Shown here one piece after another: positions 1 through 52,605 of a DNA stretch of 52,605 nt. Both the position numbers and the translations under genes were made by a program. Position 1 is the first letter of the stretch. Every line of letters begins with the position of its first letter. Source of the DNA: a virus; IMG/VR virus record IMGVR_UViG_3300019926_000173, positions 1 to 52,605 of that record, one strand, 5' to 3'. The notes beneath the pieces were generated by a model. It worked only from the letters and a program-made list of their open reading frames with translations, was not told the origin of the DNA and did no database searches.

Positions 1-1682
1 ACTGGGGCGACCTTGACAGCCGACTGCAGCGCCTCGCTGACTATCGCTGCCAGTGCCGGCTTAAGCCCATCGGGCGATACCGGCCCTACGAGATCACGGT
101 CGGGTTCGACGACGGGAAGCTTGAGATCACCGTAATTCTCGCCCGGCCAGTCACCGTCAACGAGGAAAAAATGGGCTGCAATAGACATCTGGGCTTCCTC
201 GTCGAGATCATCCCACGAGTCAGCGTCCAGATCGTATTCGTCCATGAAGTCGGCGAGCGTCGGCTTCTCCCAGTCGTCCGTATGCTCGCCATCGAACTCG
301 GGCTCGTGGACGGAATACGACGGGGCCAGTTCGTCGACCTCAGTTTCGCTGTCCGTCTCTGCGGTCCCGGATCCACCGCTCGGGGTATCACTGGATGTGA
401 CGGACAGCTCTTCAGCATCATATCCATCAGCATTAGCGAGGTCGCCCTCGTCGGGAGCCGATGGCATGGAGTCGAACGGATTGTAGGCCCAGTTCAGCAG
501 CGAGATGGCCCACTCAGTCGGACAGCCGTGGGCGCCATCCATTGCATCGCCATCAGGCTCATTTGGACGCATCCGCTCGATGAAGGAGATCGTTCGCTTT
601 GCATCCTCCATGTGCTCGTCTGTCCACTCAGATTTGTTCGTCTCGAGCAATTCGAGATTGCGACTAATGACTGCCTCCGGATCCTCACTGGCTTCCTGGG
701 CACACGGATTCGATGCCCAGTCTTTCAGTTCGCTGGCAGTCATATTGACTGCATCATCCCAGTCACTGTAGACTGAGTCTATCGTCTCTTCGGACCCATC
801 CTCCATTTCCTCAGACGCCATCTCGTCGTCCGAGGACTCCATGTCTGCGTCGGGTGCGTCCATCTGGGTTCGGAGCGACTGAATGTCACTGTAGCCAGCA
901 GAAACAGTGTATCCAGTCGAACTGAGTCGGCCGTTGTTACGCTCGTGGACGTCGACCATGACGATGTCCTTTTTCTCGTCGACGTGGACGATCTGCCCGA
1001 TCATGTCGGGGTTGACCTGCCATTCGACGAACATGCCCTCTGTCCACTCGGGAGCATCGAGACTCGTATCGGCCAATTCTGTGCGACCTTGATCCGCAAG
1101 CGTCTCCACCACATCAGCATCGTCGGGTCGTGGCGACCCCTGGCTCAGGACAGCAACCGCAGTATCCATCGGGCCAGCAGCGAATGCTTCGGCCTCACCA
1201 AACTCGGCAGTGTTCGATGGCGATGCACCATCACGAACGAGTGAGAGATTGTCCGCGTGTGCCTGATCGACGTACCATGCTCCGCTTTCTTCGTCTCGAT
1301 CAAGCTGGGCTGTCTCCGGGTGATAGATGCGCGGGGAGACTTCCAGCAGGCCTGCCTTTACGTCTGCAGCATATTCCTCGTAGTGCGATGCGATTTCGGC
1401 CTCATAGAGAATTCCAACACCTGGCTCGTACGTATCCTTGGTAACCGTGCCAACGGTGCCGGCCGGAGAATTCTCGTGTGCGACAACCAGTTCCTGCCCC
1501 GTCAGTGTCCCTTCCATCATCTGCAGCGCTTCTGCTGACCAGTATTTGCGCTTTTCAGACTCACCGTATGTCACGTCACCTTCGCCGAGCGCGATGCCAT
1601 GAATGACTGCGGGCTCATCATCAGGCGTACTCGCGTTCAGGTCGGCGGTTCCAACGCCGGCATAGGTTGTGACTTGATCCAT
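1..1682 (-). CDS. Prohead protease, HK97/S78-like, C-terminus beyond window edge
   Basis: The ATG is at 1682 and the frame stays open for 560 codons to the left edge, so the 3' end is missing. The N-terminal 200 residues look like a capsid maturation protease of the S78 (HK97) type: a His in the segment VVAHENSPAG (about residue 69) and a Ser in GLLEVSPRIY (about 116), spaced like the catalytic His and Ser of that family. The rest is long and very acidic, with a phage-protease-like tail near the edge (ENYGDLKLPVVEPD, then SPDGLKPALAAI). Such proteases cleave the scaffold and capsid N-termini during prohead maturation. The major capsid gene is expected next, outside the window. Family call is inference from motifs and from the portal and terminase upstream. 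Confidence 0.75.
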   Translation of the reverse strand, partial: MDQVTTYAGVGTADLNASTPDDEPAVIHGIALGEGDVTYGESEKRKYWSAEALQMMEGTLTGQELVVAHENSPAGTVGTVTKDTYEPGVGILYEAEIASHYEEYAADVKAGLLEVSPRIYHPETAQLDRDEESGAWYVDQAHADNLSLVRDGASPSNTAEFGEAEAFAAGPMDTAVAVLSQGSPRPDDADVVETLADQGRTELADTSLDAPEWTEGMFVEWQVNPDMIGQIVHVDEKKDIVMVDVHERNNGRLSSTGYTVSAGYSDIQSLRTQMDAPDADMESSDDEMASEEMEDGSEETIDSVYSDWDDAVNMTASELKDWASNPCAQEASEDPEAVISRNLELLETNKSEWTDEHMEDAKRTISFIERMRPNEPDGDAMDGAHGCPTEWAISLLNWAYNPFDSMPSAPDEGDLANADGYDAEELSVTSSDTPSGGSGTAETDSETEVDELAPSYSVHEPEFDGEHTDDWEKPTLADFMDEYDLDADSWDDLDEEAQMSIAAHFFLVDGDWPGENYGDLKLPVVEPDRDLVGPVSPDGLKPALAAIVSEALQSAVKVAP

Positions 1683-1743
1683 ATGAAATGGAGAAAAAGA
1701 GAGGAAAAAGAGAAAGAGCCAGCTGGGAGACTCAGCCTCGATT

Positions 1744-1774
1744 CATCTGTAGTCTGTGCGATCCTCTTAAAGGG
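1744..1774 (-). promoter_or_regulatory. Promoter motif copy 1, upstream of protease
   Basis: Read on the minus strand, a TATA-like TTTAAGAGG is followed by CGCACAGACTAC, about 62 nt before the protease start. The same arrangement (TTAAAAG, about 10 nt, then GACTAC) recurs before the portal gene and before the small-terminase module. The GACTAC segment lies about where transcription would start. Confidence 0.6.
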
Positions 1775-1846
1775 ATATACTAAATCCCGACAGAATTAAG
1801 TCACTCATACGCATACGTGACTGTGACGGCAGTGCGGACTTGTCGC

Positions 1847-3439
1847 ATGGCAACGGCAGATCAAAACGAAACGTACGCCTGTCGCGTAGAGGGATGTAAT
1901 CGGACGTTTGGAACGAAGCATGGGAGAGGACAGCATCATAGTCAAACACACGACTACGAGAAACTACTGAAAGAGGACCTTCAGCGCATTGCAGATGAAC
2001 TCGGGCGAGCACCAACATTGGCAGACATAGATTCTAGAGACGACTGTGCTTCAGCATCCTCTTATCGAAATGAATTCGAAAGTTGGAATGAAACACTCAA
2101 AAGTATCGGAGTTAAGCCAAATCACTTTACAAAATCACGAGCAGAATTGAAAGAAGATCTCCAGCGTATTGCGGATGAGCTCGGGCGAGCACCAAAAATG
2201 AAAGATGTAAACTCTAGTGACGACTGTGCTTCGGGCGGATCTTATCAAAAAGAATTCGGAAGTTGGAATAAGGCACTAGAAAGCGTGGGACTTGAGATTA
2301 ATCCCGTTAGAAAAACAAGAGCAGAATTGAAAGAAGATCTCCAGCGTATTGCGGATGAACTTGGGCGAGCACCAACAGCGAAAGAAATGGAGTATAGAGA
2401 CGACTGTGCTGCGACATCAACTTATGAACTCAGATTCGGAAGTTGGAATAAGGCCCTCGAAAGTGTCGGAGTTGAGCCAAATCAAATTCAACTGAGAAAA
2501 TCACGAGCAGAATTGAAAGAAGATCTCCAGCGTGTTGCAGAAGAACTCGGGCGATCACCAACAGCTAACGAGATAAACTCTAGTGACGACTGTGCTTCGA
2601 CAGAAGCTTATAGAAACGAATTCGGATGTTGGAATAATGCACTCAAAAGCGTAGGACTTGAGATTAACCGACGTCCAGGGAAAACATCGCGAACAGAATT
2701 GAAAGAAGATCTCCACCGCATTGCAGATGAACTCAGTCGAACGCCAAAACAGAAGGATGTAAACTCTAGAAATGACTGTGTTTCGTCAGACTCATATCGA
2801 AATAAATTCGGAAGTTGGAATAAAGCACTCAAAAGCGCAGGACTTGAGATTAATCAAATTCAACTAAAAAAATCACGAGCAGAATTGAAAGAAGATCTCC
2901 AGCGCATTGCAGATGAACTTGGGCGATCACCAACAGCAAGGGAAATAAGATCTAGAAACGACTGTGCTTCGTCAGCAACGTATAGAAGAGAGTTTGGAAG
3001 CTGGAATGAGTCGCTCGAAACCATTGGACTTTCATTAAATCGTGATCAGAGTAGACGTCCTGATCTCCCATTCGCAAAATCCTCAACCAAATGGACCAAA
3101 ATTAGTCAATCTATTCGACAGAGAGACGACCACCACTGCCGGTGCTGTGGTACCACTCAGGAAATAATCGGTCGTGCTCTCAGCATTCATCACATTACAC
3201 CACGACGGAAATTCAAGCATATTGATATCCCTGACAGATTTAAGTTCCAAAACAATCCACAAAACCTCATTTCACTCTGCCCATCTTGTCACGCGTCAGT
3301 AGAGGGGAAGTTCCAGGGCACAGACCCGAAGACATTCGCCCACAAAGCACGGGAGTACCTTGGCTACACCGAAGACAACGACATCCTGCAGTCGCTCACG
3401 AGTCAGGCACACACTGACGCGTCTGTCGCTGCCGACTAG
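1847..3439 (+). CDS. Free-standing HNH homing endonuclease with six HNH-associated repeats
   Basis: 530 residues from the ATG at 1847; a start 30 nt upstream is also open, but 1847 is preceded by CTTGTCGC, a motif seen before other starts here. Residues 10-35 form a C2H2-like finger (CRVEGC, then HHSQTH). Residues 36-400 are six copies of a roughly 61-residue module, typically ELKEDLQRIADELGR then DDC then SYRNEFGSWNKAL, matching homing-endonuclease-associated repeats. Residues 425-492 are the HNH nuclease: CRCC, SIHHITPRR and LCPSCH. The gene is on the opposite strand to all neighbours, is more AT-rich, and ends directly against the stop of the next minus-strand gene. It is a selfish element between protease and portal genes; the target site is unknown. 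Confidence 0.85.
   Translation: MATADQNETYACRVEGCNRTFGTKHGRGQHHSQTHDYEKLLKEDLQRIADELGRAPTLADIDSRDDCASASSYRNEFESWNETLKSIGVKPNHFTKSRAELKEDLQRIADELGRAPKMKDVNSSDDCASGGSYQKEFGSWNKALESVGLEINPVRKTRAELKEDLQRIADELGRAPTAKEMEYRDDCAATSTYELRFGSWNKALESVGVEPNQIQLRKSRAELKEDLQRVAEELGRSPTANEINSSDDCASTEAYRNEFGCWNNALKSVGLEINRRPGKTSRTELKEDLHRIADELSRTPKQKDVNSRNDCVSSDSYRNKFGSWNKALKSAGLEINQIQLKKSRAELKEDLQRIADELGRSPTAREIRSRNDCASSATYRREFGSWNESLETIGLSLNRDQSRRPDLPFAKSSTKWTKISQSIRQRDDHHCRCCGTTQEIIGRALSIHHITPRRKFKHIDIPDRFKFQNNPQNLISLCPSCHASVEGKFQGTDPKTFAHKAREYLGYTEDNDILQSLTSQAHTDASVAAD
1951..3050 (+). repeat. Six tandem coding repeats of about 183-187 bp
   Basis: Six units begin near 1951, 2139, 2319, 2504, 2688 and 2875. 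Units 2-6 are highly similar at DNA level (for example the shared segment GAATTGAAAGAAGATCTCC), suggesting recent expansion or homogenisation within the endonuclease gene. The block between DDC and the SW motif varies most. Confidence 0.85.
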
Positions 3440-4045
3440 TTAGTCTTCAGCATTTCGCCAACCGGTGTAACCCAATGCTTCGTCCTTCGTGGACCCCGCC
3501 ATTCTGTCCGACCCAAACTCCTTTTTCGCCCCAGTGAATGAGGCTCCAACGGACGTCCACATGTCGAGGAAAATGATCCGTGCAGGCCGATCGGCGTCTT
3601 CCCACGAATCCGGATAGTCGTCCCACCCAACACCGGGATCGTCGACAGCAGGAATATTGACTAATTCTTCCAGCCCATCAAATTCCTCCATTTCTGCTGC
3701 GAGTTCCTCGGACTCGTCCTTAGCTGACTCGACGGGATCCTCGACGTCGGCCTCACCCTCGGGTTTGAACACATCAGACCCAGCCATTGCGATATCTGAT
3801 GCCTTGAATGGACGTGAGCCACCCTCTGCGACGGATACGATGTAGATTGGACTACTCGCCGAGCCGGAGATATCCTCATCACGTTCGGGCCAGCTAATAT
3901 CGTTCTCGTAGATATCAGTTACAACGCCGATCTCGAGCTCACCATCGCCGTAGCGAACGTTGTCTCCCTCACTATACTGATTTGCGAGTTGTGCGATTGA
4001 ACCAGTCTCTTCGTCTCGATCGAGAACGTATGCGGTGATCTTCAT
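3440..4045 (-). CDS. Unknown acidic protein between portal and protease
   Basis: 201 residues, begins MKITAYVLDRDEE. Residues 25-75 (YGDGELEIGVVTDI to YIVSVAEGG) resemble a small beta-barrel, followed by a Glu/Asp-rich linker and a conserved-looking C-terminus (DDYPDSWEDADRPARII, then DEALGYTGWRNAED). The ATG at 4045 is preceded directly by TTTGTCGC. It starts 24 nt after the portal stop, so it is co-transcribed with portal and protease and is probably a head-morphogenesis factor. No family recognised. Confidence 0.7.
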   Translation of the reverse strand: MKITAYVLDRDEETGSIAQLANQYSEGDNVRYGDGELEIGVVTDIYENDISWPERDEDISGSASSPIYIVSVAEGGSRPFKASDIAMAGSDVFKPEGEADVEDPVESAKDESEELAAEMEEFDGLEELVNIPAVDDPGVGWDDYPDSWEDADRPARIIFLDMWTSVGASFTGAKKEFGSDRMAGSTKDEALGYTGWRNAED

Positions 4046-4068
4046 GCGACAAACGCGAAATGAGATAC

Positions 4069-6279
4069 CTATTCGTCGAGAACAGGGATCAGCTCAGATC
4101 TACATCCGTAGTGGAACGGAGGCGTCGCCGTCAGTGGCGCAAACCCGGACGGAATCGATGCAGACATCTGTGCCTCGAACTGCTCACCGATCGTCTTCGG
4201 ATCGTCGAACATGGCAGTCGCCTGCTCGTGTGTCCCACACCCAGCGAGGTCTTCACAGAGAGTCGTGGTATCACCGACACAGGGATTCGTGACACCAACA
4301 CCAGCAATTCGTGAGTCTCGCTGATATTCGTTCAGCTTGATCTTGTTGACGATGCGCTGGCTGTGCATCCGTGCGATCAACTCTGCTCTGCGTCGGATGC
4401 TCCCCTGATCGATTGCCTCCCGAATCCGATCGCCGATTCGGCCAACATCATCCTGCGACGCTGACGTGACGATTCGGCGAACGTCTGCACTGGCGTCGCG
4501 AGCCATCTTCTCCATGTCCTGTCGAAGACTGCGTCGCTGTTCCTCAACGATATCACGGTGCCTCGACGAATACGTCAGATCCATCGATGGACTGTGTGAG
4601 TCCTGGCCCAGCGTCGCAACAGTGTCCGTCCCGACATCGGCCAGTGAGTCATCAACCGTCTGTTCGAATCCGACATCAACGAGGGATTGCCCAAATCCGG
4701 ACGTGAGTGCGTCTGCAACCTGCCCCGGCGTACTGTCGGAGCCCTGCCTCGCCTGTGAACGAAGCTCTCTGATGGCCCCGTCACGCGCCTGTATGAGCGC
4801 CTCAGTCACAGCCGATGAAACAGCCGAGCCAGAGTCGGCTGTCGAGACGAGTCGTGGGTCAGCAAGTTCGGCAACGCCCTCATCACCGATCGCCTCCGCA
4901 ACATCCTCGGGAATCAGCGTTGACGCCTCCTCTGTACTGTTCGACGATCCGCCGGAATCGTCAGTTAGTGGGCCGGACGGTTTGTCATCATCGTCGGCAG
5001 TCTCATCGTCCGGGTCTGCGTCCGGATCGCGTCGACCCTGCTCTTCGCCTTCGCCATCCACGTCCGACGTGTACCGGATGATAGAACCACTGACATCGTC
5101 CGGTGAGACTTCGCCACTCGGTCGACCAATGTGAAGCTGAATATCCTCCGTATCGAGATCCCAACTTTCTGCAACCTCGACCAGGTATGGTGTAAAGAGA
5201 TCCTCGATCTCTCGCCGGAGTCGACGAATGAGTTTCCGGTACTGTCGTTCCTGTGCGCTTGCTACTGTCGTCGAGATGTTGCCTGCAAACGAGCCCAGTG
5301 CGTACTTCGGCCCCGGCATTCCGCTGATAACGAAGTCAACGTCCTTCTCGACGTGCTCTTTGATATCCGCCGTCTCGCCTGCGAATTCCTTGATATCGAC
5401 GTCGCCGGGGACACCATGGTACATCCCTGGTCCGAGGTTCCCCTCGTCATAGGGCTCCATGAAGTCCTCCATCTCGTCCATCGTCCATGGCCGATCCTCC
5501 TTCCCAAGCTGGAAGAGAATCATCGGCCAGGCTTTCATCGCGATCGCGTCGTCGTTGTCACGGAATTTGGCCTCGAGGGCGCGAGCTCGTTCGTAGACTG
5601 TCTCGAGGCGTGAGGTCCCACGGACGTCACCAATGTCGGGACTGCGAGGCCAGTGGAGCATTTGATCCCGGCTGAACCGGCGTTCCTTCCGGTCACTCCA
5701 TCGAGAGTCCTCGACGTCGAACTGAACGAAGGCTGCTGCGTTCCCCTCTTCGTCTCGCTTGACGCCGTTGAACTCACGATAGTCCTCGGGTGCAAGGAGA
5801 ATGTTTGACTGTGGCTTCGTATGAATCTCAAATGTATCGGACTGGACTGGATTGATAGCGTTATGCCGGCCCTGGCTGTCAGTCACCTTCTCGGCCATGA
5901 ACGTCCCACGAACCTCATACTGGATGACAGCCTGCTTGCCAACTGTCGTGAAGTCCCGACGAGGCATTCCGCCCTCGATCCCGACATTCTCCAGATACTC
6001 CTGGAGCTCCTCAGCAGTCTTCTCCGAAGCAGCCGTTACGTAATATCCTGGCTCGAAGACTTCCGTTGCTGTCCGATTAATTGGCTGGCTGATGAGCGGG
6101 TTCGTCTCGTACAGTCGCCAGTAGTCAGCAATTTCATCCTCGGGCCAACTCACATCGGAATTGACCGATTTAATCTCTGTCGATGCGCGTGAATATGCTT
6201 CTGGATCGGGCGCCTCATCACTCTGAACGAGGGATGCGACACCACGGAGCCGATTTTTGATGTTATTGAAGCGTGACAT
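4069..6279 (-). CDS. Portal protein fused to MuF/SPP1 gp7-like head morphogenesis domain
   Basis: 736 residues from the ATG at 6279; an in-frame GTG at 6297 is a weaker alternative. Residues 1-400 look like a portal: SWPEDEIADYWRLYETNPL, VFEPGYYVTA, FSRDQMLHWPRSP, AQERQYRKLIRRLRREIE. A long acidic low-complexity linker follows (DPDADPDDETADDDD). The last 150 residues match MuF-type minor head proteins: ELIARMHSQRIVNKIKLNEY, CVGDTTTLCEDLAGCGTH, and a terminal TPPFHYGCRSELIPV like the HxxCRC end of that family. Portal and MuF are usually separate adjacent genes, so this is a fusion. The portal forms the dodecameric DNA gate; MuF domains enter the head. Confidence 0.85.
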   Translation of the reverse strand: MSRFNNIKNRLRGVASLVQSDEAPDPEAYSRASTEIKSVNSDVSWPEDEIADYWRLYETNPLISQPINRTATEVFEPGYYVTAASEKTAEELQEYLENVGIEGGMPRRDFTTVGKQAVIQYEVRGTFMAEKVTDSQGRHNAINPVQSDTFEIHTKPQSNILLAPEDYREFNGVKRDEEGNAAAFVQFDVEDSRWSDRKERRFSRDQMLHWPRSPDIGDVRGTSRLETVYERARALEAKFRDNDDAIAMKAWPMILFQLGKEDRPWTMDEMEDFMEPYDEGNLGPGMYHGVPGDVDIKEFAGETADIKEHVEKDVDFVISGMPGPKYALGSFAGNISTTVASAQERQYRKLIRRLRREIEDLFTPYLVEVAESWDLDTEDIQLHIGRPSGEVSPDDVSGSIIRYTSDVDGEGEEQGRRDPDADPDDETADDDDKPSGPLTDDSGGSSNSTEEASTLIPEDVAEAIGDEGVAELADPRLVSTADSGSAVSSAVTEALIQARDGAIRELRSQARQGSDSTPGQVADALTSGFGQSLVDVGFEQTVDDSLADVGTDTVATLGQDSHSPSMDLTYSSRHRDIVEEQRRSLRQDMEKMARDASADVRRIVTSASQDDVGRIGDRIREAIDQGSIRRRAELIARMHSQRIVNKIKLNEYQRDSRIAGVGVTNPCVGDTTTLCEDLAGCGTHEQATAMFDDPKTIGEQFEAQMSASIPSGFAPLTATPPFHYGCRSELIPVLDE

Positions 6280-6326
6280 GAAGAGAAAATGGCGCACCGT
6301 CTCTCGGTACTGCCGTGTCGACTAAT

Positions 6327-6352
6327 CAGTAGTCCGCACGCGCTTTTAAGAC
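6327..6352 (-). promoter_or_regulatory. Promoter motif copy 2, upstream of portal
   Basis: On the minus strand CTTAAAAGCGCGTGCGGACTAC matches copies 1 and 3 in TATA box and in the downstream GACTAC. It sits about 50 nt before the portal ATG, giving a short leader. Confidence 0.6.
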
Positions 6353-6465
6353 GCAATCCAAATCGGCCGTCTCAGCTACCGATGGCTTCAAATTCAAATA
6401 CAACAACGCATACTTGTTTCCCAAACTTTTACGTTCGTTCCAACTATTATATAATACAACAGGGC

Positions 6466-6505
6466 ATCCCGGTTTGGCCAGATGTTTTATTTATGCAACC
6501 GGGAT
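6466..6505 (-). terminator. Hairpin after terminase gene, possible terminator
   Basis: ATCCCGGTT (6466-6474) and AACCGGGAT (6497-6505) form a perfect 9-bp inverted repeat with a 22-nt T/A-rich loop, about 60 nt downstream of the large-terminase stop. An AT-rich palindrome TATTATATAATA follows at about 6445 and could act as a TATA box in either direction. The rest of the 285-nt gap holds nothing convincing. Confidence 0.4.
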
Positions 6506-6564
6506 ACAGTGCAGACACGATGGGGAGTGCGGGAGGACCAATGGGGATGCAGGTGCAGACACCG

Positions 6565-8022
6565 TTAGCGCCTGTTCCGACGTGATCCAGGTGTGTGGTC
6601 CCGTTTGGTTCGATCCCGTTGACGAGTCGAATTCCGACGTTGCGCGCCACCGTTCGTTACAGACGTATGATTGTCACGGGATTGTCCGCCACCGAGGACC
6701 GCACGCGTCGATCCACGAGCACCACGTCCACCGTCGCCACCCATCGTGTCCGGCATTCCCATCACACAGAGCGCGAGTGCGTCAGCGTAGTCGTCGTTGC
6801 CTGAATCTGCGTGGATGGAGAGGTTCCCAGCACTTGTCGTGTTGAAGTCGATCGCATCGAGCTGCATCCGAAGCGTCTTATTCTGTGGGAGGTACAGGTC
6901 TCCGGCCTCGAGGGCAGCCTTGAGTCCCTGATAGATCGTCTGCTTCTTCTGAATAGACAGGTAGACTGCCTGGAGCTTCCGTTCGATGTTGACGTCGCGC
7001 GCAAGATCTTCGGCAGTCCCACGGCCGATCCCCGTCTCGTCGATCACAATCTGTTCGTAGTCGTATTTCCGATCGAGGGCCTTGATCCGCTCGGCTGCAT
7101 CGAGGACTCCAGCATCAGTCAACACATCTGGTTCCTTGATATTCCCATACTCGTCACCAGTGATGAGCACCGTCTCTGCCCCACCAGCAGCTGCGATGTC
7201 GACCCCAAGATAGACATCTGCGTCCGAATTCGTCTCGGGACTCCCACCCTCCATTGCCTTCTTGATAGCGCCGGATTCGAAGAACTGGGAGGCGTCTTCG
7301 ACGAACTGGCCTTTGACCTCCTGTTTGATCTGGCGCTTCGTCTTCCCGTCTTTGAACGTCTCAACGTCTTCTTCGTCGATCAGTGGGTTCTCCCAGGAGG
7401 AGATCCCGCCCTCTTCTGGGTCCCACGTCGAGTAGTAATCGTCGTCGCCGTCGGTGGCCCATTGGGTCACTTTATCGTAGAAGTAGCCACTCGTCCCAAA
7501 GGGCGTCGAGGCCAACGTCATCGACCCGTTGGTCGCGAGGATCATCGGTTCGAGGACCTCGTTGAAGATGTCCTCATTGATGAATGCTGCCTCGTCGACG
7601 ATTACATTGTCCGCTGAGAACCCACGGATCTGATTCCCGTTCCGACCGGTCGGCAGACAGTGTATCTCACTCCCGTTGTCGAATTCAATGACCGTCTGGG
7701 TGTCCCGATCGACACCCCACGTGTCGTCGTTGATCCCAGATTGGCTCATCTCCGAACGCAGTTGCTTGAATAGCAGCGATGACTGCCGAAGCGACGGGGC
7801 TGTAATCAGCGTCATCGAGTGTGGCTCGGTTAGTGCACCGTGGAGGCCGTCCCACGCACACATCCGCGTCTTCCCGATCTGACGCCCGGAGACAAGCCCA
7901 CGGAAGCGTGAATCAGTGTCGAGAAAGTCCTGCTGGTAGGAGAAGCAGCGAAGTCCTAAGACATCTGATACAAACTTAGAAGGTTTTTCGCGCAATTCCG
8001 AATAATCAGTAAGAGAGTCCAT
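6565..8022 (-). CDS. terL: Terminase large subunit
   Basis: 485 residues. Walker A is SGRQIGKT (residues 45-52), Walker B VIVDEAAF (about 140-147), and the coupling-type motif ASTPFGTSG follows. The C-terminal RNase H-like nuclease shows DVYLGVDIAAAGG, IVIDETGIG and NDDYADALAL with the expected acidic residues. The enzyme pumps DNA through the portal and cuts concatemers. The ATG at 8022 is preceded by TTTGTCGC. Its first 21 nt recur exactly at the start of a fragment at 9135, on the far side of a homing endonuclease gene, so the 5' end has been duplicated or replaced. The tail after the nuclease is basic and Arg/Ser-rich. Confidence 0.92.
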   Translation of the reverse strand: MDSLTDYSELREKPSKFVSDVLGLRCFSYQQDFLDTDSRFRGLVSGRQIGKTRMCAWDGLHGALTEPHSMTLITAPSLRQSSLLFKQLRSEMSQSGINDDTWGVDRDTQTVIEFDNGSEIHCLPTGRNGNQIRGFSADNVIVDEAAFINEDIFNEVLEPMILATNGSMTLASTPFGTSGYFYDKVTQWATDGDDDYYSTWDPEEGGISSWENPLIDEEDVETFKDGKTKRQIKQEVKGQFVEDASQFFESGAIKKAMEGGSPETNSDADVYLGVDIAAAGGAETVLITGDEYGNIKEPDVLTDAGVLDAAERIKALDRKYDYEQIVIDETGIGRGTAEDLARDVNIERKLQAVYLSIQKKQTIYQGLKAALEAGDLYLPQNKTLRMQLDAIDFNTTSAGNLSIHADSGNDDYADALALCVMGMPDTMGGDGGRGARGSTRAVLGGGQSRDNHTSVTNGGAQRRNSTRQRDRTKRDHTPGSRRNRR

Positions 8023-8027
8023 GCGAC
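8002..8027. repeat. 26-bp direct repeat, terminase-proximal copy
   Basis: The 26 bp at 8002-8027 are identical to 9115-9140. They cover codons 1-7 of the terminase, the start codon and GTCGC. The two copies bracket the homing endonuclease gene, 1113 bp apart. Confidence 0.9.
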
Positions 8028-8058
8028 AAACTGCAAATCGACAAAAAGGAAGGGACAG

Positions 8059-9018
8059 CTACGATAGGATCGGAGATCGTTGAAGATAAGACGTGGGGGG
8101 AATTCCCTCGTGATATATGTTGAAAACCGAGATAACGTTAAATCCGAGTTCGTCGTAGACTTCTAACTTTTGTTCCCGTCTTTGATCGTATTCGTTCGAG
8201 TTAGTTATTCCCCAAACTTCGATTAGATTGTCCTGGACTTTGAAGTCTGGAACGTATACTGTATTATCGATCTCTGGTTCATAGGTGTAATCAATATTAT
8301 TCTCAAATAACCAGTTTGCGACACGTAGTTCAAGAGACGACTTGACAGTCTCGCCCCGATCTGTCTCTACTTGTTGCCCCCATCCCGCTTGGTTTTTCAT
8401 TTCAACATCTAGTTCTCGAAGCCATCTACCAATTGTACTTTGACAAACGTCTACAGAGAGTTTTTGGGCTATATCTGATTCGGTCAGGCCTGATTCGTAT
8501 AGTTCAATGAGTCTACTGTTGTCGACTTTATGTTTCTTTTTCCCTCCTGTTGGCTTTGATTTGAGGCCCATTCGATCTCTCCATCGTCGAACTGTGTTGA
8601 TAGATACTCCGAGCTCGTCCGCGGTTTCTCGTGAGTTAAGTCCTTTATCTTCGTGGAGCCGTTTTAATTCTGCTTTATCGAATTTTTCGGGACCATCAAC
8701 ACCACCCGGACCACGAGTTTCTATTTCATAATGCTGCATCCACTTTTTGACGGCACTTTGAGTGACATCAAATTTGTATGCAATATCTGATTGAGACTTC
8801 TCTTTTTCAAAATAGAGTTCCCAGAGACGTTTTTCACTAACTGGTGGCCCAGTTGCATATCTCTCTTTGTCTTTGCTAATATCGTATTTATTTAGCCAGT
8901 ACTGAATTGTTGATCCACCAGAGGCACCATCAAATCGTTTAGCTATTTCTGCCCGTGTGAGATTTTGGTCTAGGTACAAGTATTCAAGAGTATCTTTGTT
9001 TTTGTAGGACCTGTCCAT
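8059..9018 (-). CDS. Homing-type endonuclease: four HTH units plus PD-(D/E)xK-like nuclease
   Basis: 319 residues. Four helix-turn-helix-like units follow one another: LTRAEIAKRF, KSQSDIAYKFDVTQSAVKKW, NSRETADELGVSINTVRRW and LTESDIAQKL. The last 95 residues resemble a very-short-patch or homing-type PD-(D/E)xK fold: SSLELRVANWL, then VYVPDFKVQDNLIEVWG; the expected Lys after the Glu is replaced by Trp. It is visibly more AT-rich than its neighbours, has its own TATA box, and is bracketed by two copies of the terminase start. Role inferred: a free-standing homing endonuclease that targeted the terminase 5' region. Catalytic activity is uncertain because of the Lys-to-Trp difference. Confidence 0.7.
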   Translation of the reverse strand: MDRSYKNKDTLEYLYLDQNLTRAEIAKRFDGASGGSTIQYWLNKYDISKDKERYATGPPVSEKRLWELYFEKEKSQSDIAYKFDVTQSAVKKWMQHYEIETRGPGGVDGPEKFDKAELKRLHEDKGLNSRETADELGVSINTVRRWRDRMGLKSKPTGGKKKHKVDNSRLIELYESGLTESDIAQKLSVDVCQSTIGRWLRELDVEMKNQAGWGQQVETDRGETVKSSLELRVANWLFENNIDYTYEPEIDNTVYVPDFKVQDNLIEVWGITNSNEYDQRREQKLEVYDELGFNVISVFNIYHEGIPPTSYLQRSPILS

Positions 9019-9037
9019 GGATTATTTAATATCTAGA

Positions 9038-9050
9038 AGTATTTAAATGT
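9038..9050 (-). promoter_or_regulatory. TATA box of the endonuclease gene
   Basis: On the minus strand ATTTAAAT is centred about 27 nt before the ATG at 9018, the spacing expected for a leaderless haloarchaeal transcript. The surrounding 40 nt are very AT-rich, unlike the flanking viral genes. Confidence 0.55.
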
Positions 9051-9135
9051 ATTCCAAGCATTCTAATCCCAATACTTCTTTGACAAATTTGGACGGATTT
9101 GCTCGGAGTTCGCTATAATCAGTAAGAGAGTCCAT
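9043..9135 (-). pseudogene. Remnant of a second terminase 5' end
   Basis: A 30-codon open frame starts at 9135 and reads MDSLTDYSELRANPSKFVKE, then VLGLECLEYI and stop. The real terminase begins MDSLTDYSELREKPSKFVSD then VLGLRCFSY. The first seven codons are identical at DNA level; after that the codons diverge, including silent changes. It is therefore an old or foreign allele of the terminase start, cut off by the inserted endonuclease gene, not a fresh duplication. Confidence 0.85.
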
Positions 9136-9140
9136 GCGAC
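9115..9140. repeat. 26-bp direct repeat, promoter-distal copy
   Basis: Identical to 8002-8027, covering the start of the terminase remnant and the upstream GTCGC motif. Together the pair delimit the endonuclease cassette. Confidence 0.9.
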
Positions 9141-9158
9141 GAATCGGGTGCGACGTAG

Positions 9159-9207
9159 CCTTATGTAGCAATAGACGATGGTACCGCGGACTATCTGCTA
9201 CATAAGG
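9159..9207. repeat. 12-25-12 inverted repeat, copy 1
   Basis: CCTTATGTAGCA (9159-9170) and TGCTACATAAGG (9196-9207) are perfect complements separated by 25 nt. The same arms with the same 25-nt spacing recur at 50316-50364, while the spacers differ. It lies just upstream of the original terminase start (9135). It could be a regulator-binding or recombination site. Confidence 0.85.
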
Positions 9208-9216
9208 GACAGTGCG

Positions 9217-9504
9217 TCAGAACACGTCGAGCGGATCGATCGACGTATCGACACCATTTAATTCCGCTTCGAGATTCCGACGAACCTCAGTTGGGCTCAA
9301 CTCTTTGATCGCAAGCTGAATCGTTGCTCGTTCGGCATCTTTGCGAGCGTATGGGTGAGATTCGTAGGCAGCCGAGTAGACCGGGACTTCATCGTGAACG
9401 ACGACAAGTGCGTTCTTGTACACGAAGACGATGATTCCATCTTTATGTGAGAGGACTGCCTGATCGGAGAACTGTATCGTGTTGAATTCTTGTGGGAAAG
9501 ACAT
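9217..9504 (-). CDS. Unknown small virion-region protein
   Basis: 95 residues, begins MSFPQEFNTIQF. The centre is beta-rich (DGIIVFVYKNALVVVHDEV) and the end is helical and charged (KDAERATIQLAIKEL). It is the last gene of the tail-fibre run before the terminase, beginning two bases after the stop of the BppU-like gene. No family recognised. Confidence 0.65.
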   Translation of the reverse strand: MSFPQEFNTIQFSDQAVLSHKDGIIVFVYKNALVVVHDEVPVYSAAYESHPYARKDAERATIQLAIKELSPTEVRRNLEAELNGVDTSIDPLDVF

Positions 9505-9506
9505 GA

Positions 9507-9869
9507 TTAGGGTAGTGCCTCGACGACTTCTATTTCAATATACGTTCGTTTCTCGTTTGCAGGAATCGTCTCATCAACGTCGAACGTATCGGCCATCGCA
9601 CCGTTGTAGTCGATTCCAAATTCGGCATGGTAAATCCCTGTTCGGGTATCATCACCCTTCTTCCACGTATAGGCGAGCATCCCCTCTTCCGGTGGATCTC
9701 GGATAATTGCAGACGAGTCAATTGTATTTTCTGTGTCATTAATATGCTTCATCTTGAACCGTGCTGCTGCACCGGTCAGATCGACTGGATCCCCCTCTTC
9801 GTCGATCACCTGAATTTCTACCGCAGGCTCGGTGTCTCCTGGTTTGAGAATTATATCTGGTTTACTCAT
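9507..9869 (-). CDS. BppU-like baseplate/tail protein with Ig-like fold
   Basis: 120 residues from the ATG at 9869. The pattern DIILKPGDTEPAVEIQVID, DPVDLTGAAARFKM, then an aromatic turn (GMLAYTWKKGDDTRTGIYHA) and EFGIDYNG is typical of the N-terminal Ig-like domain of baseplate upper proteins (BppU_N). The start is preceded by TTGTCGCAC. Likely a structural adaptor of the fibre apparatus. Confidence 0.6.
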   Translation of the reverse strand: MSKPDIILKPGDTEPAVEIQVIDEEGDPVDLTGAAARFKMKHINDTENTIDSSAIIRDPPEEGMLAYTWKKGDDTRTGIYHAEFGIDYNGAMADTFDVDETIPANEKRTYIEIEVVEALP

Positions 9870-9902
9870 GTGCGACAATACTGCAACAGCATGGACACCA
9901 AC

Positions 9903-12900
9903 TCACCAGTCTTCATCCGAAAGGATATTGATGTACTTCGGTTCCGTCGTGACCACAGTTCGATACTCATGGGACTCAATTTCGATATACTTGCGTGTGG
10001 CGTCAGTTGTCCGAACAGTCTCCCCGGCAGCCGTTTTCGTCGACGATGCTGACGTGATATGTCTGCTGTCGTATTCGGTTAGCTTCGACAGGTCGAGCGT
10101 TCTGACTCCTGGCGGGATATCCCACGACGCCGTCGAGCTCGTGGCAGACATATATTCCAAGAGTGCATCATCGATACTTTGCGAGAATCCGTGTCCGACA
10201 GGGGTGGCCTCGATCCGTATAATATTGCCCTGTGCACTGCCTGTCGTGACTGGACGGACGGAGATGGGTGTCCCAGTTTCATCGTGAACAATATCCGCAG
10301 TACTTCCGGCCGTCGTCGTTGCAGCGTTGAAGACAGACGCAATGATCTCGGTGATCGACTCGAGATCGATTGCTTCGGCAAACGGACTCGTCACATCAAC
10401 GACTGTTCCGGCGAACGACGCATCAGACTGGACACGGAGGGCAGTCGTCGCGTTAGCAGTAGCCGTTGACGTGGACGTGACGGCGACCGAGTCCGTTGTT
10501 TCCGTCCGAGGATCGTTCGTTAGTGGCGTACTCGTCGCCTGTTGTAGCTGGTCACTGGTGACGATATCAGTTGTTGCAGGATTCGTCGTTACAGTAGACT
10601 GAGTCGGGACAATCGTTGGCTCGATATCAGACGGGTGTGCATTGATTGTACTCGTACTGGCCGACGTTGCTCCGACTGTCACCGTCGTCGCCGTCTCCGG
10701 ATCTATCGTCCCACTCGAACTGACGGTGAACGTCGGCGACAGGGATGGCTGAATATGCGTCGTTGCATTATTCGCTGTCGTACGTGCCGTATTGATTGTC
10801 CCACCGCTTCCGGTTGTCGTCCCGAACGCGAGCTCGCTAAGTGCCATACTTTCTGCGAGATTCCCGTCGTTGAATCCAATAATTGGAGACGCAGTGTCGG
10901 GGATCCCCTCCGCGGATCCAATATCGACGACGGCTGTAATATGGGCTGTCGCATCCGTCGGTACTGATTCATTTGCCGTTGGATCGGCATTGAATAGTAT
11001 CTCGGTAATGGCGCCGACAGGTGACGCGGTTCCGTCTGTGCTGGGCGGGGATTCCGTCGTCGTCGTCCCACCATTTGCAGTGAACGTCGTCGCCTCGCTT
11101 GTCGTGATTGCTGGACCGGTTGCCACCGAAATTGTCGGCTGGATCGTTGCCGTTGCACTCCGTGTCTGCGTTGATGGATCAGTCGTTGTCGTCACAGGAT
11201 CTATCTGGAGCACCGACGACTGCGATATCGTCACTGGCTGACTCGTCGTTGTCGTCGTTATCGATGCATCAGAAATAGTATCCGAAGACATTGTACTGAG
11301 ACGACCAACACTGTCGAGGCGAGTCGTCGGTACTGTCGGACTGCCAGCACTTGTCTCCGGACCCGTCGCAGTGATTAGCGAAATCTTGCCGAAGGACTGA
11401 CTCGAGCTCGTCGACGTGATCGTACCGCCAGTCGCGGTTTTCGTCAGAATATTGGCTGCGGTTGCACGGATCGGAGCTGAAATTGATTCCGTCTGGTAGG
11501 CGTCATCTGTCGTCAACGTGTCTGGTGGAACAGTAGCCGTATTTGCCGTCGCAGTCTGTTGGACCGGTCCAGATACAGTCGTCGTTGTTGGGGCTACTGT
11601 CGCCGTATCCACTACTCCTGCAGATTGTACGGTTGCACTACTTGTGCTGGTCGTCACCTCGGCAGTGAATATTGTTGTGCCAGCAGTAGTCACCGATCCA
11701 GCAAACTGCGTTGCGACTGACGCGTCGGGCGTGATCGTTGCGTCTACCTCTGCGGTAGTGCTGACATCAGTCGTCACCGTAACTGGATCGATGAGAGATG
11801 CAGCGCCCGCAGTAGTCTGTACTGAGGCTGGGTCGGTAGTACTCGTTACGCCATCCCCGACCACATCTGCTCCAACTCCAAGCCCTGGCGTCCCGGTCGT
11901 CGTCGTTGTCAGACCGTTTGCACTATCGGTCGTGACTGATCCAGCAGGATTCTGTAGTGACGGTATCGAGACAGTGACAGGATTGGATTCGATGTCCGTA
12001 CTGCTCGAACTCACTGGTGCAGTGACGTGCTCGATGCCAGCAGACGCGTCTGTCCCGTTCGATGCAGTTGCCGTTACAGTCCCAGTACCAGTTACCGTCG
12101 TCCCCGGCATCGATACTGTCCCAGCACCAGCACTGGATTCAGCCGTACTCGGTGCGACTGTCGACGTCTGCGTCGTCCCAGTCGTTCCAGTCGCCGTTGC
12201 ACCGCTGGCTCGACCGGCAGTCGTGGTCGTCCCGATCGTTGGCGTTGCTGGCGTCGTCGTTCCACCACTCGGACCGGATCGGCCAACAAGACTGGCAATG
12301 CCCGGAAGTGGTGTCCCGATAGTATCTGTGGCAGACCCATCGAACGTCGAGGCGATACTGTCGGATACTGCTGCCGACGTCGCTGCTGTCGTCACAGACC
12401 CATTGATATTCGTCACAACAGGGTCGATGTCGATCGTCGACGCCGAGGCAGACTGGACGGATTGGGCTGAGACGGTAATCGTCAACCCGGTCGCCGTCGC
12501 GAACGTCGAGGTCGAGCTCGGCTTCGTGAGTCGCGCGGTCGTGTTCGTTGCAACCGATGGGGCTGACGGCAACCCCGTCGCTTGTGGGAGACTCGTCTGT
12601 ATTGCTGTTTGCGACGTCGTTGCTGTTGCGACAGTGCCTGTCCCTGTTCCAGGCGACTGAACGGGTGCCGTCGTTGCCGACGTACCTCCATTCGCAGTCC
12701 GCTGGCTCGCCGTTGCACCTGCCGTTGCATAGGAGTCAGTCGTTGCCGTCGTCGTTGCACTGCTGGTCGTGGGTCCAGTCGTCCCACTGCTGATGTCGTT
12801 CGCACTCGTCGTTGCAGTAATCGCCGAGGCTGATCCGACCTGCGTCGATGCTTGATTGTTCGAGACACCAGCTGTCGAGTCAGTAATCGGGGATGCGACA

Positions 12901-12974
12901 ACGTCGGTAGTCGACGCACTATCGGTAACTGTATCAGTATGAACGGCGCCGACGGTTGCATCAGCAGTTGGCAT
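9903..12974 (-). CDS. Giant Ser/Thr/Ala-rich virion protein
   Basis: 1023 residues, most of them Thr, Ser, Ala, Val and Gly, in irregular short repeats such as ATTTTSQP and STSTATANAT. There is no signal peptide. The first 900 residues are low complexity; only the last 130 look folded (ISVRPVTTGSAQGNIIRIEA, SWDIPPGVRTLDLSKLTEYD, ending KYINILSDEDW). The mirror-image open frame on the plus strand is its shadow. Position in the fibre cluster suggests an extended, perhaps O-glycosylated, spike or stalk with a C-terminal head or anchor. Function is inference. Confidence 0.7.
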   Translation of the reverse strand: MPTADATVGAVHTDTVTDSASTTDVVASPITDSTAGVSNNQASTQVGSASAITATTSANDISSGTTGPTTSSATTTATTDSYATAGATASQRTANGGTSATTAPVQSPGTGTGTVATATTSQTAIQTSLPQATGLPSAPSVATNTTARLTKPSSTSTFATATGLTITVSAQSVQSASASTIDIDPVVTNINGSVTTAATSAAVSDSIASTFDGSATDTIGTPLPGIASLVGRSGPSGGTTTPATPTIGTTTTAGRASGATATGTTGTTQTSTVAPSTAESSAGAGTVSMPGTTVTGTGTVTATASNGTDASAGIEHVTAPVSSSSTDIESNPVTVSIPSLQNPAGSVTTDSANGLTTTTTGTPGLGVGADVVGDGVTSTTDPASVQTTAGAASLIDPVTVTTDVSTTAEVDATITPDASVATQFAGSVTTAGTTIFTAEVTTSTSSATVQSAGVVDTATVAPTTTTVSGPVQQTATANTATVPPDTLTTDDAYQTESISAPIRATAANILTKTATGGTITSTSSSQSFGKISLITATGPETSAGSPTVPTTRLDSVGRLSTMSSDTISDASITTTTTSQPVTISQSSVLQIDPVTTTTDPSTQTRSATATIQPTISVATGPAITTSEATTFTANGGTTTTESPPSTDGTASPVGAITEILFNADPTANESVPTDATAHITAVVDIGSAEGIPDTASPIIGFNDGNLAESMALSELAFGTTTGSGGTINTARTTANNATTHIQPSLSPTFTVSSSGTIDPETATTVTVGATSASTSTINAHPSDIEPTIVPTQSTVTTNPATTDIVTSDQLQQATSTPLTNDPRTETTDSVAVTSTSTATANATTALRVQSDASFAGTVVDVTSPFAEAIDLESITEIIASVFNAATTTAGSTADIVHDETGTPISVRPVTTGSAQGNIIRIEATPVGHGFSQSIDDALLEYMSATSSTASWDIPPGVRTLDLSKLTEYDSRHITSASSTKTAAGETVRTTDATRKYIEIESHEYRTVVTTEPKYINILSDEDW

Positions 12975-12986
12975 AGTGAAAGTAGC

Positions 12987-13571
12987 TTATTTTGGCGTCA
13001 CACGGCGAACTGTATAGTAATAGGCCGTATCGGTATTGATCCCAGTATCAGTGTAGGACGTCGTATTGACTCCGATCCCGTCTGCGATCTTCGTGCCGGT
13101 GGATGTTGGGTCAGTTGAACGGAAGATCTCGAATTCACCCTCGGAATTATCATCCTGTTTTGTCCACGAGAGATCGACTTGTCCTTCCGTAGTCGGATCG
13201 ATTGTGACATTCGATGGCGGGAGTAGCGTCGTCACACTCGTTGCTTCGTTGGTCGGATCACTCTCGCCAGTATTATTCGATGCCGTGACGCGGTAGTGAT
13301 ATTCTTTCCCGCTTATGAGCGATGTATCCTCGTATATCGTTGTATTCTCCCCAATATCAGTCACTTTCGTATAGTCGCCGACGGAGGAGCCATTACTCGT
13401 CGACCGGTATATATTGAACGCATTTTCAGCCGTCGAATTATCCTGCCATTCGATCTTGATCGCGTCAGAATTAGTCGTACTGATGATCAAATTCGTCGGG
13501 CTGATTGGAATCCGACCGACGTTCGTCGAGCCAAGCGGGCTGCCACCATACGGATTTGCGCCAAGTGCCAT
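12987..13571 (-). CDS. Two-domain fibronectin type III virion protein
   Basis: 194 residues with two FnIII domains. Domain 1, residues 25-110: PTNLIISTTNSDAIKIEWQD, FNIYRS and YHYRVTASN. Domain 2, 112-190: PPSNVTIDP, QVDLSWTKQDD, FEIFRS and YYYTVRRV. FnIII domains are common on phage tails and bind surface glycans. The N-terminus (GANPYGGSPLGSTNVGRI) is glycine-rich and may anchor it. It lies 12 nt before the Ser/Thr-rich gene. Confidence 0.75.
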   Translation of the reverse strand: MALGANPYGGSPLGSTNVGRIPISPTNLIISTTNSDAIKIEWQDNSTAENAFNIYRSTSNGSSVGDYTKVTDIGENTTIYEDTSLISGKEYHYRVTASNNTGESDPTNEATSVTTLLPPSNVTIDPTTEGQVDLSWTKQDDNSEGEFEIFRSTDPTSTGTKIADGIGVNTTSYTDTGINTDTAYYYTVRRVTPK

Positions 13572-13574
13572 AGA

Positions 13575-14276
13575 TTAGAGTGAGGAATTTTCGTTGAGTT
13601 CGCCAGTTAAGCGCAAATCATCATTAATCCCAACGTATGACCGACTACCATCGTAAATATCATTTCCACCCATGTTGAGTGATCCAGTCATCGTATCTCC
13701 GCCGGATTGGACGAAGTCAGAGCCGTGGTAGCCGTCAACAGTGTCGGCGTTATCAGTCTCGTAGGCACTGACTGAGCGTGCAGTGATCGTAAGGACTGAT
13801 TCCTTATTTTTCATTGTCGCCGTCCCATTATTTGCGTACTGATACGTCTGAACTCGTAATGTATCTCCTGCTGAGACTGAAATTGTCTCTGCAAGATGAT
13901 TAGAAGCCTCATGATGACCGGTTGCATCACGAGCATATCCACTCAACCCCCTGGCATTGCGTCCATTTCCGTTAATAGAAAAGCGAATTCCAGGGTTGCT
14001 TCGGTAACTTGTGACGTCATATGCGATCGTTGTATCGACGTGGTACACGCCAGATTCAGTGAATGTAATCTGTCCCGGTGACCCCGATGGGTCGTGTGCG
14101 TACGGTGTGTCAATCAACTTCTGGACGTCCCATGGAATCGTTGTCCAGGAACTCTGATTGATATTCGTCGATGTGTCCGTGCTGGTGAATGATGCAATAC
14201 CTGGCGTCCCAGATGCTCGCATTCTGCCGGTGACTTCCAGGTCGCCAAAGATCGTTGAACTAGAAAGATTTGCCAT
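13575..14276 (-). CDS. Tail-fibre protein with C1q/TNF-like jelly-roll region
   Basis: 233 residues. It begins MANLSSSTIFGDLEVTG and ends DDLRLTGELNENSSL, both ends nearly shared with the next fibre gene, so the two are cassettes with a common frame and different middles. The middle (WTTIPWDVQKLID, FTESGVYHVDTTIAYDV, SVSAGDTLRVQTYQY) has the strand pattern of a C1q/TNF-type trimeric head. Likely receptor-binding fibre. Confidence 0.65.
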   Translation of the reverse strand: MANLSSSTIFGDLEVTGRMRASGTPGIASFTSTDTSTNINQSSWTTIPWDVQKLIDTPYAHDPSGSPGQITFTESGVYHVDTTIAYDVTSYRSNPGIRFSINGNGRNARGLSGYARDATGHHEASNHLAETISVSAGDTLRVQTYQYANNGTATMKNKESVLTITARSVSAYETDNADTVDGYHGSDFVQSGGDTMTGSLNMGGNDIYDGSRSYVGINDDLRLTGELNENSSL

Positions 14277-14375
14277 AGTAGAATAGTCCGCTATCGTGTA
14301 TTTGAGAGAAAATGATGTCGTGTTGCGTTTGCCTTTTCGTAGATGTGGGAATTGTGTATATATTCAGGAGAGTTC

Positions 14376-14591
14376 CTACAGCGAGGAATTCTCTGTGAGT
14401 TCACCACTGATACGAAGATCCTCGTCGATATCGACGTTGGATCCGCTATTGTTCTGGATTTGATTTCCGTTTGTATCGATAACCCCACCCTCGACGTCGA
14501 TTCCATTTTTGACAGTAAGTGTACCGTTGATGACGGCACTCCCGACTGCCTTGAGCTTGCCATAGATTGTTGTTGCAGAGAGATTTGCCAT
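14376..14591 (-). CDS. Short fibre cassette
   Basis: 71 residues, begins MANLSATTIYGKL and ends DEDLRISGELTENSSL. It keeps the shared head and tail of the 13575-14276 protein with only a short VNG/VKN repeat-like middle, so it may be a truncated or minimal member of the same fibre family. The 100 nt after it are AT-rich and gene-free. Confidence 0.6.
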   Translation of the reverse strand: MANLSATTIYGKLKAVGSAVINGTLTVKNGIDVEGGVIDTNGNQIQNNSGSNVDIDEDLRISGELTENSSL

Positions 14592-14592
14592 A

Positions 14593-15723
14593 TTAGAGTA
14601 ACTCGTCGAACGTCTCTTTCGAGAGAACGTTGCCGTCTTGTGTCTGTATCATCTGTTGATTCTGTCGCGGATTTGTGATCGCGTAGAGTTGTGCGACTTC
14701 TGCATCGGAGAGAGCGCGGTTGTAGAGGCGGACGTCCTGGATTTTACCTTCATAGTACCTGTCATCGTTATGTTCACGTCGCCCTATTGTGTCGAGAACT
14801 GCAATATTATTTTCTATATTTGACGATTCAGTATTGTCTATTGTTCCATCCACATATGTTTTTACTGTAGATGATGTACCTACAATTGAAGCAAAATACC
14901 AATTTCCTGTAGAAATTGTAGCATTGCTATCCCTCCACCCATTTGAGTCCCACCATGTGATGCTGCTATCTCGGACACCAAAGTGTGAAAGTGGAGTCCA
15001 TCCATCTGGATGTTGATTATGTATTCCTGTAATATGTTTAATATTGCTAACATGTGTTGGTCTGATCCAACAACTTAATGCCCACGTTGAACTGTTTGAT
15101 TCACCAACATCTACTGAAATATAACTTGAAGATCCATCAAAACTGTACGCACTCTGCCCAAGCCCGGAAGTAATAGTCGCACCGTTGTTCGTCCCGTTGT
15201 TCGCATTTCTCGAGTGATCGTTTGTGTCGCCATCCAGAGGCCACCATCCAATAAGTGCCTCCGGAGCAGGGCCGACTTCGTTGTGCTTTCCTCCAACAGT
15301 CCCTTCGCGTGCGACAGAGAACTTGTTTGGACGAGTCACTGATGCCGTGACCGGGCCATCGCCACTCGGCTCGTACCGTTCAGCGAGTGCGTGCCCGCCT
15401 TTGACTGTGATGAATCCCCAGTTATTCCGATCATTCTCTGCAGCAACATCATCTATTTTCTTACTCCCGAGTTCCTGCAGTTTTGTAACGCCGTTTGGCT
15501 CAATTCGTGCGCCGTGATCGTTGATCGCAAAGAGTAGGATATGGCCAGTTTGGGCAGTCTCGATGAAGGAGACGAGCGCATCCGTTGCAGTTGTCGGGCT
15601 GCCGTAGGTGTCGAAGTTATCGGTCTTTATTTTGTTCCCACGCTTGTCGATCTCGAGAGCATTGATTCCGCGACCGTGTGCGCCAATGTCGTTGCCATTG
15701 ACCCTGAGTGCATTCTGTCCCAT
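14593..15723 (-). CDS. ILEI/PANDER-like domain fused to LamG domain
   Basis: 376 residues. Residues 1-130 match the ILEI/PANDER (FAM3-like) fold: NGNDIGAHGRGINALEID, ALVSFIETAQTGHILLFAIN, KLQELGSKKIDDVA and NNWGFITVKGG. Residues 155-345 are a LamG/concanavalin-like domain: LIGWWPLDGDTNDHSRN, WALSCWIRP and KIQDVRLYNRALSDAEVA. The C-terminal 30 residues (QTQDGNVLSKETFDELL) are nearly those of the neighbouring LamG protein. Both domains are linked to carbohydrate recognition, so it is probably a host-surface binding fibre tip. Confidence 0.8.
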   Translation of the reverse strand: MGQNALRVNGNDIGAHGRGINALEIDKRGNKIKTDNFDTYGSPTTATDALVSFIETAQTGHILLFAINDHGARIEPNGVTKLQELGSKKIDDVAAENDRNNWGFITVKGGHALAERYEPSGDGPVTASVTRPNKFSVAREGTVGGKHNEVGPAPEALIGWWPLDGDTNDHSRNANNGTNNGATITSGLGQSAYSFDGSSSYISVDVGESNSSTWALSCWIRPTHVSNIKHITGIHNQHPDGWTPLSHFGVRDSSITWWDSNGWRDSNATISTGNWYFASIVGTSSTVKTYVDGTIDNTESSNIENNIAVLDTIGRREHNDDRYYEGKIQDVRLYNRALSDAEVAQLYAITNPRQNQQMIQTQDGNVLSKETFDELL

Positions 15724-15725
15724 CG

Positions 15726-18700
15726 TTAGAGTAACTCGCTGAACTGCTCTTTTGCCAGGACGCTGCCGTCCTGTGTTTGCAGTAACTGCTGATCTTCTCG
15801 CGGATCCGTCATCGCGTAGAGCTGTGCGACTTCTGCATCGGAGAGGGCGCGGTCGTATATCCGTCCGTCCTGCACATCACCTGCGTAGAACTCCTCCTCG
15901 CCCGCACGAGAACCTATCACAAAATCTGCGCCTGACGACGCAAGTGATGACCCACTTAATGATGCGGATGTCTGCTCAACACCGTCTATATAGAGTCGGA
16001 TAGTAGAACCGTCCCATGTACCAACAACGTGTGTCCAGATATTATCTATATTTGTGTTGACCCTATTTGATGAGCCACCTTCATCGATGTATAGATATAC
16101 GTCACCACTATTTATCCATATTCTATAATTATCATTAGTGTTCGGGTCTCCCTTACCGAATGCGTCTTGTCTTCCGCCACCAGAATCGCTTGGATTTAGC
16201 CAAACAGATAATGTGATTGAATCACCAAAGTTTGACACGTCTAAAGCTGGCGGGTCGCCACAATTAATATAATCAGAGCTACCGTTGAAATTATACGCAC
16301 TCTGACCCAATCCACTACTAATAGATACACCATCGAAACTGTAACCATTTTCAGTATGCCAATCATATATAAACGTATCTGCTAATATTACAGGGTCAGA
16401 CCTATTCAAATCATCGTCAGCGACCATCCTCACATATGCCGTTTCCTCATTACCTCTTACCTCTGATTGGCCCTCACAATTAGAATCAGAATGGTCTCCA
16501 CAAGATACCCAATGCTCTGAACTATCATCACCCTTGTCAGCTGTCCAACATAATTCGTTGTCATAGCCACACCCAGTACCTCTTGTAGCATCATTTTCCA
16601 TCTCCGCCTTTGTGGGTAATCTCCCACCTTGGTCATGCGCGTGTTGTAGTGCTTCTTCGAATGTCACTTTTCCAGAACACGGGTCAGTCTCACCACCAGT
16701 ACTGTTATACCCACTACCTTGGCCATCCCATCCTAAATCAGATGAGCTGCTTGGTGATATATAATCAAGGGATTTCACTCCATCATTTCCGTTCTCGGAG
16801 TAGTCGTTCGTATTTCCATCGAGGGGCCACCACCCAACGAGCGAGTCTGGTGCTGGCCCGACCTCGTTGATGTCTGGGCCAACGAACTCCCCGTTTTGCG
16901 AGATGGACTGGCCGTTGATCTTGATCTGGTCGAATCTACAGTAATTAGCTGACCCGTAGCCAGCTCCGGTAAATCGGATTGATTTCACGCCCGTACTATT
17001 GTCGAGCCCAGTAGTCCCTGTTCGACGGACGTTGCCGTTGAGATCGTACATCTCGTAGTCGTACTGCCCGTTTTCCCAGTCGAAGTCAAACCGGAACCGC
17101 GTCCAGACGTTGTACCCTTGTCCATCGTATCCTGCCACACTATAGCGACCGCCTGAGCCATTGTTGAGATACCACTGCGGATTCTCAGTACCAGATTCCT
17201 GGACTTCGTTCCCATTCCCATCAAGTAGAATGACGACATGGCCAGTCTGGGACCCATCTTCCTTCCAGACGTATTCAAATGAATCAATCTGACGCTCCTG
17301 GTCGAAGACGTTCCACGTTGCCTCTAGGCCACCATCGTTCCAGGATCCGAATGAATAGTCACCACTGTACGATCGATTGCTGGATATCGTTCCGGTACTC
17401 ACGTTCCACTGTGAGTCTGTTGTACCTGATTCGAATGACTCACGAGCGCCGTCAGTCAGTTCGTGACCGTGCGTCGTTCCACCAGCATCGATGCTGGCTC
17501 GTTGTTGGTAGATCTCTTTGACGTCAGTAGCTGAGAGCCCTCTATTGTATATACGGAAATCAGACAGAGCACCATTCAACCAATCATCTGGACCGGTACT
17601 ACCACTTTGGGATCCGGCTTCACTTCCGACTCCAATATGTGTATACGATCTATTTCCAGAACCAACGCCCGAATTATAGTGACTCTCCTCGGAATCTAAT
17701 TCGCCGTCGATGTAGATTTTATGATCATTTGACAGACTGGTATCGAACACACCGACTATGTGGTGCCAATTTCCATCCTGGATTTCTGAGCGACTGGCTG
17801 AACTTACCATGTCTGAACTATACACTGTCCATTGGACGCCGTTTTCACTGTCTGACCCAACACCAAGTCGCCAATACTCATTTCTGTCCGATGCAGCTAT
17901 TATCTGATCTACAGAAGATGACGAGTTGTACCAGGTCGAAACTGTGACCTCGGATAGCGACGTCGTATTATACGAAAGCGATGACCCAATGAAATCACCA
18001 CTTCCATTAAACGAATATGCGCCGGACCCGATCGCAGAGTCGGTCGTATACGTCGGCCCGTTCAGTGTACCATCGTTGCCCTGGCCAGACGCATCGGTGA
18101 CGTCGCCATCTTGATTGAATTTGTAGTGGAGGATCTTCCCGCGAGACAGCTGTGCGACTTCCTTTTCTGAGAGGATGTGATCGTAGAGCCGGACGTCGTC
18201 GATCTTGCCAATGAAATGTCCGCCACTAATATCACCGTCGCCCTCAGTATTTCCACCAATGACGTATGGCCGTGCAGTCGTAGTATTGTCCACCCCACCC
18301 GTGGAAACGAGTTCTCCATTGATGAATGCTCTCGACGTGTTTGACCCCTGGTCGACAGTCATCGCGAAGTGATGCCACTCGTTGACAGCGACTGATCCAA
18401 CATTCGTTGCCCGGTATAGTGTCAGATTTTGATTCCCATTCTGTGTTTGGTCGATACAAAGCGTTGGATACTCGGATGCGTCTCGTGCAAGGATTCGCTC
18501 TACTGTGTATCCAGACGACGTACTCGTCGATTTGAACCAAAGTGAAAATGAATATACGTCCTCATATTCTGTAAAATCGTCGTGTCGAATTAGCTCAATC
18601 CCAGTTCCATTATCTGACGTATTATCGTAGCACTGGCCGAGCTTTCCACTACCGTATTGGACATTTCCGGATTCATAGGTCGGGAATTCTCCAACCTTCT

Positions 18701-18743
18701 TCTCTGCACTCCCGTCGAGAGGCCACCAGCCAACAAGACTCAT
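15726..18743 (-). CDS. Large multi-LamG tail-fibre protein with Cys-rich insert
   Basis: 1005 residues. LamG-type domains begin at residue 1 (MSLVGWWPLDGSAEKK), about 215 (KILHYKFNQDGDVTDASGQG) and about 640 (LVGWWPLDGNTNDYSENGND), each ending in a DVRLYDHILSEKEVAQL-like motif. The last is interrupted at about 678-777 by a Cys-rich segment (TFEEALQHAHDQGGRLPT, GTGCGYDNELCWTAD) with a C-type-lectin or FGE-like look. A beta-sandwich around residue 480-620 (DSFEYVWKEDGSQTGHVVIL) separates them. The last 25 residues match the ILEI-LamG protein. Its start overlaps the upstream stop by 4 nt. Confidence 0.8.
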   Translation of the reverse strand: MSLVGWWPLDGSAEKKVGEFPTYESGNVQYGSGKLGQCYDNTSDNGTGIELIRHDDFTEYEDVYSFSLWFKSTSTSSGYTVERILARDASEYPTLCIDQTQNGNQNLTLYRATNVGSVAVNEWHHFAMTVDQGSNTSRAFINGELVSTGGVDNTTTARPYVIGGNTEGDGDISGGHFIGKIDDVRLYDHILSEKEVAQLSRGKILHYKFNQDGDVTDASGQGNDGTLNGPTYTTDSAIGSGAYSFNGSGDFIGSSLSYNTTSLSEVTVSTWYNSSSSVDQIIAASDRNEYWRLGVGSDSENGVQWTVYSSDMVSSASRSEIQDGNWHHIVGVFDTSLSNDHKIYIDGELDSEESHYNSGVGSGNRSYTHIGVGSEAGSQSGSTGPDDWLNGALSDFRIYNRGLSATDVKEIYQQRASIDAGGTTHGHELTDGARESFESGTTDSQWNVSTGTISSNRSYSGDYSFGSWNDGGLEATWNVFDQERQIDSFEYVWKEDGSQTGHVVILLDGNGNEVQESGTENPQWYLNNGSGGRYSVAGYDGQGYNVWTRFRFDFDWENGQYDYEMYDLNGNVRRTGTTGLDNSTGVKSIRFTGAGYGSANYCRFDQIKINGQSISQNGEFVGPDINEVGPAPDSLVGWWPLDGNTNDYSENGNDGVKSLDYISPSSSSDLGWDGQGSGYNSTGGETDPCSGKVTFEEALQHAHDQGGRLPTKAEMENDATRGTGCGYDNELCWTADKGDDSSEHWVSCGDHSDSNCEGQSEVRGNEETAYVRMVADDDLNRSDPVILADTFIYDWHTENGYSFDGVSISSGLGQSAYNFNGSSDYINCGDPPALDVSNFGDSITLSVWLNPSDSGGGRQDAFGKGDPNTNDNYRIWINSGDVYLYIDEGGSSNRVNTNIDNIWTHVVGTWDGSTIRLYIDGVEQTSASLSGSSLASSGADFVIGSRAGEEEFYAGDVQDGRIYDRALSDAEVAQLYAMTDPREDQQLLQTQDGSVLAKEQFSELL

Positions 18744-20545
18744 GAGTCGTTCCCCCGACTGTATGCTTCGAGCTTCATCCCAGCGTCGACACGCTCGGTG
18801 AGCATGTGTCCGTGCACAGTTCCGCCGTTGCTGATACTCCCGCGCTGTTCGTAGAGCGACTGGACCTCACTTGCACTTAGTTCAGTCGTATAGATTCGCG
18901 TATCTGCGATCTTCCCGTCGAAGTACGTATTAATATGCGACCCAATCCCGATCGTGAAATTCCCGGTACTATAGCCAGTGTAGAGGTCGCCAACACCATT
19001 CGAATCTTCCTCCACACCGTCGACGTAGATTCGAGCACTGCCGTTATCTTTCGCCGTTGCAGCGACATGGTGCCAGCTACTATCATCGACGCGTGTCGAG
19101 CCATTGACGAACTCTGTACTTCCGTCGTATGCCCGGAATGATGGCGTTCCGTTTTCGATATACATCTCTTTTTCGTGGGAACCGCCAGTCGGCAAATTAT
19201 CGGAGAATCCGCTGATGGACCCATCGGTCGACGTCTTGACCCATGAACAGATCGTATATTCGCCCGGAAGATTGCCAAAGGGATAATAGACGTAGTCCGA
19301 GAGCCCATCAAAGTCGTAGGCACCAAATCCGATCCCTGATGTTCGTGAAAACGTTGCCCCGTTGCGTGTTCCATTGTGGCCGTATCCAGTGCTATCGAGA
19401 ACGACGTCTGGACCACGAGAGCCGACGACGAATGGCGTTGCGGACTCGCGCTCTTCGATCTGGACCTGGGAGAACTCACACCACTGCTGTGACGTCGAGT
19501 AGCCCCACTGGAGTCCGGGCGTAATGCTCGTATTACTTGTGACACCAACTGGAATCTTGAACCTGTGCCAGTTGCCGTCATTCTGCATCGTTATTCCGTC
19601 GGACCCAGCATTACTCCAGTCTCCGGTAATCCAGTTCTTCGCTGACAGACCGGTCTTACTCGCACTGGATTCAAGCCGGTAGTAGCCAGAGTAAGTGATC
19701 GTATCGCCGGTTGCGACATCAACAGAGTTCGTCCGACCGTGCATTCCGTGCCACTGATTGTCCGTGCCAGTCTTGACGAGACGGACGACCTCCTCTCTCG
19801 GGGCCGAACTATCGAGTTTCGTATTCGTCTCACTGCTGTTGTTCCCACGCCATGCATACGAAGCACCGTCGACGAGATTGTAATCCGGGATGAGATTCGT
19901 CGTCGGCCCCTCCCCGAGTGAGTTCATCTTGTAGTGGAGGGCTGTTCCGCGGGAAAGTTGCTTAATTTGTTTCTTCGAGAGCGCGTGATCGTAGAGGCGA
20001 AGATCATCAATATAATCGTCAATAGAACTATTGCCTAACGTGAGGTCGTTACTTTCGTAACTACCCAACGAAAAATTTCCGTCCGTTGTTTGACGTTTTT
20101 CACCATTGACCCATGCTGAGAGTTCTTCACTATTTTTTCGAATGACAAAATGGAACCATTCGCCTTGACTGATGTTTGAGAAGGTATCCTCAGCGACTTG
20201 GTGATAGTTACCGTCTATATCATACAGTCTGGTCAGATGGCCGGGGCCAGCACCAGCATTATTGTAATCGTCACGGCCGTGTTCGATACGATGGCTTCCT
20301 TTGTTGAGATTATCATTCCACGCACTTTGGTTGCTATTTTGTCGCCACCAGAATACAATTGTAAGTTCTTCCCCTTGGAATGTGGATTGGATTTTCTTAG
20401 AATTCCCAAAGTCAATATTGCCTGAATTAGCGTCGTATGCTCTACCCAACTTCCCGTCAACGTAGTTGGGGGAACCTGATCCATGATTACCACCAATTCG
20501 ATCATTTGCGTTTCCATCAAGAGGCCACCAGCCAACAAGACTCAT
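18740..20545 (-). CDS. Two-LamG tail-fibre protein with carbohydrate-binding-like middle
   Basis: 601 residues. LamG 1 covers residues 1-190 (MSLVGWWPLDGNANDRIGGN, DLRLYDHALSKKQIKQLSRG). A CBM-like beta-sandwich follows at 200-370 (SVDVATGDTITYSGYYRLE, WCEFSQVQIEERESATPFV), then LamG 2 at 375-560 (GAYDFDGLSDYVYYPFGNL, DTRIYTTELSASEVQSLYEQ). The N-terminus is almost the same as in the next gene. Likely an adhesive fibre component; ATGA overlap indicates translational coupling. Confidence 0.8.
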   Translation of the reverse strand: MSLVGWWPLDGNANDRIGGNHGSGSPNYVDGKLGRAYDANSGNIDFGNSKKIQSTFQGEELTIVFWWRQNSNQSAWNDNLNKGSHRIEHGRDDYNNAGAGPGHLTRLYDIDGNYHQVAEDTFSNISQGEWFHFVIRKNSEELSAWVNGEKRQTTDGNFSLGSYESNDLTLGNSSIDDYIDDLRLYDHALSKKQIKQLSRGTALHYKMNSLGEGPTTNLIPDYNLVDGASYAWRGNNSSETNTKLDSSAPREEVVRLVKTGTDNQWHGMHGRTNSVDVATGDTITYSGYYRLESSASKTGLSAKNWITGDWSNAGSDGITMQNDGNWHRFKIPVGVTSNTSITPGLQWGYSTSQQWCEFSQVQIEERESATPFVVGSRGPDVVLDSTGYGHNGTRNGATFSRTSGIGFGAYDFDGLSDYVYYPFGNLPGEYTICSWVKTSTDGSISGFSDNLPTGGSHEKEMYIENGTPSFRAYDGSTEFVNGSTRVDDSSWHHVAATAKDNGSARIYVDGVEEDSNGVGDLYTGYSTGNFTIGIGSHINTYFDGKIADTRIYTTELSASEVQSLYEQRGSISNGGTVHGHMLTERVDAGMKLEAYSRGNDS

Positions 20546-20551
20546 CGGATA

Positions 20552-21475
20552 CTATCCCGTGTAGTTGAAGTCGAGGCTGTTCGTGTTCGTGTTCTCCTCG
20601 ATCTCGAAATTCGAAAACGTTGCTCTCGAGAGAGCGCCATCTTCGACGGCACCACGAGCATCGCTATCAGTATACTCGGGATGGTGGGCATTAGTATCGC
20701 CAATGTGATCACTAGCAAGCCATGTTCCAGTATCGTCTAGGTAAACGTCGGATGTGACGAGCTCGTGTCGTGTCCCGCCACCATCAACGAGTTCGATCCA
20801 GTCGGTATCATTGTCGAAATCGAAGAATAGCCCACTTCCACCGACTTGGCTTGCACTTTGGAGTGCTGTTCGGGCGTCTCCATCTGTATACTCTGGGTGG
20901 TGGGCATCCGGATCACTATCTGGCGAGACGTCGCTCAGTTCACTTGCGCTCGATGTCTTCGAGTGATGTGCATTAGAATCGCTGTCCGGTGAAACGTCAC
21001 TCAGGTCGCTCGCACTGGATGTTTTCGAGTGGTGCGCGTCCGACGTACTATCCGGTGAGACGTCACTCAGTTCGCTTGCACTGCTCGTCTTCGAGTGCGT
21101 GTCTGCTTCTGGGTTGTAGTTACTCGACTCCAGCTTATCATTGAGCTCTGTCTCGATGTCGCCAAACATCTTGGCTGTCGGGCTCAACTGGAGCGAAGAC
21201 GGATTCGGATGGGAGGCCCCGGTCGTCCCCTCCTGTCCGCGCGAGATCGTCAGCGTATCGTTCGTCGTATCCTGCCCGGTGACCCGCACGATCTCCACGT
21301 TGCTGTCGTTGTCGGGTCGAGGATGGCTATTTGCGTCCCACAGAACGAGATTATATTGGCTGCTACTCGGATCCGGGAAGATAGACGCATTCGCGACGCT
21401 AATCGTTGTCTGCGTACTATCTATCGATTCGGCTGTTTCGCCACGGATGAAGTTGGAGACTTGGTCGAGTGCCAT
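20552..21475 (-). CDS. Tail fibre with tandem His-containing repeats
   Basis: 307 residues. The first 110 residues resemble a beta-structured fibre base (TTISVANASIFPD, EIVRVTGQD, TISRGQEGTTGASH). Residues 125-195 are three near-identical repeats of HSKTSSASELSDVSPDS followed by DAHH; HHPEYTDGDAR then recurs near 196 and 265. HxH repeats of this kind bind metal along trimeric phage fibres. The end (EIEENTNTNSLDFNYTG) is a fibre-like C-terminus. First of the fibre run. Confidence 0.75.
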   Translation of the reverse strand: MALDQVSNFIRGETAESIDSTQTTISVANASIFPDPSSSQYNLVLWDANSHPRPDNDSNVEIVRVTGQDTTNDTLTISRGQEGTTGASHPNPSSLQLSPTAKMFGDIETELNDKLESSNYNPEADTHSKTSSASELSDVSPDSTSDAHHSKTSSASDLSDVSPDSDSNAHHSKTSSASELSDVSPDSDPDAHHPEYTDGDARTALQSASQVGGSGLFFDFDNDTDWIELVDGGGTRHELVTSDVYLDDTGTWLASDHIGDTNAHHPEYTDSDARGAVEDGALSRATFSNFEIEENTNTNSLDFNYTG

Positions 21476-21587
21476 GTAAAATTAGAACCGCAAGATGAGC
21501 GTTTGAAGCGACTGTTTGACACAGCCCCCCTATCCGTGACAATACGGAGAATGCGACAGTGGTGAATGCAGTAGTCCTATCGTGTAA

Positions 21588-21668
21588 CTATGTATTGTCT
21601 GACTGGTCGTCGGCGTCAGATTCAACGACATCCGCTGTTGCCTCGAGGGGCGCTATGTCAAGTAACAT
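21588..21668 (-). CDS. Possible 26-residue acidic peptide
   Basis: Starts 9 nt after the stop of the 21677-22120 gene and reads MLLDIAPLEATADVVESDAD then DQSDNT. The composition is haloarchaeal and spacing suits an operon member, but it is too short to be sure. Apart from this the 200-nt gap holds only a GTCGCA motif near 21551. Confidence 0.3.
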   Translation of the reverse strand: MLLDIAPLEATADVVESDADDQSDNT

Positions 21669-21676
21669 CTGCCCGA

Positions 21677-22120
21677 TTACGTCAGGCTCAGACCAGCACC
21701 GCTCAGGGTAAACTGGTCGATGTCGCCCAGATCGTAGGACTGGTTCAGACTACCAGTAAAGAGCAAGTGATCGGTTGCACTGGAGTCACCTTTGTCGTCG
21801 GAATTGAAGTTGACGACGACTGCATAGGCGTCAACAGCCTGCGTCGAGTCGGTCGTGTCGAAGGTCTGGTCGGCGATGATCGCTTCCCAGTCGCCTCCAT
21901 TGTCCTGGGTCGAGAGATCTCCGCCGAACGAGGCCGTCTGCCGGGCGAATGCACCGCCAGTGGGCTCGGTCGTAATGTCGCCGATGTCGCTGGCGTCAGT
22001 CAGCGCGTCGGTACTGTCGTTGAATAGTGTGACGTCGATGCTAGCAGGTTTCGAGATAGACTCGGCAAAGAAGTCGTCAAGAATGATCTCCTCGCCGGTA
22101 TCATGCAATTGCGTGACCAT
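21677..22120 (-). CDS. Virion structural protein, unknown family
   Basis: 147 residues, begins MVTQLHDTGEEIILDDFF. It is Asp/Thr/Ser-rich with strand-like segments (AYAVVVNFNSDDKGD, TDHLLFTGSLNQSYDL), similar in style to minor tail or decoration proteins. It is preceded by an AT-rich leader with its own palindrome and precedes the fibre genes. Confidence 0.6.
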   Translation of the reverse strand: MVTQLHDTGEEIILDDFFAESISKPASIDVTLFNDSTDALTDASDIGDITTEPTGGAFARQTASFGGDLSTQDNGGDWEAIIADQTFDTTDSTQAVDAYAVVVNFNSDDKGDSSATDHLLFTGSLNQSYDLGDIDQFTLSGAGLSLT

Positions 22121-22175
22121 ATGTTGTGTAAATAAGTTATTGTCTAAACGTTTGTTTAGTTATTCTGAGTGCGAC
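22121..22175 (-). promoter_or_regulatory. AT-rich promoter region with palindrome
   Basis: Between the connector stop and the 22120 start lies an AT-rich stretch containing CTAAAC-GTTT-GTTTAG (22144-22159), a perfect 6-bp inverted repeat, and GTCGCA near 22168. It probably starts transcription of the structural and fibre genes; the palindrome could be an operator. Confidence 0.45.
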
Positions 22176-22195
22176 GAATGAACTACAACGCGAAA

Positions 22196-22573
22196 TTAGT
22201 CGATCGTCGACTCGCCGATCTGGGCCATCCGTCGGAGCCGAACCGTATGCCGGGGCTTCGTCACCAACACAGCCTCGTCCGAGGGCGGATGTGGGATACT
22301 GAGCGAATCCATCCGATCGAAGGAGAGCTCGAGGGTATCGAGGCGAACATTGTCGTCCGGGTAGACTTCGAAATGGACGCCGTCGTCCGGCAGTCGAGCG
22401 TACACAGGCTGGGGTGAGCCTGCCTGGGCGTCAGGACGCCTCAGCAGGTCGTCATACAGTTCCGTGTTGATCCGAGGGTACTCGGCTTCGCTCGGAGTCA
22501 CACGGAGCTCAATCAGGTCATAGGCCTCTGAGAAGTGCATGGCAGTTGGCGGGTTTGCCTCGAAGGTCGACAT
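22196..22573 (-). CDS. Probable head-tail connector or tail-completion protein
   Basis: 125 residues from the ATG at 22573, chosen because GGAGGTG lies 8 nt upstream and the start follows the small-terminase stop by one base; a longer frame would overlap it. Begins MSTFEANPPTAMHFSEAYDL. Strand-rich, with VYARLPDDGVHFEVYPDDN. No family recognised; the position suggests a connector. Confidence 0.6.
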   Translation of the reverse strand: MSTFEANPPTAMHFSEAYDLIELRVTPSEAEYPRINTELYDDLLRRPDAQAGSPQPVYARLPDDGVHFEVYPDDNVRLDTLELSFDRMDSLSIPHPPSDEAVLVTKPRHTVRLRRMAQIGESTID

Positions 22574-22574
22574 C

Positions 22575-23666
22575 TCAGGCACCTCCCGAGAGAAGCTTGG
22601 CAATCGACTCGGCTGCCTCTTCCTCGACATCGTCATCGTCGAGGATTTCCAACTCATTCAGCTTCTTCAGAATGTCCCTGTCGAGCCGGGAGTACGGAAG
22701 GTTGACTGGGTGCTCCTCGACGGAGGTAATCTCTTCTTTGGTATCCTCGTCGTAGTCGACGGTCTGCTCTTTCGTGAGTCCCGTGATCTCACCGTCCTCG
22801 ACGAACTCGTCGAGTGAGCCCATGGCTCGGTGCTGGTCGATGGCCGTTCGATAGAGTTCGTTGAACTTGGCCTGGTGATCGCGACCGAAGGGGGCATCCT
22901 CGAGCCAGGAGTTGACCATTCCCTCGATGAAGGCCCGATCTTCCTGGTCGAGCGCTTCCCAGTAATTCGTTCGCTGGGCGAACAGGCCATGCGTCATCCC
23001 GTACGTGTTGCCGTTGTTGGGGTGCTCGCCCTCTGCGAAGTCCTGCTTGTCGGCATGATCGTTGCAATGCGTCTTCCCGTCTTCGCTCAACGGGTACCGC
23101 TCACAGTATCCGACGTGCTCGTTGTACCGATTGGTGACGTTGTGCGGAGCGGAACCATCGATATGGATCCACGTCGCCGTGCCTGCCTCGATGGCAGTCA
23201 TATCCTCGTCTTCGAGCTCGCCGAGTTCCTTCGACTGATACGTCATGTCGGGCTCCTCGACGGGAGGCCGATTCTGATCTACCGCAGTAACTGCCTCCGA
23301 CGCACGCATGGCGTCGGCGGTCGGGATCGAGTCTCCGTCGCCAGCACCGGGGGTGACGTCTGCCCCAAGGGCGACGGCGTCGAGGACGTAATCGTCCCAG
23401 AGCCATTTCCGAAGGGTGCGATAGTCGGGTACAACCTCGACGATGTGTGAGGGATCGTCGGCTGTATCGACAAAGCGACAGAGGACAACAGACCCAGACT
23501 GATCAGTTACCTCGAGCGCATCATCGTGGCCACTATCTGATGCGCCGAGTGTAATCTCGACTCCCAGTTTGTGCGTAATGTTGGCTGCGCACCGATCCGG
23601 GAGTGGTTCTGAGCTGACCATTGCGACGTGATCGCCCTCGGAGAGGGCGAGTCCCAGTACGGCCAT
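22575..23666 (-). CDS. Probable terminase small subunit
   Basis: 363 residues. The C-terminal half has the signature of many small terminase subunits: a Cys/His cluster (GYCERYPLSEDGKTHCNDHA), then HPNNGNTYGMTHGLF and NYWEALDQEDRAFIEGMVNS, and a helical acidic tail ending AAESIAKLLSGGA. The first 120 residues (VAMVSSEPLPDRCAANITHK) are a separate domain of unknown fold. A paired-hairpin repeat overlaps the ATG, which falls in the right arm of one hairpin. The small subunit recognises viral DNA for packaging. First gene of the head/tail module. Confidence 0.6.
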   Translation of the reverse strand: MAVLGLALSEGDHVAMVSSEPLPDRCAANITHKLGVEITLGASDSGHDDALEVTDQSGSVVLCRFVDTADDPSHIVEVVPDYRTLRKWLWDDYVLDAVALGADVTPGAGDGDSIPTADAMRASEAVTAVDQNRPPVEEPDMTYQSKELGELEDEDMTAIEAGTATWIHIDGSAPHNVTNRYNEHVGYCERYPLSEDGKTHCNDHADKQDFAEGEHPNNGNTYGMTHGLFAQRTNYWEALDQEDRAFIEGMVNSWLEDAPFGRDHQAKFNELYRTAIDQHRAMGSLDEFVEDGEITGLTKEQTVDYDEDTKEEITSVEEHPVNLPYSRLDRDILKKLNELEILDDDDVEEEAAESIAKLLSGGA

Positions 23667-23688
23667 CGCAAAGCGATGCGCCGACGTG
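23624..23688 (-). repeat. Paired-hairpin element I at a gene start
   Basis: On the minus strand CATCGC-TTT-GCGATG, then the 14-nt spacer GCCGTACTGGGACT, then CGCCCT-CTCCG-AGGGCG. The small-terminase ATG lies in the first hairpin. CACGTCG occurs on both sides 58 bp apart. The core is 41/43 identical to one at 39699-39741. Confidence 0.7.
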
Positions 23689-23907
23689 TGACAAAATACG
23701 AGACTGCGTTTCAGAAAAACGGAAAGATGGAAAAGAGATGGAGCGGTCCGACCCGACGATAATTAGTTCGTGGAGATTATCGATGAGAGACGTGGTGAGT
23801 CAACAGACGAGCAGTCTCGGACGCGCCCAGTAGCCAGAGACGAAAGAGGAGAAAGAAAATAGTGTAGCCATCCGGACGGGAAATGGGAGACTCCTGTCTG
23901 CATGAAT

Positions 23908-23934
23908 CCGTAGTCCGTGCGGTCCTTTTAAGCA
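23908..23934 (-). promoter_or_regulatory. Promoter motif copy 3, upstream of small-terminase module
   Basis: On the minus strand CTTAAAAGGACCGCACGG then ACTAC matches copies at 1749-1774 and 6329-6350. It lies about 240 nt before the ATG at 23666, so the leader would be long. The rest of 23667-23955 shows no gene. Confidence 0.6.
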
Positions 23935-23955
23935 GGACTGGACTACGATACCCCG

Positions 23956-25074
23956 TTACTCGTCGTCGCTGGAGAGCTTGCTCAGTGCGGAGATTCCGAC
24001 CAGGCTGACGATGATACCACTAAGGCCACCGATGATCATATCATCAGTGAGCAGGCGGGAGTCACCAGACTGGGTCGTGGTCGGCCCCGAGGCACTCTCG
24101 GTCGATCGGGGCCGAAGTGATCGGGTCGGCGTCGATGGGGGCTGCGTCGGGGTCGACTGGTCCGGCGTCTGGGTCGACGGATCCTCCGGTGTTGGCGTCT
24201 CCAGTCCGGGGGTTGGCGTCGTCGGCGTTGGGTCCGGACTCGACATCTGGTCCGGTGATTCGACGAACTCGACGAAATAGGTCCCTGGGAGATCTTCCTC
24301 GTCCCAGCCAACAACGTCGATCGTGTAGGTCCCAGACGATTGCAATGTCGTCGCCAGTGTTGGCTTGAGAGAGTAATGTGCCTTGTCCGATTGGAATTCA
24401 TCAGTCTCGTCGACGACGTTTCCATCCGGGTCGCGCAGACGGAGTGAGAAGTATTTCTCACTCAACCTGAGAACAATCGAATCACCGTAGCTCCCCTCGA
24501 ATGTGACCGACTCGACAGTTGATTCTGTCTGTCCGTATCTGGTCGTCGTTGAATCCGTCCGTTCGATAGTTCCACCACGATACTCGCCGTACTCGATCGT
24601 CTCGAGATCAGTGACGATATTGCTGAACCGAAGCGTAAATTCGCCCGTCGAGCGGGCGTATTCGGTTGTGACGTAGACTGTGTAGGTCCCAGTCAATTCG
24701 AGCGTCTGGTCGATACTGGCGACACGTCCGCTCGTTTCTTCGACGATTGCCCCGTCTGGATCAACGAGTCGGACCCGTGGGTTGACGTTGCTTGATTTGG
24801 TTCTCACGAGGAGGTGGATCTGGTCACCAGCGCGCCCACTAATATCATCACCACCGTAGCCGGCAAATTCGTACTTCTCAGTGTAGTGATCTTCCGTATC
24901 GAACGGCGTCGTCGAATGCATGGACGTTAGCTCCTCCGTGAACTGATCACCGTATTCGATCGTATCCGCTGGAATGGTAGTTGATTGGCCCGAGACAGTG
25001 GGGACGAGTAGCGACGTACCGGCTGCTGCTGTTCCAGCAAGAAGCTGCCGACGGCTGAGACTACGGTGGTCCAT
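23956..25074 (-). CDS. Tat-exported, membrane-anchored surface protein with PPC-like domains
   Basis: 372 residues. The N-terminus has a Tat signal (SLSRRQLLAGTAAAGTSLL) with a likely cut after VSGQ. Two PPC-like beta-sandwiches follow at about 50-150 (GDQIHLLVRTKSSNVNPRVR, GTYTVYVTTEY) and 170-275 (GDSIVLRLSEKYFSLRLRDP, SGTYTIDVVGWDE). A Pro/Thr-rich stalk (280-335) leads to a C-terminal transmembrane helix (MIIGGLSGIIVSLVGISAL) and SSDDE. This is the architecture of a host-type cell-surface protein rather than a virion protein. It may alter the infected cell surface or block superinfection; that role is inference. Confidence 0.75.
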   Translation of the reverse strand: MDHRSLSRRQLLAGTAAAGTSLLVPTVSGQSTTIPADTIEYGDQFTEELTSMHSTTPFDTEDHYTEKYEFAGYGGDDISGRAGDQIHLLVRTKSSNVNPRVRLVDPDGAIVEETSGRVASIDQTLELTGTYTVYVTTEYARSTGEFTLRFSNIVTDLETIEYGEYRGGTIERTDSTTTRYGQTESTVESVTFEGSYGDSIVLRLSEKYFSLRLRDPDGNVVDETDEFQSDKAHYSLKPTLATTLQSSGTYTIDVVGWDEEDLPGTYFVEFVESPDQMSSPDPTPTTPTPGLETPTPEDPSTQTPDQSTPTQPPSTPTRSLRPRSTESASGPTTTQSGDSRLLTDDMIIGGLSGIIVSLVGISALSKLSSDDE

Positions 25075-25132
25075 TTGTTCTATTACTGACTACATATGCA
25101 GGCTAGAAAAAAGTATTGCAGATGAGTATGCG

Positions 25133-26041
25133 TTAGTCACGACCATCGAGAACGAGCTCGCTGTCGTTTTTCCGAATGAGCGTCCGTGTATCGACGATAT
25201 CCTTCCGATCGAGCTCGAGGTCGTCGAGAAGATCCTGCGTGCCAGCCCGATTGATCGCTCGTCGCTCGATCGCGTCAGCTGGATCCTCGTTTTCGAACTG
25301 CCGGACGTCCTTATCGATATACATCGTCAGGATTGCAACGATCAGGCACTCGGTCGTGATATGGCCAGCTTTGTACGGGCCAACGTCCAGGTGCTCTATC
25401 GTATAGATTGCCTCCTGTTTGTGTTGCTCACTGGCACCCATTTCCCCGCCGAAGGTTTCGACCCATCGTCGCTTATCTGCGTCTGCATTCTGGCTGGCAC
25501 GGGACTCGATCTTCGAGTGCATTCCGTCGTTCCACTTTGCGAGTTTCTCCCAGCCTCGTTTGAGCTCGGACGGTCGGCCCTTCTGTGAGGGCCCATCGGT
25601 CGACGTGTCGCTCGCATAGAATGTTGTTCGTGTCGTCGACCGGCCATCGTTTGGGCCATCGGTCGACGTTTCAGCAACCCAGGCCTCTTCTCGTGAGAGG
25701 GCGCCGTGTCCACCCTGTCGGTCGAGAGGGTCCACCGCAACGCGCTCCAGGGCTTTGCGGTCGACATCCTGGCCCGGTGCGATCGTATCTTCGTGATCCG
25801 TTGCAGGGCGCTGGGTCGTCCAGGCAGCCTCATCTGGGTAATTTTGATCCTGTGGAGGCCCCTTTGCCTCATCATTGTATTCCTGTGATTCGGCAATATC
25901 GGACCTCCCGTATTTGGCGCCACCCATGTCGTCCGTTGCGCCCGTTTGGGTATCGTTGGCACTGTCCGATGCAACTACGTCCTCGTCCTCGTCCGAGTGA
26001 GTATCAGTTTCGTGTGACGATACTCTGTCGGTAGAAACCAT
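25133..26041 (-). CDS. Acidic protein with TFB/cyclin-like C-terminal region (tentative)
   Basis: 302 residues. The first 150 are acidic and apparently disordered, with a repeated ETSTDGPNDG / DTSTDGPSQKG motif. The C-terminal 150 are helical: RGWEKLAKWNDGMHSKIESR, HKQEAIYTIEHLDVGPYKAG, HITTECLIVAILTMYIDKD. The order resembles the linker and first cyclin fold of transcription factor B-related haloarchaeal proteins, but motifs are weak. As first gene of the minus-strand half, a transcription role would fit. Start preceded by TAGTCGCAC. Confidence 0.45.
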   Translation of the reverse strand: MVSTDRVSSHETDTHSDEDEDVVASDSANDTQTGATDDMGGAKYGRSDIAESQEYNDEAKGPPQDQNYPDEAAWTTQRPATDHEDTIAPGQDVDRKALERVAVDPLDRQGGHGALSREEAWVAETSTDGPNDGRSTTRTTFYASDTSTDGPSQKGRPSELKRGWEKLAKWNDGMHSKIESRASQNADADKRRWVETFGGEMGASEQHKQEAIYTIEHLDVGPYKAGHITTECLIVAILTMYIDKDVRQFENEDPADAIERRAINRAGTQDLLDDLELDRKDIVDTRTLIRKNDSELVLDGRD

Positions 26042-26468
26042 GTGCGACTAATAGACGATGCGTGCGACACAGTAGAAATGATCCGCAACGCACCGAAAAC
26101 TGAATCGAAAGCGAAGAGCGGGGTGGGGTGGAAGTGACTGTGACCGCTCGTGTACCATCACAACAGCACCAATGTGGGAAGACAGTGATGCGGTGTTCTG
26201 ATTGAATGGGGCGTGCTCACCAGCCTCTGTGTCAGCGAGGGTGTGCGGTGCAAGTGGTGCCTGTTGTGATGTATCTCGATATATGTCGGCTATGCACTTA
26301 TACCTGTTGGGTACGACTATGCAATCGTGGGGCGCGATCGTGGTGGCGCCGAGGTGGTCGGGCGCAACAGAGCTGTCCAGGTTCGGCGGACCAACCGCGA
26401 AATTCTGGTGTGAGAACAGGTGGATTAAATTCGTAGGGTTCCCCCGTGTGGAGGAGCTACAAGAAGGG

Positions 26469-26504
26469 GTGGTATCCTTTTAAAAACCAGCCGTTGGATA
26501 CCAC
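26469..26504 (+). promoter_or_regulatory. Palindrome straddling a TATA box
   Basis: GTGGTATCC (26469-26477) and GGATACCAC (26496-26504) are perfect inverted 9-mers, 18 nt apart; a strong TATA sequence TTTTAAAAA lies between them. This is the layout of a dimeric repressor site over a core promoter. The transcript it would drive toward 26811 has a 300-nt leader. Confidence 0.55.
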
Positions 26505-26662
26505 TATCCGACAGACAGGTGCACACGGGGACGTCGTCGGGCGTGGGGGGCTTCTATCCGACAGTTTGACGTCGACTAGGACTCGAACGAGAACGGTGGT
26601 TGGTGGGCAGGCGCTCGCCGTCGTCCGGGTAGCCGGTCGCCTCTCCGGAGCTCACATTATCA

Positions 26663-26691
26663 CCGTTTCGGTCAACCCGCAACCGAAACGG
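26663..26691. repeat. Hairpin with 10-bp stem
   Basis: CCGTTTCGGT (26663-26672) pairs with ACCGAAACGG (26682-26691); the loop CAACCCGCA resembles the CAACCGCA words in the structured region near 28.7 kb. Confidence 0.7.
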
Positions 26692-26762
26692 CGATAAAGT
26701 TCGCCCGATGCGACCGGCCCCCATCCTTTGGGCGCGCGCCTTCATCCAGGTGCCGACGAGTA

Positions 26763-26789
26763 GCGCGCCTCAGTAAACTGGAGGCGCGC
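26763..26789. repeat. Hairpin before zinc-ribbon gene
   Basis: GCGCGCCTC and GAGGCGCGC form a perfect 9-bp stem with a 9-nt loop, ending 21 nt before the ATG at 26811. It could occlude or regulate translation of that gene. Confidence 0.6.
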
Positions 26790-26810
26790 GACGTCGTCTC
26801 CCAGGTAATT

Positions 26811-26945
26811 ATGTCTGTAAAAAACCTACGCGGAAGTCAGTCGTGTCAGCTATGCAAATATCGATTCCGAGTCGAAGACCTGGTCGGGGCAGTCGAGTTC
26901 GTGGAGTGCCCCCAATGCGAAACGCAGACGGAGGTGTCACTGTAG
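26811..26945 (+). CDS. 44-residue zinc-ribbon protein
   Basis: Reads MSVKNLRGSQSCQLCKYRF, ends QTEVSL. Cys at 12, 15, 33 and 36 (CQLC, CPQC) form a compact zinc-ribbon/rubredoxin-like knuckle. Found by reading all frames; it is followed two bases later by another zinc ribbon, so the two are probably co-expressed. Short zinc proteins of this kind are abundant in haloarchaea and often regulatory. Confidence 0.7.
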   Translation: MSVKNLRGSQSCQLCKYRFRVEDLVGAVEFVECPQCETQTEVSL

Positions 26946-26947
26946 AT

Positions 26948-27121
26948 ATGAATGGAAAGAAACAGCTACTCACCTGTCCGGGGTGTGGCCAGTCGAAGAT
27001 GGTGCCAGCACACATTGCACGCAAGCGTGAGGAATACGGGTACGAATGCGCACCCTGTAAGAAAGACATTCCAAGCCCGGAAGACATGGCCACGGAAGAG
27101 CCGGACGACATCATCCTCTAG
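26948..27121 (+). CDS. 57-residue zinc-ribbon protein
   Basis: Starts MNGKKQLLTCPGCGQSKMV; Cys 10, 13, 34 and 37 (CPGC, CAPC). The acidic tail ends EEPDDIIL. A longer in-frame start would overlap the upstream gene, so the ATG at 26948 is preferred. A T-run follows the stop. Confidence 0.75.
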   Translation: MNGKKQLLTCPGCGQSKMVPAHIARKREEYGYECAPCKKDIPSPEDMATEEPDDIIL

Positions 27122-27134
27122 GCCCCACCGGACG

Positions 27135-27145
27135 CTTTTTTTATG
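27135..27145 (+). terminator. T-tract terminator
   Basis: GCTTTTTTTA lies 14 nt after the stop at 27121, following a GC-rich stretch. T-rich runs are the usual archaeal termination signal. Confidence 0.55.
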
Positions 27146-27258
27146 CCCTGATCGAAATAAGAGCTGGTCCGATCCTATATTGTGGCCGGGTCTGTGCTGA
27201 CGGTTGCACGTGTTCGGATGAACGACCAGCGCACGCGTTACTCGCGCGCGGAACTGGA

Positions 27259-27300
27259 TTAACGCCCTCGCGAGTGCGCTGACGCTGGCACTCGCTCGGG
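27259..27300 (+). repeat. Boundary repeat, left copy
   Basis: About 40 bp similar to 30237-30280. The core (27272-27293) is a GAGTGC/GCACTC dyad with GCTGACGCT between; it differs by one base from 30249-30270. The two copies bracket the palindrome-rich locus and its single gene. Confidence 0.7.
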
Positions 27301-27341
27301 CTCCGTGGACAGTCGCCTTTGTCTGGAGGGACGGAGTCGAC

Positions 27342-27770
27342 GTGAACGACGACGTGGTCGACGTAGGACTAGACAGAGACGATGTCGACGTTGAAGACGA
27401 CGTGGTCGACGTAGGACTAGACAGAGACGAGGTCGACGTGAACGAAAACGTGGACAGCGTCGGAGTAACTAGCGATGTAGTCGACGCGAACGTGGACGTG
27501 GCTTGCGTGGGAGGCGACGAGGCTGCCATCAGCATGAACGTATGCGTGGAGTCGGTCCGATGTGGCGAGGGTGGACGTCCACTCGACGCAGACGGTGGGA
27601 CCGCTATCGGGAGCAACGGGACTGCTGACGTCGACACGAACGGTGGCACCGCTGTCGGGAGAAACGGGGCTGCTGTCGACACGAACGATGGGGAGAGGTC
27701 GACCACCAACAATCAGAAAGCCCTCACTCGCTCGCGGGACCGTTCCGGGACCCACACTGCGCTCCAGTAG
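27342..27770 (+). CDS. Possible acidic 16-residue-repeat protein
   Basis: 142 residues from a GTG at 27342. Two almost identical 16-residue units (VVDVGLDRDDVDVEDD, VVDVGLDRDEVDVNEN) are followed by degenerate ones, then GGTAIGSNGTADVDTN and GGTAVGRNGAAVDTN; the DNA period is 48 bp. Composition is acidic until the last 25 residues. No ribosome binding site or TATA box is clear and the locus is full of DNA palindromes, so it may not be translated. Confidence 0.3.
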   Translation: MNDDVVDVGLDRDDVDVEDDVVDVGLDRDEVDVNENVDSVGVTSDVVDANVDVACVGGDEAAISMNVCVESVRCGEGGRPLDADGGTAIGSNGTADVDTNGGTAVGRNGAAVDTNDGERSTTNNQKALTRSRDRSGTHTALQ

Positions 27771-27881
27771 GTGCTTGAGGGGTCCGGGACCACTCGACCG
27801 AGTTCGCCCTTTCAGTCCACCAGCGCCGGCCCCGCCAGGTCGCACTCCTCCTCCTCGCGGGCTCTTCGTGAGCTCGGGTCA

Positions 27882-27980
27882 CGATTTCGACGGACCCTAC
27901 CCGCGTTCTCCCGACACTATTCCGCGCCGACGGCGCGGAAGCCTTGTCTTGTCGAACGCGGGTCCCTTCCATCGAAATCG
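27882..27980. repeat. Three-tier nested palindrome, 99 bp
   Basis: CGATTTCGA/TCGAAATCG (outer), ACCCGCGTT/AACGCGGGT (middle) and TTCCGCGCC/GGCGCGGAA (inner, loop GAC) are all perfect, with outer gaps of 8 nt on both sides. It can fold as one long stem or cruciform. Confidence 0.85.
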
Positions 27981-28281
27981 ACCGACTCACATTCATCACT
28001 ACGCAACGGAGAGCTTGCGACGGCTGGACATCAGCTGAAAGAGTCCCACCCGACATTTCAGATGTCAATCACCTCCAACACCTCACCACAAGGGCGCGCG
28101 CGGTCTCTCAACACCGCCCGACCGCGCTCGCAGCCAGCAGAGCTGGCTGTTCGGCTCCGCGCGAGACTGCGCTCGCATCAGCTCGCGCTTCCTCGTGCTC
28201 GTGACCTCGGGCGGGCCCGAGGTCGGCCATTCGTCGTACCGCGGGGGCTTCCTATCACACGATTTCTCTGAACTGTGGACC

Positions 28282-28340
28282 CTGAGCCGGGTCCCGATTT
28301 TGACGAATCGCGTAGCTTTCGTCGAAATCGACCGGCTCAG
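28282..28340. repeat. Two-tier nested palindrome
   Basis: CTGAGCCGG/CCGGCTCAG enclose 13-bp arms CGATTTTGACGAA/TTCGTCGAAATCG with one mismatch. The right part repeats TCGAAATCGACCG and CTCA seen after the 27882-27980 palindrome, so the two are related. Confidence 0.8.
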
Positions 28341-28391
28341 AGTTCCTCGTAACAGAAAATCGAGCGATAGCCTTCCTCCTACCATAATTTT

Positions 28392-28704
28392 GTTAGCACT
28401 TAACCCCGCTGTTTCACTGTGCGCGAGACTGCTGCCGTTGGGACCAACCGCAGGACCGGTCGCGCACGCGCACCAGTGCGCGCGCACGTTTGCCCCAACG
28501 GCGAGCTTCCTCGTGCTCGGAAATGGTGTTGGCCCTGCTCGTAGAGCTGGCCAACACTACCGGGCGTGTGGCCGACAAACCGCGTCGGCCATTCCGGGTT
28601 GCCTCCCCGCGACTTCGACCCATGGTACTCCGCACGGCTCCGTACCATGGGACTTCGTCGTGCCGGGGCCACCAGTCGAGCTGGCAGAAGAGTTAAGTGC
28701 TAAC
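28392..28704. repeat. 313-bp segment bounded by 13-bp inverted repeats
   Basis: GTTAGCACTTAAC (28392-28404) and GTTAAGTGCTAAC (28692-28704) are perfect inverted repeats. Inside are at least four hairpins with 8-10 bp stems and no plausible gene. No target duplication is visible at the ends. It could be a MITE-like insertion or a folded RNA/origin domain. Confidence 0.7.
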
Positions 28705-28707
28705 TCA

Positions 28708-28843
28708 GGGGTGGGGGGTCGACCAGGAACCCGCTCGGTCAACCGCAATAGTCTCACAGCCGACGCGCTCGGTCAAACCGCATCTCCGCACTCGCGGTCG
28801 GCTGTTCAGTCAACCGCATCTCGCGGGGTCGACCCCCCACCCC
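28708..28843. repeat. 17-bp inverted repeat enclosing CAACCGC iterons
   Basis: GGGGTGGGGGGTCGACC (28708-28724) and its complement (28827-28843) enclose three copies of a TCRGTCAA(A)CCGCA word near 28735, 28769 and 28806. A related AAACCGC occurs as the loop of perfect hairpins at 28569-28591 and 28847-28871. Iteron-like. Confidence 0.7.
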
Positions 28844-28955
28844 ATCGGTCGGGACAAACCGCGTCCCGACCAAAATCATAGGGACAGGTGTCCCGCTCAG
28901 GGGCTCACAGCGACCGCGCGTGGTCGGTGGCCTCGGGCGTGACAGGTCGTTCAGT

Positions 28956-29963
28956 ATGAATGACAACAACAGCAGTTCGAAGGACGAATTGGTTTCAATC
29001 AACGGCGTCGGTCCGACGGTCGCGTGGCACCTCCAGTGCGAGGGCTTCGAGACGGTCGCCGACATCGCACGAGCGGACGCGGACGAGTTGGCGTCTGTGC
29101 ACGGAATCGGTGTTGCTCGCGCCAACCAGCTCATCACCGAAGCAGCTGAGATGGTCGAACTCGACGATGACGACGACGATGCGGGCGACGAAGCGAGCGA
29201 CAGAACGGTGGTGCCGGACGGACGCGAGGTTGCACACGTGGCCATCTACGCGGACGACGGTGACTTCCCTGACAGCATTGGCACGGTCGAGCACAGAAAC
29301 GAGGTCGGTGAGGACGGATACGATGACCTGGTTGAGGCAATCAAGCTCATCCAGGAAGCAATCGACGATTCCCCATTCAAGCCAACGTCTGTGGTCTTCT
29401 CGAACTTCGCCTCGCACGCAGTCGCAGTCCGAAGTTGGGCCATCATTCATCAGAATTCCGACTTCGACTACAGCCCCAAAATTCGGGCCATCGACTTCCA
29501 GTGGCCAACCTGGGACGACTTCGCGACGAACCGGGATGGCGAGAGAGTGAGGGTCAGAGACGACGACGGGCTGACCAGTGAGGGCTGGAAGATGGGGTTC
29601 CGGGCGACCGACGCGAAGTTGGCCGATGTCGCGAAACACGCAATCTGCGTGACTGAAGACGAGTTCGAATGGACGTTCACCAACGAGTTCGAAGACAACA
29701 ATCCGAAGGGTGACGTCTACAGGCACTACGAGGACTCAATCGAGGCCGACGTCGCCTCCGACGCGATGGGCGTCGATATCACGGAACAGGACCAGACGGC
29801 AAACAAGGGCCACTGGGACGAGGCTGCGGACGAACTCATGCCTCCAAGTGAGGATGCGTGGCACCGTGGTCCGATGGACACGGTAGACAGCCGTGATACG
29901 GACGAGTTCCTCGACGGTGACGGTGTGCCAAAAGCGGACGAGAAGGAGTTCACCAGCAGATAA
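28956..29963 (+). CDS. Helix-hairpin-helix protein with SLOG/YspA-like domain
   Basis: 335 residues from MNDNNSSSKDELVSINGVG. Residues 10-65 contain two HhH motifs (INGVGPTVAWHL, VHGIGVARANQLI), which bind DNA non-specifically. After an acidic linker, residues 95-250 parallel the protein at 31242: IQEAIDDSPFKPTSVVFSNF, VRSWAIIHQ, AIDFQWPTWDD and DAKLADVAKHAICVTED. That order (helix, SPF.PT, W, then a V-A-T/A-x-x-V strand) looks like the DUF2493/YspA branch of the SLOG nucleotide-binding superfamily. HhH plus SLOG recalls DprA. The only gene inside the palindrome-rich locus, so it may act on that DNA. Confidence 0.6.
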   Translation: MNDNNSSSKDELVSINGVGPTVAWHLQCEGFETVADIARADADELASVHGIGVARANQLITEAAEMVELDDDDDDAGDEASDRTVVPDGREVAHVAIYADDGDFPDSIGTVEHRNEVGEDGYDDLVEAIKLIQEAIDDSPFKPTSVVFSNFASHAVAVRSWAIIHQNSDFDYSPKIRAIDFQWPTWDDFATNRDGERVRVRDDDGLTSEGWKMGFRATDAKLADVAKHAICVTEDEFEWTFTNEFEDNNPKGDVYRHYEDSIEADVASDAMGVDITEQDQTANKGHWDEAADELMPPSEDAWHRGPMDTVDSRDTDEFLDGDGVPKADEKEFTSR

Positions 29964-29971
29964 GACGTCTG

Positions 29972-30000
29972 CCCGCTGTCTTTTTTATTTCCCGGACGGG
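29972..30000 (+). terminator. Hairpin with T-tract after HhH-SLOG gene
   Basis: TGCCCG and CGGGCA flank CTTTTTTATTT about 10-35 nt after the stop at 29963; the T-run gives an archaeal terminator. Confidence 0.6.
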
Positions 30001-30236
30001 CATCGAAACGGGCTCGGTGCCACTCGTTGACGGGGCGCTCCGACCCACAAGGGGTCGTCGGTCCATTCGACCTATCGGTCGAATCCGAGCCAGCGGTGGG
30101 TTGGAACTACCACGGACGCGCGTTCCGCACCGACTCGGTCGGCGTCACCGAGGGCTCTGGGAGCCCCTCGTGACGGCTCCCGCAGTGCGACCATCTCGAC
30201 CTAGAGTGCGTCGACCGCTCGCGCGCCCGAGCCATA

Positions 30237-30280
30237 TCAACGCTCTCAGAGTGCGCTGACGCTAGCACTCTTCGAGCTCG
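30237..30280 (+). repeat. Boundary repeat, right copy
   Basis: Partner of 27259-27300; core dyad GAGTGC/GCACTC at 30249-30270, followed by a similar CGAGCTC-rich tail. Confidence 0.7.
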
Positions 30281-30543
30281 TCGAAAAACCGGGCTCGGGT
30301 GAACCGAATGACGAACAGACGAAAAAAGACAGCACCGCTCCGCCGAACAAGACCGCACCGCACAGCCCAGCACCGCTCCGCCGAAAAACCGGGCCTGGGT
30401 GAATCAGAACGAAAAAAAAAACAACAACAGCGACAGCAGGACCGACAAAAAACCGGTCTGAACTGCACTCGGACAAAAACGAACGAACAGACTGGTACCG
30501 GGTGAGTCGAAGAGAGCTGCAGGGACAACCGAGGCCATCGGCA

Positions 30544-30605
30544 AAGTCGAAGTCCGCGAAGCGGACGCCGTACTCTGGAAGTCGCCAAGGGCGACGACCA
30601 AGTCC
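30544..30605 (+). repeat. Paired-hairpin element A
   Basis: GTCCGC-GAA-GCGGAC (30552-30566), spacer GCCGTACTCTGGAA (14 nt), GTCGCC-AAG-GGCGAC (30581-30595), then GACCAAGTCC. AAGTC occurs on both sides (30544, 30600). Lies in the leader of the 30667 gene. Confidence 0.8.
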
Positions 30606-30648
30606 CCGTAGCCCCCGCTCGACTCACAGCACAACCGAAAAATTGCGA
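30604..30648 (+). promoter_or_regulatory. 45-bp leader repeat, copy 1
   Basis: CCCCGTAGCCCCCGCTCGAC then a CAACCGAAAAATTGCGA segment. Similar 45-bp blocks precede 31025 and 31918. Here AAATTGCGA lies about 20-27 nt before the ATG at 30667, where a TATA box would be for a leaderless mRNA. Confidence 0.55.
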
Positions 30649-30666
30649 TTCCGACCGACGATACAT

Positions 30667-30861
30667 ATGAACGACAACAACACGACGCCGACGACCGAAG
30701 CCGAACGATGCACCGAATGTGGACAACTGTTCCCAGCAACGAACCCGGCAGACAGCTCTGCGCTCAAACGAGAGCACAACTGCGAGACGAATACGGGCGA
30801 CAGTGAAAACGAGAACCCGTACCGCTTCGAGCCGAAAACGGGCCTGCCTGCAGTGAAGTAG
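30667..30861 (+). CDS. Zinc-finger microprotein
   Basis: 64 residues from MNDNNTTPTTEAERCTECG. C15-x2-C18 and H37-x-C39 (CTEC, HNC) suggest a single zinc finger; the rest is polar and acidic. The start MNDNN is shared with the HhH-SLOG protein and resembles MSDNN at 31242. Confidence 0.6.
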   Translation: MNDNNTTPTTEAERCTECGQLFPATNPADSSALKREHNCETNTGDSENENPYRFEPKTGLPAVK

Positions 30862-30891
30862 ACCGCAGGCCGACAATCGAATCCAACAATC

Positions 30892-30993
30892 ATGACTGAC
30901 CGAACAATCTCACTCGGCGACGGTGGAACAAAACAGCAGAAAGACACGGCAGATGCAATCGAGCAACAGCGAGCTCGGGAGACATCCCCGTAG
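30892..30993 (+). CDS. Possible 33-residue peptide
   Basis: Reads MTDRTISLGDGGTKQQKDTA and ends in a polar helix; its stop TAG falls inside the second 45-bp leader repeat. The start style (MTD) and composition fit viral genes, but there is no family and the length is minimal. Confidence 0.35.
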   Translation: MTDRTISLGDGGTKQQKDTADAIEQQRARETSP

Positions 30994-31030
30994 CCCCCGC
31001 AGGGGTCAGCAAGACAACCGAATAATGCGA
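30986..31030 (+). promoter_or_regulatory. 45-bp leader repeat, copy 2
   Basis: CCCCGTAGCCCCCGCAGGGG followed by TCAGCAAGACAACCGAATA and ATG. The start codon of the 31025 gene lies at the 3' end of the repeat. Confidence 0.6.
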
Positions 31031-31222
31031 CCGAAAAAACGACCAACAACACCGTGTCGGAGTCCCGCAAAGCGGACTCCGCACTGCGGAAGCAGTCTCC
31101 GACTGCGACCGAGTCCGAACTGCCTGAAACGAGTCTGCATCGATGCAGGCCAGTCAGAAACGGACGCACTGGACGCGCACTACGAAAACGAGTGCGCACT
31201 GACGAATCGGACGACAGAATAA
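31025..31222 (+). CDS. Cys-rich small protein carrying a paired-hairpin element in its N-terminal part
   Basis: 65 residues, begins MRPKKRPTTPCRSPAKR. Cys at 11, 21, 33, 38 and 57 plus H52; the C-terminal CIDAGQSETDALDAHYENEC parallels the finger of the 30667 protein. Codons 10-31 are element B, so the basic segment CRSPAKRTPHCGSS is repeat-derived. The start coincides with that of the third leader-repeat gene, supporting the ATG at 31025. Confidence 0.5.
   Translation: MRPKKRPTTPCRSPAKRTPHCGSSLRLRPSPNCLKRVCIDAGQSETDALDAHYENECALTNRTTE
31056..31116 (+). repeat. Paired-hairpin element B
   Basis: GTCCCGC-AAA-GCGGAC (one bulged C), spacer TCCGCACTGCGGAA (14 nt), GCAGTC-TCC-GACTGC (31092-31106), then GACCGAGTCC. 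Inside the coding region of the 31025 gene. Confidence 0.8.
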
Positions 31223-31241
31223 ATTGCGACTCACGTGAACT

Positions 31242-31784
31242 ATGAGTGACAACAACAGCGATACGACGGAGAACAGCCAGCCAAACGGACTCGACAACAT
31301 CGACGGAACGGAGAAGGAAACGGTCCTGCTCCTCGCAGGCGAATCGTCGATGCCGGACGACCGAAACGACGCCGTGCAGGCAATCGACGAAGCCGTGGTC
31401 GAAAGCCCGTTCCAGCCGACGGATGAAATCCGATACCGTGGACTGACCGACCACGAAGACGCGATGCGGGTCTGGGTCAACAGCCGAAACAAGCTCGACC
31501 CGAACGTCGAATACGACGGGACGAAATTCGGCATCGAGTGGCCGGACGACGATGCAGACTGCCGAGACGAAGACGGCGACATCCCGAACGAAGTCATCAG
31601 CGAACTGTTCAACGAACGGAATCGCGAGATGACCGACGGCGTGGATGCAGTCATCATCGTCACCTCCGGCGGAGATGGAGACTACCTCCGCAACATCAAA
31701 CAGATGACCAGCAGAGTCGACACGTACGACGACATGGTCGAGAACATCGACGAAGAGCTGGCGGAAGAAGCACTGGGGTTGTAA
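31242..31784 (+). CDS. SLOG/YspA-like protein
   Basis: 180 residues. Strand 1 is TVLLLAGESSMPDD, then IDEAVVESPFQPTDEIRYRG, AMRVWVNSRNKL and FGIEWPDDD; the signature FNERNREMTDGVDAVIIV followed by TSGGDGDYLRNIK matches the R-N-x-x-M ... G-(T/D) pattern of YspA/DUF2493 proteins. It lacks the HhH part of its paralogue at 28956. SLOG domains bind nucleotide-like ligands and occur in defence signalling and in DprA. AAATTGCGA lies about 20 nt before the ATG. Ligand unknown. Confidence 0.65.
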   Translation: MSDNNSDTTENSQPNGLDNIDGTEKETVLLLAGESSMPDDRNDAVQAIDEAVVESPFQPTDEIRYRGLTDHEDAMRVWVNSRNKLDPNVEYDGTKFGIEWPDDDADCRDEDGDIPNEVISELFNERNREMTDGVDAVIIVTSGGDGDYLRNIKQMTSRVDTYDDMVENIDEELAEEALGL

Positions 31785-31878
31785 GACCTCACCGACGACT
31801 CGTTTTGCCGACGATATTTCCGGACAGCAGTTGCAACTCGAAGAACTCCCGGTATGAGTGAAACGCCATCGGCAACAT

Positions 31879-31923
31879 AAGCGTAGCCCCCGCACGGGTC
31901 AGCAATACAACCTAATAATGCAC
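31879..31923 (+). promoter_or_regulatory. 45-bp leader repeat, copy 3
   Basis: GCGTAGCCCCCGCACGGGTC then AGCAATACAACCTAATA and ATG. A tiny frame MSETPSAT (31855-31881) ends at its start. It leads directly into the 31918 gene. Confidence 0.6.
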
Positions 31924-32190
31924 CCAGAACTCGCAACCCAGATAGTCGCAGACCGTGAATCGCTCCCCGAACGAAAGCTGCTGAAGACGATGCTGGACCT
32001 GCTTGACATGAACGCAGCCTACGACGTCAAGACTGTCGGCCAGGGTGGCACGATAGCCCTGAAGATAACCGGCCACAGCGTCCCAGACATCGCAACGAGC
32101 GTTGATGCCACCGCAGCGACGGACTTTGGCATCGACCGCATCATCGAAGACCCAGTCTTCGACGGTGTGGTGCTCACGTATATGCGTTAG
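31918..32190 (+). CDS. Unknown 90-residue protein
   Basis: Begins MHPELATQIVADRESLPERK. A leucine-rich helix (LLKTMLDLLDM) is followed by strand-like GGTIALKITGH and FDGVVLTYMR. The ATG is at the end of a 45-bp leader repeat, so the mRNA may be nearly leaderless. No family recognised. Confidence 0.6.
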   Translation: MHPELATQIVADRESLPERKLLKTMLDLLDMNAAYDVKTVGQGGTIALKITGHSVPDIATSVDATAATDFGIDRIIEDPVFDGVVLTYMR

Positions 32191-32215
32191 AATAAAGTAC
32201 CCCACATGCATACAC
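32183..32215 (+). promoter_or_regulatory. Promoter repeat, copy 1
   Basis: TGCGTTAGAATAAAGTAC followed by CCCACATGCATACA recurs with few changes at 42252-42284. Both lie about 35-50 nt before the first gene of a gene block (32228 and 42304). AGAATAAAG or TGCATACA could be the TATA box. Confidence 0.6.
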
Positions 32216-32227
32216 CAGAGTAGACCA

Positions 32228-32353
32228 ATGGTATGTTCGATATGCGAAATGGCCTCGACGCACAGTGACGACGAGATATGCAAGCGCTGCAAGCAGATGC
32301 GCTCGATGTCCAGAGCTCGGTCGAAAAGCCGGGCACCGATTCACGAACTATGA
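32228..32353 (+). CDS. 41-residue zinc-ribbon protein
   Basis: Starts MVCSICEMASTHSDDEICKR; Cys 3, 6, 18 and 21 (CSIC, CKRC), then a basic tail. It is first after the 32183 promoter repeat and its stop overlaps the next ATG (ATGA). A single compact zinc knuckle with a basic tail could bind nucleic acid. Confidence 0.7.
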   Translation: MVCSICEMASTHSDDEICKRCKQMRSMSRARSKSRAPIHEL

Positions 32354-32757
32354 GTCAACGACCAGCCCCAAACGCAGAGCCAGGTACAGGTACACAGATA
32401 GCAGTCGTTGCAGCACCACCCTGCGGATGTCGCGGTGAGAAAGACGCCGACGAGTGTGGCGACATCAACCACGAGTACCCGAACACGTACCGACACGACG
32501 GACAGCGGTGGAAAGTCGGACACGACTACCTCGACACGGAAGTCCACGACGTCGTCGAACTGGTCGAGGTCATCCGCAAGTCCAGCTGGTGCGACACTGG
32601 CCCAGCCGAAGAGGGAACGCTCTACTTCGTCTTCGAAGGCGAACGCGTCGGCCGATGCAAGGTCGCACCAGCACGACGAGACATCGATATGTCCGAGCGC
32701 TTCCTCGAACGAATCGAGACGCAACAGCCCCTGGGCGCACCAACCCCGCCCTGGTAA
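32350..32757 (+). CDS. Unknown 135-residue Cys-containing protein
   Basis: The ATG at 32350 overlaps the preceding stop. C25, C27 and C36 (PPCGCRGEKDADECGD) form a possible metal site; the second half is a compact fold (DGQRWKVGHDYLDTEVHDV, EGTLYFVFEGERVGRCKVA). Ends in a Pro-rich QQPLGAPTPPW. No family recognised. Confidence 0.65.
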   Translation: MSQRPAPNAEPGTGTQIAVVAAPPCGCRGEKDADECGDINHEYPNTYRHDGQRWKVGHDYLDTEVHDVVELVEVIRKSSWCDTGPAEEGTLYFVFEGERVGRCKVAPARRDIDMSERFLERIETQQPLGAPTPPW

Positions 32758-32771
32758 ACGGAGATTCAGCT

Positions 32772-33161
32772 ATGAGTTCACACGAACACATTCCCGAGAT
32801 GACGACGTGTAGCGACTGCGACCAAGAATTCGACCTGGCACGACAGCACTACTACGACAACGTCTGCCCGTCGTGCATGGAAGACGAGAGCGAGGAGGAA
32901 GAGTTCCGCTCTTGGCGGAAATGTACGGCCTGCTCGATGCGAGTGCCGACCGACGAGGCAGGCAGTGCAACGTCGCGCGGACGAACTGGAACTGAACGCG
33001 TCCTCGTCTGCTCCGAGGGCTGCAAAGAGCGCATCGAAACACCAATCCACGCTCCGGTCAGACCGGGCATCGAGCAAGGCGACGACCCGTACTACAGCGT
33101 TCGGACGTACAAGATGAACCTGCGCTTCAACGATAACATCGTGCCACCCGAAGAAGAATGA
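32772..33161 (+). CDS. Double zinc-ribbon protein
   Basis: 129 residues from MSSHEHIPEMTTCSDCDQEF. Cys pairs at 13/16 and 32/35 (CSDC, CPSC) form one ribbon and 51/54 with 80/84 (CTAC, CSEGC) a second. The C-terminus (YYSVRTYKMNLRFNDN) is strand-rich. ATGA overlap with the following membrane peptide. Confidence 0.75.
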   Translation: MSSHEHIPEMTTCSDCDQEFDLARQHYYDNVCPSCMEDESEEEEFRSWRKCTACSMRVPTDEAGSATSRGRTGTERVLVCSEGCKERIETPIHAPVRPGIEQGDDPYYSVRTYKMNLRFNDNIVPPEEE

Positions 33162-33244
33162 GCGAACTATACAACCTGCTGATGTCACTCAGCCTGTTCG
33201 CGATGGCACTCGGACTGCTCGTGGTCGGCGTGGGAGCAGTATAA
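33158..33244 (+). CDS. 28-residue transmembrane peptide
   Basis: Reads MSELYNLLMSLSLFAMALGL then LVVGVGAV, a single hydrophobic helix. Start and stop overlap both neighbours (ATGA at 33158, TAATG at 33242), which argues that it is translated. Could be a small membrane effector; function unknown. Confidence 0.65.
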   Translation: MSELYNLLMSLSLFAMALGLLVVGVGAV

Positions 33245-33438
33245 TGACGGACGACGAAACGTACTACTGTGGCGCCGACACGACGTCATCGCCACACGAT
33301 ACGTGCCAGCGTGAAGTTGCGTACGAACACGCCCGATGTCCGATGCACCCAATCACGGTATTGGAGGCAGAAACGGTCGAAATCGAACCACCCGAACACA
33401 GCGACCTTCGCGAACAAATCAGAGAGATTCAATCATGA
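33244..33438 (+). CDS. Small Cys/His protein
   Basis: 64 residues, MTDDETYYCGADTTSSPHDT. C9, C21, H29 and C32 could form a small treble-clef-like zinc site (CQREVAYEHARC). The acidic C-terminus is rich in Glu. Overlaps the next gene by 4 nt. Confidence 0.6.
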   Translation: MTDDETYYCGADTTSSPHDTCQREVAYEHARCPMHPITVLEAETVEIEPPEHSDLREQIREIQS

Positions 33439-33680
33439 CAGACCCAGACGAAATCGTCGAGAACATTAGCACAGGCGCATCAATCAGTGTCGACATCACC
33501 CGCGGACAGGGAACGCGCGATCAGGAGAAGTGGAAGCTGAAAGGCAAAGGCGAATCGGCCAGCGTCGCCATCGAGGAACTTCGTGAGCAACTCGAAGCAG
33601 TCCTCGGCGACCTCGACGACAGCGAGCTCGGCGAACAGGTGCGCAAGTTCCAGCCGGAAATGGAGGATGACGAGGAGTAA
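33435..33680 (+). CDS. Unknown acidic 81-residue protein
   Basis: From the ATG at 33435 (overlapping the previous stop): MTDPDEIVENISTGASISVD. A beta-hairpin-like N-terminus with a Lys-rich turn (EKWKLKGKGES) leads to a helix (AIEELREQLEAVLGDL). A later upstream start would cover the previous gene in another frame and is rejected. No family recognised. Confidence 0.65.
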   Translation: MTDPDEIVENISTGASISVDITRGQGTRDQEKWKLKGKGESASVAIEELREQLEAVLGDLDDSELGEQVRKFQPEMEDDEE

Positions 33681-33683
33681 CTG

Positions 33684-33977
33684 ATGAGTGAACCCAAACC
33701 GATAGACGATCGTGGGGTAACGGACGATAGTCGGCCGACTGAAGATGAAGTTGTAACAGCACTTCGAGAAGACGATCGCGACCCGTTCGAAGATGCTGAT
33801 GACGTCCAGCACGAGAAATACGTTGTCACGTGTATTCACAAAACACGGTCGGGAGAGGTGAGGATCAACTACAGATACACTGACGGATCCACAGATCACG
33901 GAAAAGCGATGGAGCCGTACTCAGCAGACATATTCCATCCCGGATTCGAGGATGATGCAGCAACGAGTTTCCGGTAA
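33684..33977 (+). CDS. Unknown 97-residue protein
   Basis: MSEPKPIDDRGVTDDSRPTE. Acidic N-terminal tail, then strand-rich EKYVVTCIHKTRSGEVRINY and a Phe/His-rich end. It starts 3 nt after the preceding stop. No family recognised. Confidence 0.65.
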   Translation: MSEPKPIDDRGVTDDSRPTEDEVVTALREDDRDPFEDADDVQHEKYVVTCIHKTRSGEVRINYRYTDGSTDHGKAMEPYSADIFHPGFEDDAATSFR

Positions 33978-33988
33978 TTGAGATTACA

Positions 33989-34219
33989 ATGACGAACCCA
34001 ACAACGCGAAACGACGAACACGATGTACCGATTGACGTCTACGACGAACCAGACGCAGTCACCGTCGGAACAGGCTCATATGGCCTCGGACACGGCGTCA
34101 CGATGACGGTGAACTTCGAATACGTCGGCGAACTCGTAGATGACGATATCGAACGAGACGTCGAAGCACTGCTTCAGGTCGCCCTGGAGCGAGCGCTCGA
34201 ACGGATGGACAACGAGTAA
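33989..34219 (+). CDS. Unknown 76-residue protein
   Basis: MTNPTTRNDEHDVPIDVYDE, then strands VTVGTGSYGLGHGVTMTVNF and a C-terminal helix DVEALLQVALERALERMDNE. Preceded by GGTAATTGAGATTACA, an AATTGAG word seen before several genes here. No family recognised. Confidence 0.6.
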   Translation: MTNPTTRNDEHDVPIDVYDEPDAVTVGTGSYGLGHGVTMTVNFEYVGELVDDDIERDVEALLQVALERALERMDNE

Positions 34220-34274
34220 TTGAGTTGCCGATGACGGCAGCGCGCCATCAGGCACACCTATCGCACCCACAATC

Positions 34275-35111
34275 ATGTCAACCGAAACAAGCGATTCCCC
34301 GGAAGACAGTAGCACAGTTACTCAGCGACACGAGAAGAACCTGATGATCACCGCATATGCAGACGGTGAATCGGAGTACGAAGACACGCGTGAGTTCATC
34401 ACCGACATCTTCGACTTCGAGCACACCGAGCTCGATCCCGAGGCGAAGACGACGCGGGTTGACACGTACCCATCGATTTCGTTCGACCTCGAAGGCGAAG
34501 TCGACGGAATGACGCACAAAGTCTCGGAGAAAGTAGACTTCACGTTCAGCTACGACAAAGACCTCGTCACCCAACTAATCGAGGACGGCGAACTCGACAC
34601 AAGCGAGGTCGACTGGATAGACGTGGACATCGTCGAAGAGGAAAGTACGGATTACGACTACTCGGACGGCGAACTCGTCAAGCACCCGTTCTCGGAGGCA
34701 CTCAAGCACGTCGACCTGAACGAGTTCGGCTACGAAGTGCCAACGTACCCATACGGAGCAGCCAGCTGGCAGCGCGATATCGACGTGAAAGACGTCCACG
34801 CTGACCCCGACGAAACGGAGACGCAGTACATCCGGGTCAACGCTCGTGCCAGTGACGTGCATCCACGTCAGGTGCTCAAACCCCAGGGCGAGCGAACTGG
34901 TCGGGACCGATACGAAGGCGACGAGGAATACTGGTCGCTCCAGATCAGCATCGACCTCGAGGCCCAGAGCCAGGACGAACTGACCCAGCTCGAGCAAACG
35001 CTGGCACCAGTAATCATCGATGCAGTCGCACAGGGACACGGCATCGTTACGACGCGAATCACGGACTGCGAAGTGACGACGACGTCCACTGGCGCCTGCC
35101 ACGACATGTAG
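34275..35111 (+). CDS. Unknown 278-residue acidic protein
   Basis: Begins MSTETSDSPEDSSTVTQRHE. Several strand pairs (SISFDLEGEVDG, KVDFTFSYDKD, TQYIRVNARASDV, YWSLQISIDLEAQSQ) alternate with acidic loops; the last 40 residues are a helix and a strand ending in GACHDM. Strongly acidic and probably cytoplasmic. There is a 55-nt gap upstream and 40 nt downstream, so it may have its own promoter. No family recognised. Confidence 0.65.
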   Translation: MSTETSDSPEDSSTVTQRHEKNLMITAYADGESEYEDTREFITDIFDFEHTELDPEAKTTRVDTYPSISFDLEGEVDGMTHKVSEKVDFTFSYDKDLVTQLIEDGELDTSEVDWIDVDIVEEESTDYDYSDGELVKHPFSEALKHVDLNEFGYEVPTYPYGAASWQRDIDVKDVHADPDETETQYIRVNARASDVHPRQVLKPQGERTGRDRYEGDEEYWSLQISIDLEAQSQDELTQLEQTLAPVIIDAVAQGHGIVTTRITDCEVTTTSTGACHDM

Positions 35112-35151
35112 AATTGAGTCATAACTGAATTCATCAGTCAACACAGTATAC

Positions 35152-35745
35152 ATGCATCAACTCATCACGTTGGTCGTTACCGCAGATGGCAACGACCATG
35201 CACGACAAATCGCAGAGGCAACGTTCGAACACAATGGCGGGCTCGACCAGCACTTCGACTACGGTAAGACGATGAGCGAAGACGCACGATGGAGCGACCA
35301 GATGGCAGACGTCGTCCAAGAAACTGGTGCCATCGAAGCCAATACCGAGACTGGGTTGGACCTAATCAACCGGTCCTGGGAGTCGACCATCGAAGCGCTC
35401 AACCGAAATTTGGCAGTCGTTCGGACCGCATTCGAACAGGGCGCGTCCAACAAGGAGGTCCTCGAACGCCTTGAGGTCGAGACAGAGGTTGACAAGTGGA
35501 ACCCACTCGGACTCGCACAAGAGGAAGATGACCTCAGTGAGACGTACACGAGCGACGTCCGATACGCAATGCACACTATCGGGAGCTACGGTGGGCCGGA
35601 TTATCACCTCTACCACGGTGACTACGCAGAAGCAATCCGGCGACCGTCGGCGTACGAGCAACTCATCGAGGATATCAAGGCAGATGCATCGTACCCCGAT
35701 GAAAAGCTGACATATTTCGCCATCCCGATGGACGTGCATTACTAA
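35152..35745 (+). CDS. Unknown 197-residue protein
   Basis: MHQLITLVVTADGNDHARQI starts with a strand and helix typical of an alpha/beta fold; a long helical middle (WESTIEALNRNLAVVRTAFE) follows, then HTIGSYGGPDYHLYHGDYAE and a final strand YFAIPMDVHY. CACAGTATACA lies just before the ATG. The GGPDYH segment and the terminal strand could shape an active site, but no family is recognised. Confidence 0.65.
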   Translation: MHQLITLVVTADGNDHARQIAEATFEHNGGLDQHFDYGKTMSEDARWSDQMADVVQETGAIEANTETGLDLINRSWESTIEALNRNLAVVRTAFEQGASNKEVLERLEVETEVDKWNPLGLAQEEDDLSETYTSDVRYAMHTIGSYGGPDYHLYHGDYAEAIRRPSAYEQLIEDIKADASYPDEKLTYFAIPMDVHY

Positions 35746-35761
35746 GCGATAGAATTAACTA

Positions 35762-35789
35762 TGGTGCATACATACGACAGTATGCACCA
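35762..35789 (+). promoter_or_regulatory. Perfect hairpin in 130-nt gap
   Basis: TGGTGCATAC and GTATGCACCA form a 10-bp stem with an 8-nt loop, 17 nt after the stop at 35745. A tiny frame (MVHTYDSMHHNAGLQESS, 35761-35817) runs across it. It could be a terminator or processing site. Confidence 0.5.
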
Positions 35790-35877
35790 CAACGCAGGCC
35801 TCCAAGAAAGTAGCTGAGTGCAACTCCCAGCGGGCCCTTGTCGGTCGGAAACGATCGACGCACGGAGGAACAATAAT

Positions 35878-35991
35878 ATGAACGATGAATATCGACCCGA
35901 CGTTGACTCCAGTGCTGGCTGTGCAGAGCTCTGGGAGCACATGATGGAGGAGCGAGCAGAAGACGACGAGGAGAACGATCATGGCGAGTAG
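35878..35991 (+). CDS. 37-residue acidic peptide
   Basis: Reads MNDEYRPDVDSSAGCAELWE, then a Glu/Asp tail. GGAGGA lies about 9 nt before the ATG, a good ribosome binding site. It overlaps the next gene's start by 11 nt, suggesting coupling. Sequence SSAGCAELWEHM with very acidic end; function unknown. Confidence 0.55.
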   Translation: MNDEYRPDVDSSAGCAELWEHMMEERAEDDEENDHGE

Positions 35992-36445
35992 TTACAGAAA
36001 CTCAGGAACAGAGACAGACGACGAGAATCGGACGATGATTGATGTGACGATCGGCTTCACGACGATGGCCAGCACGAAGCAGTCAAGCTTCCTGGACAAG
36101 CGCTGGATGAAAGTCGAGTTCAAGCGAATGCTTGAGTCAAATCCGGGCTCGATGGAAGTCTGGTCGAAAGGTCGGTTCACGTCGGAGTTCCACCTGCGAC
36201 TCCCGTCGGAGAACTACACGGCAGTCTTCATCGACGAGATTGACCACTTCGTCATCATCACGCAGATGCACGATCACCCGGACTACCACGACGATCCAGT
36301 CTTCGAAAAGCTGGACGACGAGTGGTTCGACAACCGGTTCGGGAATCGAGTGCCAGCATCGGAGGCACCACGGCCCAACGAGGAAGCAATGGATATCGAA
36401 GTACTCGGAACGCGGACCCACGGTGCGACACGGGGTGACCGATAA
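35981..36445 (+). CDS. Unknown 154-residue protein
   Basis: MASSYRNSGTETDDENRTMI. Strands MIDVTIGFTTMAS and YTAVFIDEIDHFVIITQM flank a positively charged helix (DKRWMKVEFKRMLESN), followed by HDHPDYHDDP, a His/Asp cluster that might bind metal. C-terminus polar. TAATG overlap with the following gene. Confidence 0.65.
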   Translation: MASSYRNSGTETDDENRTMIDVTIGFTTMASTKQSSFLDKRWMKVEFKRMLESNPGSMEVWSKGRFTSEFHLRLPSENYTAVFIDEIDHFVIITQMHDHPDYHDDPVFEKLDDEWFDNRFGNRVPASEAPRPNEEAMDIEVLGTRTHGATRGDR

Positions 36446-36681
36446 TGCACGCAGTACTGATGTTCGACAAGACGGAGGACGCAGAGAAAGCGATCGATAT
36501 GCTCGACGACGTCGAGCCATTCGGAACCCAACGGTCGCGAACAGTACTCATCGAACACGTCAGCAGCGTCACTGGCCTCAAATCGGAACAGGTCCAGGTG
36601 ACCAAAGACGGCGAAGAGTTCGAGGTCGGCGAGCCAGGCGATGGTGTCGAAATCGTCGACGTGTTCGAAGGTGAGTCGTAA
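36445..36681 (+). CDS. Unknown 78-residue ferredoxin-like-fold candidate
   Basis: MHAVLMFDKTEDAEKAIDML begins with strand-helix, then RTVLIEHVSSVTGLKSEQVQ, a pattern of small alpha/beta RNA-binding or ferredoxin-like domains. Acidic end VDVFEGES. Overlaps its neighbours at TAATG on both sides. No family recognised. Confidence 0.65.
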   Translation: MHAVLMFDKTEDAEKAIDMLDDVEPFGTQRSRTVLIEHVSSVTGLKSEQVQVTKDGEEFEVGEPGDGVEIVDVFEGES

Positions 36682-36821
36682 TGCAGTACTACGGCCCGAC
36701 GTGTCCGAAGTGTGGCTCCGACGAAACGATGTCGAACGAGACACCGATGAACCCCGGTGACCTTGCACGGAACCCATGGTTCTGTACGGACTGCCGAAGC
36801 AACTTCAGTGATTCAGAATGA
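36681..36821 (+). CDS. 46-residue zinc-ribbon protein
   Basis: MQYYGPTCPKCGSDETMSNE with Cys 8, 11, 35 and 38 (CPKC, CTDC), a classical zinc ribbon. Coupled to its neighbours by TAATG and ATGA overlaps. Confidence 0.8.
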   Translation: MQYYGPTCPKCGSDETMSNETPMNPGDLARNPWFCTDCRSNFSDSE

Positions 36822-37009
36822 CAGAGCTATACAACGAGGATGGCATGGCACTCCAGGATATGGAGGTTGTCTACGATGTCCTCGAACAAGTACGAGAGCA
36901 CCTCGACGAAGCTGACCGAACAGATGAGTCTGACATCCTGATGAAAGCACAGATTATCGTCCAAAACTACGACGAAGCGTCCGATTGGAGTGAGCCAACT
37001 GATGAGTGA
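36818..37009 (+). CDS. Unknown 63-residue helical protein
   Basis: MTELYNEDGMALQDMEVVYD; predicted as two acidic amphipathic helices (VYDVLEQVREHLDEADRT, ILMKAQIIVQNYDEA). Overlaps both neighbours. No family recognised. Confidence 0.65.
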   Translation: MTELYNEDGMALQDMEVVYDVLEQVREHLDEADRTDESDILMKAQIIVQNYDEASDWSEPTDE

Positions 37010-37316
37010 ACAATCTACCCAATTGACCAGGAGTGACGTTATCCAGATGATAGGCACGATCGACCACCCGCCAGTGTGCGCACCCAAACACGGCTACCCA
37101 GTGACGAAATACGACCTTTGGCCGGGTGATGTCTTGATCAAACAGGAAGAAGTCCACCTAATCGTCGACGTTGGCGACGAGGGCGTCATCTGCTACGACG
37201 TCGCGAACGAACGATACTGGAACTATCATTGGGAATTCATCGAACAGGATATCGAACGCAACACGACATCGGTCGTCGACGAAGTAGTCGCACCACCGGA
37301 ATACCCAGACCAATGA
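37002..37316 (+). CDS. Unknown 104-residue protein
   Basis: The ATG at 37002 overlaps the upstream stop. A KOW/SH3-like stretch is visible: YDLWPGDVLIKQEEVHLIVD then EGVICYDVANERYWNYHWEF. Such beta-barrels often contact nucleic acid or protein; call is weak. Confidence 0.6.
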   Translation: MSEQSTQLTRSDVIQMIGTIDHPPVCAPKHGYPVTKYDLWPGDVLIKQEEVHLIVDVGDEGVICYDVANERYWNYHWEFIEQDIERNTTSVVDEVVAPPEYPDQ

Positions 37317-38083
37317 GCAAACAACAACACCCACAGATGACGATCGCAGGCGTCCCGATTACAAATGCATACGTCGACCTGACCGGCGCAGGCGCAGGCA
37401 CGCTATACGTCAAACTGGACGGGTCGATCCCGAAAGAGACGTTCTTCCCGGTCGAAGATGAACCAGTCGGAGCCTCGACGTGGCTGGCCGAAAGCGACGA
37501 CGGCCTCTTCGAGCAGTACCAGGATCATCCAGCACAGCCACCGGCTGACGAGCGTCCGAAGACGGCAACGTCGGCGATTCCACACGCAGACCTTGGTGGA
37601 ACCGAAGATCGCGTCACGTCGTACACGCACGTGACTAAATCGAGCCAGAACAAGCGCAAGCCTGAGTCGTGCATCGAAGTCCGGTACATCAACGGCCGTA
37701 CGAATACGTACCCGACCCGGATCGAGACGGCAGCCAAGATTGTCGATACGTACATCAACGGAGACGCTGGAAGTGAATGCGTCTCCTACTGGGCCCACAG
37801 CGACGACACGAGTTGGGGGCCAGGATACAACGCCGACTACGACGGCTACATCGACTGTACGCCAGTATTCGTCTACGATAAGACGTACACGTGGCTGCTG
37901 AAACGGCTCGAAGACGTCGGTGACAATGACATCCTGTTCGAGTACGATCGCGACTACGTCGTCGTCATCAACGACGAGTACGACTCGGTGTGGAAGCTAT
38001 TCGAGACCGAGTACGAGGCACGTGAGTACGTCGACGACGTCAACGTCGAGACGAGAATCGAGTCAGTCAGCTTCGATCAATGA
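37313..38083 (+). CDS. Unknown 256-residue protein
   Basis: From MSKQQHPQMTIAGVPITNAY (ATGA overlap). Strand-rich first part (AGTLYVKLDGSIPKETFFPV), then ESCIEVRYINGRTNTYPTRI, SECVSYWAHSDDTSWGPGY and IDCTPVFVYDKTYTWLLKRL; the end (DRDYVVVINDEYDSVWKLFE) resembles a repeat-like strand-helix unit. Two spaced Cys. No family recognised. Confidence 0.65.
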   Translation: MSKQQHPQMTIAGVPITNAYVDLTGAGAGTLYVKLDGSIPKETFFPVEDEPVGASTWLAESDDGLFEQYQDHPAQPPADERPKTATSAIPHADLGGTEDRVTSYTHVTKSSQNKRKPESCIEVRYINGRTNTYPTRIETAAKIVDTYINGDAGSECVSYWAHSDDTSWGPGYNADYDGYIDCTPVFVYDKTYTWLLKRLEDVGDNDILFEYDRDYVVVINDEYDSVWKLFETEYEAREYVDDVNVETRIESVSFDQ

Positions 38084-38604
38084 TGAAAGCAAATTCGATC
38101 ATCGGTGAAACGATGACACGGACATACAGTTCACCGACACACGGAGCAAGCGCGATCAGTGTCGAAGTGATCGAGTTTAACCCGTGCCTGGAGTCGTGGC
38201 GATACGATCCACCGTACATCGACACGGACCCGATTCACCCGGAAAAGGAAGAAGTCGAGCGCCCAGCTCGGTTCAGCGGGCAGGACGTGACGAAGGCAAC
38301 GGTACGCCTGGAAGCCGAAGACGGGACGCTGTACTACCGACACGCCAGTCTGAATCGAACAGTCCGGACGCCGTACGAACTGGATGACGATGCAGACTGG
38401 AAGACATCGTGCATGATCAAGTCCCAGAACGGAGTTCGGATCGGCAGGAATGGGAGGGACAATCGCCCAGACCTGCACAAGAATGACTATGATATGCTCT
38501 GGGACTGGAGTGTTCCAGAGCCAGTCACGCTTCGAGGCAACCTGAACAGGCTGCTCGCAAACGCAGACGTCCTGTTCGAACCAGACCAACAGAATAGAGT
38601 CTGA
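38080..38604 (+). CDS. Unknown 174-residue protein
   Basis: MMKANSIIGETMTRTYSSPT; an internal ATG 12 codons later is possible. Aromatic-rich core (CLESWRYDPPYIDTDPIHPE, ATVRLEAEDGTLYYRHASLN) and DLHKNDYDMLWDWSVPEP. No family recognised. Confidence 0.6.
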   Translation: MMKANSIIGETMTRTYSSPTHGASAISVEVIEFNPCLESWRYDPPYIDTDPIHPEKEEVERPARFSGQDVTKATVRLEAEDGTLYYRHASLNRTVRTPYELDDDADWKTSCMIKSQNGVRIGRNGRDNRPDLHKNDYDMLWDWSVPEPVTLRGNLNRLLANADVLFEPDQQNRV

Positions 38605-38634
38605 ACAACCGCAGCAACAACGGAGTAACTACCA

Positions 38635-38991
38635 ATGGGAGACAGAGGACACATCACGATTCAAGGACAGCACATGGACACCCCTGTCGTGCTCTACGCA
38701 CACTGGGAAGCGAATACACTACCTCGGACGCTGGCCAACGCACTGGCTCGCGAGGAACGCTGGCACGATCCGGAGTACCTGGCACGGATCATCTTCGACG
38801 AATTAGTTGGCAGTGATACAAGTGCGACCGGGTACGGACTCGGAACCAGCGTTCACGGCGACGCCTGGCGAGTGATCGACGTCGACACGGAAGAGAACAC
38901 GGTCAGCTTCCGAAGTGAAACTGGCTACGCAACGGACAAATACGGTGGCGAGACGTACAGCTTCGACGGATTCATCGAGAACTTCGCATAA
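38635..38991 (+). CDS. Unknown 118-residue protein
   Basis: MGDRGHITIQGQHMDTPVVL opens with strands GHITIQG and PVVLYAHWEANTLPRTLANA; RIIFDELVGSDTSATGYGLG then WRVIDVDTEENTVSFRSETG follow. The HWEA and DRGH segments look conserved-type. A 30-nt gap precedes it. No family assigned. Confidence 0.6.
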   Translation: MGDRGHITIQGQHMDTPVVLYAHWEANTLPRTLANALAREERWHDPEYLARIIFDELVGSDTSATGYGLGTSVHGDAWRVIDVDTEENTVSFRSETGYATDKYGGETYSFDGFIENFA

Positions 38992-38993
38992 CA

Positions 38994-39167
38994 ATGAGCG
39001 ACAACGAACAATCGAGTTACACTATCAACGGCTGGATCCCTACAGTTCCAGTTTCGACCGAGGTAGAGGCAGCGTCACGCGAAGAGGCAGAAGAATTGGG
39101 GCGCGAACAACTTGAAGCAGAACACGGCAACGTAGATATCGACGAGGTGATAGAATGGGGGACGTAA
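38994..39167 (+). CDS. 57-residue acidic protein
   Basis: MSDNEQSSYTINGWIPTVPV; one strand (YTINGWIPTVPVSTEVEA) followed by an acidic helix (SREEAEELGREQLEAEHG). This strand-helix pattern is common in small haloarchaeal viral proteins. Overlaps the next gene by 13 nt. Confidence 0.65.
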   Translation: MSDNEQSSYTINGWIPTVPVSTEVEAASREEAEELGREQLEAEHGNVDIDEVIEWGT

Positions 39168-39412
39168 ACTGCCAATGCTGTGGAGAGCCCTACGGCGTGT
39201 ATTCTCTCCACCACGAGATTCCAGAATGGGACGACCAACCAGACGACGCGTACGATCGATTCATGAACGGAGAGGGCTGTCCAACCTGTGACTGGGGCGA
39301 GAAGGCCGGCGACGTCAGCCTCAGTCGCGAGCAGGACCAGGCAGAGCTCGACGCCCAGCACCTGCAGGGCATCATGAACGAGACTGATGACGACCCAATC
39401 CGGTTCTTCTGA
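39155..39412 (+). CDS. Zinc-binding protein, 85 residues
   Basis: MGDVNCQCCGEPYGVYSLHH: Cys 6, 8, 9 and 42/45 (CPTC) with His 19/20 give a zinc site. The C-terminal helix is acidic (SREQDQAELDAQHLQGIM). Its start lies inside the preceding gene. Confidence 0.7.
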   Translation: MGDVNCQCCGEPYGVYSLHHEIPEWDDQPDDAYDRFMNGEGCPTCDWGEKAGDVSLSREQDQAELDAQHLQGIMNETDDDPIRFF

Positions 39413-39416
39413 ATCG

Positions 39417-39632
39417 ATGTACGGCAACATCACAGTCACACTTCGACACGAAACGGGACGAACAAAGACGATCAAAAACTGCCGTCGAGCAGGACACACG
39501 GACAACGGAACAATCGAAGTCGCGTACCTACTCCCAGGTGTCGACAACGACGTCCACGTTGACGAATACGGCGGGCTCGAGTGGGACATCGAGTCGGTCA
39601 GCCATACAGAGATCCCACCAGCAGAACGATGA
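39417..39632 (+). CDS. Unknown 71-residue protein
   Basis: From MYGNITVTLRHETGRTKTIK at 39417, just after the previous stop. Beta-rich, with NGTIEVAYLLPGVDNDVHVD. No family recognised. Confidence 0.6.
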   Translation: MYGNITVTLRHETGRTKTIKNCRRAGHTDNGTIEVAYLLPGVDNDVHVDEYGGLEWDIESVSHTEIPPAER

Positions 39633-39742
39633 CTCGGAGTCCGCAAGCGGACGACGGAGTCTGGAATCCGTACCGCGGAGTCCGACTCGGACGCGCCCAG
39701 AGGGCGAGTCCCAGTACGGCCATCGCGAAGCGATGTGCCGAC
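39631..39742. repeat. Paired-hairpin elements G1 and G2, back to back
   Basis: G1: GTCCG-CAAG-CGGAC, spacer GACGGAGTCTGGAA (14 nt), TCCG-TACCG-CGGA; GACTCGG occurs at 39631 and 39684, one on each side. G2, on the minus strand: CATCGC-TTC-GCGATG, spacer GCCGTACTGGGACT, CGCCC-TCT-GGGCG. The block occupies the gap before the 39735 gene and is open in two frames. Confidence 0.8.
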
Positions 39743-39998
39743 AGCAAGCACAAACGAAATCCTCGTCAAATTGGACGACGGGGAGATGAGAGAACGCCGA
39801 GGTGTCGCATACGCTGAAGACGTTGTCAGAGACGAAGATAATCAGGCAGGAGTCGCAGTCCAGTACATGAGACAGCCAGAGCACAAAGAACCACAGACGG
39901 AGTTCATCGAAGATGCCAGCCTCGTTGGCGTCTACGATGAGATCTGTGACGACTATCTGGCCAACGAATACCGCAACCTCGTCGAAATCGATCCATAG
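39735..39998 (+). CDS. Unknown 87-residue protein with GTG start
   Basis: From GTG at 39735, MPTASTNEILVKLDDGEMRE. The frame is open upstream through the hairpin elements to a stop at 39630 but has no ATG, so the original start may have been displaced by the insertion of the elements. Core HPE-free, with AVQYMRQPEHKEPQTEF and a helical end. No family recognised. Confidence 0.5.
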   Translation: MPTASTNEILVKLDDGEMRERRGVAYAEDVVRDEDNQAGVAVQYMRQPEHKEPQTEFIEDASLVGVYDEICDDYLANEYRNLVEIDP

Positions 39999-40010
39999 GA
40001 AGTGACAAAC

Positions 40011-40766
40011 ATGGGACAATATTTCCAGATTAGGAACCTCAGTCGAAAAGAAGCAGTCAAACTACCAGGCGGAATGAAAGCAGTCGAGCGTGTGACTGAC
40101 ATCGCAGCCATGGGCCCGATCGGCTACCTCCTACTCGAGGGCCCGATCGATGGCACCAGCTTCGGTCGGATGATCGACCGTGAAGACCTGCCAGACGAAG
40201 AGATCCAGGCAAAGATTGACCAGGAACTCGCACAACTCGACGAAAGCGACTACTACGACTCGAAAGAAGACCTGGTCTACTACGACGAAGATGCCGACGA
40301 CTGGGACTACGACAGCATCGTCCGCGTCGTCGCAGCCGGCTACCAGATTGGCGACTTCTTCGAGTACGCCGGGCGCTGGGCAGGCGACGAAGTGACGCTG
40401 GTCGGCGACTACGCAGATAACGACCTGTACACAGAACCCCGGCCCGACGCGGTTATCGAAACGGCAGACGGCGTCGAGCATACGGTCGAGAACTGGGGAC
40501 AACCCCGAAAGGCGATCCCCTGTGGCCCGGATGAGAACTGCACTGCGAAACTCCCCGACGAGGATGCAGAACCGGGAGACACAGTGCAAGTACCATCATC
40601 TCTGGACATCGACGACCAGTTCGCCGAGTTCGTCCGTCTCGAGGACAACGAGTGGACCGACATCACGGACGGGCTGCTGGACGAATTCGCCCGATTCGTC
40701 GGTCCCGAATGGCTCGAAGAGCAGACGAACGGTCGATTTAGCCCGGACATGGTGCTCCAAGCATGA
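40011..40766 (+). CDS. Unknown 251-residue protein
   Basis: From the ATG at 40011, MGQYFQIRNLSRKEAVKLPG; an in-frame GTG at 40002 is less likely. GPIGYLLLEGPIDGTSFGRM is followed by an Asp/Tyr-rich segment (DESDYYDSKEDLVYYDEDAD), then SIVRVVAAGYQIGDFFEYAG, CGPDENC and a helical C-terminus (LLDEFARFVGPEWLEEQ). Tightly coupled to the next gene (ATGA). No family recognised, though the MGQYF opening looks like a conserved family. Confidence 0.65.
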   Translation: MGQYFQIRNLSRKEAVKLPGGMKAVERVTDIAAMGPIGYLLLEGPIDGTSFGRMIDREDLPDEEIQAKIDQELAQLDESDYYDSKEDLVYYDEDADDWDYDSIVRVVAAGYQIGDFFEYAGRWAGDEVTLVGDYADNDLYTEPRPDAVIETADGVEHTVENWGQPRKAIPCGPDENCTAKLPDEDAEPGDTVQVPSSLDIDDQFAEFVRLEDNEWTDITDGLLDEFARFVGPEWLEEQTNGRFSPDMVLQA

Positions 40767-41044
40767 GAGACGATGAAATCGGAGACTCGCAAGGCGAGCG
40801 ACGCTTATCAGAGTCACCCTCGGGTGACGATGAAATCGAACTCAAACGTGGCGACGTCTTCAAGGACTCCGTTGAGTCCTTCCAGATCGTCGACATTCTC
40901 TCGTTCAACGAACTCGTGGTGACCAACCCACTTGTCAATCATCCACAGGACGCTAGTGCTGGAACGTGGAAAATCAAGAAAGACGAACTCAAAGAGGACC
41001 TCCGCAACGGTAACGTCGAACGAGCGGAACTCGAGGTCAAGTGA
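40763..41044 (+). CDS. Unknown 93-residue protein with embedded hairpin element
   Basis: MRDDEIGDSQGERRLSESPS then GDDEIELKRGDVFKDSVESF. The first 25 codons contain element D, and the sequence DDEI occurs on each side of it, consistent with insertion of 19 codons after codon 5 or so. The rest (FQIVDILSFNELVVTNPLVN, GTWKIKKDELKEDLRNG) is a compact beta/alpha domain. Confidence 0.65.
   Translation: MRDDEIGDSQGERRLSESPSGDDEIELKRGDVFKDSVESFQIVDILSFNELVVTNPLVNHPQDASAGTWKIKKDELKEDLRNGNVERAELEVK
40769..40838 (+). repeat. Paired-hairpin element D with 13-bp flanking direct repeats
   Basis: GACGATGAAATCG at 40769-40781 and again at 40826-40838 flank CTCGC-AAG-GCGAG (40786-40798), spacer CGACGCTTATCAGA (14 nt) and GTCACCC/GGGTGAC (40813-40828). 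The period of 57 bp keeps the reading frame. Confidence 0.85.
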
Positions 41045-41051
41045 GAAGCAG

Positions 41052-41261
41052 ATGACGTACCTCAAGAATTGCGACGTTGGCGACAGTGTCTCGTTCGAAG
41101 ATAGGAACGGTAGTTTCGTACTCGCAGACTACACACAGCCAACAAAGTACGGATACGGGATCTGGGTCATCACGACGCACAACGGCGAATACGTCGACCT
41201 CGTCGAGGACAGTGGTGGCCTGAGAATAGAAAAAGATCCGGTCGAGGTAGTACGGAAATGA
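41052..41261 (+). CDS. Unknown 69-residue protein
   Basis: From MTYLKNCDVGDSVSFEDRNG. All-beta pattern (SFVLADYTQPTKYGYGIWVI, EYVDLVEDSGG), like an SH3/KOW-type small barrel. Overlaps the next ATG by 4 nt. Confidence 0.6.
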   Translation: MTYLKNCDVGDSVSFEDRNGSFVLADYTQPTKYGYGIWVITTHNGEYVDLVEDSGGLRIEKDPVEVVRK

Positions 41262-41464
41262 CTGATGACACGCAACATCCGGAGGGATGCATGTGCGACA
41301 ACTGCCAACGATTCCGAGAGCGAGCTCGGATGAAAGAGAGCTACCCCGAAGAGCATCAGCGACTGAAGCACATCCGCGGGCAGGACAGTGAACCCGATCC
41401 GGTCCTCTCGAATATCTCAGACGGAATGAGAGAGCGCGAAGCACGGGCAGAAGGATACATATAA
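41258..41464 (+). CDS. Unknown 68-residue Cys-containing protein
   Basis: MTDDTQHPEGCMCDNCQRFR; C11, C13 and C16 form a partial zinc or redox motif, followed by helices (RARMKESYPEEHQRLKHIR). Overlaps with TAATG into the next gene. Confidence 0.6.
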   Translation: MTDDTQHPEGCMCDNCQRFRERARMKESYPEEHQRLKHIRGQDSEPDPVLSNISDGMREREARAEGYI

Positions 41465-41673
41465 TGACCCACAAAGATAGCGTCAACTACGAACCCTGCG
41501 AGAACTGTGGTGAACAGCACTTCAAACAACAGGTCATCCAGACTGAGGAAGTCAGAGTCGACGAAAACGGAGAGCCAGACGAATTCGTCCCGACAGGGAG
41601 TTTTCAGGTGCAGAGAATCTGGTGTGTCGAATGTGACGAACTCGTCTTCGATCAAATCAGCAATGAAGACTAA
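41464..41673 (+). CDS. Zinc-ribbon protein, 69 residues
   Basis: MTHKDSVNYEPCENCGEQHF; Cys 12, 15, 54 and 57 (CENC, CVEC) with a beta-hairpin between, a textbook zinc ribbon resembling transcription-factor ribbons. Overlaps the next gene's start by 11 nt. Confidence 0.8.
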   Translation: MTHKDSVNYEPCENCGEQHFKQQVIQTEEVRVDENGEPDEFVPTGSFQVQRIWCVECDELVFDQISNED

Positions 41674-41884
41674 AAGCTATACCGTCGAGACGTTGATCAC
41701 AATGTGGCAAGAGGGAGAAATTGGCGTCGAGGACGGTGAGATAGAGCCTGCTGACGAGCTCACGATAGAGGTCATCTTCCAGGGAAGCGACGGCAAGCTC
41801 TACCTCACGTACGACCTCCAAGACGACCTCGCAGGTCGAAGTGACACAGACCAACCGGGTCGGTTCAACATCTTCGACTACTAA
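41663..41884 (+). CDS. Unknown 73-residue protein
   Basis: MKTKSYTVETLITMWQEGEI, start within the preceding gene. Strands ELTIEVIFQGSDGKLYLTYD and an acidic end. TAATG overlap downstream. No family recognised. Confidence 0.6.
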   Translation: MKTKSYTVETLITMWQEGEIGVEDGEIEPADELTIEVIFQGSDGKLYLTYDLQDDLAGRSDTDQPGRFNIFDY

Positions 41885-42216
41885 TGACACTCGTTGCAAC
41901 CTGCACGAACTGCGAAGACCAGCACAGAGTCGGCGATCGACCAGCCCGAGGTGACACAACATGTTGCGGGACATCGTGTCCACAGTGTGACCACCCTGGA
42001 TACAGCTCAGAGGTGATCGACGAAGACGTCAAAAGCGAAGCCAGTAAGATCGAAGACGCACTCGAGGGCGTCGATGGGATCGGAACGAAGAACAAGCAGA
42101 ACGCGATCGACGCATTCGTCCGATACGACGACTTCGAGCGCGCCAGTGCGAGCAAACTGACCGATATTCGCGGGATCGGCTCGCAAACGGCTGAAAATAT
42201 TATCGACGCACGATAA
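41884..42216 (+). CDS. Zinc-binding protein with helix-hairpin-helix C-terminus
   Basis: 110 residues. Cys 7, 10, 27, 28, 32 and 35 (CTNC, CCGTSCPQC) form a zinc-ribbon region. Residues 52-110 contain two HhH units (IEDALEGVDGIGTKNKQNAI, ASKLTDIRGIGSQTAENIID) typical of non-specific DNA binding in repair or recombination proteins. Last gene of the 32228-42216 block. Likely a DNA-binding protein. Confidence 0.75.
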   Translation: MTLVATCTNCEDQHRVGDRPARGDTTCCGTSCPQCDHPGYSSEVIDEDVKSEASKIEDALEGVDGIGTKNKQNAIDAFVRYDDFERASASKLTDIRGIGSQTAENIIDAR

Positions 42217-42251
42217 TCCAATCACAGTCAGCAAGTAGGAACTAACTGAAT

Positions 42252-42285
42252 TGCGTTAGAGTAAAGTACGTCAAGTGCATATACA
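42252..42285 (+). promoter_or_regulatory. Promoter repeat, copy 2
   Basis: TGCGTTAGAGTAAAGTAC then GTCAAGTGCATATACA, matching the 32183-32215 repeat. It lies in the 87-nt gap before 42304 and probably starts a second long transcript. Confidence 0.6.
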
Positions 42286-42303
42286 GCAGTACCACAGTGA
42301 CTA

Positions 42304-42645
42304 ATGAGTAAACAACAGACACCAGTCAAAGACGAATCGGCGATTCAAGAACTCGGCGAGCACGAAGATCACCCGTCGCACCTCGACAAACACGGCTACG
42401 AAGTCGACGACGACATCCAGCAGGCAATCGAGAAACTCCGTAGCGGACTCCAGGTCGACCGAGCGATCTGTTGTTACTACGAAACGAAGCGCCTGCAGGT
42501 GTGGAGTCACGACAAGTACCTGCACGGCTCAATAGTGCGCGCAGCACGGTCAGCCGGATTCGAGCTCGACTTTGCACGGACTCGAACCTGGCTCAATGAA
42601 GACGTCGGCTACGCGGAGTTCGTTCCAACAGGAGATGAACAATGA
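42304..42645 (+). CDS. Unknown 113-residue protein
   Basis: MSKQQTPVKDESAIQELGEH. An acidic helix (DDDIQQAIEKLRSGLQVDRA) leads to a strand-rich region (ICCYYETKRLQVWSHDKYLH) and RAARSAGFELDFARTRTWL. It shares the MSKQQ opening with the 37313 protein. First gene after the second promoter repeat. Confidence 0.65.
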   Translation: MSKQQTPVKDESAIQELGEHEDHPSHLDKHGYEVDDDIQQAIEKLRSGLQVDRAICCYYETKRLQVWSHDKYLHGSIVRAARSAGFELDFARTRTWLNEDVGYAEFVPTGDEQ

Positions 42646-43067
42646 AAGCACAACAGCAAGATCCACGACCAGTCTGCGGAAGTTGTGGCGGAACGATGAG
42701 CGATGAGGACCGAGCCGAATGGTTCTGTCCCGGCTGTGCCGAGTACGCCAGAAACCTACCGACGATCCAACCACAGTCACCATCACATCCGACCTTCGAG
42801 CGACGGCTCACAGACGATCCAGAGCTGGCTACCGGATATCATCTGATCAGAAGCGACGTGAATGATGAATACGGCACCAGTCTCGGTACAATCGTCCAGT
42901 ACACGGATGGGGACGACGAATACCTAATCGAGACGAACCTCGATGAGCCGTTCAACGTAACACAGCGCTGGATCGACCACGAAACGCTGCTCGAGTTCCT
43001 CGTGACGCCCGATGGAATGAATCCACCACGCGCCAAATCAGACCAGCTCGTCCTCAGATTAGAATGA
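42642..43067 (+). CDS. Zinc-ribbon protein with C-terminal domain
   Basis: 141 residues, MKAQQQDPRPVCGSCGGTMS. Cys 12, 15, 29 and 32 (CGSC, CPGC) form an N-terminal ribbon; the remainder (TGYHLIRSDVNDEYGTSLGT, YLIETNLDEPFNVTQRWIDH) is an unknown strand-rich domain. ATGA overlaps at both ends. Confidence 0.75.
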   Translation: MKAQQQDPRPVCGSCGGTMSDEDRAEWFCPGCAEYARNLPTIQPQSPSHPTFERRLTDDPELATGYHLIRSDVNDEYGTSLGTIVQYTDGDDEYLIETNLDEPFNVTQRWIDHETLLEFLVTPDGMNPPRAKSDQLVLRLE

Positions 43068-43330
43068 CAGAATCTAAGCCTGCAAAGCAGGAGCCAGATT
43101 GCGGAAGCTCCGAAGGAGCGACCGAGACAGAAACTCACGACACGGAAGATCAGTGCATCGAAGCAGAAGCATTCCTCGGTGACGAGGCCGACGAGCCGGA
43201 GTTGATCGACGACGGTCAGGCGTTCACAGAGAAACGGACGTGCCCCGTCTGTGGCAGAGAGTGGGAGTACGTCTTCGACATGGTCGGACTCTGGAATCCG
43301 CGAGAGAAAGAGTACGAGTGGGAGAAGTAG
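43064..43330 (+). CDS. Acidic protein with CxxC and embedded hairpin element
   Basis: 88 residues. Codons 4-20 (SKPAKQEPDCGSSEGATE) are element C. Near the end, CPVCGREWEYVF has the first half of a zinc ribbon (Cys 60, 63); C13 and C31 may not complete it. Strongly acidic middle. Overlaps the previous gene. Confidence 0.6.
   Translation: MTESKPAKQEPDCGSSEGATETETHDTEDQCIEAEAFLGDEADEPELIDDGQAFTEKRTCPVCGREWEYVFDMVGLWNPREKEYEWEK
43066..43132 (+). repeat. Paired-hairpin element C
   Basis: CCTGC-AAA-GCAGG (43079-43091), 15-nt spacer AGCCAGATTGCGGAA, GCTCC-GAA-GGAGC (43107-43119), then GACCGAGACA. GACAGAA lies on each side (43066 and 43126), 60 bp apart, in frame. Confidence 0.8.
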
Positions 43331-43405
43331 AAGTCCAAGTCGGACTCTCTCAAGAGAGCGTCCGTACTGGAACTTGGAGTCGCCTGAAGGCTTCTCCGAG
43401 TACAA
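43331..43405 (+). repeat. Paired-hairpin element H
   Basis: A CTCTC/GAGAG hairpin (43347-43358), spacer CGTCCGTACTGGAA (14 nt) and a second hairpin GGAG..GCC-TGAA-GGC..CTCC (43376-43398). An outer TCCAAGT/ACTTGGA pairing (43334/43372) is also possible. Fills the leader of the 43411 gene. Confidence 0.65.
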
Positions 43406-43410
43406 GTCGC

Positions 43411-43611
43411 ATGGGAGAAACGTTCGAACACGAACAAGTCATTCAGACAGACCACGGCCAGTACGGTAGTGAGTGTGCGATCTGTGCTGAATCGACGTCG
43501 ATCACGTACCGTCTCGAGTCAGAAACGCACGCTGCAGACTGCTGTGGAGACTGCTTCGCAGGCTGGCTCGTCGAACACGGTGGCTCCGTCACGCTCGATC
43601 TGGACTACTAA
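43411..43611 (+). CDS. Zinc-binding 66-residue protein
   Basis: MGETFEHEQVIQTDHGQYGS; Cys 22/25 (CAIC) and 44/45/48 (CCGDC) form a zinc ribbon. It begins a few bases after hairpin element H, which may control its translation. The EHEQVIQTDH opening recalls the 51376 protein (MTTEHLIQTDYDE). Confidence 0.75.
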   Translation: MGETFEHEQVIQTDHGQYGSECAICAESTSITYRLESETHAADCCGDCFAGWLVEHGGSVTLDLDY

Positions 43612-43613
43612 AC

Positions 43614-43781
43614 ATGGAAAACGATAGAACCGAGATTTCGCTCAAGTGCCCGAACTGTGAAGAAAAACACGGCCACATCGTCTACGAGCCGGCACCGGTC
43701 GATACGTTCGGAACGACGTGTCCGGACTGCAGTGAATTCAGCAAGCACGAAGTAACCGGACGGATCGACTCACATTCATGA
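43614..43781 (+). CDS. 55-residue zinc-ribbon protein
   Basis: MENDRTEISLKCPNCEEKHG; Cys 12, 15, 36 and 39 (CPNC, CPDC). Starts two bases after the preceding stop. Overlaps a 14-codon frame (MMRVVALQKLQRSD, 43778-43822) that runs through element E. Confidence 0.8.
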   Translation: MENDRTEISLKCPNCEEKHGHIVYEPAPVDTFGTTCPDCSEFSKHEVTGRIDSHS

Positions 43782-43785
43782 TGAG

Positions 43786-43830
43786 AGTGGTCGCATTGCA
43801 GAAGCTCCAAAGGAGCGACTGAATCTGGTG
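43786..43830 (+). repeat. Paired-hairpin element E, right half
   Basis: GTCGCATTGCAGAA (14-nt spacer) then GCTCC-AAA-GGAGC and GACTGAATCT, closely like element C. The left hairpin is weak or lost. Sits directly before the 43834 gene. Confidence 0.65.
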
Positions 43831-43833
43831 ACA

Positions 43834-44310
43834 ATGGCAACAAAACCAGCACTACACCGATACGCCGATCGAATGAAAAGTGGCGAAGTCATCGTTGGAT
43901 CCAACCACGATGATTTCCACTTCAACGCACAAGAAAAAGATCGGTACGACGTCCGAAAATTCAGCGTCACACAACGGTCACGAAATGTCGAAAATACAGG
44001 ACAGATACAACCTGTCTACTACATGGTCGGGCGCGTGGACATGGAAGACGTCGTTCGGAAGTTCCTCGAAGTGAACGAGACGTGGGCCGAGGTGAACTAC
44101 AAGTTCAGCATCACACAGATGTTCGGCAACATCAGTCAGGACGCAAAAGACGCGTGGAAGAACGTCTGCCACGAGTTCGACTGTCGGACGAGAGACTACA
44201 CCAGCGACGGTGGTGAGGGAAAAGACGACGATCGGAACGACTGTGGGCTGTGTGGCGCCGAAAACGTCGACCTCTCGTCACACCTCAGAAACAGCTGCCC
44301 GGAGAAATAG
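43834..44310 (+). CDS. 158-residue protein with C-terminal zinc finger
   Basis: ATG at 43834 (a GTG two codons upstream is also in frame): MATKPALHRYADRMKSGEVI. The basic, aromatic N-terminal part (QEKDRYDVRKFSVTQRSRNV, MVGRVDMEDVVRKFLEVNET) is followed by CHEFDC and a finger CGLCGAENVDLSSHLRNSC with a C2HC pattern. May bind nucleic acid. No family recognised. Confidence 0.7.
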   Translation: MATKPALHRYADRMKSGEVIVGSNHDDFHFNAQEKDRYDVRKFSVTQRSRNVENTGQIQPVYYMVGRVDMEDVVRKFLEVNETWAEVNYKFSITQMFGNISQDAKDAWKNVCHEFDCRTRDYTSDGGEGKDDDRNDCGLCGAENVDLSSHLRNSCPEK

Positions 44311-44315
44311 AACAA

Positions 44316-44561
44316 ATGAAACAACCACTCGACAACATCGACGACGAACTGGCCGATCTCGATACGGTCGAAGATGCCAGAATAGACACAGTCAATCAAG
44401 AGCTAGAAATCGAAATCGAACTGGAGAATAGTTCGTGGGGAATCCCAGGTGAGATCTACGAAGCAATGTACAAGAATCGAATCGTCATCATTGACGTCAG
44501 CCACGTCAGCGAAGACGGATTCACTGCGTACTGCGTACACGCAACGGAGGCATTCAAATGA
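44316..44561 (+). CDS. Unknown 81-residue acidic protein
   Basis: MKQPLDNIDDELADLDTVED. Highly acidic first half (TVNQELEIEIELENSSWGIP) then strand RIVIIDVSHVSEDGFTAYCV. Overlaps the next gene at ATGA. Confidence 0.6.
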   Translation: MKQPLDNIDDELADLDTVEDARIDTVNQELEIEIELENSSWGIPGEIYEAMYKNRIVIIDVSHVSEDGFTAYCVHATEAFK

Positions 44562-45064
44562 ACTGCCAAGTATGCGACTTCGATAATACACCAGCACCAG
44601 GCGGACAAGCACCAACGCACTGCGAAGGATGTGGGACCAGAATCGGGGGCGGGGACAAGCCGTTCCCCGGTATCCGAGTCGATCCGGATGGCCACCCCGA
44701 GCACGATCGGACAGACCCAGTCGTGGTCTGCGCATCGCATAGCGATGGCAGTACTGTGGAAGTCTCCGAAGGAGACGCCCAAGTCGACGACGAACTACGA
44801 AACCAGTTCCCACACAGTGAGGTCGACGACGTCCTCGTGATCATCAAAGCGACCTATCACTGGGGACGTGGCATCGGAATGGAGCCAGACGGCTACATGA
44901 CCGACGAGCGCGTCACTGTCGAAGAGACAGAAGAACCCTGCGAGCAGTGTGGCAACGACGAAATCCGTGCATCGTACAGTCAAGACGGAGCCGGCATTGC
45001 AGGCGCCTACACGGCGACGTGTACGCGCTGTGACTACGTCCGGACGAAGGAACACTGGGCATGA
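44558..45064 (+). CDS. Double zinc-ribbon protein with embedded hairpin element
   Basis: 168 residues. N-terminal ribbon Cys 3, 6, 22 and 25 (CQVC, CEGC); C-terminal ribbon CEQCGNDEIRASYSQ ending TCTRCDYV, a TFIIS-like layout. Between them is a beta-rich domain that contains element F (codons 58-78, ASHSDGSTVEVSEGDAQVDD). The first ribbon opens MNCQVCDFDNTPAPGGQAPT. Probably nucleic-acid associated. Confidence 0.75.
   Translation: MNCQVCDFDNTPAPGGQAPTHCEGCGTRIGGGDKPFPGIRVDPDGHPEHDRTDPVVVCASHSDGSTVEVSEGDAQVDDELRNQFPHSEVDDVLVIIKATYHWGRGIGMEPDGYMTDERVTVEETEEPCEQCGNDEIRASYSQDGAGIAGAYTATCTRCDYVRTKEHWA
44719..44787 (+). repeat. Paired-hairpin element F inside a gene
   Basis: CATCGC-ATA-GCGATG (44733-44747), spacer GCAGTACTGTGGAA (14 nt), GTCTCC-GAA-GGAGAC (44762-44776). 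AGTCG occurs on each side 63 bp apart. It is translated through without a stop. Confidence 0.8.
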
Positions 45065-45156
45065 AATTCAACTGTAGCAATTGCGGGTTCGAACTGAATC
45101 CGGCCAAAGACGGCGAGAACTGCCCCGTGTGCGGATACAACCCATACAGAGAGTGA
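45061..45156 (+). CDS. 31-residue zinc-ribbon peptide
   Basis: MKFNCSNCGFELNPAKDGEN then CPVCGYNPYRE: Cys 5, 8, 21 and 24, a minimal zinc ribbon. ATGA overlap with the upstream ribbon protein suggests a functional pair. Confidence 0.75.
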   Translation: MKFNCSNCGFELNPAKDGENCPVCGYNPYRE

Positions 45157-45163
45157 GATACAC

Positions 45164-45418
45164 ATGACAGATTCAATCGAAGACGACGACCTGTACAACA
45201 TGACTGGGGCATTCTTCCCCTGTGGAATGAATAACACCGATGTCACAAGAAACCTCGAAATCCGGCTCTTCCACGAAGATAGAAATCCTGGGCTCGACAC
45301 GGAAGTGATCGCACTCAACGGGACTGATGCTCGAGGAGAAGATATCGACATCGTCCTGGAACGTGACCAGATCGAAGCAATCGTCTCGTTCATCGACCAG
45401 ACGAAAGAACTCTACTAA
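45164..45418 (+). CDS. Unknown 84-residue protein
   Basis: MTDSIEDDDLYNMTGAFFPC. Strands NLEIRLFHEDRNPGLDTEVI and EDIDIVLERDQIEAIVSFID; acidic. One base separates it from the next start. No family recognised. Confidence 0.65.
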   Translation: MTDSIEDDDLYNMTGAFFPCGMNNTDVTRNLEIRLFHEDRNPGLDTEVIALNGTDARGEDIDIVLERDQIEAIVSFIDQTKELY

Positions 45419-45419
45419 C

Positions 45420-45725
45420 ATGGCAACAACAGATAAATCCAGACTCATCGACCGAGTCGTCGACACGGCAAAACGAATCGAAGCGATGGAGGACCCTGAC
45501 GAACTCGACGTCCTCGAAGTAACCGTTGATGCAAGCCTCGATGGGACTGCACGAGCATTTACTGCAGTCTTGACGACCGGTGGTCCGCAGATCGAAGTGA
45601 ACGTCTCGAAGGGAACTGTGACGGGCTACTGGGCCAGTGAGCGACATACGACCCACGTCGACAACGACGACGTCCTCGATGCACTCGAATTCAGATACCA
45701 GGGACTGTGGGAGGCCAATCAATAA
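45420..45725 (+). CDS. Unknown 101-residue protein
   Basis: MATTDKSRLIDRVVDTAKRI. Helix then beta-meander (DVLEVTVDASLDGTARAFTA, QIEVNVSKGTVTGYWASERH) and a C-terminal helix (VLDALEFRYQGLWEAN). TAATG overlap downstream. No family recognised. Confidence 0.65.
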   Translation: MATTDKSRLIDRVVDTAKRIEAMEDPDELDVLEVTVDASLDGTARAFTAVLTTGGPQIEVNVSKGTVTGYWASERHTTHVDNDDVLDALEFRYQGLWEANQ

Positions 45726-46063
45726 TGGCGATCCTCTGCATCATCAAGACGCACAAAGACTTCCTTCGGATCACGACGAGTCACAACCAGCAGAGCTCAC
45801 GCGTCTACTGTCAGCGGTTCAGCAAGGAGAATGGCTGGGTCGACCTCGAACGGTCGCCTCGAACAAAGACCATCTTCCAGGAAGCACGGCGAATGGTCGA
45901 CCATCTCGAGCGCGTCTACGAACGACAGATCCGAGAAATCGTCCCGTACGAATCGATGGGACCAGCAACGGAGCAACATATCAGAGAACGACTGAGGCTC
46001 GGCGATCGTGAAGCTGACCCGGAGATCGACATGACAGAGATTGAACCACCGACGGACAAATAA
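45725..46063 (+). CDS. Unknown 112-residue protein
   Basis: MAILCIIKTHKDFLRITTSH. Strand-rich N-terminus (RVYCQRFSKENGWVDLERSP) then a long helix (QEARRMVDHLERVYERQIRE). Less acidic than its neighbours. TAATG overlap into the next gene. Confidence 0.65.
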   Translation: MAILCIIKTHKDFLRITTSHNQQSSRVYCQRFSKENGWVDLERSPRTKTIFQEARRMVDHLERVYERQIREIVPYESMGPATEQHIRERLRLGDREADPEIDMTEIEPPTDK

Positions 46064-46338
46064 TGGAATCAGATACTGAATACTGGGTCGAACAACTCTC
46101 AGCATTCATCGACCAGTACGCAGCAGAAGTCCACGAAGAAACGGATAGTGAGGCTACAATCACCGCTGAGATCGGAGGCAAACAGGTAGTCATTCAGACA
46201 TGGGGACAGACTCGACGCGAAAGAGCACAGTTCATCAACAAACTCGAGACGTGTGGATTCAGAGTCAATTCGATGTGCGGTTCGCCAGTGATCAGGATCG
46301 ACGCAACAGCAGAGAAACTAGAGCATAGTTACGCATGA
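46063..46338 (+). CDS. Unknown 91-residue protein
   Basis: MESDTEYWVEQLSAFIDQYA. Helix, then EATITAEIGGKQVVIQTWGQ, helix RRERAQFINKLETCGFRVNS and strand GSPVIRIDATAE: an alpha/beta sandwich. ATGA overlap downstream. No family recognised. Confidence 0.65.
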   Translation: MESDTEYWVEQLSAFIDQYAAEVHEETDSEATITAEIGGKQVVIQTWGQTRRERAQFINKLETCGFRVNSMCGSPVIRIDATAEKLEHSYA

Positions 46339-46526
46339 GCAAAGCAGCAAACGGAGACAACGATCTGTCCCAGTTCGTCCCCCAGGGCGAGATCGTCTTC
46401 ATAACGGACGCCGATGACGAGTTCGTCGAAATGGTGCAGGATGCACTCGACGAGTACCCCGGAATCAAGATACAGATCGTGGAAAACTCGACTGGGACGC
46501 ATTACATCATCAACCAGGCAGCATGA
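46335..46526 (+). CDS. Unknown 63-residue protein
   Basis: MSKAANGDNDLSQFVPQGEI. Strand IVFITDADDEFVEMVQDALD followed by GIKIQIVENSTGTHYIINQA, a beta-alpha-beta unit. ATGA overlap downstream. Confidence 0.65.
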   Translation: MSKAANGDNDLSQFVPQGEIVFITDADDEFVEMVQDALDEYPGIKIQIVENSTGTHYIINQAA

Positions 46527-46864
46527 AAACACCAAACCTCGACGATATCGAAATCGAACGATCACAAGAGATCGGCGAGACGATCAAGCAACTCGAACTC
46601 GGAGACGGCATCAAAGCAACGAACAACCAGCTTGATCGGTACATCCTCGGCGTCGTCGTCGAAAAAGTGGATCGGCCAAACGATAAGCGGTTCTACAAGG
46701 CAATCGTCGAACAGCCAGACGAGAAGCTCGTCGAGATCCACGCCAACTGGCGAGACATTCCACTGAGTCACGACGACAAAGAGACGCCATTCACTGGATT
46801 ACTGATCGAACCGTTCGACAATACAGCACCAGCTGTGACAGATATCGAGATACTGAACAAATGA
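46523..46864 (+). CDS. Unknown 113-residue protein
   Basis: MKTPNLDDIEIERSQEIGET. A small barrel-like region (LGDGIKA.., YILGVVVEKVDRPNDKRFYK, KLVEIHANWRDIPLSH) and FTGLLIEPFDN. Overlaps the next zinc protein at ATGA. No family recognised. Confidence 0.65.
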   Translation: MKTPNLDDIEIERSQEIGETIKQLELGDGIKATNNQLDRYILGVVVEKVDRPNDKRFYKAIVEQPDEKLVEIHANWRDIPLSHDDKETPFTGLLIEPFDNTAPAVTDIEILNK

Positions 46865-47103
46865 CAGGAAACAAATCAGGCAGCAAATTGGTCGCGATCG
46901 AAGCAGGAGACCTCATCAGCGACGGTCGGGACAACTGGAAAGTCCAAGCAGTGGACGGTCCAGCCGTGTCAGACGACGAGATCGTGGTAGAGCGCTACGA
47001 CGGTCACAGCGAGTTGACCAAGCACGAGTACATAGCACAGTGCGACTGTGGAATGCTCGTGTTCGGAGATGGGCCGTGTTACGGCTGCTACAAGATATCC
47101 TGA
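46861..47103 (+). CDS. 80-residue protein with C-terminal zinc knuckle
   Basis: MTGNKSGSKLVAIEAGDLIS. A beta-rich domain (NWKVQAVDGPAVSDDEIVVE) ends in CDCGMLVFGDGPCYGC (Cys 61, 63, 73, 76). Likely metal-stabilised adaptor. Confidence 0.7.
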   Translation: MTGNKSGSKLVAIEAGDLISDGRDNWKVQAVDGPAVSDDEIVVERYDGHSELTKHEYIAQCDCGMLVFGDGPCYGCYKIS

Positions 47104-47116
47104 GTGGATAAGTACC

Positions 47117-47503
47117 ATGACAGACGACACAATCGAAGTTCCACGAGACGCACTTGTACAGCGCACGATTGATATCGCCCTCGAGGTCGGCCAGTACGAC
47201 GACTTCCGAGTCCCGGACGACTGTGACGACTGGTCGCTCAAAGACATGGACGTCGACTACGTCACGACAGACGGCTCGACAGTCATCGTTGAAGGACTAG
47301 TCGAAGGGTCAGTCACGACAAAGGTCGCCTCAGCACGATATAATCCGCCAGGAAAAGCGCATCCAGCCGAATACGAGCGCCACGACGTCCCAATCGATAT
47401 CTCGATTCGGTGGGACCTCGAAAAGTTCGCGAAAGTCGGCGAGATCAAGCTGTACGCACAGGCGCGAAAGGATCCAAGTGAACCGCCAGCACCAGACATC
47501 TAA
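47117..47503 (+). CDS. Unknown 128-residue protein
   Basis: ATG at 47117, MTDDTIEVPRDALVQRTIDI. Helix ALEVGQYDDFRVPDDCDDWS, strands DVDYVTTDGSTVIVEGLVEG and SVTTKVASARYNPP, ending in a Pro-rich SEPPAPDI. No family recognised. Confidence 0.65.
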   Translation: MTDDTIEVPRDALVQRTIDIALEVGQYDDFRVPDDCDDWSLKDMDVDYVTTDGSTVIVEGLVEGSVTTKVASARYNPPGKAHPAEYERHDVPIDISIRWDLEKFAKVGEIKLYAQARKDPSEPPAPDI

Positions 47504-47507
47504 TACA

Positions 47508-47705
47508 ATGGTAGACGAATCAGACCCAGACGGAACGACGGTACTCCAATCGCACGGACACATCAGCTTCGATGCAACCTGCCCGGATGCATTCCGGCAG
47601 CTCGTCCGAGATACACTCAACGAGAGTGAATTCATCCGAATGACTGAGTCAGAAGCAGAAAGTAACGACCTGCTCGTCATCAACGAAGTTTACCAGGACG
47701 AATAA
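47508..47705 (+). CDS. Unknown 65-residue protein
   Basis: MVDESDPDGTTVLQSHGHIS. Acidic, with strand HGHISFDATCPDAFRQLVRD and LLVINEVYQDE. Four bases separate it from the next start. No family recognised. Confidence 0.6.
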   Translation: MVDESDPDGTTVLQSHGHISFDATCPDAFRQLVRDTLNESEFIRMTESEAESNDLLVINEVYQDE

Positions 47706-47709
47706 CACA

Positions 47710-48156
47710 ATGTCAAGCAATTCATACACCCACGACGACCCGACGTTGAGCGGACTCGACGACCTCGCAGCCAACATGCCAGTCACCGACACCGACGCAC
47801 TGGAGAAGATTACGCAACCGCTTACTATCGGCAAACCGCCGGAGTGGTGGCTCGACGAGGTTGGCGCAGACATGGAAACCGGCGAACCAGCACTCGCATT
47901 CGCTGGGACTCGAGAACAGACTCGCGTCTCGAACGAAGACGTCGAGCGCAACCAGATGGCCGTCCTCGACACGGTCAAAGACGACTACTGGGACGACGTC
48001 GATGCAATGATCGCGCCCGACGAGCTCGAGGTCGGCGAATGCCAGCACTTCGGCAACGTCGAACTCACGTTCAAGCGAATCGACGGCTGGGCGCTGACTC
48101 GCTACGAAATCAGCCTCTTCGACGAGGTAGTGACCGAGGAATTCGTCCAAGAATGA
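47710..48156 (+). CDS. Unknown 148-residue protein
   Basis: MSSNSYTHDDPTLSGLDDLA. Acidic N-terminal region, then TIGKPPEWWLDEVGADMETG, RNQMAVLDTVKDDYWDDVDA and a beta C-terminus (NVELTFKRIDGWALTRYEIS). Overlaps the Mom-like gene by 4 nt, so the two are probably translated together. Confidence 0.65.
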   Translation: MSSNSYTHDDPTLSGLDDLAANMPVTDTDALEKITQPLTIGKPPEWWLDEVGADMETGEPALAFAGTREQTRVSNEDVERNQMAVLDTVKDDYWDDVDAMIAPDELEVGECQHFGNVELTFKRIDGWALTRYEISLFDEVVTEEFVQE

Positions 48157-48959
48157 GCAAAGCACAACAGACGGCGCAATCACTTGCAACGCACAGTCAG
48201 GACTGCTCGTGCCCGATCCACGACGACGGCGCAGTTCCAACACTACCCAGAGGAATCGACTTCGCCGATCGAGTCACAGTCGCACCCATCAACCCGAGTA
48301 CTGCTGGTGAAATCTACGAGGCCCATCACTCGTACAAGCCAGAGATGCCAAACGTCACCTTCGACGACGGCAATCACGGGATCTACGTCGGCGATCACCT
48401 CGTCGGCGCGATCTCGTACAACTACCACATCATCAACAAACTGAAGCTGTACATCGAAGACAACGAGACTGCAGACGGCGGACTCACGTTCCACCGGAAC
48501 GATTCCCGCGGATCAGACGAGGACAAGCACATCCTGATGGGAAACAGGTTCGCCCACGTTGCCCGAATCTGCATCGGGGTCGACATGCACAACCTGGCCT
48601 CCTGTGCGCTCGCGAAGAGCCAGGAGTACTTTGTCGAGAACACCGACAAAGACGTCGACTTCCTGCTGACGTTCATCAGAGGTGATCACGTCGGCTCGAT
48701 GCTGAAGGCACTCAACGACAAGGGATGGCAGTTGACCGGACACACGCGATCGTCGACCGGATCAGGGAATCGAGAAGAGACAGACATCCACAACTGGACA
48801 AAACAACGCTGGCTGTGTGCAATCGACGATAGCCTCGAGCAGATCAAATCGTGCGACTGCGAGGACGACATGCTCGAACTGGTCGGGAAATCTCACGTCT
48901 GCAGTGAGTGCAAGCAGTGGTACGGATTCGACGGACACAGCTGGGCGCCGAACAACTGA
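48153..48959 (+). CDS. Mom/GNAT-like protein, possible DNA base modification
   Basis: 268 residues. The central 170 residues resemble phage Mom-type acetyltransferase-fold proteins: EIYEAHHSYKPEMPNVTFDD, HGIYVGDHLVGAISYNY, HVARICIGVDMHNLASCALA, then VDFLLTFIRGDHVGSMLKAL and NDKGWQLTGHTRS. Mom proteins modify adenine in viral DNA and block restriction. The C-terminal CSECKQWYGFDGHSW with C-D-C residues adds a zinc-like element. A plain GNAT acetyltransferase is the main alternative. Largest well-folded protein of the right half. Confidence 0.55.
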   Translation: MSKAQQTAQSLATHSQDCSCPIHDDGAVPTLPRGIDFADRVTVAPINPSTAGEIYEAHHSYKPEMPNVTFDDGNHGIYVGDHLVGAISYNYHIINKLKLYIEDNETADGGLTFHRNDSRGSDEDKHILMGNRFAHVARICIGVDMHNLASCALAKSQEYFVENTDKDVDFLLTFIRGDHVGSMLKALNDKGWQLTGHTRSSTGSGNREETDIHNWTKQRWLCAIDDSLEQIKSCDCEDDMLELVGKSHVCSECKQWYGFDGHSWAPNN

Positions 48960-48962
48960 ATC

Positions 48963-49148
48963 ATGACAGAATACACGATCCACGGGGCCTACATCGTCGG
49001 CCTCGAGCGAACAGTCGAATTAGACGACGGACTAGAAATGGACGACGCACAAGCACACGAGTTGCTCCACGAAGAACTCGATTCGCTCGGCATCAGGCAC
49101 GGCACGACATGTGGAATACTCGACGTCGACGACATTGTGGAAGGATAA
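48963..49148 (+). CDS. Unknown 61-residue protein
   Basis: MTEYTIHGAYIVGLERTVEL then acidic helix DDAQAHELLHEELDSLGI and GTTCGILDVDDIVEG. Strand-helix pattern like the 38994 protein. Follows the Mom-like gene by 3 nt. Confidence 0.65.
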   Translation: MTEYTIHGAYIVGLERTVELDDGLEMDDAQAHELLHEELDSLGIRHGTTCGILDVDDIVEG

Positions 49149-49151
49149 CTC

Positions 49152-49628
49152 ATGAAAAAACAGAATCCGCTAGTCGGTGACGACGATGGCGCAGAGGACG
49201 ACGAACCAGAACCGTACGACACACCAAGTCCCGAGTGGACGCCCAAACAACAGACCAACTGGGAGGAACATTGCCAAAGTCTCTACGAAAACCTTGAAAC
49301 TGAAGCTGGTCGCTATTGGTTCAAAAGAACATGGCGCCCAAAGAAGCGGAATCAAGGATACATGGAGCGCGATCACGTCGAACTGGGAACGCCTGAAGAC
49401 TACATCGTCGCCCACGTCGAAGACCAGCTGGAACCGATGGGCGACATCACGAGCGTCATGATGCGAAAACTCGGCACTCGGAATGTCGACGAAGACGAGC
49501 TCGAGGAAGCGATAAGCGACATCGTCCAGGCAAAGTTGCAGCAGATCGAGGAAACCGATCCCGATCGAGCTCGGCGCCTCGTCAGTGACGCAAACATGGC
49601 TGCAGAACTCTACGGAGCAAGCGAATAA
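49152..49628 (+). CDS. Unknown 158-residue protein
   Basis: MKKQNPLVGDDDGAEDDEPE. Long acidic N-terminus, aromatic/basic centre (GRYWFKRTWRPKKRNQGYME), then an acidic helical C-terminus (EDELEEAISDIVQAKLQQIE). Overlaps the next zinc-ribbon gene. No family recognised. Confidence 0.65.
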   Translation: MKKQNPLVGDDDGAEDDEPEPYDTPSPEWTPKQQTNWEEHCQSLYENLETEAGRYWFKRTWRPKKRNQGYMERDHVELGTPEDYIVAHVEDQLEPMGDITSVMMRKLGTRNVDEDELEEAISDIVQAKLQQIEETDPDRARRLVSDANMAAELYGASE

Positions 49629-49786
49629 TGCCAACAATCTGCCCTAAATGTGAAACAGAAATACGGTGGATGTACGACGAAGCAACAGTAAATCCGACTG
49701 ACGCAGTCGTTCCAGGTGCGTGTCCCGATTGTGGGACTGCATTCCGAAAACGATACGAAATCGATCGGATAGACGAGGTGATTTAA
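49628..49786 (+). CDS. 52-residue zinc-ribbon protein
   Basis: MPTICPKCETEIRWMYDEAT; Cys 5, 8, 32 and 35 (CPKC, CPDC). Overlaps the previous stop at TAATG and ends 2 nt before the next start. Confidence 0.8.
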   Translation: MPTICPKCETEIRWMYDEATVNPTDAVVPGACPDCGTAFRKRYEIDRIDEVI

Positions 49787-49788
49787 AA

Positions 49789-50052
49789 ATGAGTACACCA
49801 ACAACGACCGAGACGCAGACGGACCTCCTCGAAGAATTCGCAGAGGAATTCCGCGAGATGGGCGTCGTTACAGAAGCGACAACCAGTCCTGCAAGGGACC
49901 AGGTCAAAATCGTCACGAAGCCAAAGGGGGTGAACGTCACCAACGTTCGACTCGACGGATTCGAATTCGACCTCGACGACTGCTGGGTCAACAACAACGG
50001 AACGCTGACGCTGTGGTTCACAGTCAACGACAATGTCGGAACTCGATACTAA
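49789..50052 (+). CDS. Unknown 87-residue protein
   Basis: MSTPTTTETQTDLLEEFAEE. Acidic helix then strands QVKIVTKPKGVNVTNVRLDG and GTLTLWFTVNDNVG. No family recognised. Confidence 0.65.
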   Translation: MSTPTTTETQTDLLEEFAEEFREMGVVTEATTSPARDQVKIVTKPKGVNVTNVRLDGFEFDLDDCWVNNNGTLTLWFTVNDNVGTRY

Positions 50053-50055
50053 TCG

Positions 50056-50274
50056 ATGACAGATGATTTCACCGATATTGCAAATCAGTGTCGCAACGAT
50101 GGAACAATTGCGGTCCACTTTGCTGGGCAAGTGTCGAACGGCAAAAAGCTCCGCATTGAAGCCGACGAGATTCCACAGTGGCTCTGGATGTGGATGCACA
50201 CCAACGGTGGCTACCCAGTCGAAGCGTATTCGACACGACCGATCACACTGACGTTCAAAATTCCTGAATTGTAG
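50056..50274 (+). CDS. Unknown 72-residue protein
   Basis: MTDDFTDIANQCRNDGTIAV. Strand-rich, with RIEADEIPQWLWMWMHTNGG, an unusually Trp-rich segment, and ITLTFKIPEL. Last gene before the 12-25-12 repeat. Confidence 0.6.
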   Translation: MTDDFTDIANQCRNDGTIAVHFAGQVSNGKKLRIEADEIPQWLWMWMHTNGGYPVEAYSTRPITLTFKIPEL

Positions 50275-50315
50275 GTAACATCGAAAGCAGAACAGCGAGG
50301 ACGACCAATCTATCG

Positions 50316-50364
50316 CCTTATGTAGCAACAAGGCCACGGTGCGACGCCAATATGCTACATAAGG
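50316..50364. repeat. 12-25-12 inverted repeat, copy 2
   Basis: CCTTATGTAGCA (50316-50327) and TGCTACATAAGG (50353-50364), identical arms and spacing to 9159-9207. It lies 42 nt before the ATG of the 50406 gene in a 131-nt gap. Confidence 0.85.
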
Positions 50365-50405
50365 GATGACGAGCGATCGCAGGCGACGAGCAGACACATC
50401 TATCA

Positions 50406-51182
50406 ATGGAACCAACACACGGCGAGTACGATCAGACTGAAGTTGCGGGAAGTACAGAACTCAACCAGCGGATCCGAGATGCAGAGTGCCTGACTGACTG
50501 GCGACGGATCCTCAACGATCACATCTCGTGGGGGAACACGAAAGTCGGCGACGACACGGCAATCTTCAACATGAACTCGGCAACCGATTGCCCGAACGCG
50601 AAGACACAGGAAGAGGGCGAGTCCGACACTGGCCTGTGTCAAGTCGGCTGGGACACCTGCTACGCTCACAAAGCAGAGAACGCATATCCAAACGCACTAC
50701 CCTACAGACGTCGACAAGAGATGCTCTGGGACCATCTCGACGCGGATACGTTCGCCAAAGCCTTCCTCGAGATCTGTGACAACAAGGTCACGATGGGAAA
50801 CACGGACTCGATCAGCGACATCGACCTTCGGGTCAGCGAATCAGGCGACTTCCGACACCGTGGCGACATCGTCAAAGCCGAACGCATCGCCGACCTACTC
50901 GAGGGGCACGGAATCACGATGTACACCTACAGTGCCAGTTACAAGCTCGACTGGTCGGTCGCAGACACACTCGTCGTCCAACAGTCCGTCGCCAGTGCGA
51001 ATTACGGTGATCGAGTCTTCACCGCCGTCGAAAGCGTCGACGAGCTCGACGACAACACAGTTGCCTGTCCGTACTCACTCCAGCAGCAAAATGACGTTCC
51101 GGAAGAAGAGCGGACCAAGTGTGGGGACTGTCGACTTTGCCTCAACCACGATGGACCAGACGTTGCCGTCATCGAACACTAA
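50406..51182 (+). CDS. Gp88-like protein
   Basis: 258 residues. Cys-rich N-terminal part (CPNAKTQEE, CQVGWDTCYAHKAENAYPNA), RRRQEMLWDHLDADTFAKAF, then LRVSESGDFRHRGDIVKAER and MYTYSASYKLDWSVADTLVV, ending with CPYSLQQQNDVPEEERTKCG and DCRLCLNHDG. This order of Cys clusters, a central LR-SGDF motif and a final C-x2-C-x2-C matches the gene-product-88 family found in phages and mobile elements, whose function is not established. The Cys clusters could hold Fe-S or zinc. The upstream palindrome probably regulates it. Confidence 0.55.
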   Translation: MEPTHGEYDQTEVAGSTELNQRIRDAECLTDWRRILNDHISWGNTKVGDDTAIFNMNSATDCPNAKTQEEGESDTGLCQVGWDTCYAHKAENAYPNALPYRRRQEMLWDHLDADTFAKAFLEICDNKVTMGNTDSISDIDLRVSESGDFRHRGDIVKAERIADLLEGHGITMYTYSASYKLDWSVADTLVVQQSVASANYGDRVFTAVESVDELDDNTVACPYSLQQQNDVPEEERTKCGDCRLCLNHDGPDVAVIEH

Positions 51183-51379
51183 TGCACGACATGAATCCGC
51201 CACCAGACATCGATAGCGAAATCACGGTCGAAGAGAAGCACACCTGCAACGATTGCGGACACGACGCAGTCATGCTGTATCACGCAGGACGATGTGCAAA
51301 TTGCGCCTTCGACGTCGAAGAACGGCAGAGTCGCAGCCAGAACGAGATCACAACCCAACAAAGCGAACTCCACTCATGA
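51182..51379 (+). CDS. 65-residue zinc-ribbon protein
   Basis: MHDMNPPPDIDSEITVEEKH; Cys 22, 25, 38 and 41 (CNDC, CANC), then a polar tail. TAATG and ATGA overlaps on its two sides tie it to the Gp88-like and following genes. Confidence 0.75.
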   Translation: MHDMNPPPDIDSEITVEEKHTCNDCGHDAVMLYHAGRCANCAFDVEERQSRSQNEITTQQSELHS

Positions 51380-51690
51380 CAACCGAACACCTCATCCAGA
51401 CAGACTACGACGAGTTCATCAAACAGATCAGCGAAGCTGGCACGAAGATGGGCGCGGATCCAGAGAAGGTTGCACAGATCGCCATCATCGCAACAGAAAA
51501 GATCGATGAAAACGAGTACATCCTGCGATTCAACGGTGATCCATACATCATGGAACGCGTCTGGCCGAGTGACGTCTTCCAAAATAGCGACCGATATCCA
51601 GTCGTCACTGAAGGCGAGGACGTGACGATCCGTGACATGGCAGTCGAAATCCTCGCCAGCGAGATTCAAGTATATAGAGACGCAGAATAG
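51376..51690 (+). CDS. Unknown 104-residue protein
   Basis: MTTEHLIQTDYDEFIKQISE. Acidic helices (GADPEKVAQIAIIATEKIDE), then strands EYILRFNGDPYIMERVWPSD and a final helix. No family recognised. Confidence 0.65.
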   Translation: MTTEHLIQTDYDEFIKQISEAGTKMGADPEKVAQIAIIATEKIDENEYILRFNGDPYIMERVWPSDVFQNSDRYPVVTEGEDVTIRDMAVEILASEIQVYRDAE

Positions 51691-51838
51691 TGCAGGATTG
51701 AACTACCGCGTTCTATACCCCACTGACGTGCTCTCCCGTGACGTAGCGGTCGTACCGAACGACCTGGGAGTGGGGCCCGCACCAGTTCAGACGAGCTGGT
51801 CGCTAAACGGGCACAGACGTGGATGAGCCAGACGGCGA

Positions 51839-51880
51839 ATCCAGGTACGAGAGCTCCCGACAGGAGCGACCGAAAAATTG
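51839..51880 (+). repeat. Paired-hairpin element L, right half
   Basis: ATCCAGGTACGAGA (14-nt spacer) then GCTCC-CGACA-GGAGC and GACCGAAAAA. It lies in the 200-nt gap before the 51891 gene; the left hairpin is weak. Upstream at 51740-51772 is CTCCC/GGGAG with an inner CGGTCG/CGACC fold. Confidence 0.55.
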
Positions 51881-51890
51881 GAGACTACCA

Positions 51891-52424
51891 ATGCTACTCG
51901 AAGTCAACAAAAGCGAAGAAGCACGACTCCTCGAACTGGACGGATTCAATCGACACGGCGAGAAGGCTGTCATCGCACAGACCTTCGAATCAGCACACAG
52001 TGTGCTCGATCGAGAGGACGTCACCGTCCGTAAGATCGTCATCGAACGAGAAAACGGAGATGAAGAAGGTGCACTGATCGATGACTACCTACAGACGGGC
52101 CTCGCAGGCAGTCACACGCTTCATAGCCCACGGGTGAAACGACTCAGCACGAACAAGGATGACATCCTGAAGACGGAAAGCCGACGGAAACGTGTGAAAA
52201 TCAAAGAGAACAAAATCGTCGCAAAAGATCGCTTCCGGTCAGTACTCAACGGAACGTTCCGCCCTGAACCCTCGACCGAAGACGTTCACAAGACGCTCAA
52301 GAAGGCACAAGAACGAATCGACGACGCAATAGCCGATCATCAAGAACGAATCGAGGAACTGCGCTCGATGTGGGACGAAATAGAACAGATGTCCCACGGT
52401 GAGTTCGTCGAAGAATACTGCTAA
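51891..52424 (+). CDS. Unknown 177-residue protein with coiled-coil end
   Basis: ATG at 51891, MLLEVNKSEEARLLELDGFN; an in-frame GTG at 51819 would add 24 residues translated from hairpin element L, so the ATG is preferred. Middle is basic (KTESRRKRVKIKENKIVAKD), and the last 60 residues form a helix or coiled coil (DVHKTLKKAQERIDDAIADH, IEELRSMWDEIEQM). No family recognised. Confidence 0.65.
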   Translation: MLLEVNKSEEARLLELDGFNRHGEKAVIAQTFESAHSVLDREDVTVRKIVIERENGDEEGALIDDYLQTGLAGSHTLHSPRVKRLSTNKDDILKTESRRKRVKIKENKIVAKDRFRSVLNGTFRPEPSTEDVHKTLKKAQERIDDAIADHQERIEELRSMWDEIEQMSHGEFVEEYC

Positions 52425-52450
52425 GTTGCAGTAACCACTCGCCCTGGACT

Positions 52451-52493
52451 CGGTCGCAGACCGTGTCCTGGTACGGCGCCTGCAAAGCAGGCT
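52451..52493 (-). repeat. Paired-hairpin element J
   Basis: On the minus strand GCCTGC-TTT-GCAGGC, spacer GCCGTACCAGGACA (14 nt), CGGTC-TGC-GACCG, then AGTCC. It matches elements I and G2 in spacer sequence. It lies after the last gene. Confidence 0.7.
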
Positions 52494-52500
52494 TCGACTC

Positions 52501-52558
52501 CGGTCCCGTAACAGCTCGCCTTCCGGTCCCGTAACCGCTCGCCTTCCGGTCCCGTAAC
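52501..52558. repeat. Three 23-bp tandem repeats
   Basis: CGGTCCCGTAAC starts at 52501, 52524 and 52547, with GCTCGCCTTC between copies. No gene is visible from 52425 to the window end, which finishes in a GC-rich, hairpin-prone tail. Confidence 0.85.
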
Positions 52559-52605
52559 CCTCGGCCCTGCTCCGGTTCTAACAGGGACTGGGTAGGGGGG
52601 AAATA

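Follow-up and report, generated by a model that had tools for sequence, protein, structure and literature searches.

The terminase locus of a virus of salt-loving archaea carries two starts of the gene for the terminase large subunit, 1,113 bp apart, with one homing-type endonuclease gene between them. By analogy with cultured haloviruses, we interpret the element as a homing endonuclease gene of the free-standing kind that is transmitted jointly with the 5′ end of its target gene (probability about 0.8). On the same analogy, the process would be that seen in HCTV-16, with another nuclease family and with the displaced start of the recipient still present. The endonuclease element thus appears to repair the essential gene that it breaks.

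Layout of the Terminase Locus

The sequence analyzed, hereafter the window, is a 52.6-kb IMG/VR virus record (IMGVR_UViG_3300019926_000173, 52,605 nucleotides). Along its minus strand lie, in order, a conserved 95-aa gene, a leader, a truncated terminase start (the remnant), the endonuclease gene, a short second leader, the intact terminase gene, and the portal gene (Table 1). The endonuclease is encoded by its own ORF, outside any intron or intein and adjoining its presumed target gene. No other ORF lies between the repeats, and neither the ORF list nor Pfam gave a site-specific recombinase gene there. An Rfam search of positions 7800–9700, with E values up to 1, returned no intron family and no leader element.

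Table 1. Features of the terminase locus, in minus-strand order.
Feature	Coordinates	Strand	Basis or remark
Conserved 95-aa gene preceding the terminase; forms the cassette's left flank	9217..9504	-	35% identity to the gene that precedes the terminase in the provirus
Remnant leader, probably the native terminase leader, with stem-loop (about 9160–9206)	9136..9216	-	Weak fold, z -1.7
26-bp exact repeat, copy at remnant	9115..9140	-	
Remnant: displaced terminase start, codons 1–29	9049..9135	-	Homology ends after TAC codon 29
TTTAAATA, placed as putative archaeal TATA box for the endonuclease	9040..9047	-	Begins one base past the homology junction
Homing-type endonuclease, 319 aa (ATG at 9018)	8059..9018	-	Pfam HTH matches, L004/L005 relatives, structure model
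Short leader, endonuclease stop to intact start	8023..8058	-	Has CTGTCCCTT and GTCGC-ATG in common with the remnant leader
26-bp exact repeat, copy at intact start	8002..8027	-	
Intact terminase large subunit, 485 aa	6565..8022	-	Pfam Terminase_6N + 6C; PHROG_2
Intact gene, codons 1–29, allele presumed to have arrived with the endonuclease	7936..8022	-	61% nt identity to remnant (codons 8–29), AT-rich island, HCTV-16 analogy
Portal gene	4069..6297	-	

Two Alleles of the Terminase Start

A repeat search returned an 88-nt direct repeat with 74% identity (7943–8030 versus 9056–9143, spacing 1113). The 5 nt before the ATG and codons 1–7 are identical in both starts and form an exact 26-bp core, confirming the direct repeat that a preliminary description had placed around the endonuclease gene. 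That description also recognized the remnant as a terminase N-terminus diverging from the intact gene after codon 7, silent sites included. The divergence holds (codons 8–29: 5 identical, 10 with silent differences, and 7 with replacements; 40/66 nt identical, 61%), but the homologous segment is longer than the 26-bp repeat, which forms its first part, and extends to codon 29. The remnant protein reads MDSLTDYSELRANPSKFVKEVLGLECLEY, followed by I and a stop (TAA, 9043–9045), and the intact protein reads MDSLTDYSELREKPSKFVSDVLGLRCFSY, followed by QQDF. The local protein score of flank versus flank was 121, in comparison with a shuffle maximum of 45. The 26-bp block itself is unexpected, because the chance of 26 identical bases in a row at 61% identity is near 2e-6. 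Local conversion between the two copies is a possible source of this block and of a 17-bp block at a second locus, L273, described below.

An AT-rich island (GC 0.41, 7956–9127) covers the remnant, the endonuclease gene, and the first codons of the intact gene, followed by a step to 0.57. It reaches into the intact gene as far as about codon 23 (supported range, about codon 14 to 40). The GC drop at the terminase start is 0.18 in the window versus 0.01–0.11 in terminase relatives; since their starts are also lower in GC, albeit more weakly, we regard the island as supportive only.

The exact repeat would be directly explained by a circular element that inserted through recombination at the 26-bp block, in which case the element would have contributed codons 8–29 of the remnant, and the intact gene would be native throughout. 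This explanation is unlikely: the unit has no recombinase gene, the composition of the intact start resembles that of the endonuclease island and not that of the gene body, the foreign part in HCTV-16 and at a third locus, L199 (both below), appears to be the start of the intact gene, and L199 has no long identical block. The likeness to integrases that restore tRNA genes, drawn in the preliminary description, is likewise loose. Homing through a double-strand break with co-conversion, which may have left a cut-end scar, accounts for the data; site-specific integration does not, and the unit holds no recombinase.

The remnant might also be the first exon of a split or intron-containing gene, spliced to codon 30 downstream as in terL of phage ICP1. 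The reading frame would run on from Y29 to Q30, and spliced terminases with nearby endonucleases are known (PMC10448857). We nevertheless consider splicing highly improbable, as the Rfam search over 7800–9700 (E up to 1) gave no intron family, the downstream gene has a complete start of its own with leader and codons 1–29, and the corresponding remnants in L273 and L199 overlap or abut the endonuclease start.

Relatives of the Window

Alignment-based scans gave terminase identities of 54% to L197, 53% to L196, and 54% to a haloarchaeal provirus (G548, L155), the class of which was identified by a HalX marker search. L197, L196, and L155 each have a single uninterrupted terminase start and no endonuclease like that of the window. 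Among the viral and genome contigs scanned (single-protein scans, degenerate start pattern), none exceeded 54%, and no close relative of the window was found. Over codons 8–29, the residues out of 22 that match the remnant and the intact start, respectively, are 9 and 9 for L155, 11 and 11 for L197, and 10 and 10 for L196. Comparison with uninterrupted relatives had been proposed as a check, and here it ends in a tie: the window alone cannot decide the native allele, because its relatives at 53–54% match both alleles equally.

Two features hint that the remnant is native. Its leader has a stem-loop before GTCGC-ATG, where the leader of provirus L155 has a perfect palindrome, and the remnant adjoins the conserved 95-aa gene. 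GTCGC-ATG and the protein motif DSLTDY also occur in the provirus, but with other codons.

Joint Transfer in Cultured Haloviruses

The relatives of the terminase of L273, a halovirus contig, include cultured haloviruses. TerL directly follows TerS in HCTV-1; an HNH endonuclease lies between the two in HVTV-1 and HCTV-16, and that of HVTV-1 is homologous to the L273 enzyme (38%, E 2e-40). Homing endonucleases are abundant in HVTV-1 and HCTV-5 compared with HCTV-1 (PMC3950731). HCTV-16 and HCTV-1 belong to one genus, with nucleotide identities of 96% in TerS and 98% in TerL from codon 44 to the end (438/439 aa). Over TerL codons 1–43, their identity is 62% (31/42 aa), and only 11 of the 31 conserved residues use the same codon; codon identity in these first 43 codons differs from that in the rest at p=6e-15 (Fisher exact test). 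Over the same codons, HCTV-16 and HVTV-1 are 94% identical in nucleotides (40/42 aa), and their endonucleases 99%, compared with 81% for TerL and 84% for TerS elsewhere. Since HCTV-16 matches HVTV-1 in the endonuclease and the TerL start and HCTV-1 elsewhere, these comparisons indicate joint movement: the endonuclease and the TerL 5′ end moved as one tract into an HCTV-1-like virus and replaced its start. The idea that the element brought its own gene start, leaving two alleles, is thereby demonstrated directly in a homologous system, and the same architecture recurs in L273 and L199.

The right border of the moved tract lies just after the Walker A motif, where the L273 remnant also ends, and the left border seems to fall within the last TerS codons. 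HCTV-5 carries a different endonuclease at the same TerS/TerL position, and its comparison with HVTV-1 also gives a bounded block (66% versus 87% nt, p=1e-4). The hybrid terL must be functional, because these viruses are infectious isolates. The endonucleases of HVTV-1, HCTV-16, and HCTV-5 lie cleanly between TerS and TerL without a remnant, which is therefore not an obligatory part of the cassette.

Recurrence at Other Loci

We compared flank with flank at 83 loci gathered with the window's endonuclease and at 63 mainly HNH loci from viral contigs; the two sets overlap partly, and both contain known positives. The survey gave two further clear cases, L273 and L199. The window and these two loci each have a diverged terminus in frame with the resident gene and a second terminus beyond the endonuclease.

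In L273, TerS is followed by a 43-codon terminase start, an HNH endonuclease, and an intact 488-aa terminase. The remnant ends in the Walker A motif (GGFGGGKT), the endonuclease overlaps the remnant end, and the intact terminase overlaps the endonuclease stop. The 42 aligned codons comprise 17 that are the same, 22 with silent differences, and 3 with replacements, and the two starts agree in all of their first 17 bases, a block partly constrained by overlapping stop codons.

L199 is a haloarchaeal contig with conjugation genes, in which a start of about 34 codons of a VirD4/TraG-type ATPase precedes an HTH-array HNH endonuclease and the intact ATPase gene. Uninterrupted relatives occur in Natrononativus amylolyticus (77%) and Halalkalicoccus sp. 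(72%), where the ATPase start directly follows the upstream gene, at the place of the remnant. Here the comparison that tied in the window separates the alleles: over nine codons (EKFGxRIEG, hence few sites), the remnant is 85% identical in nucleotides to the Natrononativus gene and the intact start 74%. The intact gene has a GC content of 0.46 in its first 40 codons versus 0.62 in the next 60, and there is no long identical block. These values weakly suggest that the start of the intact gene is foreign.

Neighboring copies that share an identical 26-bp block within a single genome could also result from in-place duplication of the terminase start, followed by divergence and insertion of the endonuclease between the copies. 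This scenario is most unlikely, as the silent sites are strongly diverged while the protein is kept (22 silent to 3 replacing in L273) and a useless copy would not stay conserved for so long. Moreover, co-transfer from another virus is seen directly in HCTV-16.

Several other loci were rejected. Flanking duplications at L209, L185, L179, and L184 are of low complexity or far from the endonuclease, L284 is a tandem pair of HNH genes, and the two SprT-type genes around an HNH gene in HATV-2 are whole-gene paralogues, a different pattern. No clear flanking duplication was found at the endonucleases of HCTV-5 gene 108, HRTV-7, PhiCh1, HCTV-16 gp72, HRTV-27, or VAP7. Two loci are candidates only: L305, with a duplicated methylase N-terminus whose second copy has an in-frame stop and low similarity, and L333, with a methylase 3′ end duplicated around an antisense HNH gene.

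The Endonuclease of the Window

The endonuclease consists of an HTH array (about residues 1–205) and a Vsr/I-Bth0305I-like nuclease domain (about residues 214–319; 8062–8379). Pfam detected several HTH domains, and PHROGs tie this part to phage HNH nucleases. Two phage contigs (L004, L005) encode relatives with the same C-terminal domain, at positions between tape-measure and tail genes. The nuclease domain carries the motifs S-x2-E, PDF, and IEV(W/K)G. In comparison with the canonical PD-(D/E)XK lysine or EDxHD residues, E230, D258, and E267 are kept, and the IEVKG of relatives reads IEVWG in the window, L004, and L005.

The AlphaFold2 model (pLDDT 80.7) has as its best structural neighbour the catalytic domain of I-Bth0305I (3r3p; Z 10.3, 90 residues, rmsd 3.0), followed by Vsr (1cw0; Z 9.3) (VIA). 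Foldseek gave a probability of 1.00 but an E value of 0.09. The catalytic domain is thus predicted from the model to adopt a Vsr-like fold, as in the homing endonuclease I-Bth0305I. In haloarchaea, HTH arrays of this kind occur fused to HNH domains, and binding and cutting parts are therefore swapped between families.

Proposed Mechanism

In the proposed pathway, the endonuclease would cut an uninterrupted terminase gene near codon 29/30, and a virus with the endonuclease immediately in front of a diverged terminase start would serve as the repair template. The endonuclease, the short leader, and about the first 29 donor codons would be copied and fused in frame to the recipient gene from codon 30, and the first 29 codons of the recipient would stay in front of the endonuclease as a dead remnant. 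Because most silent sites differ in the new start, cleavage of the rebuilt gene should no longer occur, and its recombination with the remnant should be rare.

The remnant could have served as the left homology arm in each homing event, or it could be a repair scar, with the cut end joined to DNA upstream of the incoming endonuclease. In the latter case, the donor brought the endonuclease and the new start, possibly together with the whole right genome arm, the remnant is an unresected cut end, and the locus need not be a self-propagating cassette. We consider such a one-sided scar a serious possibility, at slightly less than even odds. In its favor, remnant-free HVTV-1, HCTV-16, and HCTV-5 look as a donor should, the presumed cut site coincides with the junction, and L273, the window, and L199 differ in detail. 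Retention of a remnant at three independent loci counts against it and points either to recurrent scars or to use as a homology arm; older insertions may have lost it. The three remnant-free viruses fit either a scar origin or later loss of the remnant.

A broader generalization of co-transfer is tentative, and we lean against it: haloarchaeal viruses and plasmids may harbor recurrent natural home-and-rescue elements, built on unrelated nuclease families, each bringing the 5′ part of an essential gene, diverged at silent sites, as far as its own cut site. The divergence would block cleavage and steer the broken end to the flank or the remnant, so that the cassette would be kept and spread.

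Relation to Known Systems and Significance

Among the closest parallels are the mobile ORFs (mORFs) of fungal mitochondria (Allomyces macrogynus, Glomus atp6), in which a foreign 3′ gene end comes with the element and the native end stays in place beyond it; the atp6 terminus copies are 63.5% identical in nucleotides and 91% in amino acids (PMC3630166). There, as proposed for the window, the endonuclease ORF comes with a diverged host-gene terminus, a hybrid gene is made, and the native terminus is left as an unexpressed remnant. mORFs, however, concern the 3′ end, mitochondria, and LAGLIDADG or GIY-YIG enzymes, whereas the present loci concern the 5′ end, haloarchaeal viruses and plasmid-type DNA, and Vsr-like or HNH enzymes. 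The window element thus works like a mORF but is not one as described, because the 5′ end and not the 3′ end is replaced.

Free-standing endonucleases of T4 (seg, mob) replace the flanking target sequence of the recipient and exclude its markers (PMC2988022). This intronless homing resembles the present case in that a free-standing endonuclease lies beside an essential gene, the neighboring gene of the recipient is cut, and the flank becomes that of the donor; in HCTV-16/HCTV-1/HVTV-1, too, endonuclease and flanking target are co-inherited, with borders near the presumed cut. T4 tracts, in contrast, are long and variable, with a cut often far from the endonuclease, whereas the tract considered here extends from the beginning of the gene to the cut and has strong divergence at silent sites, and the displaced start remains. 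In phages, homing endonucleases cluster next to terminase genes and lie at the borders of genetic exchange (PMC10448857); no displaced gene-start remnant, as seen in the window, is described in the passages covered. Genes-in-pieces (Aeh1 nrdA/mobE, T4 gene 39/60 mobA; PMC2988022) likewise have an endonuclease inside an essential phage gene, but both pieces are needed; the window, in contrast, has a complete downstream gene and an upstream piece that is dispensable. Engineered home-and-rescue gene drives (PMC7968924) work in a similar way, with a nuclease directed at an essential gene and linked to a recoded version of the portion that it destroys; the window element is natural, uses no guide RNA, and owes its recoding to natural divergence, and its drive behavior is putative.

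The literature searched, with incomplete coverage, gave no description of a linked terminase 5′-end replacement or of a viral 5′ counterpart of mORFs. Replacement of the 5′ end of an essential archaeal-virus gene is thus apparently new, with T4-type intronless homing with co-conversion and fungal mORFs as its known kin.

A selfish nuclease can settle in an essential gene by bringing along the piece that it destroys, spelled differently. The terminase is a standard marker gene for tailed viruses, and its first 30–45 codons can have a history different from that of the rest of the gene. Because the isolates HCTV-1, HCTV-16, and HVTV-1 are in culture and their hosts are known, homing and rescue are directly measurable, and the system provides a parallel from nature for concepts otherwise explored with engineered gene drives.

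Apparent duplications around HNH endonucleases

At two viral-contig loci, L333 and L305, one terminus of a DNA methylase gene is apparently duplicated on both sides of an HNH endonuclease. The terminus involved at L333 is the 3' end, as in the fungal mitochondrial mobile ORFs (mORFs). The SprT-type protease genes on either side of the HATV-2 HNH gene are diverged paralogues.

The terminase neighborhood and the Vsr-like domain

In the haloarchaeal provirus G548, an ORF for a 224-aa P-loop protein separates the terminase from the homologue of the 95-aa gene, filling the same gap as the endonuclease in the window. The protein resembles the ATPase domain of a terminase, with a match of 29% to the window's own terminase. 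Possibly the gap is a hot spot; alternatively, the ORF may represent an older, displaced piece of a terminase.

The Vsr-like nuclease domain of the window endonuclease also occurs in haloarchaeal proteins of about 830 aa (L190 and L191), in which its motif is the canonical IEVKG, whereas the homing branch has IEVWG. Large proteins with this domain are present across dozens of haloarchaeal genomes.

The window also encodes a 1023-aa protein in which nearly all residues are Thr, Ser, Ala, or Val; a similar protein of 1833 aa lies immediately upstream of the same gene set in L197, a terminase relative. Several late genes of the window carry GTCGC directly or 2 bases upstream of the start codon, and the terminase starts of L197 and the G548 locus L155 are likewise preceded by it. 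GTCGC is possibly a common initiation or transcription-start motif.

Coordinates of the features described
Feature	Locus	Position
Methylase gene, HNH endonuclease between apparent terminus copies	L333	2501-3300
Same arrangement	L305	2313-3387
HNH endonuclease gene flanked by two SprT-type protease genes	L267 (HATV-2)	1356-3606
P-loop protein ORF	L195 (G548)	13105-13779 (= L155 492-1166)
1023-aa protein	window	9903-12974
GTCGC	window	4046-4050, 8023-8027, 9136-9140, about 9872-9878, about 26044-26048
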